This document shows positions 1 to 47,883 of a DNA stretch of 47,883 nucleotides, piece after piece. This stretch comes from an uncultured Mycoplasmatota bacterium (GTDB taxonomy: Bacteria; Bacillota_I; Bacilli_A; RF39; UBA660). A program made the translations under genes and the position numbers. The stretch's first letter is position 1, and every line of letters starts with the position of its first letter. The stretch spans positions 1 through 47,883 of the forward strand of contig CAOJEH010000011.1 of assembly GCA_948434005.1 (NCBI GenBank). The letters are read 5' to 3'. The notes under the pieces were generated by a model. It was not told the DNA's origin. It saw nothing but the letters and a program-made list of their open reading frames with translations, and made no database searches.

Positions 1-12
1 TTTTTTTATCAT
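1..12 (-). CDS. 5' end of an unknown gene, cut by window edge
   Basis: Only four codons (Met-Ile-Lys-Lys) lie inside the window. The start is chosen because a strong Shine-Dalgarno sequence (GGGAGGA on the minus strand, about positions 19-25) precedes an ATG at 12-10 with normal spacing. The gene lies downstream of ligA on the same strand and may be cotranscribed with it. No product can be named from four codons. Confidence 0.45.
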
Positions 13-16
13 TAGA

Positions 17-52
17 AATCCTCCCTTAACTTATCTTAGTCAATGGAGGACT
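17..52 (-). promoter_or_regulatory. Hairpin that would mask the Shine-Dalgarno site of the leftmost gene
   Basis: On the minus strand AGTCCTCC (52-45) can pair over 8 bp, with one G-U pair, with GGAGGATT (24-17), leaving a loop of about 20 nt. The 3' arm is the ribosome binding site of the gene starting at position 12. The pairing is visible in the sequence. A role in translation control is inference. It is not a typical terminator because no U-run follows directly. Confidence 0.4.
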
Positions 53-76
53 TTTATCATTAATATTTTTTAATAA

Positions 77-3768
<3,692 letters not shown>

Positions 3769-3798
3769 TTCTCTACCTCTTTCTACTTTGTTTACTTT

Positions 3799-3833
3799 AT
3801 CATACCTCCCCCCCCCCCAGAGATTTTTGTCAA
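3799..3833 (-). promoter_or_regulatory. Serpin promoter interrupted by an 11-G homopolymer
   Basis: The minus strand shows TTGACA (3833-3828) and TATGAT (3804-3799) separated by 23 bp, of which 11 are a pure G run (3818-3808). The usual spacer is 16-18 bp. The layout resembles phase-variable promoters where slippage of poly-G alters -35/-10 spacing, as in neisserial porA. The boxes and run are seen; promoter use and switching are inferred. Confidence 0.5.
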
Positions 3834-3861
3834 TATAATCTAATCATTTTTTTACACTTTG

Positions 3862-4395
3862 TTAACTAATTTCAAGTGACTCTATAGCGCCATTAAATAT
3901 TTCGCTACACTTAGTTTTATTTTTCTTATTTAAATAACTAGATTGATCTATTTTTTCTACTACATAAGTTTTGTCAGTACTATTATTTGCATAATAAGTA
4001 ATTATTGGGCCATCATTACTAGTAGTAAAGTATTCCCAAGTATTACTATTTATTTTTTTACTTTTAATTTTATTTATAACAAAACCATTCTCTTCCATTT
4101 TTAATCTAATACTTTTTATATATTCTGCATCTTTATTTAACTTTTTAATACATATACTACCACATGTATTTTTATCATAATTAATTTTATACCCTTTATC
4201 ACAACTATTATCATCGAATTCATTCATCCCAAAAGATACATTATATTTTAAGTTTCCTAATCTAGTTATATTATTCTTACTCCTATACCATATAAAAGAT
4301 ACTGTACCTAATACTATAACAAAGATTAATAATATAATAGCTGCTTTTTTTGATCTACTTACTTGAAAAGAATAACTAAAGAATTTATTAGCCAT
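3862..4395 (-). CDS. Small membrane-anchored protein of unknown function
   Basis: 177 residues with a short cytosolic N-terminus, one hydrophobic helix near residues 18-36, and an outer domain of about 140 residues with four or five cysteines, including CDKGYKINYDKNTCGSICIKK. The cysteines suggest disulfides outside the cell. I do not recognise a family. It starts 14 bp after the Bax-inhibitor-like gene with an AGGAGTGG ribosome site and is likely the last gene of the pcrA-led operon before the serpin promoter. It could be a lipid-free envelope protein; no function is proposed. Confidence 0.7.
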   Translation of the reverse strand: MANKFFSYSFQVSRSKKAAIILLIFVIVLGTVSFIWYRSKNNITRLGNLKYNVSFGMNEFDDNSCDKGYKINYDKNTCGSICIKKLNKDAEYIKSIRLKMEENGFVINKIKSKKINSNTWEYFTTSNDGPIITYYANNSTDKTYVVEKIDQSSYLNKKNKTKCSEIFNGAIESLEIS

Positions 4396-4409
4396 ATTAC
4401 CACTCCTAT

Positions 4410-5048
4410 TTAATCATTTCTTTTGCCAAAAAATTGTAACAATCTTATAAAAATATTAATAAAATCTAAGTATAACTGAAATGCACCATATACTGCAGCT
4501 TTATCATCATTCATAGAATCAAGCAAGTATTTTACATTATTCATATCATAGATAATGTAGCCCATAAATATTAAAATTGAAATTATTGAAATACCAATTT
4601 CTATACTACTACTTCTTAAGAATATATTAATTATTGATATAATAATTATTGCAAGTAACGCTACAAAAAGCATATTCCCTATTTTTGTTACATCACGTTT
4701 TGTAAAATATCCATAAGCGGCTAGTAAACCAAATGATATAGCAGTTATTAAAAATACTAATATAATTGATGCCATCTCAAATGTAATAAATATAGTTGAG
4801 AAGGTAATTCCTGTTACAACAGAATACAATATGTAGCAAATCTTTGCTGTAATAGGTTTCATCTTTTGAATTCTAAGCCCCATTAATAAAGCAACAACTA
4901 TCTCTATAATTATTATTGGAAATATACCAATAGATAGAACTTGCATCAATAATAATTCATTTAAAGATAATGCATATCCTGCTGCAAAAGTTATTAATAA
5001 ACCAGCAAATAACCAACCAAACATTTTTGAATAAATACTATTTTTCAT
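4410..5048 (-). CDS. Bax inhibitor-1 family membrane protein (YetJ/YbhL type)
   Basis: A seven-helix membrane protein of the BI-1/TMBIM family; bacterial members such as YetJ act as pH-sensitive calcium leak channels. About 212 residues with continuous hydrophobic segments, and family-like features: SKMFGWLFAGLLITF near the start and IYDMNN...YGAFQLYLDFINIFIRLLQFFG at the C-terminus, which holds the conserved aspartate-rich last helices. A longer frame runs upstream to 5084, but the ATG at 5048 has GGGAGG ten bases before it and overlaps the stop codon of the upstream nucleotidyltransferase gene, so this start is preferred. Translation is probably coupled to that gene. Family assignment is firm; the transported ion here is not tested. 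Confidence 0.88.
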   Translation of the reverse strand: MKNSIYSKMFGWLFAGLLITFAAGYALSLNELLLMQVLSIGIFPIIIIEIVVALLMGLRIQKMKPITAKICYILYSVVTGITFSTIFITFEMASIILVFLITAISFGLLAAYGYFTKRDVTKIGNMLFVALLAIIIISIINIFLRSSSIEIGISIISILIFMGYIIYDMNNVKYLLDSMNDDKAAVYGAFQLYLDFINIFIRLLQFFGKRND

Positions 5049-5964
5049 ATAAACTTTCCTCCCATAAACTTTCTTTATATTCACCTTGTGAAATAAGGTT
5101 TTTAATAAATTCCTTTAAGTTATCTAAATCTTCTCTGTATGTTACACCACTCCAAGTTGCAGTAGTTCTTATTACCTTTGCAGTAGCATAACCTTCCTCA
5201 ATACTTTGAGCTAAAACATCAGGTATTAAATATTCTGCCTTATCTATATTATTTTTATTCTTATCTAACCATAAAGGAAATTTATTATCGATATATTCAA
5301 ATATTGATGTATCAAACAATAACATATTCATAGATACAGTTTGATTATCATCTACATCAAATTGCTCTCTTCCGTCTAGAGGTTTAGCAACTATTTTTCC
5401 ATCTATACGTTCAACATTACTTTCGATTAGACTTACAAGCATATCATTTTCTACTTCGCAAACACCTCTTTTAACAGCACCGTATTCAGTAATGGTATTC
5501 TTTACTAAATATCCTATAAGCCCATACTGTCTTGTTTCGCCACTATGATCTTCTTTTAAGAACTCTGCAGCCTTAATAAATGCATCTTTTCCATAAAAAT
5601 CATCTGCATTTATCATTACAAAAGAATCTTTAACTACATCTTTCATACAATAAAATGCATGGGCTGTACCCAAAGGTTTTTCCCTATCTGGAACTTTATA
5701 TCCATCCGGTAATTTATCATTTGATTGAAAAGCATATGAAACATCTATATGTTTTTCAACTCTTTTACCGACAGTTTCTCTAAAATCATCATAATTTTCT
5801 TCTTTTATTAAAAAAACTACTTTATTAAATCCAGCCGATATAGCATCATATATTGAATAATCAATAATAAACTCGCCATTTGGTCCAACAGGTTCAATTT
5901 GTTTTAAGCCACCAAATCTACTACCCATCCCTGCAGCTAGGATTACTAAGGTTAAATCTTCCAT
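5038..5964 (-). CDS. Sugar-phosphate nucleotidyltransferase (NTP-transferase fold)
   Basis: Activates a sugar phosphate with an NTP. The N-terminal motif LAAGMGSRFGGLKQ is the nucleotide-binding loop of the GlmU/GalU/RmlA superfamily, and INADDFYG gives the metal-binding aspartates near residue 118. The 308 residues fit a single-domain enzyme with a C-terminal extension. Its substrate cannot be read from the sequence: GalU-type UTP-glucose or a related nucleotidyltransferase are both possible. It overlaps the stop of the upstream gene by one base and its own stop overlaps the next start, so it is in a tightly coupled operon. It could supply nucleotide sugars for envelope polymers, including those of the island, but that is inference. 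Confidence 0.85.
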   Translation of the reverse strand: MEDLTLVILAAGMGSRFGGLKQIEPVGPNGEFIIDYSIYDAISAGFNKVVFLIKEENYDDFRETVGKRVEKHIDVSYAFQSNDKLPDGYKVPDREKPLGTAHAFYCMKDVVKDSFVMINADDFYGKDAFIKAAEFLKEDHSGETRQYGLIGYLVKNTITEYGAVKRGVCEVENDMLVSLIESNVERIDGKIVAKPLDGREQFDVDDNQTVSMNMLLFDTSIFEYIDNKFPLWLDKNKNNIDKAEYLIPDVLAQSIEEGYATAKVIRTTATWSGVTYREDLDNLKEFIKNLISQGEYKESLWEESLYEK

Positions 5965-6335
5965 TATAAAACACTCCTTTCTTTCTCTTCTAATAGCTTA
6001 CTATCTAAACTATTAAGCGATGTCATAATATCTATTCCTATACTATTTATTTTATCATTCCATACTACTTTATCATTATATTCTCCTATGATAGCTTTAT
6101 TTTTAATTGAAGATATATATTTATCATCTTCACTATCATATACAATAGATAAGCCAATTTCTTCACTTAATGATTTTTTTATATTATCAAAATCATTTAA
6201 AAAAGCTATTTCATCATCTTCTAATCTATCCACATCTTTATAAACATCACTATCTTTTAAAGTCAAAGTTGCCACCAAGATATTTTCATCATATCTTGCA
6301 AAAAAGGTGTATCCTTCCTTTAATTTTTCAAGCAT
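5964..6335 (-). CDS. Hypothetical cytosolic protein
   Basis: A 123-residue acidic protein with no signal peptide, membrane helix or recognisable motif; rich in Asp, Glu, Lys and Ile. It starts 9 bp after pcrA with a good AGGAGGCAG ribosome site, and its TAA overlaps the ATG of the nucleotidyltransferase gene. Position and coupling argue that it is a real gene. No function is proposed. Confidence 0.7.
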   Translation of the reverse strand: MLEKLKEGYTFFARYDENILVATLTLKDSDVYKDVDRLEDDEIAFLNDFDNIKKSLSEEIGLSIVYDSEDDKYISSIKNKAIIGEYNDKVVWNDKINSIGIDIMTSLNSLDSKLLEEKERSVL

Positions 6336-6344
6336 AACTGCCTC

Positions 6345-8441
6345 CTATACTTTTGATAATTTCTTATGATTCTTCATTAATTTCTTAACACCATAAGGAT
6401 GTTTAAAAGCAACACTTACTAGTGTATTAGTAACTTCTACAATACGACCAGCACCAAATGATTCATGATATACATAATCTCCAACTTGATACTCTACTTC
6501 TTCTTCCCTAAACATATCGCTAGTATCTACTATAACCTCTTGCTTTATTTTCTCTTCACTTAAGTTACTTTCTATTAAGTCAGAATCTATTTCACCTATA
6601 AATCTACTTGCAGGATTAATTTGATCTTTACCAAATAGGGTTCTTCTTCTTGTATTAACTAAATGAAGTTCCCTTTTAGCACGGGTTACTGCAACATAAC
6701 ATAGACGTCTTTCTTCCTCTAATTCAGATGTTTCCATAAGTGAATTCATATGAGGAAAGATTCCCTCTTCCATACCAACAACAAATACATTATCAAATTC
6801 TAATCCTTTAACAGAATGTACAGTCATTAAACTAATTCTATTAGCATCATCTTTATACTCTTCAACATCACTAATTAAACTAATTTCTAGTAAAAAATCT
6901 TCTAAAGAAATTAAGCCTTCTCTTTCTTCAAATGATTTTGTAATTGATTTAAATTCCTCTAAGTTTTCAAGCCTAACTTCAGCCTCTAGGGTCTTTTCAC
7001 TTTCAAGTTCACTTCTAATACCAGATGCATCAAGTACTTTATCAATTAATTCAGTTAAAGTTAAATCCTCTTTTATTTCACGAAGTTTTTCTATTATTTC
7101 TTTAAATCCTAATTCTTTACCTGAATCTATTATATCATAAATACTCTTATTTTCTAAATCTGCCCTATTAGTTAAATTTTCAATAGTTTTTAAACCAATT
7201 CCTCTTTTAGGAGTATTTATAACTCTAAGTAGACTTACATTATCTTTAGTATTATGAATAAGTCTTAAATATGCGATTAAATCTTTAATTTCTTTTCTAC
7301 TATAGAAATAAAAACTACCGACTACTCTATAAGGTAAATTCTCTTTAAGCATTTCTTCTTCTAAAATACGTGATTGGGCATTTGTACGATATAGTATTGC
7401 AATATCTTGATAATCTACTCCTCTATTAATATATTCTTTTATTTTTCTAATTGTATACTGAGCCTCATCTCTTTCATTATATGACCTATAATATTTTATT
7501 TTTTCACCTTCAGGATTAGAAGTCCATAAATTCTTATCTTTACGTGCTTTATTATTTTTTATTATACAATTTGCTGCATTAAGAATATTTTTAGTAGAAC
7601 GATAATTTTGTTCAAGTAATATAGTTTTAGCATCTTTATAATCTTTTTCAAAATTTAAAATATTTTTGTAATTAGCGCCTCTAAAACTATAAATACTTTG
7701 AGAATCATCTCCAACACAAGTTATGTTTCTATATTTTTCACTAATCATTTTAGTTAATATATATTGAGCTTCATTAGTATCTTGATATTCATCTATTAAA
7801 ACATACTTAAATCTATCTTGATATTTATTTAAAACAGCATCATTTTCTCTAAATAATCTAATTGGTAATAAAAGTAAATCATCAAAATCAACTGAGTTAT
7901 TTAATCGAAGTTTCTCTTCATATTTTTCATATACTTTTAAGACTACCTTTTCATATTCACTAACTGCATATTTAGAATAATCACTAGGCATAATCATCTC
8001 ATTTTTACAACTACTTATCTTATTTCTAATTCCTCTAGGATTATAAACTTTAGGATCATAATTTAAATCTTTTAAAATCTTTTTAACAACAGTTAAAGAA
8101 TCATCACTATCCATAATAACAAAATTTCTATCATAACCTAATAGTTCACAATTTTCTCTTAATAGCTTTAATCCAAAACTATGAAATGTTGATACTTGAA
8201 GATTATTTGCGATATCACCAATAAGTAAATGTATTCTATCTTTCATCTCTTTAGCTGCTTTATTAGTAAATGTAATTGCTAAAATATTATATGGACTAAC
8301 TCCCATATCTTCTATCAAATATCCAATCTTAGTAGTTAATACTCTGGTTTTACCACTACCTGCTCCTGCTAAAATAAGAAGTGGTCCCTCATTATATAGA
8401 ACAGCTTCCCTCTGACAGTCATTTAAATTATCTATATTCAT
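6345..8441 (-). CDS. pcrA: ATP-dependent DNA helicase PcrA (UvrD/Rep family)
   Basis: Superfamily 1A 3'-5' helicase for repair, replication-fork restart and removal of RecA. Walker A is AGAGSGKT near residue 27. Further motifs in order: DYSK...VDFDDLLLLP, Walker B VLIDEYQDTN, GDDSQSIYSFRGA, LEQNYRSTKNIL, MTVHSVKGLEFDNVFVVG, and EERRLCYVAVTRA. The C-terminus ends with the PcrA-type tail VGDYVYHESFGAGRIVEV. Two ATGs are possible; the one at 8441 lies 8 bases from the AGTAGG site, while 8447 is only 2 bases away, so 8441 (698 residues) is preferred. It heads an operon with the hypothetical, nucleotidyltransferase and BI-1 genes. Ordinary and complete. Confidence 0.96.
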   Translation of the reverse strand: MNIDNLNDCQREAVLYNEGPLLILAGAGSGKTRVLTTKIGYLIEDMGVSPYNILAITFTNKAAKEMKDRIHLLIGDIANNLQVSTFHSFGLKLLRENCELLGYDRNFVIMDSDDSLTVVKKILKDLNYDPKVYNPRGIRNKISSCKNEMIMPSDYSKYAVSEYEKVVLKVYEKYEEKLRLNNSVDFDDLLLLPIRLFRENDAVLNKYQDRFKYVLIDEYQDTNEAQYILTKMISEKYRNITCVGDDSQSIYSFRGANYKNILNFEKDYKDAKTILLEQNYRSTKNILNAANCIIKNNKARKDKNLWTSNPEGEKIKYYRSYNERDEAQYTIRKIKEYINRGVDYQDIAILYRTNAQSRILEEEMLKENLPYRVVGSFYFYSRKEIKDLIAYLRLIHNTKDNVSLLRVINTPKRGIGLKTIENLTNRADLENKSIYDIIDSGKELGFKEIIEKLREIKEDLTLTELIDKVLDASGIRSELESEKTLEAEVRLENLEEFKSITKSFEEREGLISLEDFLLEISLISDVEEYKDDANRISLMTVHSVKGLEFDNVFVVGMEEGIFPHMNSLMETSELEEERRLCYVAVTRAKRELHLVNTRRRTLFGKDQINPASRFIGEIDSDLIESNLSEEKIKQEVIVDTSDMFREEEVEYQVGDYVYHESFGAGRIVEVTNTLVSVAFKHPYGVKKLMKNHKKLSKV

Positions 8442-8465
8442 TATCATAACCTACTTCCTATTTTC

Positions 8466-8493
8466 ATTATAACTTATATTTTCATAATATAAA
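8466..8493 (-). promoter_or_regulatory. Promoter of pcrA
   Basis: The minus strand has TATAAT (8471-8466) and TTTATA (8493-8488) with a 16-bp spacer, about 20 bp before the pcrA ribosome site. The -10 is consensus and the -35 weak. Confidence 0.5.
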
Positions 8494-8494
8494 A

Positions 8495-8518
8495 GAAAAA
8501 AGTGCCATTAGACACCTT
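8495..8518 (-). terminator. Terminator ending the adhesin-sortase operon
   Basis: The minus strand forms AAGGTGTC/GGCACTTT, an 8-bp stem with two G-U pairs and a 4-nt loop TAAT, then a T run. The loop contains the stop codon of the membrane-protein gene, so the hairpin straddles the end of the coding region. Confidence 0.75.
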
Positions 8519-9602
8519 TATATAAGTTTAATAATTGATCAAGTACAGGAAGTTCTTCCTTTTCATAATTATTTTCATAGTAATAATTATCCTCTATAGT
8601 ATTAACAGTATTTGAAGTTGTAGTATCAGTATAGTTATCTTCATATTCTTTATTAACTTTAATAGGATTATCGTTTATAATAGATTCCTTTTTACCATTT
8701 TTTAGTAATTCAAGAACAGTTTTATAATCTTCAAGAGTTAACATATTTTCATATTTTTCTAACTCTTCTTTTTCTTGTTGATAGAAATTAATTATACTAG
8801 GCTGTTCGACTTCTTTAGGAACAACTTCTTCTCTGATTTTAATTACTTCTTTTACTTCTTTTGGTACTGCAACCTCTATGATATTAGAAGGTAGTATTTT
8901 AACAGGTTCTTCAGTTTTAACAACTTCTTCTCTGATTTTAATTACTTCCTTAACTTCTTTTGGTACTGCAACTTCTATGATATTAGAAGGTAATCTCCTT
9001 TTAACAGGTTGTCTAGATCTAACTACTTCATGTACTTTTTGTCTTCCTCTGATTATTTTATATATAATTATAAATATAATCCAAATCATAAATATAGTAC
9101 TACTTAGTCCAATCAATGCAAGTGCATCATTATTTGCATAAACAGAAGCATTATCAAACACATCAATTTCACTAGAATTAACTACATTAAGAATTAATAT
9201 TAATAGATAATGCATTATTGAATAAATTATAGTATTGATTACTTTTAGTAATTTATCTTCCTTAAAATTAAATACTGTTTTCCATAATATTATATTAGTT
9301 GCAATTATAGCTGCTAAATAAATAGCTAAATTTGGAAAATATATTGCTATAAATAAATTATTCATCATATAATCAAACATAGTAGAAAATGATGATCCAT
9401 ATTGAATAAACATAACAATTATTAATACAATATAAATTATAGAATAAAGCATCTTGGTTTGCTTAGAATTTCTTTTATTAGTAGTAATCATCATAAATGC
9501 AAGAAATACTATAACAAATATAGATGCTATACAAAGTCCTGAAGATGATGAAACATCTACAAGAACTTTAAGTTTATCTAAAAATGATAAATCCTTCATC
9601 AT
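8508..9602 (-). CDS. Multi-pass membrane protein with repeated cytosolic tail, sortase-operon member
   Basis: 364 residues. Five hydrophobic segments fill the first half (about 15-37, 50-70, 85-110, 118-140, 160-183). A basic stretch (RGRQKVHEVVRSRQPVKRR) and a Glu/Lys/Val-rich tail follow. The tail holds two near-identical copies of a segment with PSNIIEVAVPKEVKEV. No known family is recognised. It is the third gene of the operon after the thioester adhesin and sortase, 26 bp from the sortase stop, so a role in surface-protein display or sensing is possible but unproven. The start codons ATGATG sit directly behind a run of ten G, which serves as or replaces the Shine-Dalgarno site; that makes its translation a candidate for slippage control. 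Confidence 0.8.
   Translation of the reverse strand: MMKDLSFLDKLKVLVDVSSSSGLCIASIFVIVFLAFMMITTNKRNSKQTKMLYSIIYIVLIIVMFIQYGSSFSTMFDYMMNNLFIAIYFPNLAIYLAAIIATNIILWKTVFNFKEDKLLKVINTIIYSIMHYLLILILNVVNSSEIDVFDNASVYANNDALALIGLSSTIFMIWIIFIIIYKIIRGRQKVHEVVRSRQPVKRRLPSNIIEVAVPKEVKEVIKIREEVVKTEEPVKILPSNIIEVAVPKEVKEVIKIREEVVPKEVEQPSIINFYQQEKEELEKYENMLTLEDYKTVLELLKNGKKESIINDNPIKVNKEYEDNYTDTTTSNTVNTIEDNYYYENNYEKEELPVLDQLLNLYKGV
8821..8993 (-). repeat. Two-copy tandem repeat (99-bp period) in the membrane-protein tail
   Basis: The stretch starting at 8821 recurs at 8920 with only a few base changes over about 74 bp. Period 99 bp equals 33 codons, so gain or loss of a copy keeps the frame. The encoded unit contains PKEVKEVIKIREEVV. 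Confidence 0.85.
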
Positions 9603-9605
9603 CTT

Positions 9606-9615
9606 CCCCCCCCCC
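9606..9615 (-). promoter_or_regulatory. Ten-G run at the ribosome binding site of the membrane-protein gene
   Basis: The minus strand reads AAAAGGGGGGGGGGAAGATG, with the G run ending 3 bases before the first ATG and 6 before the second. Poly-G can pair with the CCUCC of 16S rRNA, so run length would shift the effective spacing. Seen directly; regulation by slippage is inference. Confidence 0.55.
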
Positions 9616-9628
9616 TTTTATAAACTTT

Positions 9629-10300
9629 TTATTCTACTGATTGTAATTCACCAATATATATTGTTTGAGTAGTACTATCAAAATTAGTACAAGTAACAAG
9701 TGTTAGTGTAGTTCTATTTTGATTTCTATATATAGATATATTACCAACTTTAGGTGCCTTATAAATATTAACAAATTTATAAGTGTACGTTTTATTATTA
9801 TAGACTACTTTAGCAGTATCTCCTATAGATAATTTATATAAATCATTGAAGAATGACTTCCACGAATCACCTGAATGTCCTGCTATTATTAAGTTACCCT
9901 TTGGTACATTTGGGTAATCAGATTCCTTAACAAGTAATAAGTTCTTTTCAACATCATTTAATTCAGATTCCTTTGGATAAAACCCTTTATTAAATCCTAT
10001 CTTATCAATAATAAGTGTACCTATATATTGATTAGGATCCACTGAAACATCAGGAACTCCTGTATCACTATCGCTTATAATATTTTCTTCTTCAATGCCA
10101 TTTTCTGAAGCATTTGTAAAGAAGACATTATTCATATAATCATAGGCCATCACCTTTTTAGATTTGACATAATTATATGAAAGAAAGAATCCCCCAATTA
10201 TCATTATTATAGTACCAATAAAAGCTACTACAGTTGGTGAGATTCTTTTTTTTCGTTTAGTATTTTTATTTATATGCTTTTTTGTTATTTTTGTAAACAT
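9629..10300 (-). CDS. Sortase family transpeptidase, catalytic arginine not evident
   Basis: Sortases cleave an LPXTG-like signal and attach the protein to the cell wall or to other pilins. With the start at 10300 (AGGTG seven bases upstream) it has about 223 residues: basic N-terminus, one membrane helix near 22-44, and a sortase fold. Catalytic His is in IAGHSG (about 142) and Cys in LTLVTC (about 204). The expected arginine downstream of the Cys is not there: the remaining 19 residues contain none, and Gln or Thr sits at its place (STTQTIYIGEL). The longer frame to 10333 has no good ribosome site. It overlaps the adhesin gene by 35 bp, which makes the adhesin its likely substrate. Confidence 0.88.
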   Translation of the reverse strand: MFTKITKKHINKNTKRKKRISPTVVAFIGTIIMIIGGFFLSYNYVKSKKVMAYDYMNNVFFTNASENGIEEENIISDSDTGVPDVSVDPNQYIGTLIIDKIGFNKGFYPKESELNDVEKNLLLVKESDYPNVPKGNLIIAGHSGDSWKSFFNDLYKLSIGDTAKVVYNNKTYTYKFVNIYKAPKVGNISIYRNQNRTTLTLVTCTNFDSTTQTIYIGELQSVE

Positions 10301-12179
10301 ATAATGCACCTGATGAAACAATAGCGATACCAATTAAATAGAATGGAAGTGAACTTGATCCTGTATCAGGAACTTCTACATAACATTCATCATCATCTAA
10401 GCCACCGTTTTCACAAGTCTTAGGAACATTCTTTATAGTTACTTGATAAGATAAATGTTCACTATCTATTGTAAATGATTGAGTTTCTTCATTTAAGAAA
10501 TATCCATCTGGAGCTGACTCTTCTGATACTGTATATGTACCATCTGGAATATTATTAATTACATATGACTCACTAGATGAAGTAAATCTTGCTACTTCTT
10601 CTCCATTTGCATTAGTTACAACAATTACGGCACCACTTACAAAGTTACCAGTAACACTATCTACTTTAGAAATAGTTACTACTCTATCCTTAGGGATATT
10701 ATAGAATTTAACTTCTACAGACTTAGTAGTATCATCTAAAGTAAATGTTTCTTTTTCTGTACTTAATTCATATCCAGCAGGAGCTTCTACTTCTTCTACT
10801 GTATATGTACCATTAGAAAGACCAGTTATACTATTTCCATTTGCAGATGATGTAATTTTTTTAATTTCATTACCATATGAATCTTTTATAACTAATACTG
10901 CACCAGTAACTGGATTATTAGTATTCTTATCTAATTTGAATATAGATACAACAGAAGTTGTTGCTTTATTATAATATTTTACCTCAGCTGTTTTAGAACT
11001 ATCTGATATTGTAAATGATTGTTTTTCTGTACTTAATTCATATCCAGCAGGAGCTTCTACCTCTTCTACTGTATATGTACCATTAGCCAAATCTTCTATC
11101 TCATAAGCCGCTGTAGTTGATGTAAATCTATCTACTTCTTCTCCATTTGCATTTTTTATTACTAACACTGCACCTTCTACTGCTGCATTAGTATCTTTAT
11201 CTAATTTTAAGATTGATACTTTTGAAGGAACTGGTTCCTCTGGAGTAGGTTCAGGTACTGGAGTTGGAGTTGGTGTTTTCTTTGGTGTTTTAGGTTTAGT
11301 TGCTTTAACACTAACTGTATCTGAAACATTTTTAGTATATTTTTGTAATACTGTCATTGGTTGAATACTATTATTCTTAGGTGCATATTTATATGCTTTA
11401 TTAATTGTACTTGACGCTGTGATTTTAACTTTAGCTGTTACAGTTTTTCCTTCAGCAATTTTACTAGCAGGAATTTTAATTAAGAATTTTTCATTTGCTT
11501 TAAATGAACTTTGACGATTACCTTTTGTATCAGTTATTATAGTACCACTTGGAGCACTAGAAACTGTTACTTTATATTTTCCATCAATATTTTTAGCATT
11601 TGCATCTATTGATTTAGATACATAATACTTCTTATTTGAATCTAGCGTTGTCTTAGTAGTACTTACTTTTGCCTTCAATGAAGGTGTAGAATAGCCCTTC
11701 TTCTTAGCAGATTTAGCACCACTGACTAAGCTCTTCATATGTTTTCTTAACCCATATTTATCAGAACCATTTGTTTTAAATGATTTAGATAAGTATGAAG
11801 TACCTGTAGTATCATCTAAATACCACCATATAGCACCTTGTGTTATATAGAAATCTTTTTTACTGTTACCAGTAAAATGCTTTTTAGGATATCCATTTTC
11901 TAGAATATAAGCAATACCTGCATTCATCTCTTTTTCTAAATATTGAGTTGAATTTGAAGCATTACCTTTATGGATATTTAAACAATAACCATAGCCTCCT
12001 CCTACTAAAGGCTTCATGTTGTATTTTGTTCCCGCAACATAACCAGGTAGTAATGTTACTTTACCAACCTTAATAGTTTTTGATGCAGCACTTGCAGACT
12101 TTGTGTCTACAAACACTAGTGTCATTGCGATTACAAATATTGCGATAATCTTACTTATCTTGGAAATTACTTTTTTCAT
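10266..12179 (-). CDS. Thioester-domain adhesin with three Cna-B repeats and VPDTG anchor
   Basis: A secreted, wall-anchored surface protein of 637 residues. Signal peptide 1-32 ends in SASAAS. A thioester domain follows: Cys66 in GYGYCLNIH and Gln114 in YITQGAIWWYLDD are the residues that form an internal Cys-Gln thioester in Gram-positive adhesins, which bind host amines covalently. A middle domain and a Pro/Thr-rich linker (about 290-315) lead to three Cna-B/SpaA-like domains, each with a Lys near its start (LKLDK, FKLDK, ISKVD) and Glu in VEEVEAPAGYE or VSEESAPDGYF, fitting isopeptide bonds. The sorting signal VPDTG (603-607), a membrane helix and a basic tail end the protein. It is the first gene of the sortase operon, with a strong promoter upstream. 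Confidence 0.92.
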   Translation of the reverse strand: MKKVISKISKIIAIFVIAMTLVFVDTKSASAASKTIKVGKVTLLPGYVAGTKYNMKPLVGGGYGYCLNIHKGNASNSTQYLEKEMNAGIAYILENGYPKKHFTGNSKKDFYITQGAIWWYLDDTTGTSYLSKSFKTNGSDKYGLRKHMKSLVSGAKSAKKKGYSTPSLKAKVSTTKTTLDSNKKYYVSKSIDANAKNIDGKYKVTVSSAPSGTIITDTKGNRQSSFKANEKFLIKIPASKIAEGKTVTAKVKITASSTINKAYKYAPKNNSIQPMTVLQKYTKNVSDTVSVKATKPKTPKKTPTPTPVPEPTPEEPVPSKVSILKLDKDTNAAVEGAVLVIKNANGEEVDRFTSTTAAYEIEDLANGTYTVEEVEAPAGYELSTEKQSFTISDSSKTAEVKYYNKATTSVVSIFKLDKNTNNPVTGAVLVIKDSYGNEIKKITSSANGNSITGLSNGTYTVEEVEAPAGYELSTEKETFTLDDTTKSVEVKFYNIPKDRVVTISKVDSVTGNFVSGAVIVVTNANGEEVARFTSSSESYVINNIPDGTYTVSEESAPDGYFLNEETQSFTIDSEHLSYQVTIKNVPKTCENGGLDDDECYVEVPDTGSSSLPFYLIGIAIVSSGALYVYKNNKKAYK

Positions 12180-12208
12180 AATTTTTCCCCCTTCAAATTT
12201 GTGGCTAT

Positions 12209-12237
12209 ATTATACCACATTATTTAAATAATTGCAA
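12209..12237 (-). promoter_or_regulatory. Strong promoter of the adhesin-sortase operon, with palindrome in the spacer
   Basis: The minus strand has TTGCAA (12237-12232), a 17-bp spacer and TATAAT (12214-12209). The transcript would start about 25-30 bases before the ATG, with GGGGG as ribosome site. A perfect 14-bp palindrome, ATTATTTAAATAAT (12219-12232), covers most of the spacer and could be an operator. Confidence 0.7.
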
Positions 12238-12328
12238 GTTTTTTCTCCCACGACTAAATATTATAAACTTTTTTTCTAAAAAAGCAAGACGTTTACATTA
12301 AATAATATACATTAACCTATAAATTTAT

Positions 12329-13207
12329 CTACTTTTTCGTATATTGAGTTGAATTTTCGCTCATTACCAAATTACCATTTTTTTGTAATTGTTCTCTTAA
12401 AACAGCCCTAGTATAGTATACTGCACCTTCAAAATCTATTTCATTATCCATAAAACTATATTTTTTACTAGTACTATCCCATATGCCACTATGTTTATCT
12501 ATAAAATCTTTATCTAAATATCTAGTATCTGCATCATGAATACTTATTTTTCCTCTTAAATCAAGCATTCTACCAAAGTATTCAGTTAATTTTTCTGGAT
12601 CATATTTACCACCATGTAATTGATAAATATCATAAAAATCTTTTACCCTTGTATTCAAAACATCTGGTTTATTACTTTCAACAATAATACATAACTTTTC
12701 CGCTAAATATTCTTCAAATGAAGGTGTATATATCTCAAATTCTTTATCACCTTCAAATATTTTAGGCATTATTCTATATTTAGGCTCAATTAACCTAGAA
12801 TAATCTTCTTGAAAATCTACAGATAGTGGTTGTTTTGTAATATCAAAAGCTAACTCAAATGATAATTTATATATACCAGTATTAGTTACTCTAGGTTCTT
12901 TTTTTAACGAAAAGGAAAAACCGTCACTAGTATCTTTCACAAGTAATTCAAAAATATCACTATTAACATTGAATTTATCAATACTTGCTATATCTACATC
13001 TGTGATTGGTCTTATTAGTGTACCTAAGCATGAAACCTCAGTTGAACTACCCTTTACTAATATTTGTTCAGAATTATACTTACTTAGCTTTTCTAAAAAA
13101 CATCTAGCAGCAAATGTAGAATATGTATTTTGAATACTTATATTTAATCTTCTAGACTCCTTTTTCATAAAAGCCTTCATCTGATTACTATTTCTAAATC
13201 TCTGCAT
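12329..13207 (-). CDS. AbiEii-like nucleotidyltransferase (type IV toxin family), orphan
   Basis: AbiEii proteins are DNA-polymerase-beta-like nucleotidyltransferases; some modify tRNA or use GTP and act as toxins with an AbiEi antitoxin. This 292-residue protein shows the core pattern ILVKGSSTEV...RPITDVDIASID (nucleotide loop and Asp-x-Asp metal site, about residues 50-75) and the downstream block PSFEEYLAEKLCII...RVKDFYDIYQL typical of the family. No AbiEi-like gene precedes it; the upstream gene diverges and encodes an unrelated 106-residue protein. It could be a solitary cellular nucleotidyltransferase or a toxin that lost its partner. A consensus promoter and GGGGG ribosome site support expression. 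Confidence 0.82.
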   Translation of the reverse strand: MQRFRNSNQMKAFMKKESRRLNISIQNTYSTFAARCFLEKLSKYNSEQILVKGSSTEVSCLGTLIRPITDVDIASIDKFNVNSDIFELLVKDTSDGFSFSLKKEPRVTNTGIYKLSFELAFDITKQPLSVDFQEDYSRLIEPKYRIMPKIFEGDKEFEIYTPSFEEYLAEKLCIIVESNKPDVLNTRVKDFYDIYQLHGGKYDPEKLTEYFGRMLDLRGKISIHDADTRYLDKDFIDKHSGIWDSTSKKYSFMDNEIDFEGAVYYTRAVLREQLQKNGNLVMSENSTQYTKK

Positions 13208-13234
13208 ATATTAGTACCCCCTTGTGTACTGCAC

Positions 13235-13263
13235 ATTATATCACATTTTATAATTTTTTTCAA
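13235..13263 (-). promoter_or_regulatory. Promoter of the AbiEii-like gene
   Basis: The minus strand has TTGAAA (13263-13258), 17 bp, and TATAAT (13240-13235) with an upstream TGA giving an extended -10. The short leader contains AGTAC...GTACT, a 5-bp stem whose loop holds the G-rich ribosome site. Confidence 0.65.
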
Positions 13264-13309
13264 TACTAACTTATTTATATAAATAAATTAATAAAATTAT
13301 ATAAGATTA

Positions 13310-13318
13310 TGATATAAT
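13310..13318 (+). promoter_or_regulatory. Extended -10 promoter of the plus-strand cassette
   Basis: TGATATAAT is an extended -10 element about 35 bp before the first ATG of the cassette at 13353. No clear -35 box. It faces away from the AbiEii promoter, so the two units are divergent. Confidence 0.5.
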
Positions 13319-13352
13319 TATGGAAACATATATAAAGGAAAAGGATTAAACT

Positions 13353-13673
13353 ATGGAAGAAATAATTGGAAATGAATTTATTGAATATAAAACAGGATTT
13401 ATAGCTGGAAAAGGTGAAATCGTAGAAGCAATTTCATTAGGAAAAGTAATAAATCTAAAAGATAATGAAGATACATTAGAAGATAATGATTCTTGGTATG
13501 TTCATGGTTTTAATGATGGATTTAATTATTTTTCTAATTTAATAGATAATAATAAACTTGACTTAGAAAATATAAATACAAAAAATATTGTAAAAGAATG
13601 TTTTGCAAAAAGAGTAATGGATGCAAATAAAAATAAAGATAACCAAATACCAGTTGCAAAATTTAGAATATAG
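13353..13673 (+). CDS. Hypothetical protein, first gene of the DNA-handling cassette
   Basis: A 106-residue acidic, soluble protein with a central SWYVHGFNDGFNYF and no recognised domain. A ribosome site (AAGGA) lies about 12 bases before the ATG. It is followed after 25 bp by the glycosylase-like gene and starts a run of four same-strand genes on an otherwise mostly minus-strand segment. No function is proposed; it could be an accessory or regulatory subunit. Confidence 0.7.
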   Translation: MEEIIGNEFIEYKTGFIAGKGEIVEAISLGKVINLKDNEDTLEDNDSWYVHGFNDGFNYFSNLIDNNKLDLENINTKNIVKECFAKRVMDANKNKDNQIPVAKFRI

Positions 13674-13698
13674 TAAATTGATTATGATGAGGTGTAAA

Positions 13699-14448
13699 AT
13701 GATAAATAGAAGTGAAATTTTAAATAAAGTTGACAAACTTATAAATATGTATAAAAATGGAGAACTTGGCGGAGAAGTAATGCCAGAAGATGCAAATCCA
13801 CATTTTGAAAAATCGTCTAATGAAAACTATTTATATTTTACATTACCTATGGCACTAAACTATCAAAGAAATTCTTATACTCTTTGGGAAAGTGCTTTAA
13901 AAACTTATGAAGATAAAGAAACAAGATTTGTATTTAATCCTAAAATATGTTTAGAAAAAAGTTTTGAAGAAGTACAATATGCACTTACTAAACATAAAGT
14001 AGCATTACAAAAGCAAAAACAAACTGAAATATGGTTATCTCTTTGTAATACATTTGTGGAATTATATGACGGAGATATAAGAATGCTATTTGATAGATTA
14101 GATAATGATGTTGATATAATTAGAGATTTTATTCAAAAACAAAATAAGAAAAAATTCCCCTATTTATCAGGAACTAAAATATGTAATTATTGGTTATATG
14201 TAATTTGGGAGTATACAGATAGAAAATATAAAAATATAGAAAATTTAACAGTAGCTCCAGATACTCATGTAGTAAAGGCAACTCATAAATTAGGTTTAAT
14301 TACAAAAGAAGAATTAAATAAAAGTGATGTTCAATTAATTGTAATTGATAGATGGAACGAATTATTTAAAGGAACAAAATATAAACCTATTGATATTCAT
14401 ACTCCATTATGGCTATGGAGTAGAAATGGCTTTAAGGAGATAAAATGA
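13699..14448 (+). CDS. HhH-GPD DNA glycosylase-like protein (AGOG/OGG type)
   Basis: Base-excision glycosylases remove damaged bases; bifunctional HhH-GPD enzymes use a lysine Schiff base and an assisting aspartate. From the ATG at 13699 (GATGAGGTG just upstream) the protein has 249 residues. Near the C-terminus it has LSGTKICNYW (Lys160) and VAPDTHVVKATHKLGL (Asp188). This matches the Lys-in-hairpin and DTHV-plus-LGL pattern of the superfamily. The Lys-Asp spacing of 28 lies between OGG1 (19) and archaeal AGOG (about 32), and the length resembles AGOG. The usual LPGVG loop is reduced to LSGTK. It overlaps the ASCH gene by four bases (ATGA). The assignment rests on motifs only; a binding protein without lyase activity is possible. 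Confidence 0.68.
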   Translation: MINRSEILNKVDKLINMYKNGELGGEVMPEDANPHFEKSSNENYLYFTLPMALNYQRNSYTLWESALKTYEDKETRFVFNPKICLEKSFEEVQYALTKHKVALQKQKQTEIWLSLCNTFVELYDGDIRMLFDRLDNDVDIIRDFIQKQNKKKFPYLSGTKICNYWLYVIWEYTDRKYKNIENLTVAPDTHVVKATHKLGLITKEELNKSDVQLIVIDRWNELFKGTKYKPIDIHTPLWLWSRNGFKEIK

Positions 14449-14846
14449 TGAGGGTTTTAAGTTTAAAAGAACCATATGCTACTTTAATAAAAGAAAAAAA
14501 GAAATTAGTTGAAACTAGAAGTTGGAAAACGAATTATAGAGGGACACTATATATTCATGCAAGTATGACTAAACCATCTAAAGTAGACTTAGAAAATATA
14601 GAATTAATGTCACTAGTAGAAAATAAAAAAATGAATTACGGTAATATTATCTGTAAATGTAATTTAGTAGATTGTATTTATATGACACAAGATTATATAA
14701 ATAGTATTAAGAAAAATAATTATCAAGAATATATTTGTGGTGAATACCAAGTTGGAAGATATGCTTGGATACTAGAAAATATAGAAGTATTAAATAGACC
14801 TATTAAAGCTAAAGGTCATTTAGGAATATGGAAGTATGAGGAGTAA
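14445..14846 (+). CDS. ASCH-domain protein (PUA-like nucleic-acid binding)
   Basis: 133 residues. The ASCH fold is related to PUA and EVE domains and binds RNA or modified nucleosides; the E. coli relative YqfB hydrolyses N4-acetylcytidine. The signature is visible as LSLKEPYATLI, then KKLVETRSW (the GxKxxExR region) and RGTLYIHAS. Start: ATGATG just after AAGGAGAT, overlapping the glycosylase stop. The radical SAM gene begins 3 bp downstream, so three genes are translationally linked. Whether it is an enzyme or a reader of modified bases is unknown. Confidence 0.85.
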   Translation: MMRVLSLKEPYATLIKEKKKLVETRSWKTNYRGTLYIHASMTKPSKVDLENIELMSLVENKKMNYGNIICKCNLVDCIYMTQDYINSIKKNNYQEYICGEYQVGRYAWILENIEVLNRPIKAKGHLGIWKYEE

Positions 14847-14849
14847 ACC

Positions 14850-15680
14850 ATGATTATAAAAGAAATACAAACAAAAGAATATTTAACTAAATCTAATCTT
14901 CCTGCAAGTGATTATGTTATTAATCCCTATGTTGGATGTCCCCATGGTTGTAAATATTGTTATGCATCATTTATGAAAAGATTTACAAATCATACAGAAG
15001 ATTGGGGAGATTTTATAGATATAAAAAGAACTGAAAAGAAGATTAACTTAAATAAAATAAGTAAAAAAACTGTATTTTTATCTTCTGTAACGGATTGCTA
15101 TAACCCATTAGAAGAAAAATATAAAATAACTAGAAATATTTTAAAACAATTAATTAATTCAGATTGCTACTTATCTATTTCTACAAAATCAAATCTAATA
15201 CTAAGAGATATTGACTTATTAAAACAAATTAAAAATGTAGTTGTAAGTATTTCAATTAATACACTTGATGAAAACTTTAGAAAAGATATGGATAATGCAA
15301 GTACAATAGAAGAAAGATTAAATACTCTAAAAGAATTACACAATAATGGTATTCATACTGTTTTATTTATGTCTCCTATATTTCCTTTTATTACTGAATG
15401 GAAAAAAATAATAGAAAAATCAAAAGATTATATAGATGAATATTGGTTTGAAAATCTAAACTTAAGAGGCCAATATAAATCATATATAATGAAATATATT
15501 AAAGAAAACCATAAAGAATACTATAATGATTATGTTACTATTTACTTAAAGAACAATAAAGAGTATTGGAACAAATTAGCTAATGAGATTAATAATTACT
15601 GTGAAGATAATAATATAAACTATATTAATTATTTTTATCACGAAGAGCTAGTAAGAAAAAAGAAAGAAGCAAAAAAATAG
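14850..15680 (+). CDS. SPL-family radical SAM protein (SplB-like photolyase relative)
   Basis: Radical SAM enzymes of the SPL family cleave S-adenosylmethionine with a 4Fe-4S cluster; the best-known member repairs spore photoproduct in DNA. This 276-residue protein has the family N-terminus YVINPYVGCPHGCKYCYA with cluster cysteines 30, 34 and 37 (CxxxCxxC), followed by a TIM-barrel-like core with VFLSSVTDCYNPLE. It lacks an obvious extra C-terminal domain. It is the last gene of the cassette and is followed by a bidirectional terminator. The glycosylase and ASCH neighbours support work on nucleic-acid bases, but the substrate is not known. Confidence 0.87.
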   Translation: MIIKEIQTKEYLTKSNLPASDYVINPYVGCPHGCKYCYASFMKRFTNHTEDWGDFIDIKRTEKKINLNKISKKTVFLSSVTDCYNPLEEKYKITRNILKQLINSDCYLSISTKSNLILRDIDLLKQIKNVVVSISINTLDENFRKDMDNASTIEERLNTLKELHNNGIHTVLFMSPIFPFITEWKKIIEKSKDYIDEYWFENLNLRGQYKSYIMKYIKENHKEYYNDYVTIYLKNNKEYWNKLANEINNYCEDNNINYINYFYHEELVRKKKEAKK

Positions 15681-15692
15681 ATATAAATATAT

Positions 15693-15729
15693 AAAACTCC
15701 AATTCAATATAATATTAAATTGGAGTTTT
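15693..15729. terminator. Bidirectional terminator between the cassette and the ABC permease
   Basis: A perfect 12-bp stem (AAAACTCCAATT with AATTGGAGTTTT) encloses a 13-nt loop, with A-rich and T-rich flanks on both sides. It serves the plus-strand cassette and the convergent minus-strand permease gene. Confidence 0.9.
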
Positions 15730-15738
15730 CTTTTATAA

Positions 15739-16539
15739 TTAACTTCTTTTATTATGTAAATATATTTCTATTCTTTCTATTAAATAATACATAATATATG
15801 ATATTACTGCTAAAATAACAACACTACTTATAACTAAATCAATATTAAATACTTGAGAGCCATACATAATAAGATAACCTAAACCACTCTTTGAAACCAA
15901 TAACTCTCCCATAATAACACCTATTAAACTCATAGATATATTTATCTTTAATGCATTTATTATTGTAATATAATTACTAGGTAAGACAACTTTAAAAAAT
16001 ATTTGTTTCTTAGTAGCTTTTAATGATTTTAAAAGTGTAATATAATTCTTATCAGTAGCTATAAAACCATTATATATATTTATAATTGTAATAAATGTAT
16101 TAATAAGTAAAGCCATAAATATAATTGAATTAATACTAGCACCTACCCAAATAATTATTAAAGGCCCTAGTGCTACTTTTGGAAGTGAATTAAGTACTGT
16201 TAAATATGGATCTATAATTTTAGAAATAGTTTTATTACTCCAAAGTATTGTTGCTACAATCAAACCTATAATAGTAGCAATAGAAAAACTTATAAATACT
16301 TCATACATTGTAATACCTATATGTTTAAATAGACTTCCATCTTTAAATAAACTAATAGCAGTTTTTAATGCACTACTAGGACTAGATGATAAGAAAGTAT
16401 TAATTATATTATATTTTGATAGTAATTCCCATCCTACTAGAAAGATTGTAATTATAAGTATTCTAAAGATAAATACTATAGTCTTTTCTTTACGAATCTT
16501 TTTTAAATAAGCCTTATGTTCCTCACTATATATGGACAT
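15739..16539 (-). CDS. ABC transporter permease (TauC/SsuC/ThiX-like)
   Basis: Membrane subunit of an importer for small organic solutes. 266 residues with about six membrane helices. The cytoplasmic coupling loop is visible as SLKATKKQIFFKVVLPSNYITIINALKINISMSLIGVI, the EAA-like segment of this subfamily. The start overlaps the end of the ATPase fragment by 14 bp, as in an intact transporter operon. Because the island sits in the ATPase gene upstream, this gene is now cut off from its original promoter and partner subunit and depends on read-through from the recombinase side. The substrate is not clear; taurine/sulfonate and thiamine-pyrimidine importers share this architecture. Confidence 0.9.
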   Translation of the reverse strand: MSIYSEEHKAYLKKIRKEKTIVFIFRILIITIFLVGWELLSKYNIINTFLSSSPSSALKTAISLFKDGSLFKHIGITMYEVFISFSIATIIGLIVATILWSNKTISKIIDPYLTVLNSLPKVALGPLIIIWVGASINSIIFMALLINTFITIINIYNGFIATDKNYITLLKSLKATKKQIFFKVVLPSNYITIINALKINISMSLIGVIMGELLVSKSGLGYLIMYGSQVFNIDLVISSVVILAVISYIMYYLIERIEIYLHNKRS

Positions 16540-16885
16540 CTAAATCCCTCCATATCGTATCATAATATTTTGAAAATTCCTTACATTTTCTATTATTAAT
16601 AGGAGTAGATTTATCAGATAGTTTTATATCATATATTTTTTTTACTTTAGCAGGTCTTTTTGTTAATACTACTATTTTATCAGACATACTAATAGCTTCT
16701 GCTATATCATGAGTTACCATAATAGCAGTTTTACCTTCATTCTTTATAATTTTATAAATATCATCACTGATAGCTAACCTTGATTGATAGTCTAATGCAG
16801 ACATAGGTTCATCTAAAAGTAAAATATCTGGTTTTATTGCAAGTGTCCTTATCAGTGCTACTGTTTGAATGTAGTATAGACACAA
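16526..16885 (-). pseudogene. C-terminal part of an ABC-transporter ATPase split by the island
   Basis: Host-derived coding sequence runs from 16861 down to 16526 and encodes VALIRTLAIKPDILLLDEP (Walker B), the D-loop SALD, and the switch histidine in MVTHD. It lacks Walker A and the signature. The open frame continues to a TTG at 16885, but those first eight codons belong to the island end and no ribosome site precedes them, so it is not an independent gene. The missing N-terminal 139 codons are at 39992-40407. Joining the two at GT gives ...SGGMRQR-V-ALIRTLA... in frame, 249 residues, a normal length for TauB/SsuB. Confidence 0.95.
16838..16884. repeat. Island attachment junction (recombinase side)
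   Basis: The core dinucleotide is AC on the plus strand (16860-16861; GT in the ATPase reading direction). To its left is ATPase gene sequence. To its right, after 3 bp, is the 20-bp arm TTGAATGTAGTATAGACACA (16865-16884). Its reverse complement matches the arm at the other junction in 18 of 20 positions. Confidence 0.9.
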
Positions 16886-16891
16886 CTATAA

Positions 16892-18499
16892 TTAAAAATT
16901 CCACTTAAGATAAATATTTCTAGTATTAGTTTTTTTATCAATTTTTGAAATATAAATTTTATCAATAAATTCTTCAATAATAACTCTGTTAAGTTTATCA
17001 AACTGTTTATATTTAGTAAGATAATCTTCTTCATTAAATTTTTTTATTTGTTTTTTATAATGCTGAATCTTATCATCTACATATTTTATTTGCTTATTAT
17101 AGTCACTATTTAATTTATTATAAGTATTAATTAGTTTTTTAAATTGATCAGTATTTATAATACCATTAACCCTATCTTCATAAATATTTTTTAAATAGAT
17201 TGTATTTTTGGATTTCATTTTTAATATTTCTTTTTTTTGATATTCTAATGATTTTATTTTTAAATTAAACTTGTTTTTACTATTTTTTGATATTTCTTTT
17301 TCTAAAAAATATATATCATAATATTTCTCTATCTTTTTATTAATTTTATCTAAAATTAAATCTTCAAGTTTTTTATATCTAATAGATTCTTTATTAATGC
17401 AATCATTATAGCCACCATGATTATTAGAACAAACTAAATACTCATGTTTACTTGAATTTTTCTTCCTCATATAATGATTACATTCTAAACAAAACACTTT
17501 TCCAGAAAAATTATGGATTTTGCCACTTTTTTTTATTGATCTTGTCCTTTCTTTCATAATAGTTTGAACCTTTTTAAATATCTTCTCATCAATAATAGCT
17601 TCATGTGTATTCTCATATCTTATCCATTTATCTTTAGGTTTATTAATAATTTTATGATTTTTATAACTTACAGTAGTTCTTTTTCCTTGTATTAAATGTC
17701 CTAAATATATCTCATTAGTTAAAATAGTTTTTATAGCATTACTACTCCATTTAATTTCTTCTCTTGGTCTATTACTAATTATATTTAATTTTATTCCATT
17801 TTTATATTTATATAGTGAGGGGCAAGGTATATTTTTACTATTAAGATACTTAGCAATACCTGTAAAGCCTAAACCCGATAAATATAGGTTATATATTTCT
17901 TTTACAACTTCACTAGCTACTTTATCTATAACTAATTTGTTATTATCATATGTAGATATTTCATAACCAAATACTGCGAAAGGCGAGATAAATTCACCTT
18001 GCTTCATTTTAGAATTAAAAGCACTTCTTATATTATTTGAAACATCTTCTAAATACCATTCATTTACTAATCCATTTATTTGCCTTGATTTTTTATTACC
18101 AATATTTTCTGTATCAGCATTATCACTAATACCAATAAATCTAATATTCCATTCCTTAAATTTATTATTAATATAACGTTCAACTATTTCCATATCCCTT
18201 GAAAATCTAGATTGACTTTTAGAAATTACAATATCAAGTTTTCTATTTTTACAGTCCTCAATTAGTCTTTCAAATTCAGGTCTATAAGTTCCAGCACCTG
18301 ATAAATCTTCATCGCAATATTCATCTATAAGTATAAAATTAGGATGCTTATTTATATAATCAAGTAACATATTTCTTTGATTTTTAATAGATTCACTTTC
18401 TTCTTCATCCTTTTGCTTATCTTTATCTTCATTAGATAGTCTTAAATAAATGCCTACTCTAAATATTCTATCTTCCTCATCATTTTTAAATTCAGTCAT
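16892..18499 (-). CDS. Large serine recombinase (integrase) of the island
   Basis: Catalyses site-specific integration and excision by a phosphoserine mechanism. 535 residues. The resolvase-type catalytic domain (about 14-160) has the nucleophile Ser22 in YLRLSNED and conserved arginines in SQSRFSRDM. The recombinase domain (about 170-320) contains WSSNAIKTILTNEIYLGHLIQG. A zinc ribbon with Cys337, 340, 357 and 367 and a long coiled coil (about 390-500) complete the architecture of TnpX/phiC31-type enzymes. The stop is 30 bp from the crossover core. Its start overlaps a small upstream ORF. All catalytic features look intact, so the element may still be mobile. Confidence 0.96.
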   Translation of the reverse strand: MTEFKNDEEDRIFRVGIYLRLSNEDKDKQKDEEESESIKNQRNMLLDYINKHPNFILIDEYCDEDLSGAGTYRPEFERLIEDCKNRKLDIVISKSQSRFSRDMEIVERYINNKFKEWNIRFIGISDNADTENIGNKKSRQINGLVNEWYLEDVSNNIRSAFNSKMKQGEFISPFAVFGYEISTYDNNKLVIDKVASEVVKEIYNLYLSGLGFTGIAKYLNSKNIPCPSLYKYKNGIKLNIISNRPREEIKWSSNAIKTILTNEIYLGHLIQGKRTTVSYKNHKIINKPKDKWIRYENTHEAIIDEKIFKKVQTIMKERTRSIKKSGKIHNFSGKVFCLECNHYMRKKNSSKHEYLVCSNNHGGYNDCINKESIRYKKLEDLILDKINKKIEKYYDIYFLEKEISKNSKNKFNLKIKSLEYQKKEILKMKSKNTIYLKNIYEDRVNGIINTDQFKKLINTYNKLNSDYNKQIKYVDDKIQHYKKQIKKFNEEDYLTKYKQFDKLNRVIIEEFIDKIYISKIDKKTNTRNIYLKWNF

Positions 18500-18644
18500 C
18501 TATATCATCTTCGTCATTATTTGACAAAGTATAAAATTCATCCATAAGCATTATTACATTTAATAGTTTATTATTTATAATAATTCCTATATCCTTATAA
18601 TTATCTTTCTTATACTTCTCTATTATATTATAAGATATATTAAT
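18492..18644 (-). CDS. Putative 50-residue protein with ATT start, coupled to the recombinase
   Basis: A frame of 50 codons ends in TGA overlapping the recombinase ATG. The only start with good spacing is ATT (18644-18642), six bases behind a perfect AGAGGTG site; internal ATGs at codons 32 and 34 have no such site. ATT starts are rare (infC is known), so the call is tentative. The product would be basic at first (EKYKKDNYKD) and strongly acidic at the end (SNNDEDDIDD). By position it could regulate the recombinase or set its direction; that is inference. Alternatively it is just leader sequence. Confidence 0.42.
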   Translation of the reverse strand: MNISYNIIEKYKKDNYKDIGIIINNKLLNVIMLMDEFYTLSNNDEDDIDD

Positions 18645-18679
18645 AAAAATCACCTCTATTAAAATATATTAATTAAAAA

Positions 18680-18710
18680 GAAAAATATAGATATTTATTA
18701 TATCTATATT
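18680..18710 (-). terminator. Terminator ending the LicD-module transcript
   Basis: A perfect 11-bp stem (AATATAGATAT with ATATCTATATT) and 5-nt loop is followed by a T-rich tract on the minus strand. It isolates the recombinase from the strong cargo transcription upstream. Confidence 0.75.
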
Positions 18711-18725
18711 AATAATTTACTAGGT

Positions 18726-19586
18726 CTATTTTTTATCTTCATTTTTTGGAAATTCTATCTCCGAAAATGGAGAATGTTGTTCTCTACCCTTTGCATCAGG
18801 AGGAGTCATATAATCACCATATGCATAAGTTAGATAATCATCATAATCTTTCACTCCATAAAATTTATGTCCTTCAAATTCATATTCAGCTCTTTCCAAA
18901 AACCATTTTTTCTTTAATCCAAATTGCTCGCTTAATTTATGTTTATTATATAATTTTCCCGCTGCCACAAACATTAAAAGTCTTACATCATTTTCTGAAG
19001 TATTACTACTCTTTTTTGTGAATTTATCTAATCTTTTAAATACTTTTTCTACAGGGATCTTAGATAACAATTGATATATAATTTTTACTAAACCCTTAGA
19101 ATTATATTTACCAACCTCAGAGTATAATGTTTTTCTTAAGCAAAAAAGCCTTGCATCCTGAACTACTTGCATAAAAGTAGTTTTAGGTATATCATCCATA
19201 GGAAAGATATCAATAAAAATACCAGTTTTACATTTAAGATGCTCTTGTCCTACTCTAATATACTTAGTACCAGTTCTCCTTACTTTACCATATCCCCATC
19301 TATATTCTGGATCAGTCGTATGATCTTGAAAATAACAAATATCTGGATTAAGCTCATCTATATGCTCCTTAAATTTTTCATAATCTTCTCTTAACATTGC
19401 AATATCCGCGTCATCATCCCAGGGAATATATCCTTTATGCCTTACTGCACCAAGCATTGTACCAGCATATATTACATAATTAATATTATTTTTTCTACAT
19501 ACTCTATCTATTTCAATTAACATATCAAGTTCTACTAATTGCATTCTTCTAAAATCTTTAGGTGATAGTTCTTTTTTCTTACTCAT
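18726..19586 (-). CDS. LicD-family phosphotransferase, first copy
   Basis: LicD enzymes transfer a phospho-alcohol (classically phosphocholine from CDP-choline) to a surface glycan. 286 residues. Family motifs: [19 protein letters not shown], then [24 protein letters not shown], where the DDD-x-D aspartates bind metal (about residues 57-61), and YGDYM in the C-terminal part. Cytosolic. It starts 2 bp after the cytidylyltransferase fusion and is the last gene before a terminator. There are no choline uptake or kinase genes (LicA, LicB, LicC) here, so the transferred group is more likely made by the neighbouring cytidylyltransferase and aminotransferase. Confidence 0.92.
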
Positions 19587-19588
19587 TC

Positions 19589-20929
19589 TTAATACTCCTT
19601 TAATTCAATTACATCAATATTATTATAATAATCTTCAATTATAGAAACTGTGGCAAGTGAAATATCTTTATTTAATATGCCATTTTTATTTTTATTAGCA
19701 ATTAACCTATTAAATTTAACTAATTCATACCTAATACCTTCACCATCAAGTTTATAAAAATATCTCTTATTATTTTCCTGATTCTCAAATCTTACCTCAA
19801 AATAATCTGTTTTCCACCATGGTGCTGGTACATAAATATAACCTTTAGTACCAGAAATTATTAAATCGCTTTCAGCTTTAGCTCCTTTTCCAATTTTAAC
19901 AGTTGCCACCGCATTATCATATATAAGGTTAATCTTAGTTAATAGATCAAATTTAGAATCTAATTTACTTTTTAAGGATATTATATTTTTAATATTATAA
20001 TTAGTACCTAATAATTGAAATACTGGAAGCATTCCAATACTACCCCAAGCACATATACTATTCTGATAATTAGTAATATTCTTTATCCCAAATTCTTCTA
20101 ATTGTTTTAAACTAGTACAATTAGAATCTATAGAAACAATATTCCCAACTATCCCAGTTCTTGCTAACAAGATAAGTCTATTATATGATTGAGAATAATT
20201 TGTCTTCATCGCTTCCATCAAAATAACGTTATTTTCTTCTGACAACTTAAATAACTCTTCACATTCATCCTTTTTTAATGTAAGTGGTGGCTCATATAAA
20301 ACATGTTTCTTTTTACTAAGAGCCTGCTTAATCAAATCATAGTGTGTTTTTGGACTCGAACATATATACATAGCATCAATTTCGTCCAAAAATTTATCAT
20401 AGTTTTTTATAATTGGAATACCTTCGTAATCTTTTATATCTTCATCAGTACATATATAAGACATTTCTATACCATTAACATACTTAGACTCATTTATATA
20501 TTTTTTAATTATATTTAAATCTCCTATTGAACCCATTTTAATAAGATTTTTCTTTGATCTAATTTCACTACTAGATACACCTTGTGTTCTATCTAAATAA
20601 ACAACTTCACAGTACTGTTTTAAATAATCAAATTGTCCTTCCCAGTCGGAACCAATAGTAAATACATCTATTCCATAATTAACTATATCATCTATTTTTT
20701 GTCCTTCATACTCTTCTATAATTATTTCATCAGCAAGACCAGTTTCTTTGACTGCTTGAACTCTCTCCATAAGCGATTGTTCAATATTAATTTTTCCTCT
20801 TCTTCTATCAAAATCTTCAGATGTAATACCTACTATTAGATAATCTCCTAACTCTTTAGCTCTTTCTAATAATCTTATATGCCCATAGTGCAATAAATCA
20901 TAGGTACCATATGTAATTACTTTTTTCAT
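19589..20929 (-). CDS. Fusion of TagD-like cytidylyltransferase and Gfo/Idh-like oxidoreductase domain
   Basis: 446 residues. Domain 1 (about 1-133) is a glycerol-3-phosphate-type cytidylyltransferase: [14 protein letters not shown] contains the HxGH nucleotide motif and [11 protein letters not shown] is the RTxGISTT equivalent. Domain 2 (about 140-446) resembles Gfo/Idh/MocA oxidoreductases: [27 protein letters not shown] and [17 protein letters not shown]. The canonical catalytic EKP is EPP here, and the Rossmann glycine motif is weak, so the second half may be an altered or inactive oxidoreductase. A joint role in making a CDP-activated, modified alcohol for the LicD proteins is inferred from the neighbours. 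Confidence 0.85.
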
Positions 20930-20930
20930 A

Positions 20931-22013
20931 TTACAACATTCCTTTATTTTTTAATTCTTTTAAAGCATCTATTAATACATTATAATCAGAGATTGATAAA
21001 TTCCCAATATGTCCAACTCTAAAGACTTTATCTTTTAATTCCCCTCCATTAGGGCAAATCCAAATATTATAATTATCTTTTAGATTTAAAAATATATCAT
21101 TAGCCTTATTATTTAATGAATATAAACTTGTTACAGCATTTGATGGAGATTCCGTAACCATTTTAAACGGTAAATCTTTAATACTATTTCTAAAATATTC
21201 TGCTAGTTTTTTTGTTTTTTCTATTTCCTGTTTTACACCACCATTTTTTTCAATTTGATTTAATCTAGCATTAATTTGTTTTAATATCAAAACAGCAGGT
21301 GTAAATGGTGTTTGACCTCTCTCTCCATTTTTTAGTGCACTCTTTAAATCTAAATACATACATAAAGAATCAGTTTGCTCTATTCTTTTTAATGCCATTT
21401 TTGATAAAACAATCAAAGAAATCCCGGGTGGACAAGCTAATGCTTTTTGTGAACCAGTTATTATTACATCAATACCATATTTTTGCATATCAACCTCGTC
21501 AGCTAGAAATGAACTTATGGCATCAACTATTAAAAATAAGTTATTTTTCTTACAATAATTACTAATTAAATCTAAATCATATAAAACTCCAGTAGACGTT
21601 TCATGCATATTAACTAAAAAGGCAGTATAATTATTCCCATCATACACGTCTAATATTTCTTTTGTTAAAGGTTTTCCTATATCTAGTTTTATTTCATCAT
21701 AACTTATCTTATGTATTTTGCACAACTGAACAAATCTTTCGCCAAAGCTTCCACCATTAACAATTAGCACACGGTCTTTTTCCCCTAAAGTGTTAATAAC
21801 TGATGCTTCCATAGAGGCTGTTCCAGAACCAGTAATAAATACAACTCTTGACTCTTCATCTGCATTTACAAACTTCTTAATTAGTCTTTCGTTTTCTAAC
21901 ATAACATTTGAAAATTCTTGTGTTCTAAAATAAGGTACTTGTTCACTACCTATATCATTTACTAAGTCATTCGATTGAACAGGTCCTACTGTAAAATTAA
22001 TCATTTTTTTCAT
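20931..22013 (-). CDS. Class V aminotransferase (AEP-pyruvate / serine-glyoxylate type)
   Basis: A PLP enzyme of the alanine-glyoxylate, serine-glyoxylate and 2-aminoethylphosphonate transaminase group. Features: NFTVGPVQ start, VVFITGSGTASMEA for phosphate binding, LIVDAISSF with the PLP aspartate, and TGSQKAL with the Schiff-base lysine near residue 193. About 360 residues from the ATG at 22013, which has AAGAAGG nine bases upstream; the frame could open at 22022 instead. It lies between a LicD gene and the cytidylyltransferase fusion, with overlap or 1-bp gaps. A likely job is making an amino-alcohol or aminophosphonate headgroup. The exact substrate is not readable. Confidence 0.88.
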   Translation of the reverse strand: MKKMINFTVGPVQSNDLVNDIGSEQVPYFRTQEFSNVMLENERLIKKFVNADEESRVVFITGSGTASMEASVINTLGEKDRVLIVNGGSFGERFVQLCKIHKISYDEIKLDIGKPLTKEILDVYDGNNYTAFLVNMHETSTGVLYDLDLISNYCKKNNLFLIVDAISSFLADEVDMQKYGIDVIITGSQKALACPPGISLIVLSKMALKRIEQTDSLCMYLDLKSALKNGERGQTPFTPAVLILKQINARLNQIEKNGGVKQEIEKTKKLAEYFRNSIKDLPFKMVTESPSNAVTSLYSLNNKANDIFLNLKDNYNIWICPNGGELKDKVFRVGHIGNLSISDYNVLIDALKELKNKGML

Positions 22014-22875
22014 TTGTATCATCCTTCTTATCTTTTGTATTAAAAACTAGTTTCTTTGGGAAATGATTATGCCTATCTTTAACAGGAGGAAGCTTCATAT
22101 AATCACCAAAATAATCTGTTAATAACTTCTCTGCTTTATTTGGTAAATACACATATGTATCTTCAAATTTAGTTTTTCTAACAGGAAAGATATCATTAAG
22201 ATCAAAGATACTAGTATTAACCTTTACTGTATTTAGAGATGCTATGGTATGAGTTTTCTTTTCAGATTTAGCGATAGCCTCACCCTTATCAAAAAGCTTT
22301 TTAGAACTTATCCTAAATATCTTTAATACATAATGAATTATATAACATATAAGTAAGTAAATTTTTTCTTTAATACCATGAAAAGCAATTACAGGTTTTT
22401 TAATTTCAGCTAATACGCCTAATTTAAATATGAACCAAGATTTTTTTAATTTTTTTTCTCTTTTCTTTTTATCATCAGAAACATATACTAGTGGCATAAT
22501 ATCAACAAATATACCAGGTTCAACTCCTAATATATAAGCATCATCTTCTTGAAAAACAGTATTCTTTTTACACATTTTCATAAATGTAATTGGTAGTTTT
22601 GTATTATGTCTATCAATAAAATAATATTTATCAGATAAATCTTTTTCAACACATTCTCTAAATTTTATAGCGTCATCATATAAAAACCTTAAATCAATAT
22701 CATCATCCCAGGGAATAAAGCCCTTATGTCTTAATGCACCAATGCCAGTTCCATCTAAAGCAAAATATTTTATATCATATTTTGAACATATATTGTTTAT
22801 ATCCTTTAACATTTCTACTTCTACTTTATGTAATTTATTCAATGTTTTTTTATCATACTCTTTAAAATCAGCCAT
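21997..22875 (-). CDS. LicD-family phosphotransferase, second copy
   Basis: About 292 residues. The family core is VEVEMLKDINNICSKYDI, then DGTGIGALRHKGFIPWDDDIDLRF with metal-binding aspartates, and a C-terminal YFGDYMKLPPVKDRHNHFPKK. The insert LLICYIIHYVLKIF around residues 180-195 is hydrophobic and may touch the membrane. The ATG at 22875 is eight bases behind GGGA and is preferred over 22884. It diverges clearly from the first LicD, so two positions or two groups may be decorated. It overlaps the aminotransferase gene, forming a module of headgroup synthesis and transfer. Confidence 0.9.
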   Translation of the reverse strand: MADFKEYDKKTLNKLHKVEVEMLKDINNICSKYDIKYFALDGTGIGALRHKGFIPWDDDIDLRFLYDDAIKFRECVEKDLSDKYYFIDRHNTKLPITFMKMCKKNTVFQEDDAYILGVEPGIFVDIMPLVYVSDDKKKREKKLKKSWFIFKLGVLAEIKKPVIAFHGIKEKIYLLICYIIHYVLKIFRISSKKLFDKGEAIAKSEKKTHTIASLNTVKVNTSIFDLNDIFPVRKTKFEDTYVYLPNKAEKLLTDYFGDYMKLPPVKDRHNHFPKKLVFNTKDKKDDTNEKND

Positions 22876-22924
22876 ATTTATCATCCCATTTCTCTATATA
22901 AATATTATAATACTACTTTTTAAT

Positions 22925-23692
22925 TTATATCTCCTCTGCAAAACCTTTTTCTAATTTTCTAAAAATTGCTAATCCTAAAACGAAAACTAAAATTGCTACT
23001 ACAATTAAAAACAAAAATGAAGTTGCAGATGGTAATTGATGATACATAAATATATCTCTATAGGCATCAATCATACCAGTAAGCGGATTTATATTTAACA
23101 CCCATCTAAGATTTTTTGGGAATAATTCTACTGAATATAAAATTGGTGTAGCATAAAACAGCATATTAATTATAAATTGAACTAAATATTCTGTATCTTT
23201 TATGTATATATTAATTGAACTTAAAGCAAATACTAATCCTAGAGTAAATATAAACTGAATTATAGCTATTATAGGTAATAATATTAAATGCCAACTAATT
23301 CCTAAACCACCAGCAATACAAAATATTAAAACGATAATACAGCTTATAAAAAAATTAATTAAGCCACTTATTGCAACAGATATTGGCAGTATCTCTCTAG
23401 GGAAATAAACCTTTTTTATAATTCCTGCATTTAGCCTAACTGCTATCATACCTTGATTAATGACTGTAATAAAAAAAGTCCAAGGAATGATACCTACTAT
23501 TAAGTACTGCAGATAATTATCAGTTTTTATACGCATTATATAAGGAAATACAATAGCATAAACAGCAACTTGTAATAATGGATTTAAAAATGACCATAAA
23601 ATCCCTAAAAATGACCCTTTATATTTACCTCTAATTTCTTTTTTTACATTACTTTTTAAAAGCTCTCTATAATTATATAAATTCTTTATCAT
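22925..23692 (-). CDS. ABC-2 polysaccharide export permease (TagG/Wzm-like)
   Basis: Membrane half of an ABC exporter that moves a lipid-linked polymer across the membrane. About 255 residues with an N-terminal cytosolic helix (YRELLKSNVKKEIRGKYKGSFLGILWSFLNP), the hallmark of this family, then six helices. The frame opens at 23710, but the ATG at 23692 follows AGGTGA and lies after the ATPase stop, so it is preferred. Gene order ATPase-permease matches TagH-TagG in reverse. It would export a teichoic-acid-like or related glycan made by the island genes. Confidence 0.92.
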   Translation of the reverse strand: MIKNLYNYRELLKSNVKKEIRGKYKGSFLGILWSFLNPLLQVAVYAIVFPYIMRIKTDNYLQYLIVGIIPWTFFITVINQGMIAVRLNAGIIKKVYFPREILPISVAISGLINFFISCIIVLIFCIAGGLGISWHLILLPIIAIIQFIFTLGLVFALSSINIYIKDTEYLVQFIINMLFYATPILYSVELFPKNLRWVLNINPLTGMIDAYRDIFMYHQLPSATSFLFLIVVAILVFVLGLAIFRKLEKGFAEEI

Positions 23693-23700
23693 CTTATCAC

Positions 23701-24441
23701 CTACTGACATACCTTTAGATATTCATTTATTACTTTTTTAGGAACATCATCCATTCTAATACTACCTTCATAGATCCAAATTGCTCTTGTACATAATTTC
23801 TTAATTGAATCAAGATCATGACTAACTATTACTATAGTTTTATCTGAGTTCTTTAATTCTCGTAATTTTTTAAAGCATTTTTCTTGAAAATGTTGATCAC
23901 CAACAGCTAATATTTCATCAATTAATAATATTTCAGCATCAACATTAATAGCTATTGAAAATGCTAGTCGCATATACATACCTGATGAATATGTTCTTAC
24001 AGGATTATCGATAAATTCATCTAATTCAGAAAATTCTATAATATCATCTATTCTTTCATTGATTTGTTTTTTAGTCAAACCAAAAATAGATGCATTAAAA
24101 TAAATATTTTCTCTACCTGTAAAATCAGGATGAAATCCTGCACCCAACTCAAGTAATGATGTCAATTTTCCATAAGTTTCAATTTTACCATTTGAGGGAT
24201 AAATTATTTTTGTCATTAATTTCAATAACGTTGATTTCCCGCTACCATTAGTACCAACTAACGCTACTGTTTCACCCCTTTTAATATTTAAATTCATATT
24301 TTTTAAAATGGTTTTTTCTTCTGTTTTACTGTTCTTCCAAAATACTAATCTCTCTTTTAAAGTACTTGGTTTATCATAATATATTTTAAATCTTTTATTA
24401 ACGTTTTCTACTTTAATTGCATATTCATTTTCTTTAGTCAT
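23701..24441 (-). CDS. ABC polysaccharide export ATPase (TagH/Wzt-like)
   Basis: Energises the exporter. 246 residues: Walker A GTNGSGKST near residue 65, the family segment LLELGAGFHPDFTGRENIY, signature YSSGMYMRL, Walker B ILLIDEILAVGD and switch SHD. It stops after the nucleotide-binding domain and has no C-terminal glycan-binding domain, unlike Wzt proteins that read the chain end. A promoter with an extended -10 lies upstream, so the ATPase gene starts the transcript that runs through the LicD module. Confidence 0.94.
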   Translation of the reverse strand: MTKENEYAIKVENVNKRFKIYYDKPSTLKERLVFWKNSKTEEKTILKNMNLNIKRGETVALVGTNGSGKSTLLKLMTKIIYPSNGKIETYGKLTSLLELGAGFHPDFTGRENIYFNASIFGLTKKQINERIDDIIEFSELDEFIDNPVRTYSSGMYMRLAFSIAINVDAEILLIDEILAVGDQHFQEKCFKKLRELKNSDKTIVIVSHDLDSIKKLCTRAIWIYEGSIRMDDVPKKVINEYLKVCQ

Positions 24442-24473
24442 TTTGTTAATCCTCCTATAAAACCATTACAATA

Positions 24474-24482
24474 ATTATATCA
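24474..24482 (-). promoter_or_regulatory. Extended -10 promoter of the exporter-LicD transcript
   Basis: The minus strand reads TGATATAAT (24482-24474), with TATAAT at 24479-24474 and TG one base upstream. A weak TTTATG lies 17 bp further up. GGAGG precedes the ATPase ATG. Confidence 0.55.
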
Positions 24483-24536
24483 TGTATAAGTACAAACATA
24501 AAGTTTTAGATGATTTTATTTATAAATTAATACCTA

Positions 24537-24570
24537 TAAAACAAAAGATATCATTAAATTTGACATCTTT
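24537..24570 (-). terminator. Terminator after the acyltransferase gene
   Basis: A 9-bp stem (AAAGATGTC with GATATCTTT, one G-U pair) around a 9-nt loop, followed by TTTTGTTTT on the minus strand. Confidence 0.7.
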
Positions 24571-24585
24571 ATTAATTTAATATTT

Positions 24586-25737
24586 TTACTCCCAATTTAT
24601 TTTAGGGCCTAATCCATCTAAATATTTGCGATATCTTATTCGCCATTTTTTCGATATATTTCTATTATAAATAAATTTAAATAAGATTTGCCTTAACCAT
24701 TCAATTATAGAACATACTATATATATTAATAAGACCATAATAAATAAAAATGGAATAAATTTATATGATTCTATTGGACCATTATTTATTTTTGTCCATA
24801 TATATATATAATGTTTCAGTTGATAATGATCATGAAGTAAGTAAACACCAAAAGTTAGAGAAGATAACTTATTAATAATTCTACTTTTAAAATTCAATGT
24901 TCCAAAGAAACAAAAATAAGCAATTGTTTGAATAATAACAAATGGATTACTATATATAGGTGGAAAACGATTTAAATTACTACCAATTTCATTAAAGATA
25001 TTACTATATGAAAGTATACTAGCACCGAAACGAGTTAATAAAAAGTTAAATAATGCGCAGCCTATAAAAACACTAATACAAATAATTTGAAATAAATTTT
25101 TAGATACATTTTTAAATATATACCAATCTCTAACAGGATATTTTCTTAGATAAGCACCAATAAAATATAATAAAACAAAGTTATAAAGAGTAAAACCATT
25201 ATTATCAAATGCCTTCATACCTGTTATGTATGGAAGTATTGAAAACAATAAGAAAAGTACAATTATTAACTTTTTTAAATCTTTCTTACTGCTTTTTTCA
25301 ATATAGCCATTTAAAAATGGACTTATACAATATAGTAAAGCATAAACATTAAAAAACCAGTAAAAGTCTAAGTTTATAGGAAAACTATTTCTAAAAATCT
25401 CGATATTTGTTGGATGCCATATATTTATAACAATCATAAATATCATTAAAACTATTCTATAAAACCAAACCATATTAACTGTTTTTAGTAGTTTGGACAT
25501 TTTAAACTTATTTTTACTTTGAAAATATCCAGATACCAACACATACGAATTAACATGTACTACTATAATAAACATTATAAACTCAAATATTACTTTCAAC
25601 GAATCTCTACTACAATTAATAAGAACGTTACCACGATCTGTCCAAGCTAATGAATGCCATAAAATAATCATTATCATAGATATAATTCGCATTAATTCGA
25701 AGTTAGATTGCCTAGTATTATCTCTTTTTTGTTTCAT
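24586..25737 (-). CDS. Membrane acyltransferase (acyltransferase_3, OafA/YrhL type)
   Basis: Transfers acyl groups, usually acetyl, to extracytoplasmic glycans. 383 residues with about ten membrane helices. The first segment SNFELMRIISMIMIILWHSLAW matches the family start with its conserved Arg and the proposed catalytic His. The second landmark is FGVYLLHDHYQLKHYIYI near the end. Some cell-wall acyltransferases carry an extra SGNH domain; this one does not. It stands as a single gene between two terminators with its own likely promoter, so glycan acylation may be controlled separately. Confidence 0.87.
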   Translation of the reverse strand: MKQKRDNTRQSNFELMRIISMIMIILWHSLAWTDRGNVLINCSRDSLKVIFEFIMFIIVVHVNSYVLVSGYFQSKNKFKMSKLLKTVNMVWFYRIVLMIFMIVINIWHPTNIEIFRNSFPINLDFYWFFNVYALLYCISPFLNGYIEKSSKKDLKKLIIVLFLLFSILPYITGMKAFDNNGFTLYNFVLLYFIGAYLRKYPVRDWYIFKNVSKNLFQIICISVFIGCALFNFLLTRFGASILSYSNIFNEIGSNLNRFPPIYSNPFVIIQTIAYFCFFGTLNFKSRIINKLSSLTFGVYLLHDHYQLKHYIYIWTKINNGPIESYKFIPFLFIMVLLIYIVCSIIEWLRQILFKFIYNRNISKKWRIRYRKYLDGLGPKINWE

Positions 25738-25785
25738 TTAAGTACCTCCTGATAATTACTAGCAAACCTCTTTTTCTTCATAATA

Positions 25786-25794
25786 ATTGTACCA
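25786..25794 (-). promoter_or_regulatory. Possible promoter of the acyltransferase gene
   Basis: The minus strand has TGGTACAAT, an extended -10 (TACAAT at 25791-25786). No clear -35. AGGAGG precedes the ATG. Confidence 0.4.
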
Positions 25795-25815
25795 TAATTT
25801 TATAAAAACAAAAAG

Positions 25816-25852
25816 AAAATAAAGAAAAAATCAAGAATTTCTTTTGATTTTT
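25816..25852 (-). terminator. Terminator after the flippase gene
   Basis: A 9-bp A/T-rich stem (AAAAATCAA with TTGATTTTT) followed by a T-rich tract on the minus strand. The hairpin overlaps the last codons and stop of the flippase gene. Confidence 0.6.
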
Positions 25853-27357
25853 CTTACTATAATATTTTTTAGATAATTAAAACTACTATTCCTCCAATAA
25901 GTTATAGATATAAAAGTAATATATACTATAACTATAATAAGGCCTTTAATAATAAATGATACTAACGAATTAGATATATTAATATTTTTTAAAATATAAT
26001 ATGTAATTATATAGTTAATAATTAAAGTTAAAATATATATAAACTGAGTTTTAAAATAACTAATTGGACTTTTTTTAAATATATTTTTATATGCTATATA
26101 AGGTTTATTCCATAAAGGTACTAAGATAGTACTTATTAAAGTACCTAAAACAACACCAATAAGTCCCAATTTTATTGTTAGTATTATAGATAAAATCAAA
26201 TTAATAGCTGCTTGTATTAAGGGAGCATATCTATCTGAAATAAATGTACCAGTAGCTTCTTTTATTACATCTATAGATTTTAGATTACCTACTAAAAAAA
26301 AGTTAATACATAAAATCAGTAATATCGTATAATTAAGACTAAAGTCTGTTCCAAAACATAACTTGATAAATGGTGTCAATAAAAACATAAATCCTGTTGT
26401 AAATAAGCCAAAAAGTATAAATGATAAAAATGAAATAATATTAAAAACATTTTCTTGAGCATCAGTATTCTCAGTTACAGATAATTCTCCATAACTAGCA
26501 GTTATTCCATTAAGACCTTTGTAAAGCATATTATCTATTAATCCTGTTATTGAAATATAACTAGTATATACACCAACAAGTGCAACTCCCAAACTAGGAT
26601 TTGCAGAAATGATTATAGTATCAGTGCCCGTAACTAGATAATTGCCTATTTTATGCATATACATTGCCTTAATACTATTTATCATACTCTTTACTTCCTT
26701 TTTAGGAAGTTTATCCTTTGACTTAAAATTAATCATAGAATATTTTTTTGTAATCTTTCTATTGACTAACACTTGCTGAACTATTGTCATAATAATTTTA
26801 ACTATAATAAATATAATAAAATTATGAAATAATATAAGAGAGACTATTTGTAGTATATACATTAATAGATAAGTACTACACACTATTATAGAAGATTCGT
26901 AATCAGATTGATCTGCTGCTAGTAAAACATTCTTGTATGATATAAAATACGTTGAAACAGCAGTTATTAAATATAATATAAAAATTATATATATATGGCT
27001 AATATCTTGTTTAACTATAAAGTTTAGAAATGGTAAAATCAAAAGACCTATTGAAATTACAACTAATCCTAATACATTATATATTTTTTTATAAAATGAC
27101 ATTAAAGTATTAATATATTTATAATCTTTATTTGCAATAGGTTCATATAACTTAAAACTAATAGCAGTATTTATCCCAGAATCTGCTAATGATAACGCTA
27201 ATAAAATATTAGTAAATAAACTATCAACACCTAATAATACTTTTCCAAGTGTTTTAACGAAAACTATTCTAACTGCAAACAATAAAATTGATCTTAATAA
27301 TAATACTATTACACTTGAAAAGCCATTTAAAAATGACCTTTTAACTCTCTTATTCAT
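25831..27357 (-). CDS. Polysaccharide flippase-like membrane protein (MOP/Wzx family)
   Basis: Flips lipid-linked oligosaccharides. 508 residues with 12-14 membrane helices. The segment FVKTLGKVLLGVDSLFTNILLALSLADSGINTAISFKLYEPIANKDY is typical of Wzx/RfbX-like proteins from Firmicutes. AAGGAGCCC precedes the ATG. It begins just downstream of the GT4 gene and ends at a terminator. With the TagGH-like exporter, the island thus holds two possible export routes. It may serve a second glycan or the lipid-linked sugar donors of the DUF2142 glycosyltransferase. Confidence 0.87.
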   Translation of the reverse strand: MNKRVKRSFLNGFSSVIVLLLRSILLFAVRIVFVKTLGKVLLGVDSLFTNILLALSLADSGINTAISFKLYEPIANKDYKYINTLMSFYKKIYNVLGLVVISIGLLILPFLNFIVKQDISHIYIIFILYLITAVSTYFISYKNVLLAADQSDYESSIIVCSTYLLMYILQIVSLILFHNFIIFIIVKIIMTIVQQVLVNRKITKKYSMINFKSKDKLPKKEVKSMINSIKAMYMHKIGNYLVTGTDTIIISANPSLGVALVGVYTSYISITGLIDNMLYKGLNGITASYGELSVTENTDAQENVFNIISFLSFILFGLFTTGFMFLLTPFIKLCFGTDFSLNYTILLILCINFFLVGNLKSIDVIKEATGTFISDRYAPLIQAAINLILSIILTIKLGLIGVVLGTLISTILVPLWNKPYIAYKNIFKKSPISYFKTQFIYILTLIINYIITYYILKNINISNSLVSFIIKGLIIVIVYITFISITYWRNSSFNYLKNIIVRKIKRNS

Positions 27358-27396
27358 AAGGGCTCCTTTCTAGACATTACATATAAAATATATAGT

Positions 27397-28503
27397 CTAT
27401 ATATTCATATCTTTTAATATTTTCTTTGCAGTCTTTTCCCAAGTAAATTCTTTAAGTACAGTTTTTTTTAAGTTCTTACCAGAAGATTCACATAACTTTT
27501 TATTAGTTATATATTTTTCTAATGCTTGTTCCAATTCATCATTACTATCAATTACTACTCCATTATTACCATCTATAAAGTATTTAGTACCTCCATTTGG
27601 GCTACAAACAACGGCACATTCCATTAATCCAGCTTCTAATATGCATGTTGGTAAACCTTCTGGATATTTTGATGGATGAACAAATATATTAGCTTTAGCA
27701 TAAAGCTTTACTAAATCTTCAAACTTAACACTTCCTAAATATGATATATTTTTATTTTTATAATTATTAACTAAATAACTTAAATAATCACCATCACCTG
27801 CTATTATTAGTTCAATATTTTTATGTTTTTTATTAAGATTTATAAACGCTTTTACCAAGTCTTCTAAACCCTTTTGTTTAAGAATTCTTCCTGCATATAA
27901 TATCACTACTTTATTTTTTGATTTAGTTATCTTATTTTGATCAAAAACATTTATGGAATTATACCAAATACCATCAGATTCTATATTAAAATGCTTTTGC
28001 CAATCGCATGCTGCTTTGGATACTCCATAATTATAGTCTACATACTTTTCAACTTTTTTAGTTAATAGATGTTCATAAATTGAACCCATAAAATCTAATA
28101 GTTTATTATTTATACTTAGATGAGCAGATCCATGTTCTATCAAATACACAGGTATATGGTATTTATTACCAAATCTAGCTCCCATTAAAGTTGTTAAATG
28201 AAATCTAGTATTTACGATTATTCTATCTATCTTATAATTCTTTAGTTCATGAATAACCTTTTTATACTCTTTATTATGGTGTTTTATAATTGGATACCTA
28301 CTTGAAAAAGTGTTATAGATTGGTACCCTTAAGTTTATAATATTACCATTTTTTTCAATCGTAGAAAAATTATCATAATTAGAACTAACTATAATGACTC
28401 TAAATCCTTTACTTATAAATTGATCAGTTAAATTTTTAATATATCGCTCTATTCCACCTAAATGAGGTAATGCATAACCAGAAAATATCGCTATCGTTTT
28501 CAT
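27397..28503 (-). CDS. GT4-family glycosyltransferase
   Basis: Cytosolic retaining glycosyltransferase with GT-B fold, 368 residues. N-terminal LPHLGGIERYIKNLTDQF is the acceptor-side glycine loop. The C-terminal half has VILYAGRILKQKGLEDLVKAF, IELIIAGDGDYL and the donor-site motif KYPEGLPTCILEAGLM with its ExxxxxxE pattern. It overlaps the DUF2304 gene by four bases. Donor and acceptor sugars are not predictable. It belongs to the transcript starting at the DUF2142 gene. Confidence 0.93.
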   Translation of the reverse strand: MKTIAIFSGYALPHLGGIERYIKNLTDQFISKGFRVIIVSSNYDNFSTIEKNGNIINLRVPIYNTFSSRYPIIKHHNKEYKKVIHELKNYKIDRIIVNTRFHLTTLMGARFGNKYHIPVYLIEHGSAHLSINNKLLDFMGSIYEHLLTKKVEKYVDYNYGVSKAACDWQKHFNIESDGIWYNSINVFDQNKITKSKNKVVILYAGRILKQKGLEDLVKAFINLNKKHKNIELIIAGDGDYLSYLVNNYKNKNISYLGSVKFEDLVKLYAKANIFVHPSKYPEGLPTCILEAGLMECAVVCSPNGGTKYFIDGNNGVVIDSNDELEQALEKYITNKKLCESSGKNLKKTVLKEFTWEKTAKKILKDMNI

Positions 28504-28865
28504 TTTTTATCACCATATTTTTTTTCTATATCATTAATTCTTTTCTTTAAAATTGATATTTCCTGAATAGTTAATAGTATTTTTTTTCTTTGCCCAGCAA
28601 CTATTACAGTCAAAGCCATTACAAGTGATAGTAATAATCCTATAAATATCATAATAACAAATGTAGATAAAGGAGCAATTCCTAATATTTTAGCAAGCTT
28701 TGTTAAAGGGGCATGGAAAATTAGTACTAATAATATAATTAAATCCATTCCATACCATAATAAGGCATATTTTTCAGAGATTCTTCCTTTCTTTAATATA
28801 TAAGTTATAATAATTAGTAAAATTAAAAAAATAATACCTAAGGATAAAATTAAATTTTTTGACAT
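28500..28865 (-). CDS. DUF2304 small membrane protein
   Basis: 121 residues: three hydrophobic segments (about 5-24, 35-52, 64-88) followed by a charged coiled-coil tail (IQEISILKKRINDIEKKYGDKK). DUF2304 proteins commonly sit beside polyprenyl-phosphate glycosyltransferases of the DPM1/GtrB type, as here, with a one-base overlap to that gene. A role as partner or flippase aid is inferred from this context. No catalytic motif is visible. Confidence 0.85.
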   Translation of the reverse strand: MSKNLILSLGIIFLILLIIITYILKKGRISEKYALLWYGMDLIILLVLIFHAPLTKLAKILGIAPLSTFVIMIFIGLLLSLVMALTVIVAGQRKKILLTIQEISILKKRINDIEKKYGDKK

Positions 28866-29587
28866 TATCTATACCTCCTTATTCTTATAACTAATAGTGC
28901 TATACAAACATTCAACATATAATATAAACTTTTCCAAGTTTTTATTGAAGACTCTCCACCTTCTCTTTCATTCATCTCCACTGGAACCTCTACTACTTTA
29001 TATTTCTTTCTAATGATTTCTGCAGTAGTAATAGGCTCAGGATATTCATTTGGATACGACCTAGAAAAATCATATATTATACTTTTTGAACAAGCTCTAA
29101 AACCAGAGGTAGTATCATATATTTTCTTACCTGTCGTAAGTTTCATAAAAATAGAAATAACTTTTATACCAATTCTTCTTACAAAAGTAGATTTAAAAGT
29201 ATCAATATTACTAACAAATCTTGAACCTATTACCATATCAGCTTTTTTATTTATTATTGGTTCTATTATATCTTTTACATATCTAACATTATGTTGACCA
29301 TCACCATCATATTGAATTGCTATATCATAATCATTATAATAAGCATACCTGTAACCTGTTTGAACAGCACCACCTATGCCTAAGTTATGAATTAAATCAA
29401 TATGTGGTATATCATTACATTCTAATATATCTTTGGTTCTATCAGTTGAACCATCATTTATTACAATGACATTATAGTCTGTATTATTTTTCTTATTATA
29501 ATCCATAATCTTAGTATATGTTTTTAAAATATTCTCTTCTTCATTATAAGCAGGTATTATCAATAATACCCTTAGATTTTTCTTCAT
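28865..29587 (-). CDS. GT2 polyprenyl-phosphate glycosyltransferase (DPM1/GtrB-like)
   Basis: Makes a sugar-P-polyprenol donor for transfer outside the membrane. About 240 residues. LRVLLIIPAYNEEENI and VIVINDGSTD give the GT-A nucleotide site, IQYDGDGQH the DxD-like metal site, and IGSRFV the acceptor region. Only a weak hydrophobic C-terminus is present, so it lacks the two membrane helices of GtrB and may depend on the DUF2304 protein. The frame opens at 29608, but the ATG at 29587 has AAGGAAGAG upstream and avoids overlap with the previous gene. Confidence 0.9.
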   Translation of the reverse strand: MKKNLRVLLIIPAYNEEENILKTYTKIMDYNKKNNTDYNVIVINDGSTDRTKDILECNDIPHIDLIHNLGIGGAVQTGYRYAYYNDYDIAIQYDGDGQHNVRYVKDIIEPIINKKADMVIGSRFVSNIDTFKSTFVRRIGIKVISIFMKLTTGKKIYDTTSGFRACSKSIIYDFSRSYPNEYPEPITTAEIIRKKYKVVEVPVEMNEREGGESSIKTWKSLYYMLNVCIALLVIRIRRYR

Positions 29588-29600
29588 ACCAACTCTTCCT

Positions 29601-31673
29601 TTATGCAAAAAAACTATATATTATTTCTTTAGTTATAAAAATACTATTAATAATTAGTAGTATAGATAACACTAATTCTATATTGTTAATCTTAATACGA
29701 TTTTGTTTTTTTATTAACAATATCAAGAGCAAAATCACAATAGGAATGAAATAACGTCCCTGCACTCCTTCAATTTGTGTATCTGTCATAACACCCCATT
29801 TTAAATAAAGTCCAAATAAAATTATATTAAACATTAAAATGAAAGTTATTATATTTACTATTTTATTTTTCTTATCTATTTCATACTTTTCACTACATAT
29901 AAAAGCAGATAAAACTAATATAGATAAATATACAAATATATAAACTTTATTTATTGTAATATGAAAATAGCCTAAACCTGCACCTAAAAATGAGGATACA
30001 TAAAATTCATGTTTATTTATCAAAGTATTTATATATATTGAAATGAAATTAATAGGATTATGAATTAAATGTGTTAATTTCGATTCCTTCATCTGCGGAT
30101 AATTATAATTTATTATATCTGGTACTGATTTAGATAAAATCTTTGTATAAAATAACCAACCAAAAGAAATTATAAAGAAACATAATATAAATACAAATAT
30201 TCTCTTTTTATTTTCCTTTATATATGATTTTAAAGGAGACCAAATTAATATAAATAACAAGCCAAATAGAAAATAAGCATATTTTCCTATAAAAATAAAC
30301 ATATAACTTAAAATTAGTATTATAAAATCTTTATTACTTATTTTCTTACTTTCATATCTAATATGTAAAATATAGGAAATAAATAGCATACTAAATATAT
30401 TAATCATAGCATCTGCAGAAAATGAAGTTGCTTGTTGCAAGACCATTGGATTTAATAGATAAATAATCATTAAAAATTTACCCATAGGTATTTTCTTTAT
30501 TACAAAATAACCAACCACAAGGAAAACAATAAAATTCATACCACTTCCCATATAAGCGCCCATCATTGGTGATAAATGTAATATTCTAGATAAGAAAATG
30601 CCAAATGCTGAGAATATATATAGTAATGGATGATATTGCCCAACAGTTACATTAGTATATTTTCCATAGTTACTAAATAAATTGCTAAAAATATCATTAT
30701 AATTATTTGGAACATCAAACCCTTTAGGTATTGAAATATTTGATGCAAAAAATTTAAATTGTGAGACCTTATATGCTATTTTATAATGATAAAATTCATC
30801 AGGAACATTAAGTGGAATTAAGAATACTAAAAACATCATTCCTATTGGTATTGCTAATAACAAGAATAAATCTTCTTTCTTTAATTTTTTAACTTTATTA
30901 CTATCAAAGCATATACTTAAGATTGCTATCAAAATTAGCACACTAATAAAGAATAGTCCATACCACATTATAGATAATTGACCATGAACTTTTGACATAT
31001 ATAAAAGACATAACATAGAGCCGCATGCAATAAGTGAAGCAAAAAATTCAATTATAAATACTATTTTCTTACGTAGTAATTTTTCTTTTAATAAATCATT
31101 ATCCTTAAAATTATATCTACATAGAATATAGAATATTATAAAAAGAATAACTGTAAATAAACACGTATAAAAAGGAGAAGTAGAATAACCATATTGGCTT
31201 ATAGGAAATGTATCTTTAACACCATCATCCACACCATAAATTCCAAAACTATAATCATTCTTTATTTTCTTTGATTTAATAATCAATTTAAATTCCTTAT
31301 TATAACTATCATTAACTGTATTAAACTTAAAATTAAAACTTGTACCTCCAAAAAATTCTACATCAGCCAAATCACTATAATAAATTAGTTTATCATTATT
31401 ATCATATATGCTAACAAATATATTATCTCTTTGTAATTGACCCTTAATGTCCTTTACTTCAAGTTTTAATGATTCCAATTTCTTTAATTTAGAGACTATT
31501 TTCGTTTCAATAACATCATTACTTTTAATTGTTTTAATAAGTTTTTCTCCAGAATTAACACTATATTGAACTGGTATTTGAAAATCATACAAAGAATTAA
31601 GTACTAACAATATAGAGAATACAAAAAGTAGAGAAACTAAAATTATATTGACCTTATTAATATATTTTTTCAT
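29601..31673 (-). CDS. DUF2142 large membrane glycosyltransferase-like protein
   Basis: 690 residues with about 12 membrane helices and an extracytoplasmic N-terminal domain (about 30-160). The motif NVPDEFYHYKIAY sits just after a helix, as in DUF2142, a GT-C-like family that uses polyprenyl-phosphate sugars. With the DPM1-like and DUF2304 genes it forms a three-gene unit that could add side sugars on the outer face. A strong promoter precedes it and an AAGGAG site lies before the ATG. The function is inferred from family and context. Confidence 0.85.
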   Translation of the reverse strand: MKKYINKVNIILVSLLFVFSILLVLNSLYDFQIPVQYSVNSGEKLIKTIKSNDVIETKIVSKLKKLESLKLEVKDIKGQLQRDNIFVSIYDNNDKLIYYSDLADVEFFGGTSFNFKFNTVNDSYNKEFKLIIKSKKIKNDYSFGIYGVDDGVKDTFPISQYGYSTSPFYTCLFTVILFIIFYILCRYNFKDNDLLKEKLLRKKIVFIIEFFASLIACGSMLCLLYMSKVHGQLSIMWYGLFFISVLILIAILSICFDSNKVKKLKKEDLFLLLAIPIGMMFLVFLIPLNVPDEFYHYKIAYKVSQFKFFASNISIPKGFDVPNNYNDIFSNLFSNYGKYTNVTVGQYHPLLYIFSAFGIFLSRILHLSPMMGAYMGSGMNFIVFLVVGYFVIKKIPMGKFLMIIYLLNPMVLQQATSFSADAMINIFSMLFISYILHIRYESKKISNKDFIILILSYMFIFIGKYAYFLFGLLFILIWSPLKSYIKENKKRIFVFILCFFIISFGWLFYTKILSKSVPDIINYNYPQMKESKLTHLIHNPINFISIYINTLINKHEFYVSSFLGAGLGYFHITINKVYIFVYLSILVLSAFICSEKYEIDKKNKIVNIITFILMFNIILFGLYLKWGVMTDTQIEGVQGRYFIPIVILLLILLIKKQNRIKINNIELVLSILLIINSIFITKEIIYSFFA

Positions 31674-31799
31674 AATTACTCCTTAAATTTATATTTTTTA
31701 ATAAATTTAATTTTACTTATCCCATATTAAAATATTTGTTTACCTTTGTTAATAGAAGGATTACTAAAACACTATATAAATCTTAAATCTATTATTTTA

Positions 31800-31828
31800 A
31801 TTATAACACGTATAAGGTAAGATGTAAA
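31800..31828 (-). promoter_or_regulatory. Strong promoter of the DUF2142-GT-flippase transcript
   Basis: The minus strand has TTTACA (31828-31823), a 17-bp spacer and TGTTATAAT (TATAAT at 31805-31800), both a near-consensus -35 and an extended -10. The leader is about 120 nt, and a 10-bp A/T stem (31683-31692 with 31701-31710) ends next to the ribosome site. Confidence 0.7.
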
Positions 31829-31845
31829 TTAATTGAGTTTTTGTA

Positions 31846-31881
31846 AATATAAAAATAATATGAGTAAAAATCATATTATTT
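31846..31881 (-). terminator. Terminator after the GT2 gene
   Basis: A perfect 11-bp stem (AAATAATATGA with TCATATTATTT), 7-nt loop, then a T-rich tail on the minus strand. It ends the transcript from the muramidase side. Confidence 0.75.
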
Positions 31882-31903
31882 AGTATAAATCTTATATAAT
31901 TTA

Positions 31904-32983
31904 CTATTTGCCTATTTTTCTTATTTTAGAAAGTAATTTGTATAATTTAGAATCATAAATTTTTAATAACAATTTATATCCTCTAGAATATAAAATAGGA
32001 TTTTGCTTTATTTCTATTTCATCATTAAGGATGTTCTTATATGCAGTACCTAAATCATATAATTCTTGAATACTAAATTCTCTTTGCTGTCTTAGTAAAT
32101 TTAAATTTTCTTCATTAGAAATCAAATCTGAAATCATTTCATATGCTGCAAGTTTTCCAGCCTTACTAAATGATTGTGATTTTGATAATAGTTTAGCCTG
32201 ATCGAATTTAGTAATAATTTCATTCTCATGTTTATACTTCTCTATATTATAATTGTCAAATATATGCTTAGAAATATAATATAATTCTTGAAACATTCTT
32301 GATTGATTTTCTTCTGAATTAGAAGAAGTATTCCAGTTATTACTTAAAATTCTAAAATTAGTTAAAGTATCTTCCATCAAATAGATAGGATATTTCTTAA
32401 TTATTTTAATCCAAAGATAAAAATCTGGTAATTGCCTTAAAAATATATCATATTTTCCTATTTCTTCATAAGTATTTCTTCTAATCATAATACTGGGATG
32501 GCATAAGCAATTTCCATACTCTAAAAAATATTGAAACCATTCATCTTGGTTTTTATTTTTTTGAAGAAAAACATTTCTATAATTATCAGAATAAATTTCA
32601 TTACTATTTTCATCTACTAGTCTAGCCCAAGTAAAACAGGCTGCATAATCTTTGTTTTTTTCCATAAAATCGTATTGTTTTTGTAGTTTATCTCTTTCCC
32701 AATAATCATCTGAATTTAAAACAGCTATATACTTCCCATGAGCTAAATCAATAAGTCTATTTAAGTTTGCAGTTCCCCCTACATTTGTTTCAAAAAATAC
32801 TTTTTTTATTCTTTTATCCTTAAATTTTTCTATAACTTTTCTACTATTATCTGTTGAACAATCGTCCCCAATAATAATTTCAATGTCCTTAAGTGTTTGA
32901 TTTAAAGCACTATTAATACATTGTTTTATGTATTTTCCATGATTATATGATGGTATTAAAACGCTTACTTTTATATTGCTCAT
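31904..32983 (-). CDS. GT2-family glycosyltransferase
   Basis: 359 residues. GT-A fold: VSVLIPSYNHGKYIKQCINSAL at the N-terminus, IIGDDCSTDNS for nucleotide binding, and LNSDDYW as DxD. The C-terminal third (about 230-359) is basic and helical and may bind the membrane surface. It overlaps the bifunctional glycosyltransferase gene by four bases (ATGA). Inverting sugar transfer in the cytosol is expected; sugar and linkage are unknown. Confidence 0.93.
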   Translation of the reverse strand: MSNIKVSVLIPSYNHGKYIKQCINSALNQTLKDIEIIIGDDCSTDNSRKVIEKFKDKRIKKVFFETNVGGTANLNRLIDLAHGKYIAVLNSDDYWERDKLQKQYDFMEKNKDYAACFTWARLVDENSNEIYSDNYRNVFLQKNKNQDEWFQYFLEYGNCLCHPSIMIRRNTYEEIGKYDIFLRQLPDFYLWIKIIKKYPIYLMEDTLTNFRILSNNWNTSSNSEENQSRMFQELYYISKHIFDNYNIEKYKHENEIITKFDQAKLLSKSQSFSKAGKLAAYEMISDLISNEENLNLLRQQREFSIQELYDLGTAYKNILNDEIEIKQNPILYSRGYKLLLKIYDSKLYKLLSKIRKIGK

Positions 32984-35331
32984 TTCTGCTTCTCCTTTTC
33001 TATAGCTTCTTTAATGATAGATAATCTTGGTTTCATTTGTTTTTCATAGCTATATAATTCTTGAGTTTTTTTCTTTCCATTCTTTGAAAGTAATTTTAAT
33101 TTATATGGATTTTCATAATAAAATTCTATTAACTTATAGATAAATTCACTATTAGGTTCTATAATTTCTATTTCCTTTTTTTCAATAAACCTGCCATTAT
33201 TCATTCCAAATGGATCTGTTACAAACATAGCTACTTCTCTTAATGATGCTTCTGTTACTGACGCAGTAGGAAAACCATCAAAAGCTCCACTAGCCAAAAT
33301 ATTAGGTATATTAGGAGATATTATTATATCTTTATCTTCAAAAAAGTTATTAAAATCATTTAAACTTAATTTACCATGGAAGATAATATAATCCTTTATA
33401 TCGCTTACATCTATATCATCTGCTGTAAAATTACCAACTATATGAAAATAAATATTCTTATTCTTTTTACAAATTTGTTTAGCTGTTTCAATAAAAGTAT
33501 CATATCCTTTATCTTTTCCATACTGACAGTACTTATGTGCCATAAACACAATATCTAATGATTCCTTATTATATCCATAAAAATACTTTCTCTTATACCT
33601 TAAAACATCATCATCAATTTTCATAACCACACCAAATATATTTTCTATTTGAGATTCTTTACAAAACTTTTTCTTTAATAAATAATCTTTTATTGCATCT
33701 TGTGTAACTATTACCTTTTTAAAATACTTAGATTTCATTACCCTTCTTAACATATTATCACATTTACTATCATCAAATAGCATAGCTCCACCTGGATATA
33801 GTTCAAAAATAAAAGGAATTTTCTTTTTCTCAATATATTCAATATTTACATATATTGTATTTAAAAATATAAAATAAGCTAATTTAGATGTTACAGTATT
33901 TAATAAAGCAGAATTTTTATAACAAACTTTATTTCCTATTTCTCTATTCTTAACTTTATAGTTATTAATTACATCTTCTATTTTTTTATCATCTACTGCA
34001 CCTATTAATTCACCAGTTGCCAAACATAAACTAGATTCGATATTCTTAAGATATTCTGTAATTTCTATATAAGAAAAACCACTAACTTCAGAAGGAAAAA
34101 CATTATCTATAATTAATAAATCTTTTTTTATATAATTAGAATCATGGCTAGCATTCAAAATTTCTATTTTATTATTGTAATATTCATTATCATATTTATA
34201 ATTAAAATATTGATTATATTGATTAATATAATCATATAGTTTTAAGTTTCTCTCTTTATATTTTATATCATGCCATATTGAGTTATCATGTTTTCTATAT
34301 ACTGACATTTTTTGATTATAATGTCCTATATAACCAAATTGTGAATATAGTGTATTAATAAAATAATCATAGAAAGGTAATTCGTAAACATCATCATTAA
34401 TATTTTTTAAGAAAAAACTATCATAAAAACAACAACCCAAATTACCAATAAAGTAAAATTGATTTATTAATTCTCTAGTATTATATATTTTCTTTTTTAA
34501 ATTATTGTGGATTGGTGACTCTATTATTTTTTTATCATTATGTTGCAATATGTACATATCATTAAATACCAAGGATAAAGTTTTATGGCTATCCATAAAA
34601 TTACATAATTTAGTTAATCTATTAGGATCTGTCCAATAATCATCGCCTTCACATATAGTGAAATAATCTGTACTCTTAAAGAAATTAAACATAAATTTTA
34701 AATTGGGTATACATCCTTTATTTTTCCTATTTCTTATACTAGTTATTTCACAATTATTCATACTATTTTCTTTTAAATACTTAGTAATAACTCTATATGT
34801 TTTATCAGTAGAACAATCATCTATAATTATTAACCTAACATTATAATTTCCTCTTTGTTTAAAAATGCCATTTAAACATTCTAAAATATATGGTTCATGA
34901 TTATAAGTTAATAATCCTACTCCTATTATAGGTTTATTTTTATTTTTGTTATTATCAACTTTATCAAGTATATATTCTAATCTTTCGGCTTCAAACTTAC
35001 CATTTTTAGAAAATATATGTATTTTATTTACTTCCACCGAATTATCTATAATCTGTACTTTACTAATAATAACGGAATTTTCTGACATATAATAATTAAC
35101 AATCTTTTCTATATCTTTAATATGTGTATCTGTTATTATTAAATCTAATTTTATGTGTTCTAAATCTATAACATTTCTAAAATTATTTACTGTTGTAGTT
35201 TTTAGATTTGTATTAATATTTCCGTATTCTATAGTTGTTTTTCTATTACTAGTAGAAAAAATGGCAATAGTATTAAAGTTTTCTGCTTCACAAATTTCTT
35301 TTATAATAGTTTTATCTATTTTATTAAACAT
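32980..35331 (-). CDS. Bifunctional glycosyltransferase, GT2 and GT4-like domains
   Basis: 783 residues. A leading domain of about 130 residues has no recognised motif. The GT2 domain starts near 134 with IIGVGLLTYNHEPYILECL, followed by IIIDDCSTDKTY and ICEGDDYWTD (DxD). The C-terminal third resembles GT-B enzymes: LDIVFMAHKYCQYGKDKGYDTFIE, YFHIVGNF, FHGKLSLNDFNNFF and PNILASGAFDGFPTASVTEASL. Two linked transferases would add sugars in sequence. The start lies 4 bp after the DegT/PglD fusion. It is plausible as the main chain-building enzyme, but that is inference. Confidence 0.9.
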   Translation of the reverse strand: MFNKIDKTIIKEICEAENFNTIAIFSTSNRKTTIEYGNINTNLKTTTVNNFRNVIDLEHIKLDLIITDTHIKDIEKIVNYYMSENSVIISKVQIIDNSVEVNKIHIFSKNGKFEAERLEYILDKVDNNKNKNKPIIGVGLLTYNHEPYILECLNGIFKQRGNYNVRLIIIDDCSTDKTYRVITKYLKENSMNNCEITSIRNRKNKGCIPNLKFMFNFFKSTDYFTICEGDDYWTDPNRLTKLCNFMDSHKTLSLVFNDMYILQHNDKKIIESPIHNNLKKKIYNTRELINQFYFIGNLGCCFYDSFFLKNINDDVYELPFYDYFINTLYSQFGYIGHYNQKMSVYRKHDNSIWHDIKYKERNLKLYDYINQYNQYFNYKYDNEYYNNKIEILNASHDSNYIKKDLLIIDNVFPSEVSGFSYIEITEYLKNIESSLCLATGELIGAVDDKKIEDVINNYKVKNREIGNKVCYKNSALLNTVTSKLAYFIFLNTIYVNIEYIEKKKIPFIFELYPGGAMLFDDSKCDNMLRRVMKSKYFKKVIVTQDAIKDYLLKKKFCKESQIENIFGVVMKIDDDVLRYKRKYFYGYNKESLDIVFMAHKYCQYGKDKGYDTFIETAKQICKKNKNIYFHIVGNFTADDIDVSDIKDYIIFHGKLSLNDFNNFFEDKDIIISPNIPNILASGAFDGFPTASVTEASLREVAMFVTDPFGMNNGRFIEKKEIEIIEPNSEFIYKLIEFYYENPYKLKLLSKNGKKKTQELYSYEKQMKPRLSIIKEAIEKEKQK

Positions 35332-35335
35332 AAAT

Positions 35336-37063
35336 CTACCTCTTTTTTATTATCTTAGCCGGATTACCCACAACTATACTATCATCTGGAATATCAGAAA
35401 TTACTACAGCACCTGCTCCTACAATAACATTTTTACCTACTTTTACATGATCTTTTATAACTGCACCTACTCCGATCCAACTTCCTTCACCGACTTCAAC
35501 TCCTCCTGATAAGGTAGCATTAGGTGAGATATGGCAAAAGTCTGAAACAACACAGTCATGTTCTACGATTACAGCAGTATTAATGATTACATGTTTTCCT
35601 ATAATACAATCATGATTTAAAACTGCACTAGGCATTACTACAGTACCTTCACCAATCTCGTTATTATTAACAATACTTCTTTTATCTATCAATGTTTCAT
35701 AACTTAAATAACTATGCTTTTTGACAAAATCTATTCTTGCTTCTATATCGCCAAATCCTAATATATAATTTTTATCATCATTATTATAATCAAAGGTTCC
35801 TACACGCGCATAATTAGTTTTATTGTTCTCATCCTTATCAGCCAATACACCAAAAACATTAATTCCATTATTTTTAGCAATATCTAATAAAACTTTGGCA
35901 TGTCCTCCCCCCCCTATAACAACTAAATCATTTTTGCTATTAAAATATTCTTTTATACTATCACAAATATATTTTACTTCCTTTGAAGTTAAATCAGGAT
36001 ATAATGGTAATGTTAAAATTCTCATTCCTATTTTTTGTGCAATAGGGCATTTATCTCCACCCTTATATTTTTTATCTTTAAAGGCTTTTGTATTTGGTAT
36101 TAATGGATGAAAATATTTTCTAGCATAAATACGTTTTTCCATTAAATATGTATATAATTCATCTCTACTTTTTTTGTTTATAAGTATAGGGAAATATGCA
36201 TAATTATTTTTAATATTAGGGTTTAACATTGGAAGTCTTATACCATCTATTTCTTTTAGATTTTCAATATACATATTAAAAATATTTTTCCTCTTATTAA
36301 TATTTTTTTCAACTTTTCGTAAATTGCAAAGTCCCATTGCTGCCTGAAACTCATTCATTTTAGCATTTCCAGCAATTAAACCAATTTCTTCTTCAGTTTC
36401 TATTCCAAAATTCCTAATTAATTGTTGATTTTTTGCATATTTTCTTTTATTAGAAATAACACAACCGCCTTCAATTGAATGAAAAACTTTTGTAGCATGA
36501 AATGAAATCATAGAAACATCACCATACTCAGTTATATTTTTACCATTTGGCATAAATACATTAAAGGCATGAGCTGCATCATATATTACAGCAAGATTAT
36601 GTTTTTTGGCTATCTCATCTATTTTTTCTACATTACATGGATTACCATAAACATGTACTGCTAATATTGCAACTGTTTTCTTAGTTATTAATTTTTCAAT
36701 TTTTTCTTCATCTATTGTCATATCACTTTCTTTGATATCACAAAATACTGGTTTAAAACCGCAATTTACAATAGCACTAGTAGTAGAAACAAAGGTAAAA
36801 GGTGTTGTTATAATTTCACCTCCTACTTCTAAATCCAAACTTTTTAAAGCAGACTCTAATGATAGATGACCATTACAAAATAATTCTAAATTTTTAACTT
36901 TTAGTTGTTTCTTTAATTGGTTAGTAAATCTAATAGACATAGGTCCATTGTTTGTTAAAATATTACTTTTCCATATTTCTTTTAACTTTCTTTTGTACTT
37001 CCATAATGAAGGAAGCGTAGGCTTAGTAACATAAATATTTTTGTTGATTTTGTTGCTTTTCAT
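35336..37063 (-). CDS. Fusion: DegT-type sugar aminotransferase plus PglD/NeuD-like acetyltransferase
   Basis: 575 residues. Domain 1 (about 1-375) is a PLP sugar aminotransferase of the DegT/DnrJ/EryC1/StrS family: FCNGHLSLESAL, YDAAHAF with Asp162, and SFHATKVFHSIEGG with Lys192. Domain 2 (about 378-575) begins LVVIGGGGHAKVLLDIA and continues as a left-handed beta-helix acetyltransferase of hexapeptide repeats (VVMPSAVLNHDCIIGKHVIINTAV, then GVGAVIKDHVKVGKNVIVGAGAVV). Separate enzymes such as PglE and PglD make N-acetylated 4-amino-4,6-dideoxy sugars; here both steps are in one chain. The matching 4,6-dehydratase is not in the window. An 8-G run lies at the domain joint (see findings). Confidence 0.92.
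   Translation of the reverse strand: MKSNKINKNIYVTKPTLPSLWKYKRKLKEIWKSNILTNNGPMSIRFTNQLKKQLKVKNLELFCNGHLSLESALKSLDLEVGGEIITTPFTFVSTTSAIVNCGFKPVFCDIKESDMTIDEEKIEKLITKKTVAILAVHVYGNPCNVEKIDEIAKKHNLAVIYDAAHAFNVFMPNGKNITEYGDVSMISFHATKVFHSIEGGCVISNKRKYAKNQQLIRNFGIETEEEIGLIAGNAKMNEFQAAMGLCNLRKVEKNINKRKNIFNMYIENLKEIDGIRLPMLNPNIKNNYAYFPILINKKSRDELYTYLMEKRIYARKYFHPLIPNTKAFKDKKYKGGDKCPIAQKIGMRILTLPLYPDLTSKEVKYICDSIKEYFNSKNDLVVIGGGGHAKVLLDIAKNNGINVFGVLADKDENNKTNYARVGTFDYNNDDKNYILGFGDIEARIDFVKKHSYLSYETLIDKRSIVNNNEIGEGTVVMPSAVLNHDCIIGKHVIINTAVIVEHDCVVSDFCHISPNATLSGGVEVGEGSWIGVGAVIKDHVKVGKNVIVGAGAVVISDIPDDSIVVGNPAKIIKKR
35907..35914 (-). repeat. In-frame run of eight G at the aminotransferase/acetyltransferase joint
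   Basis: Codons GGG GGG GGA GGA encode the glycine loop at residues 384-387. GGG is otherwise unfavoured in this AT-rich sequence. Loss of one G reaches a TAG within ten codons, and gain of one reaches a TAA within about fourteen, so slippage would leave the aminotransferase alone. Confidence 0.75.
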
Positions 37064-37102
37064 ATTAACACCTCGAATTACCGCCTACCACACTAGTTTT
37101 TC

Positions 37103-39868
37103 CTAATATTCTTTATATCCCAAATCAATATCTACATTTCCATTAATACCGTTTACTCTACCAGAAGATGTATATTGCCATATTTGATAAACACCTTTAT
37201 AATTAGATGGATTATTAACAGGATCATTTGTACCTGTATAATGAGCAAGCCAAACGTCATAACTTTGTAACTGATTCATATCTAAATTATTGTTTAAAAA
37301 TGATTTACTTGCATAAACAGCAGGTTTATATTTTGTTTTAATTTTTTCTAAGAACTTTTTAGCAATAGCTGTTCTTCTACTTTTACTAAGACCATCTGCT
37401 CTACCATCTCTTGCAGGTGTAGTAAATTCTGTATCAAAAGCTACCGGATAATCTACTTTAACCTCTGGAACAAGTGCTAAATTATTAATTACAAAATTTG
37501 CTTCTTCTTCTGCCTCAGCTTCATTAATTGCTTGTGAATAAAAGTAAACTCCTACTTTGATTCCTGCAGCCTTAGCATTTTTCATATTATTAACAAAGTA
37601 AGGATCTAATTCAATTTTTCCAGTTCCCCAGCCTCTGTTACCAAGTCTAATCATAGCGAATGTAATACCATCATTTCTTACTTTCTTCCAATTAATATTC
37701 CCCTGATATTTTGAAACATCTACACCAAATCTAACATTTTTATATATGAATATTTTTTTATTTTTAGTATCAATTTTTTCACCTAGTTTTGTCCAAAGTT
37801 CCACCTTTAAATTATGACTTCCTGTTGAAAATTTAGAAAAATCGATATTTACACTAAATCCAGGTGTTGCATTCATACTTGCATTCCCATATCCATTAAT
37901 CTTATTAATCCTATCCAAAACTTCAGAGTTACTAAATCTAGAAACTCCAGTCAACTCTTTATTATCGATAAATATCTTTACAGTAGAATTATCTAATTCA
38001 GATTTTTCATATCCACTAAATTCGATACTACTATTAATGCTAAACATACTTCTTTCCATATCAAAGTTTACTATACCATCATATTTCTTAACTATAAACT
38101 TTTCACTTTTTGAAGTAATAACTTCACCTTTTATCTTTGATGACATAACTTTTATTGTTAATGTATGTTCTCCATCTTTTATAGGCTGATTTGAACCATA
38201 ATAATTAATAAAATCTATTGTTTTGAAAAATCCTGCTTTTTCTTTTTTATTATATTTTTCTGCTTCTTTCTCTATATCTGTTCTTACATATCTTTCTATA
38301 TTACCAAGGTCTTTTCCGTCAATCTCTAATGCAACATATGAATCTTTCGAAGTATCTAAAGCATAGCCCTGAATATACATATTCGTTTTATATTTGTAAT
38401 CCTTTATTGGATATTCTGTTTTGATTATTCCATCATACTTTTTCATATTAAACTCTCTCTTACTTGTTGAAATAACTTCACCTGTTTTTTCAGATCTTAC
38501 TTCAATACTTAAAATATGACTTCCATCTGGTATATCTGTTAAATCTATTGTTTTAAAATATCCTGCTGCTTCATTGGATTCTTTTCCACCATAATTTTCT
38601 ATTTCTTTTTTAATATCTTCTCTTTTATACCTATCAGCTTCTGCTATTAATTTATTATCTATTTTTATTTCTACTTTTGCATTTTTATCAGTCGATACTG
38701 CCCAACCTTGAATATACATAATATCCTTATATTTATAGCTTGTTATAGGGTTTTCTATTTTAGATTTTGCCTGATATTTGTGCACCTTTATTTTTTTACT
38801 CTCTCTTTTTATTTCTTTTTTTGTTGCACCATTTTTTATTATTACATTAACAGTATGTATTCCGTCTTCTATTTCTGATAAATCTACTGTCGTATAATAG
38901 GCTTTTTTAGTTTTACTTGTTTTTATATCATCTCTATTATATTCTTGATATTTTATCTGTTTTGTTCCATCAATATTTATTTCTAATTCTATATTATTAC
39001 AATCTGATATTGCATATCCTTGGATATACATTTGTGTTTTATATTCATAATTATTAATTGGATATTCTATTTTAATTTCCCCACTATATTTACTTATATA
39101 GAATTTCTTACTTTTCTCTGCAATTACTTCATTAGTATCTTCAGATATTATTTGCACATTAATTTCATGCTCCATATTATCTTCTAAATTACTTAAGTTT
39201 ATTGTACTGGAGTACCCAATTTCTTTATTATTATTTTCACCATATTTCTTTAATTTACTATTTAAATCATTTCTTTTATACCCTTGTATAGTTATGTTTT
39301 TATCTACTTCATTTATATCTTTACCATCTATTGTTATCTTTCTTTTTACTTTAGAACAATTTGATAAAGAATAGCCTTGAATATACATTACTGTGCTATA
39401 TTTATAATTTTTTATAGGATATTCTATTTCTACTTCCCCTTCATATTTTTTTACTATGAATTTTGATTTTTTTTGTGTAATTACTTCACCTGTTTCTTTT
39501 TTTAAAATAACGTTTAATTCATACTCACCATCTTTTAAATTACTTATATCTATGGTCTTATAATAGCCAGCTTTTTCGTTATTCTCTTTTCCACCATAAT
39601 TTTGAATTAGCTTCCCTAAATCTTTTCTCTCATATCTTTCTATTCCTTCTATCTTATTACCGTTTAATTCTACCTCTAATTTTGCAGTTTTATCTGTTGC
39701 TAACGCATACCCTTGGATATACATTAAATCCTTATATTTATAGTTTATTATTGGGAATTCTATTTCTACTTTTCCTTCTATTTCTAATGCCTTTGCACCT
39801 ATCATACAAAATAGAAAAACACCTATCATTAAAATGAGTATTTTAAATTTTTTAGCTCTATTCTTCAT
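37103..39868 (-). CDS. Secreted GH25 muramidase with six N-terminal repeats
   Basis: 921 residues from the ATG at 39868, with GGAAGTG upstream; this gives a proper signal peptide (FKILILMIGVFLFCMIGAKA). The upstream frame to 39988 runs into the attachment site and is not used. Five repeats of 95-120 residues, each starting like IEYPIxxYKYxxxMYIQGYA, and a sixth divergent one probably form beta-sandwich wall-binding modules. The GH25 lysozyme domain spans 712-921: FGVDVSKYQG (Asp717), VAFDTEF (Asp812, Glu814) and YQIWQYTS near the end. It cleaves peptidoglycan between MurNAc and GlcNAc. It is the first cargo gene at the island edge and may help insert or release surface polymers. Confidence 0.9.
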   Translation of the reverse strand: MKNRAKKFKILILMIGVFLFCMIGAKALEIEGKVEIEFPIINYKYKDLMYIQGYALATDKTAKLEVELNGNKIEGIERYERKDLGKLIQNYGGKENNEKAGYYKTIDISNLKDGEYELNVILKKETGEVITQKKSKFIVKKYEGEVEIEYPIKNYKYSTVMYIQGYSLSNCSKVKRKITIDGKDINEVDKNITIQGYKRNDLNSKLKKYGENNNKEIGYSSTINLSNLEDNMEHEINVQIISEDTNEVIAEKSKKFYISKYSGEIKIEYPINNYEYKTQMYIQGYAISDCNNIELEINIDGTKQIKYQEYNRDDIKTSKTKKAYYTTVDLSEIEDGIHTVNVIIKNGATKKEIKRESKKIKVHKYQAKSKIENPITSYKYKDIMYIQGWAVSTDKNAKVEIKIDNKLIAEADRYKREDIKKEIENYGGKESNEAAGYFKTIDLTDIPDGSHILSIEVRSEKTGEVISTSKREFNMKKYDGIIKTEYPIKDYKYKTNMYIQGYALDTSKDSYVALEIDGKDLGNIERYVRTDIEKEAEKYNKKEKAGFFKTIDFINYYGSNQPIKDGEHTLTIKVMSSKIKGEVITSKSEKFIVKKYDGIVNFDMERSMFSINSSIEFSGYEKSELDNSTVKIFIDNKELTGVSRFSNSEVLDRINKINGYGNASMNATPGFSVNIDFSKFSTGSHNLKVELWTKLGEKIDTKNKKIFIYKNVRFGVDVSKYQGNINWKKVRNDGITFAMIRLGNRGWGTGKIELDPYFVNNMKNAKAAGIKVGVYFYSQAINEAEAEEEANFVINNLALVPEVKVDYPVAFDTEFTTPARDGRADGLSKSRRTAIAKKFLEKIKTKYKPAVYASKSFLNNNLDMNQLQSYDVWLAHYTGTNDPVNNPSNYKGVYQIWQYTSSGRVNGINGNVDIDLGYKEY

Positions 39869-39968
39869 ACATTTCACTTCCATTTTTATTGTATCATAGA
39901 TAAATATAGAATAAAAGAAAAAACTCCGCTTTAATCCTCCTTTTTTATCTATAATAATATTATTAATC

Positions 39969-40015
39969 TGTGTCTTTACTATATTCAAGGAACTCTTTGT
40001 CTCATACCACCAGAT
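39969..40015. repeat. Island attachment junction (muramidase side)
   Basis: The 20-bp arm TGTGTCTTTACTATATTCAA (39969-39988) is followed by GGA and then the core AC (39992-39993; GT in the ATPase direction). ATPase gene sequence continues to the right. Arm length and distance to the core mirror the other junction exactly. Confidence 0.9.
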
Positions 40016-40407
40016 AAACTAGATGGATATTTATCCTTAAATTCATAAAGACCATATGTCTTTAATAGTTTTAATACATATTTCCTAGATTCATCATTAA
40101 GTTTTCCAATAACTTCAAGGCCAATTAAACAATTATCTAATATAGTTCTCCAAGAAAATAATGAATCATCTTGTAACATATAACCAACTGTAATATTATC
40201 CTTCATATCTACTAACCCATCAGATTTATCTTCTAATAATGAAAGAATTGATAAGATTGTAGATTTCCCACATCCTGATGGTCCTACTATAGATATAAAT
40301 TCTTTTTCATATACATCTAGACTAATATCTTCTAGTGCAACCATTTCACTTTTTCTATCATGATAACTTTTCTTTAAACCCTTTATACTTAGTATAATAT
40401 CTTTCAA
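39985..40407 (-). pseudogene. N-terminal part of the ABC-transporter ATPase split by the island
   Basis: Starts with TTG (40407-40405) behind GGGAGGAG. It encodes Walker A GPSGCGKST, the Q-loop region GYMLQDDSLFSWRT, typical of TauB/SsuB/ThiZ-like ATPases, and the signature LSGGMRQR. After codon 138 the sequence enters the island: GTT CCT TGA gives a premature stop. The missing Walker B half lies 23.1 kb away at 16526-16861. As it stands it cannot hydrolyse ATP normally. Confidence 0.95.
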
Positions 40408-40534
40408 TATATCTCCTCCCAGATATATTATTTTATGAAAGATTATACATTATGGTAAGGATAAAATACTATATTTAAACTACTTATTAAAATAATTTTA
40501 AAAAAGATTCATATATTTTTATAGGAGGTAATAT

Positions 40535-41455
40535 ATGAATTTTGATTATAGTTTTGGAAATAAATTCTATAAATACTATGGTAAGGAAGGAATAGAAAGT
40601 ATTAAATACAACATTTTGGCACCAGAACAATCTCAAAATGTTCAACCGGGTATGGAATACTTAATGAATCCTAGACCAATATTCGATAATCCAAATTATA
40701 TGGGAAGCGGTAAATTACAAGGGAAGGTTGCTATTATAACAGGAGGAGACAGTGGTTTAGGTAGGGCTGCTGCTGTTGCCTTTGCTAAAGAAGGTGCTAA
40801 ACTTGTAATACCATATTATAATGAACACAGAGATGCTAAAGAAACTAAAGATTATATAGAAAAAATGGGCGGAGAATGTATTATCATGCCAGGTGATATT
40901 ACAGATAAAAACTTTTGTAAGAATATCGTTACTACAACCCTACAACGTTTTGGTAAAATAGATATATTAGTAAATAATGCTGGAGTTCAATATCAACAAG
41001 ACAGATTAGAAAATATTAGTGATGAACAGTTTGACTGGACTATGAAAGTAAATGTATATGGAATGTTTTATTTAACAAAAGAGGTTTTACCGCATTTAAA
41101 AAGTGGCGCATCAATTATTAACTTAACATCAGTTACTACATTCTATGGAGAACCACAACTAATAGATTATGTTACAACAAAAGGTGCTATTGTTGGATTT
41201 ACTAGATCACTAGCTAGAAACTTAGCTTTAAAAAACATAAGAGTAAATGCCATTGCACCAGGATATTTTTGGACACCACTACAACCAGCATGTTGGGTTA
41301 AGGAAAAAATACCTTCGCTTGGAGCAGATGCTGCTATGGCTAGAATGGCAATGCCTTATGAGTTAGCTCCGACATTTGTCTATTTAGCATCAAGTGACTC
41401 TAGCTATGTAACCGGTCAAGTTCTCCATAATAATGGTGGGCAAGTAATGGGATAA
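40535..41455 (+). CDS. Short-chain dehydrogenase/reductase with N-terminal extension
   Basis: NAD(P)-dependent oxidoreductase, 306 residues. After a 60-residue leader, VAIITGGDSGLGRAAAVAFA is the TGxxxGxG cofactor loop, then LVNNAG, the catalytic Ser in INLTSVT and DYVTTKG (YxxxK). The length and leader match Gram-positive general-stress SDRs of the YhdF/YhxC type. It has an AGGAGGT site and runs against the ABC genes. The substrate is unknown. It sits between the binding-protein gene and the broken ATPase gene and so does not belong to that operon. Confidence 0.93.
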   Translation: MNFDYSFGNKFYKYYGKEGIESIKYNILAPEQSQNVQPGMEYLMNPRPIFDNPNYMGSGKLQGKVAIITGGDSGLGRAAAVAFAKEGAKLVIPYYNEHRDAKETKDYIEKMGGECIIMPGDITDKNFCKNIVTTTLQRFGKIDILVNNAGVQYQQDRLENISDEQFDWTMKVNVYGMFYLTKEVLPHLKSGASIINLTSVTTFYGEPQLIDYVTTKGAIVGFTRSLARNLALKNIRVNAIAPGYFWTPLQPACWVKEKIPSLGADAAMARMAMPYELAPTFVYLASSDSSYVTGQVLHNNGGQVMG

Positions 41456-41506
41456 ACTAATATTATCATTTTATACTTATTCAAAGACAAACTAAAAATC
41501 ATATAA

Positions 41507-41544
41507 AAAAAACATCTACTATATTAATAAAGTAGATGTTTTTT
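41507..41544. terminator. Bidirectional terminator between the SDR and binding-protein genes
   Basis: A perfect 14-bp stem (AAAAAACATCTACT with AGTAGATGTTTTTT) and a 10-nt loop, with A and T runs in both directions, between convergent genes. Confidence 0.92.
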
Positions 41545-41556
41545 ATAGAAAAATTA

Positions 41557-42546
41557 TTATTTTGCACTATACATTAATTTATCATAAGATACTTTTTCTT
41601 TTATAGCACCATTATCAATCATAATATCTTGTAGATGGTCAAATGACTCTTTAGAAAATTTAGTAGTTTCAGGCCAAGTATCATTTGCTCTATATCGTTT
41701 AACTGCACTTTCTAAATCATTTAAAGATGTATCTGGAAATTGTTTTAATATAGTTTGAGCTACTTCTTTATCAGTATGATTTTTAACATAATCTAACCCT
41801 TTTTGAATAGCTTTTTCGAAGTTTTTAATTACCTCTTTGTTTTCTTTAATATAACTTTCTCTAGCTGAATAAGATGTATATGGTACTACTCCACCAAGTT
41901 CTCCAATTGATGCTACTACATAACCATAACCTTGACTCTCTACATCTGTTGCATTTGGTTCAAATAATGTAACGAAATCTCCTTGTCCTCCAATAAATGC
42001 TCCACTCATTGCAGGAAATGCTACAGAAGTATCTATATTAACATCATTTTTAGGGTCAACTCCATTTTGTTTAAGTGCATATTCAAAAGTCATCTCAGGC
42101 ATACCCATAGCTCTACCACCAATTACACTCTTTCCTTTTAAATCTTCTAATTTGAAGTTATCATATTTTTTTCTGGATACTAAGAAAGTACCATCTTTTT
42201 GTGTAAGTTGAGCAAATGTTTTTAAATAGTCCTTTTCACCGCCATTATAAACATATATTGTACTTTCACTTCCACAAAAACCAATATCTGCATCACCTGA
42301 TAATACAGCTGCTGTTACTTTATCTGCTCCTGATGTTAAAATTAACTCTAAATCAATACCATATTCTTCAAAATAACCTTTTTCTATAGCAACATATTGT
42401 GGAGCGTAAAAAATTGTATGAGCAACCTCTGCTAAAGTAACTTTTTTCATATCCTTTTTATCTGATTTATTAAAGTTTAAAAATACTGACAAAGCAAGTA
42501 CTAAAACAATAATACCACTAACCACATAAGCAATAATTTTTTTCAT
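41557..42546 (-). CDS. ABC transporter substrate-binding protein (NMT1/TauA/THI5-like)
   Basis: Captures a small solute for the importer whose ATPase gene is broken. About 329 residues. A membrane helix or uncleaved signal (5-28) has no lipobox cysteine. Then come VTLAEVAHTIFYAPQYVAIEKGYFEEYGIDLELI and SGDADIGFCGSESTIYVY, typical of the sulfonate, nitrate and thiamine-pyrimidine binders. The ATG at 42546 lies behind AAAGGAG; the ATG at 42561 overlaps that site and is not used. A good promoter precedes it and its leader is too short for a TPP riboswitch. It is intact although the ATPase is not. Confidence 0.9.
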   Translation of the reverse strand: MKKIIAYVVSGIIVLVLALSVFLNFNKSDKKDMKKVTLAEVAHTIFYAPQYVAIEKGYFEEYGIDLELILTSGADKVTAAVLSGDADIGFCGSESTIYVYNGGEKDYLKTFAQLTQKDGTFLVSRKKYDNFKLEDLKGKSVIGGRAMGMPEMTFEYALKQNGVDPKNDVNIDTSVAFPAMSGAFIGGQGDFVTLFEPNATDVESQGYGYVVASIGELGGVVPYTSYSARESYIKENKEVIKNFEKAIQKGLDYVKNHTDKEVAQTILKQFPDTSLNDLESAVKRYRANDTWPETTKFSKESFDHLQDIMIDNGAIKEKVSYDKLMYSAK

Positions 42547-42568
42547 ATAATCTCCTTTCAATCAAAGT

Positions 42569-42597
42569 ATTATATGTATTTACTTAATTATTGTTAA
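42569..42597 (-). promoter_or_regulatory. Promoter of the binding-protein gene
   Basis: The minus strand has TTAACA (42597-42592), a 17-bp spacer and TATAAT (42574-42569), followed closely by the AAAGGAG ribosome site. Confidence 0.65.
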
Positions 42598-42603
42598 TTA
42601 GTT

Positions 42604-42633
42604 AAAATAAAAAATTGATATTTCTATCAATTT
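42604..42633 (-). terminator. Terminator after the thioredoxin-like gene
   Basis: A perfect 9-bp stem (AAATTGATA with TATCAATTT) closed by a GAAA tetraloop, then TTTATTTT on the minus strand. Confidence 0.85.
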
Positions 42634-42645
42634 ATATATTATATT

Positions 42646-43356
42646 TTAACAAGTCGTTTTAGCTGTACAAACATTAGCTTTTTCTAAACACTTAAATATA
42701 CATTCTATTTTCTTTTTTGATTCATTATTCATCTTATCTGTTAATTCCATATAAGCATCATCTTGTTTAGAGCTTATACCATCTGTTAATTCTTCCGCCT
42801 TACCATTAACAATTGCAACTATATTAGGAGCATATATTCTTTTATCTCCTACTTGAAAATCTTTATCATCAGTAGTTATAACATAGTCATCTAAAACATT
42901 ATCTAGTTTTTTTACTAATTTCATATATGCTTTAGAACCTTCCTTTTTAGTAACTATTTCTCCATCAACTACATTTTTTTCATCTCTAATATTCTTAATA
43001 TCTACATAATAAATAGTATCTATATTTTTTTCTTTAGCAACAGAAATTAAATTTTCTATAACACTTCTACACCATGGACAATCATTAAAACCAAAATATA
43101 CAATGAATGTTTTTTTATTATCCATCATATCCACTATATCTTTAGCAGTGGCATATTTAATTGGATTATCTATATCAATATGAACTTTTCTTATTTTTTT
43201 ACCATCTTTTTCACGTTTTTTACCATTTAAACTTTCATATTCTTTCTTAAATTTATATGAATCGCTATTTAAATTATTAGTATTATTGAAATTAAATAAC
43301 CAAACAAGTAATGCAAGTAAAGCACTAACTATAATAACAATACCTTTCTTATTCAT
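42646..43356 (-). CDS. Membrane-anchored thioredoxin-like protein with CPWC site
   Basis: 236 residues: N-terminal membrane helix (5-23) and an outer thioredoxin-fold domain with FIVYFGFNDCPWCRSVI near residue 92. The CPWC pair suggests disulfide exchange outside the cell. The fold resembles bacteriocin-transport accessory proteins of the PedC type. The C-terminal tail has four more cysteines (IECIFKCLEKANVCTAKTTC), which is unusual and could be a second redox or metal site. It has its own ribosome site and terminator and stands between unrelated genes. Confidence 0.82.
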   Translation of the reverse strand: MNKKGIVIIVSALLALLVWLFNFNNTNNLNSDSYKFKKEYESLNGKKREKDGKKIRKVHIDIDNPIKYATAKDIVDMMDNKKTFIVYFGFNDCPWCRSVIENLISVAKEKNIDTIYYVDIKNIRDEKNVVDGEIVTKKEGSKAYMKLVKKLDNVLDDYVITTDDKDFQVGDKRIYAPNIVAIVNGKAEELTDGISSKQDDAYMELTDKMNNESKKKIECIFKCLEKANVCTAKTTC

Positions 43357-43418
43357 AAAACACCTCTTCCATATACTATTTTAATAGTATTTTCTACATA
43401 TTTCAACAAATATATAAA

Positions 43419-43718
43419 TTAATTAGTTTCTTTCATCTCTTCTAATCTAGATTTCACTAAAAATACAAGTTCCATTGGTGCATCTATTTTATTTAAAACT
43501 AGTAAACTATCTTGCAATTTTGTTTTTAATGGCATTTCATCACATATTTTTTCTGCTTCTTCTTTGTAATCAAAATTATCAATTGGATTAATTTTTATAT
43601 AATCCCTAATGTAATCTTCTATATCTTTTAGAACATATACCTTTAAATCATAGTTATCCATTTCTCTGATACCAAAATATCCGCCTACTAAATATTTAAA
43701 TTCATCTTTTAAATCCAT
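43419..43718 (-). CDS. Hypothetical cytosolic protein
   Basis: 99 residues, acidic, helical by composition, with no known motif (starts MDLKDEFKYLVGGYFGIREM). A weak GGTTTTGAG-type site precedes the ATG. It lies between fucO, whose terminator is just upstream, and the thioredoxin-like gene. No function is proposed. Confidence 0.65.
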   Translation of the reverse strand: MDLKDEFKYLVGGYFGIREMDNYDLKVYVLKDIEDYIRDYIKINPIDNFDYKEEAEKICDEMPLKTKLQDSLLVLNKIDAPMELVFLVKSRLEEMKETN

Positions 43719-43755
43719 AAACTCAAAACCTTTCGTATATATTGTACCATAATTA

Positions 43756-43779
43756 AAGAAAAATACTCTATAAAGAGTA
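43756..43779 (-). terminator. Terminator after fucO
   Basis: A stem TACTCT/AGAGTA with 4-nt loop, followed by TTTTTCTTT on the minus strand, just after the fucO stop. Confidence 0.7.
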
Positions 43780-43784
43780 CTATG

Positions 43785-44939
43785 CTATCTATAAGCTTCT
43801 TGATATATTTTTAATATATCAGATTCTGTTACCATTCTTGGATTTCCTCCAGTACAAATATCATTTATAGCTTGACTTGCAAGCATAGGTAAGGCATCTT
43901 CTGGAATATCTATTTCTTGTAAAGTTTGAGGTATTCCAACTTTTACTGCTAACATTCTAACTGCCTCAATCACTTTTTCAACTGCATCCATACCTTTAGA
44001 ATCTTTCATATCAATACCTAAAGCTCTTCCCATATTTTCAAATAATTCTGGACAAGCTTCTCCATTAAAGCGTAAAACATGGGGTAATAATAATGCATTA
44101 GCAAGACCATGTGGAGTATCAAAGTATGCACCTAGAGAGTGTGCCATCGAATGAACAATTCCAAGACCTACATTAGAAAATCCCATTCCTGCAATATACT
44201 GTCCATATCCTACTTGTTCGATAGCATAACTATCTTTCATATTAACTGCCTTTTCTAAGTTTTTATATATTAAAGACATAGCATTTATATGAAATATATC
44301 AGGTATTAACCAAGCTGATTTTGTAATATACCCTTCCATTGCATGAGTTAGTGCATCCATTCCCGTTGCTGCTGCAAGTTCTTTAGGCATCGTCTCCATC
44401 AAATCAGGATCAATTATTGCAACAATTGGTATATCATGTGGGTCTACACAAACCATTTTCTTTTTACCTACCTCATCTGTTATAACATAATTTATTGTTA
44501 CTTCAGCTGCAGTTCCTGCTGTTGTAGGTAAAGCAATAATTGGAAGTGAAGAATTAGAAGTATCTACTGAACCATCTAGGCTAACTACATCAGAATACTC
44601 TGGATTAGTCATAATAATACCAATAGCTTTTGCAGTATCAATTGAACTTCCACCACCAACTGCTATTAAACAGTCTGCTCCACTATTTTTACAAAAGGAT
44701 ACACCATCTTGAATATTTTTAACTGTAGGATTAGGCTTTATATCACTATATATATCATAATAAATTTCATTTTTATCTAAAATATCAGTAACAAGTTTAG
44801 TAACTCCTGCTTCTACTAAAGCTTTATCGGATATTACTAAAGTTTTTTTAAATTTTCTTTTCTTAACTTCTGTAACAATTTCTTCTCTACTACCTCTACC
44901 AAAATAAGAAGTCTCATTTAAAATAATTCTGTTTGCCAT
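43785..44939 (-). CDS. fucO: Lactaldehyde reductase (iron-containing alcohol dehydrogenase)
   Basis: Reduces L-lactaldehyde to propane-1,2-diol in fucose or rhamnose fermentation. 384 residues, closely similar from end to end to the E. coli FucO sequence as I remember it (MANRIILNETSYFGRGS, then PTTAGTAAEVTINYVITDE and VCVDPHDIP). The NAD loop is VGGGSSIDTAKAIG, and iron ligands are in GMDALTHAMEGY and HSMAHSLGAYFDTPHG. It stands alone with its own extended -10 promoter and terminator; no fucose kinase or aldolase genes are near. Related propanediol dehydrogenases cannot be excluded. Confidence 0.9.
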   Translation of the reverse strand: MANRIILNETSYFGRGSREEIVTEVKKRKFKKTLVISDKALVEAGVTKLVTDILDKNEIYYDIYSDIKPNPTVKNIQDGVSFCKNSGADCLIAVGGGSSIDTAKAIGIIMTNPEYSDVVSLDGSVDTSNSSLPIIALPTTAGTAAEVTINYVITDEVGKKKMVCVDPHDIPIVAIIDPDLMETMPKELAAATGMDALTHAMEGYITKSAWLIPDIFHINAMSLIYKNLEKAVNMKDSYAIEQVGYGQYIAGMGFSNVGLGIVHSMAHSLGAYFDTPHGLANALLLPHVLRFNGEACPELFENMGRALGIDMKDSKGMDAVEKVIEAVRMLAVKVGIPQTLQEIDIPEDALPMLASQAINDICTGGNPRMVTESDILKIYQEAYR

Positions 44940-44963
44940 ACACTAGCCTCCCTATTCTAAATT

Positions 44964-44972
44964 ATTATAACA
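44964..44972 (-). promoter_or_regulatory. Extended -10 promoter of fucO
   Basis: The minus strand reads TGTTATAAT (TATAAT at 44969-44964), about 25 bp before the ATG; GGGAGG is the ribosome site. No clear -35 or CcpA site was recognised. Confidence 0.5.
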
Positions 44973-45002
44973 TTTATTCATACAATTATCATCAATAAAT
45001 TT

Positions 45003-45031
45003 AAAAAAATTGAACTTTTTTAGCTCAATTT
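45003..45031 (-). terminator. Terminator at the end of the tsa operon
   Basis: A 9-bp stem (AAATTGAGC with GTTCAATTT, one G-U pair), 7-nt loop, then a T run on the minus strand. The 5' arm covers the last tsaD codons and the stop codon lies in the loop. Confidence 0.75.
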
Positions 45032-46024
45032 GTCACTTGATTTAGAATTAAGTTTTAGGTCAGCTATCCTTCCTAATTTATAAGCATAATAACCTGCCGC
45101 TGCTATCATCGCTGCATTATCTGTACAATACTTCATTTGAGGTATTGTAACATCTACATTAAGTTCTTCTCCTAGTTTAAATATCTCATCACGAAGCCCT
45201 TTACTTGCTGCAACTCCACCTGCTACTATCAAATTTTTAATATTATAATTTTGTATAGCTTTTTTAGTTTTATTAATTAAAGATGAAATAGCAACGGTTT
45301 GAAAGGATTTGGCCAAATCAGCCTTATTAATTTCTTCTCCTCTTTGTTCTAGTTTATGATTTAAGTTAATAACAGCACTTTTTAAACCACTAAATGAAAA
45401 ATTATAACTATCATCATTCAAAGGAACAGGTAATTTATATGTTGGGTTACCTATACTGGCAAGTTTATCAATCTTAGGTCCTCCAGGATACTCTAAACCA
45501 ATAACCCTAGCCACCTTATCATAACACTCTCCAATTGCATCATCTAACGTACCACCAAGTTTTTCGAAACTATAATGATCACTCATTAATACTAGTTCTG
45601 TATGACCACCACTAACCACCAATGCAAGTAATGGAAACTGCATCTCTTTTTCTAAACTGTTAGCGTATATATGTCCTGCTATATGATGGACAGGAACTAG
45701 TGGCTTATTATATATAAATGATAAAGTTTTAGCAGCCTCCAAGCCTATTAACAAAGAGCCAATTAATCCAGGACCATAAGTTATAGCAATAGCATCAATA
45801 TCTTTTATATCCATTTTAGCCTTTTCTAAACATTCCTCGATTATTATTGTAATATTTTTAACATGTTCCCTACTAGCTATCTCTGGTACCACTCCACCAT
45901 ACTCTTTATGAATATCAATTTGTGAAGATATAGTGGTAGCAATTTCTTTAGTACCATTTAATACAATAGAGCAACTGGTTTCATCACAGCTACTTTCTAT
46001 ACCTAATATATATATATCCTTCAT
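45020..46024 (-). CDS. tsaD: tRNA N6-adenosine threonylcarbamoyltransferase TsaD
   Basis: Transfers threonylcarbamoyl from TC-AMP to A37 of ANN-decoding tRNAs (t6A). 334 residues from the ATG at 46024; the GTG at 46033 is inside the ribosome-site region. The start ILGIESSCDETSCS is the ASKHA phosphate loop. His114 and His118 in HHIAGH bind metal. LVVSGGHTEL and VAGGVAASKGLR are also conserved. Last gene of tsaE-tsaB-rimI-tsaD, 28 bp after rimI. Essential and complete. Confidence 0.97.
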   Translation of the reverse strand: MKDIYILGIESSCDETSCSIVLNGTKEIATTISSQIDIHKEYGGVVPEIASREHVKNITIIIEECLEKAKMDIKDIDAIAITYGPGLIGSLLIGLEAAKTLSFIYNKPLVPVHHIAGHIYANSLEKEMQFPLLALVVSGGHTELVLMSDHYSFEKLGGTLDDAIGECYDKVARVIGLEYPGGPKIDKLASIGNPTYKLPVPLNDDSYNFSFSGLKSAVINLNHKLEQRGEEINKADLAKSFQTVAISSLINKTKKAIQNYNIKNLIVAGGVAASKGLRDEIFKLGEELNVDVTIPQMKYCTDNAAMIAAAGYYAYKLGRIADLKLNSKSSDKLS

Positions 46025-46061
46025 TCTATACACTTCTTTCGTTTGCTATTATTATATCATA

Positions 46062-46460
46062 CTAATTATTATCTCTTTTCATTAATATACCATCTGTTCC
46101 ATTATAATAACCTTTTCTAATAGCTTTTTTATTAAAGCCAAATTTCTCATACATTTTAATAGCAATTTCATTATCTATTCTAACTTCTAAAGTAATATCC
46201 TTATCAACAATTGAAGTTAATTTTTCCATTAGCATAGAACCAATACCAAGCCCTCTTTTCTCTGGAGTAACCTCAATTTGATTAATTTCGCATCTTTCAT
46301 ATATATCACTATAATAGATATAACCAATAACTTTATCTGATTTTAAATACACTAAATACTTAGCAAAAGGATTATTAGAAATATCTTCTTTTACTCTTGT
46401 TTCTAATAAAAAACTGCCCTTAAGTAATTCTATATTTTCTAAAGTTAATTCAACTAGCAT
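46062..46460 (-). CDS. rimI: RimI-like GNAT N-acetyltransferase
   Basis: 132 residues with the GNAT acetyl-CoA site EVTPEKRGLGIGSMLMEKL (about 75-93) and IAIKMYEKFGF near the end. In this operon position the protein is normally annotated RimI, acetylating the N-terminal alanine of ribosomal protein S18. It overlaps tsaB by 11 bp, so translation is coupled. The true substrate is not shown here. Confidence 0.9.
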   Translation of the reverse strand: MLVELTLENIELLKGSFLLETRVKEDISNNPFAKYLVYLKSDKVIGYIYYSDIYERCEINQIEVTPEKRGLGIGSMLMEKLTSIVDKDITLEVRIDNEIAIKMYEKFGFNKKAIRKGYYNGTDGILMKRDNN

Positions 46461-47073
46461 TTAACTTACTTTCCTCTGCAGCAGTTAATTTCAAATATTC
46501 TGGATTAACTTTATGAGCATGAATTTCTTTTTTATCGGCATATTTATTTACTATTGTTAGTATATTAGGTGTATAATCCCATTTTTCGTAATCTAATTCA
46601 ATAGAATCATTGGTTATAAAAATACATTCACTTGAAATTTTTTTATAAACATCTTCTAATTTTATATATGATGGCTCAAGTACAACATTATCCCCATCAT
46701 ATATAGCAGCATAAACATATCCATGTCTTGCATCTATTATTGGAACTAACAACCTACTATCATCAACAGAAGCTGCCATTGCCTCTAAACTAGTTATTGT
46801 AGTTATAGGGATATTTAGACTCCATGCAAAAACTTTTGCAATAGTAAGACCTACTCTAATACCTGTAAATGAGCCTGGACCATTTACTACTATTATCTTA
46901 TTAATATCACAAGCTTTTAGTTTAGCTTTTTCAAACATATCAGAGATTTTAGGCAAAGCCATTTCTGATAAATTATGACCTAAATCTGCCTTAACTTCTA
47001 CTAATAAATTAGAATCTTTTACAATTCCTGCATATAGATAGCTAGATGAAGTATCTATATATAATGTAATCAT
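46450..47073 (-). CDS. tsaB: tRNA threonylcarbamoyladenosine synthesis protein TsaB
   Basis: Partner of TsaD in the t6A complex. 207 residues. LYIDTSSSYLYAGI and VVNGPGSFTGIRVGLTIAK are the conserved ASKHA-fold segments; TsaB lacks the metal histidines of TsaD. The start overlaps the tsaE stop (ATGA). Confidence 0.95.
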   Translation of the reverse strand: MITLYIDTSSSYLYAGIVKDSNLLVEVKADLGHNLSEMALPKISDMFEKAKLKACDINKIIVVNGPGSFTGIRVGLTIAKVFAWSLNIPITTITSLEAMAASVDDSRLLVPIIDARHGYVYAAIYDGDNVVLEPSYIKLEDVYKKISSECIFITNDSIELDYEKWDYTPNILTIVNKYADKKEIHAHKVNPEYLKLTAAEESKLNAS

Positions 47074-47528
47074 AAAACTGCCTCACATAAATCCTCATAT
47101 TTCTTACCATAAGGTGTAATTATTATAGTCCTTTTATCCTCATCATCATCAGAACTCTTAATTTTAATATTAAGTCTCTTGTCAGGTAAATAATCAGATA
47201 TAGTATCACTCCATTCAATTATAGTTATACCTTTTTTAGTGAAATATTCTTCTATACCTAAATCATCAACCTTACCGTCTAAGCGATAAACATCCATATG
47301 ATACAATGGTAGTTCACCCGTAGTATATTCCTTTATTATATTAAAGGTTGGAGATGTTACCTCTTCTGTAATTTCCAACGCTTGTGCAAAACCTTTAGTA
47401 AAAACGGTTTTCCCACTACCTAAATCACCTTCTAAACAAATTACCATATTAGGAAATTTTTCTGACTCTATATTTTGAGCAAGCTCAATTGTCTCTGCTT
47501 CAGAATATGTTACTACCTTATAATTCAT
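47070..47528 (-). CDS. tsaE: tRNA threonylcarbamoyladenosine synthesis ATPase TsaE
   Basis: ATPase that drives the TsaB-TsaD cycle. 152 residues from the ATG at 47528, six bases behind AAAGGTG; upstream GTG and ATG codons at 47537 and 47534 overlap that site. Walker A is GDLGSGKTVFTKG, followed by EVTSPTFNIIKEY, MDVYRL and IIEWSD. First gene of the operon, downstream of the rRNA terminator with its own promoter. Confidence 0.96.
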   Translation of the reverse strand: MNYKVVTYSEAETIELAQNIESEKFPNMVICLEGDLGSGKTVFTKGFAQALEITEEVTSPTFNIIKEYTTGELPLYHMDVYRLDGKVDDLGIEEYFTKKGITIIEWSDTISDYLPDKRLNIKIKSSDDDEDKRTIIITPYGKKYEDLCEAVL

Positions 47529-47545
47529 TTTCATCACCTTTTTAT

Positions 47546-47574
47546 ATTATAATCAAAAAATCAAACTAATACAA
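47546..47574 (-). promoter_or_regulatory. Promoter of the tsaE-tsaB-rimI-tsaD operon
   Basis: The minus strand has TTGTAT (47574-47569), a 17-bp spacer and TATAAT (47551-47546), about 18 bp before the ATG. Confidence 0.6.
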
Positions 47575-47629
47575 CAAATTTACTAATAATTGATATATAT
47601 TTACACTAAAAAATAATCAATATAACTAC

Positions 47630-47657
47630 AATTAAAAAACCAATATAAATATATTGG
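47630..47657 (-). terminator. Terminator of the rRNA operon
   Basis: CCAATATA/TATATTGG forms a stem with a tiny loop, or 6 bp with a 6-nt loop, followed by TTTTTTAATT on the minus strand, about 20 bp after the 5S gene. Confidence 0.8.
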
Positions 47658-47676
47658 CTTTATAAACAAAAAAAAT

Positions 47677-47780
47677 CTTGGCTACTTCCTATTTTTGCAT
47701 ACACTATCGTCGGCGTTAAGTGGCTTAACTTCTGTGTTCGGGATGGGAACAGGTGTACCCCACTTGCTATCGTAACCAAG
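47677..47780 (-). rRNA. rrf: 5S ribosomal RNA
   Basis: The minus strand carries the hallmark 5S core CCTGTTCCCATCCCGAACAC and AGAAGTTAAGCC, with complementary ends CTTGGTTAC and GTAGCCAAG that form helix I. Ends are estimated from that helix; about 104 nt, slightly short for a 5S, so the true ends may be a few bases outside. Confidence 0.95.
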
Positions 47781-47842
47781 AAAAATATTGAGAAATAATT
47801 CTCTGAAAACTAAGATATTGTGTTCATCAAATTAATTAAATA

Positions 47843-47883
47843 GGATTAAATCCTCGATCTATTAGTACTGGTCAACTCAACAT
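47843..47883 (-). rRNA. rrl: 3' end of 23S ribosomal RNA (cut by window edge)
   Basis: The minus strand reads TTGAGTTGACCAGTACTAAT and AGATCGAGGATTTAA, the conserved 3' terminal part of 23S rRNA in Firmicutes. Only about 40 nt are in the window. The 3' end is estimated. It lies upstream of 5S in the usual 23S-5S order. Confidence 0.92.

What the first reader, a model, noticed from the sequence alone, without database searches (positions are those of the whole stretch)
13353..15680. Four-gene cassette: unknown protein, HhH-GPD glycosylase-like, ASCH and SPL-type radical SAM
Three families that act on nucleic-acid bases are translationally linked. A glycosylase with lysine and aspartate, a PUA-like reader or hydrolase, and a radical SAM enzyme could together recognise, rewrite or remove a modified base. 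I know of no described system with this set. The diverging AbiEii-like gene hints at a defence context.
Basis: partly seen in the sequence, partly recalled or inferred. Interest (0 to 1): 0.68.

Follow-up and report, generated by a model that had tools for sequence, protein, structure and literature searches.

The report
AGOG-like base-cutting enzyme in shuffled cassette
The four side-by-side genes are real, but they are a one-off grouping in a swappable spot of a small bacterial genome; the interesting member is an unrecognised relative of enzymes that cut damaged bases off DNA, which in related bacteria is fused or tightly coupled to queuosine-salvage and nucleotide-clean-up enzymes.

Summary
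There are four tightly packed + strand genes: an unknown protein, an HhH-type glycosylase relative, an ASCH protein and an SPL-fold radical SAM enzyme, with a divergent AbiEii-like gene. The four-gene system does not hold. The glycosylase gene occurs in 30 of 288 sampled genomes of the order, and none of the other 29 has the window's ASCH or radical SAM family beside it. Nine held genomes of the genus were searched; only the window's carries the set. In relative G011 the same slot holds a choloylglycine-hydrolase-family gene and two others.

The middle protein is a distant AGOG (archaeal 8-oxoguanine glycosylase) relative. Catalytic Lys160 and Asp188 are invariant, but two base-recognition positions are changed. 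Elsewhere its gene is fused to the queuosine-salvage hydrolase Qng1 (three genomes), overlaps it (two), or is coupled to Ham1, DUF84, HD or uracil-glycosylase genes, or fused to methyltransferases. One such operon also carries a different ASCH subtype. The base/nucleotide-enzyme theme therefore survives, but with exchangeable partners. My best reading is an accessory N-glycosidase module for nucleobase salvage or nucleotide clean-up. DNA repair or defence is possible but less supported. The substrate is unknown and no reliable structure was obtained.

The parts
12245..15739 (.). Variable slot between a chromosomal pilin/sortase locus (left) and an ABC permease gene (right); in relative G011 it holds CBAH-family hydrolase, 538-aa and 141-aa genes instead
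   Evidence: Synteny of L209/L210 with the window; DNA similarity resumes at about window 12147-12244 and 15740-15900
12329..13207 (-). AbiEii-like nucleotidyltransferase, 292 aa, no AbiEi partner beside it
   Evidence: PF08843 E 2.1e-13; PADLOC AbiEii E 1.7e-23
13353..13673 (+). Gene 1: 106-aa acidic protein (pI 4.7) of unknown family; homologues in 11 other genomes of the order in unrelated contexts
13699..14448 (+). Gene 2: 249-aa AGOG-like HhH-GPD protein; Lys160 and Asp188 invariant (the ORF list gives a longer frame from 13621; the conserved start is 13699)
14445..14846 (+). Gene 3: ASCH (PUA-like) domain protein, 133 aa, closest solved relative human ASC-1 ASCH; overlaps gene 2 by 4 nt
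   Evidence: PF04266, PDB matches, overlap
14850..15680 (+). Gene 4: SPL-fold radical SAM enzyme, CxxxCxxC at residues 30/34/37, related to but below the cut-off of TIGR04470 (mobile pair protein B)
   Evidence: (318.6 vs cut-off 410 bits), A3, model and fold search
15681..15738 (+). Inverted repeat followed by T run, probable terminator of the cassette
   Evidence: sequence; predicted fold -14.3 kcal/mol

Best explanation
The four genes form an accessory operon assembled in a variable chromosomal slot, not a conserved four-part machine. Shown: the genes are tightly packed, each family lives separately elsewhere, and the slot is filled by other genes in the closest relatives. Gene 2 is an N-glycosidase of the AGOG-like HhH-GPD kind. 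Inferred: Asp188 and Lys160 act as in AGOG to break the bond between a base and its sugar, but with a changed base pocket the substrate is a modified purine or 7-deazaguanine compound other than 8-oxoguanine, probably at the nucleoside/nucleotide or tRNA-breakdown level, feeding salvage or removing non-canonical nucleotides. Its usual partners are other nucleotide-clean-up or base-releasing enzymes (Qng1, Ham1, DUF84, HD, UDG-like, methyltransferase). In the window ASCH takes the partner position. The radical SAM enzyme and gene 1 are probably independent passengers, or at most loosely related.
For: Family profile to AGOG 1xqo, E 8e-5. Three archaeal/viral relatives hit Pfam AGOG at E 2e-4 to 7e-4. 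A haloarchaeal homologue is found from the window protein at E 8e-14. Catalytic Lys/Asp invariant across the family. Gene 2 is fused to Q_salvage/Qng1 (PF10343 E 2.6e-42) in L085, L088 and L089 and overlaps it in L081 and L084. DUF84 follows in three loci, HD in four, Ham1 in two, UDG in one, and two are fused to methyltransferases: 17 of 29 other genomes. Genome-level co-occurrence with Q_salvage is 10 vs 4.0 expected, Fisher p 0.0025, kinship not controlled. Non-conservation of the set. Replacement in the slot.
Against: No substrate or activity was tested. The only structure model of gene 2 was made from a single sequence and is useless (pLDDT 37), so the fold rests on sequence profiles. The bacterial subset alone hits nothing in the PDB. 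The window's genome has TGT but no Q_salvage gene, so a strict partnership with Qng1 cannot apply there. UDG-like partners would equally fit DNA repair. ASCH-radical SAM adjacency recurs twice, so those two may be functionally linked after all.
Confidence: 0.42

Rival explanations
1. Gene 2 is a DNA repair glycosylase/lyase: an AGOG variant that removes an oxidised or otherwise damaged base from DNA, with linked UDG-like and NTP-sanitising enzymes as other arms of damage control.
For: AGOG is the closest solved relative; UDG-superfamily and Ham1 genes are direct neighbours in several genomes; the HGTV-1 relative is annotated endonuclease III.
Against: The equivalents of two AGOG base-contact residues are changed in the bacterial family (D208 to His234, K149 to Tyr167). 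Fusion to Qng1, which acts on a mononucleotide, is not a repair context. The gene is sporadic and mobile, and the host already has a normal Nth.
Confidence: 0.25
2. Anti-phage defence: gene 2 excises a modified base from phage DNA, as Brig1/Brig3 do, with ASCH as reader and radical SAM as modifier.
For: Mobile, sporadic distribution; a neighbouring AbiEii-like gene; gene 2 relatives lie beside serine recombinases in four loci; DNA glycosylases do defend bacteria (PMC11078745).
Against: [quoted passage not shown] No recurrent defence genes were recognised beside gene 2 in the 29 relatives; partners are metabolic. AbiEii has no AbiEi partner. PADLOC gives only weak generic hits.
Confidence: 0.12
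3. No shared function at all: four unrelated passenger genes that happen to be co-transcribed in a variable slot.
For: The families are found apart in nearly all other genomes; the slot contents differ between close relatives.
Against: Gene 2 has non-random partners elsewhere, including an ASCH subtype in L084, and ASCH-radical SAM adjacency recurs in L042 and L140.
Confidence: 0.21

Closest known systems
AGOG, archaeal 8-oxoguanine DNA glycosylase (PF09171; Pae 1xqo, Pab-AGOG PMC9638937)
   Same: HhH-GPD type, catalytic Lys (K160 = Pae K140) and Asp (D188 = Pae D172), aromatic stacking Trp (W238 = Pae W222), shared C-terminal P-x4-T-x2-W-L motif
   Different: Base-contact Asp208(Pab) is His234 and Lys149(Pab) is Tyr167 in the bacterial family; below AGOG gathering score even in archaeal relatives; found fused to or coupled with nucleotide-salvage enzymes
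Qng1 / DUF2419 / Q_salvage (PF10343), queuosine-5'-phosphate hydrolase
   Same: Literature describes DUF2419 as similar to 8-oxoguanine DNA glycosylases (PMC11592518); fused C-terminally to gene 2 homologues in three genomes and overlapping in two
   Different: Not detectably homologous at a convincing level (hhalign P 0.035); the window genome lacks a Qng1 gene
TIGR04470 radical SAM mobile pair protein B
   Same: Gene 4 matches over residues 3-259 with 318.6 bits; relatives in L063, L143, L145-L147 sit behind a DUF5131-type radical SAM gene as a pair
   Different: Below the curated cut-off of 410; no pair-A gene beside it in the window
Spore photoproduct lyase
   Same: Top fold match of gene 4, CxxxCxxC cluster motif
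   Different: 14% identity, TM-score 0.58; not a spore photoproduct lyase by any sequence model (TIGR03886 E 0.035 only); no evidence of that activity
YqfB-type ASCH amidohydrolase
   Same: ASCH domain
   Different: Thr-Lys-Glu triad with nucleophilic Thr24 is not present at the K-x2-T position (the window has K-x2-E); closer to ASC-1 type ASCH
Brig1/Brig3 defensive DNA glycosylases
   Same: Base-excising enzyme idea
   Different: Different fold superfamily (UDG)

Membership tests
AGOG (PF09171) | Sequence match over Pfam gathering score | tested here: not met
   Window protein has no Pfam hit; archaeal relatives reach 19.4-21.1 bits vs cut-off 26.1
AGOG (PF09171) | Homology to a solved AGOG structure | tested here: met
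   A2 profile to 1xqo, E 8.1e-5, over residues 181-238
AGOG (PF09171) | Catalytic Lys and Asp of the HhH-GPD motif | tested here: met
   K160 and D188 invariant in 15/15; D188 placed by the 1xqo alignment, K160 by the hhalign match to Nth
AGOG (PF09171) | 8-oxoguanine contacts (Pab Q24, K149, D208, W212) | tested here: not met
   W kept; D208 position is His, K149 position is Tyr in the bacterial family; Q24 could not be placed. K149 placed by spacing from K160
AGOG (PF09171) | 8-oxoguanine DNA glycosylase/lyase activity | not testable with these tools
   needs enzyme assay
Four-gene conserved system | Same genes adjacent in several genomes | tested here: not met
   0 of 29 other gene-2 genomes has the window's ASCH or radical SAM families adjacent; 0 of 8 other same-genus genomes has the cassette
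TIGR04470 rSAM mobile pair B | Score over curated cut-off 410 and presence of pair A | tested here: not met
   318.6 bits; no second radical SAM gene among the neighbours in the window
Spore photoproduct lyase fold | SPL-like radical SAM barrel | tested here: met
Spore photoproduct lyase | H-donor cysteine (Gt C140) | tested here: inconclusive
   By spacing from the cluster (SPL numbering from my own knowledge) the equivalent is Val80; Cys83 nearby is in 21 of 26; no residue-level structural superposition seen
YqfB-type ASCH amidohydrolase | Lys21-Thr24-Glu74 triad with Arg26 | tested here: not met
   The window has K-L-V-E-T-R at this site, Glu instead of Thr (sequence; triad from PMC6972931); aligned by eye
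AbiE type IV toxin-antitoxin | AbiEi antitoxin gene adjacent to AbiEii | tested here: not met
   neighbours of 12329-13207 are a pilin gene and gene 1
Brig-type defence glycosylase | UDG superfamily fold | tested here: not met
   gene 2 profile hits AGOG and EndoIII, not UDG

The most novel reading that the evidence does not exclude
Gene 2 founds an undescribed family of HhH-GPD N-glycosidases that act on modified-purine or 7-deazaguanine nucleotides rather than DNA, working in series with Qng1, Ham1, DUF84, HD or UDG-like enzymes; the AGOG-like/Qng1 fusion would be a two-headed enzyme for queuosine-related salvage.
Probability: 0.27. Interest if true: 0.62.

Novelty: new variant of a known kind. 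Interest (0 to 1): 0.42.

Why it matters
If gene 2 cuts a modified nucleotide, it would add a new step to queuosine or modified-nucleotide salvage in bacteria that scavenge such compounds, and would show an HhH-GPD repair fold moving from DNA repair into small-molecule metabolism, as Qng1 appears to have done. It also warns that tightly packed genes with a shared theme need not be one system.

Tried and rejected
1) Four-gene system: searched for each gene in 288 genomes of the order and for the whole stretch in 18 genomes; not conserved. 2) Radical SAM gene as queuine lyase (QueL): phmmer against the PDB found no convincing relative, so this was dropped. 3) Thymidine-hypermodification set (aGPT-type HhH transferases with kinases and radical SAM, from my own knowledge): no Pfam match of gene 2 to such families and the paper search gave no support; not pursued. 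4) Single-sequence AlphaFold of gene 2: unusable; relatives came from genome searches, whose proteins the predictor's rules do not list, so no aligned job was sent. 5) IMG/VR scans for gene 2 and ASCH relatives: none. 6) Direct profile comparison of gene 2 with Qng1 and Nth: in-register but weak (P 0.035 and 0.0039). 7) Remnants of the replaced CBAH genes in the window: none convincing.

Full report
What is there. Spacing is operon-like: 25 nt, an ATGA overlap, then 3 nt, and an inverted repeat with a T run follows the last gene. An AbiEii-like gene diverges on the left (PF08843), without an AbiEi neighbour.

Gene identities. Gene 3 is ASCH (PF04266 over cut-off), nearest in the PDB to the ASCH domain of human ASC-1 (E 5e-8). 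Gene 4 is a radical SAM protein related to, but below the cut-off of, TIGR04470. A confident model (pLDDT 92.5) matches spore photoproduct lyase best, so SPL-type is correct for the fold. Gene 1 has homologues in 11 other genomes of the order but no family name.

Gene 2. No library names it. Homologues at 68-87% identity occur in 30 of 288 genomes of the order, own included, with one more distant in another family. A haloarchaeal plasmid protein is a relative at E 8e-14; through it another haloarchaeal protein and one of halovirus HGTV-1 were found. These three archaeal/viral proteins hit Pfam AGOG weakly but consistently (E 2e-4 to 7e-4, below gathering). A profile of the whole family hits AGOG 1xqo at E 8e-5, then EndoIII more weakly. 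Lys160 and Asp188, at the HhH-GPD catalytic positions, are invariant; His234 and Tyr167 stand where AGOG has the base-contacting Asp and Lys, while the archaeal relatives keep Asp and have Arg. So the glycosylase label is right, but it is not an AGOG by score or by base pocket. The fold itself was not confirmed by a model.

Is the cassette conserved? No. Among the 29 other genomes with gene 2, none has the window's ASCH or radical SAM families beside it. Searching the whole stretch in nine held genomes of the genus and nine more finds the genes only separately, apart from the ASCH-radical SAM pair in G203. Radical SAM relatives have other partners: a DUF5131-type radical SAM gene (five loci), DUF1848 (five), or unrelated genes; ASCH is adjacent only in L042 and L140. 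In relatives G011 and G288 the slot between the same permease and pilin genes holds a choloylglycine-hydrolase-family gene and two others, and DNA similarity stops at the slot borders. The cassette is therefore a local, recent combination in a variable slot.

What gene 2 travels with. In 17 of 29 other genomes it is fused to, or directly overlapped/abutted by, a nucleotide- or base-related enzyme: Qng1 fused in three and overlapping in two, DUF84 in three, HD in four, Ham1 in two, UDG in one, and a methyltransferase fused in two. L078 reads ferredoxin-thioredoxin, gene 2, Ham1, UDG-like, HD, DHH; L081 reads the same first gene, gene 2, Qng1, an unnamed 136-aa protein, UDG-like, DHH; L084 reads ASCH (a different subtype), gene 2, Qng1. 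With about one gene per kb, five Qng1 adjacencies are far beyond chance (expected well under 0.01, my estimate from the counts). Genome-level co-occurrence with Q_salvage is 10 vs 4.0 expected (p 0.0025), and with the radical SAM family 8 vs 2.1 (p 0.0003), without correction for kinship or genome size. Four of these loci lie beside large serine recombinases.

Mechanism. Shown: homology, catalytic residues, partner genes. Inferred: an N-glycosidase that releases a base from a modified purine or 7-deazaguanine nucleoside/nucleotide, next to enzymes that make or clear nucleotide monophosphates (Ham1, DUF84, HD) or release other bases (Qng1, UDG). Qng1 itself is described as similar to 8-oxoguanine DNA glycosylases and acts on queuosine-5'-phosphate (PMC11592518; PMC11130926). 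The window genome has TGT but no Q_salvage gene, so whether queuosine is the substrate there is open. DNA repair is the main rival. Defence is weaker: known defensive DNA glycosylases belong to the UDG superfamily (PMC11078745, PMC13160076).

Verdict. The new element is the AGOG-like family with exchangeable nucleotide-metabolism partners, including Qng1 fusions. I did not find this described, but the paper searches were few and the library holds open-licence papers only.

Noticed in passing
16868-39990: A roughly 23 kb element with a large serine recombinase (16892-18499) splits an ABC ATPase gene: C-terminal part at 16529-16867, N-terminal part at 39991-40410; intact in G011, and the same gene end has related recombinases beside it in G288, G290 and G294.
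   Followed up: partly
L085:5229-6917, L088:6191-7882, L089:5180-6865: Natural fusions of the AGOG-like domain with queuosine-salvage Qng1, 561-563 aa.
   Followed up: yes
L072:6374-7759, L077:6320-7696: The same AGOG-like domain fused to a class I methyltransferase.
   Followed up: partly
L244:1241-7680: A distant gene 2 homologue in another family of the class lies among a deaminase with an AAA domain, a GP88 protein, a guanylate kinase-methyltransferase fusion and a U32-peptidase-type protein.
   Followed up: no
L246:7986-8708: Halovirus HGTV-1 gene 212, annotated endonuclease III, is a distant relative of gene 2.
   Followed up: partly
L042:2609-4353 and L140: ASCH (fused to a transglutaminase-like domain) directly beside the radical SAM gene, in opposite orders; a possible real ASCH-radical SAM link.
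   Followed up: no
L053, L056, L060, L062, L141: Radical SAM relatives of gene 4 paired with DUF1848 genes rather than with mobile pair A.
   Followed up: no
9629-12179: Thioester/TQXA and SpaA-type LPXTG pilin with a sortase next to the variable slot; the pilin differs between close relatives (50-70% identity).
   Followed up: no
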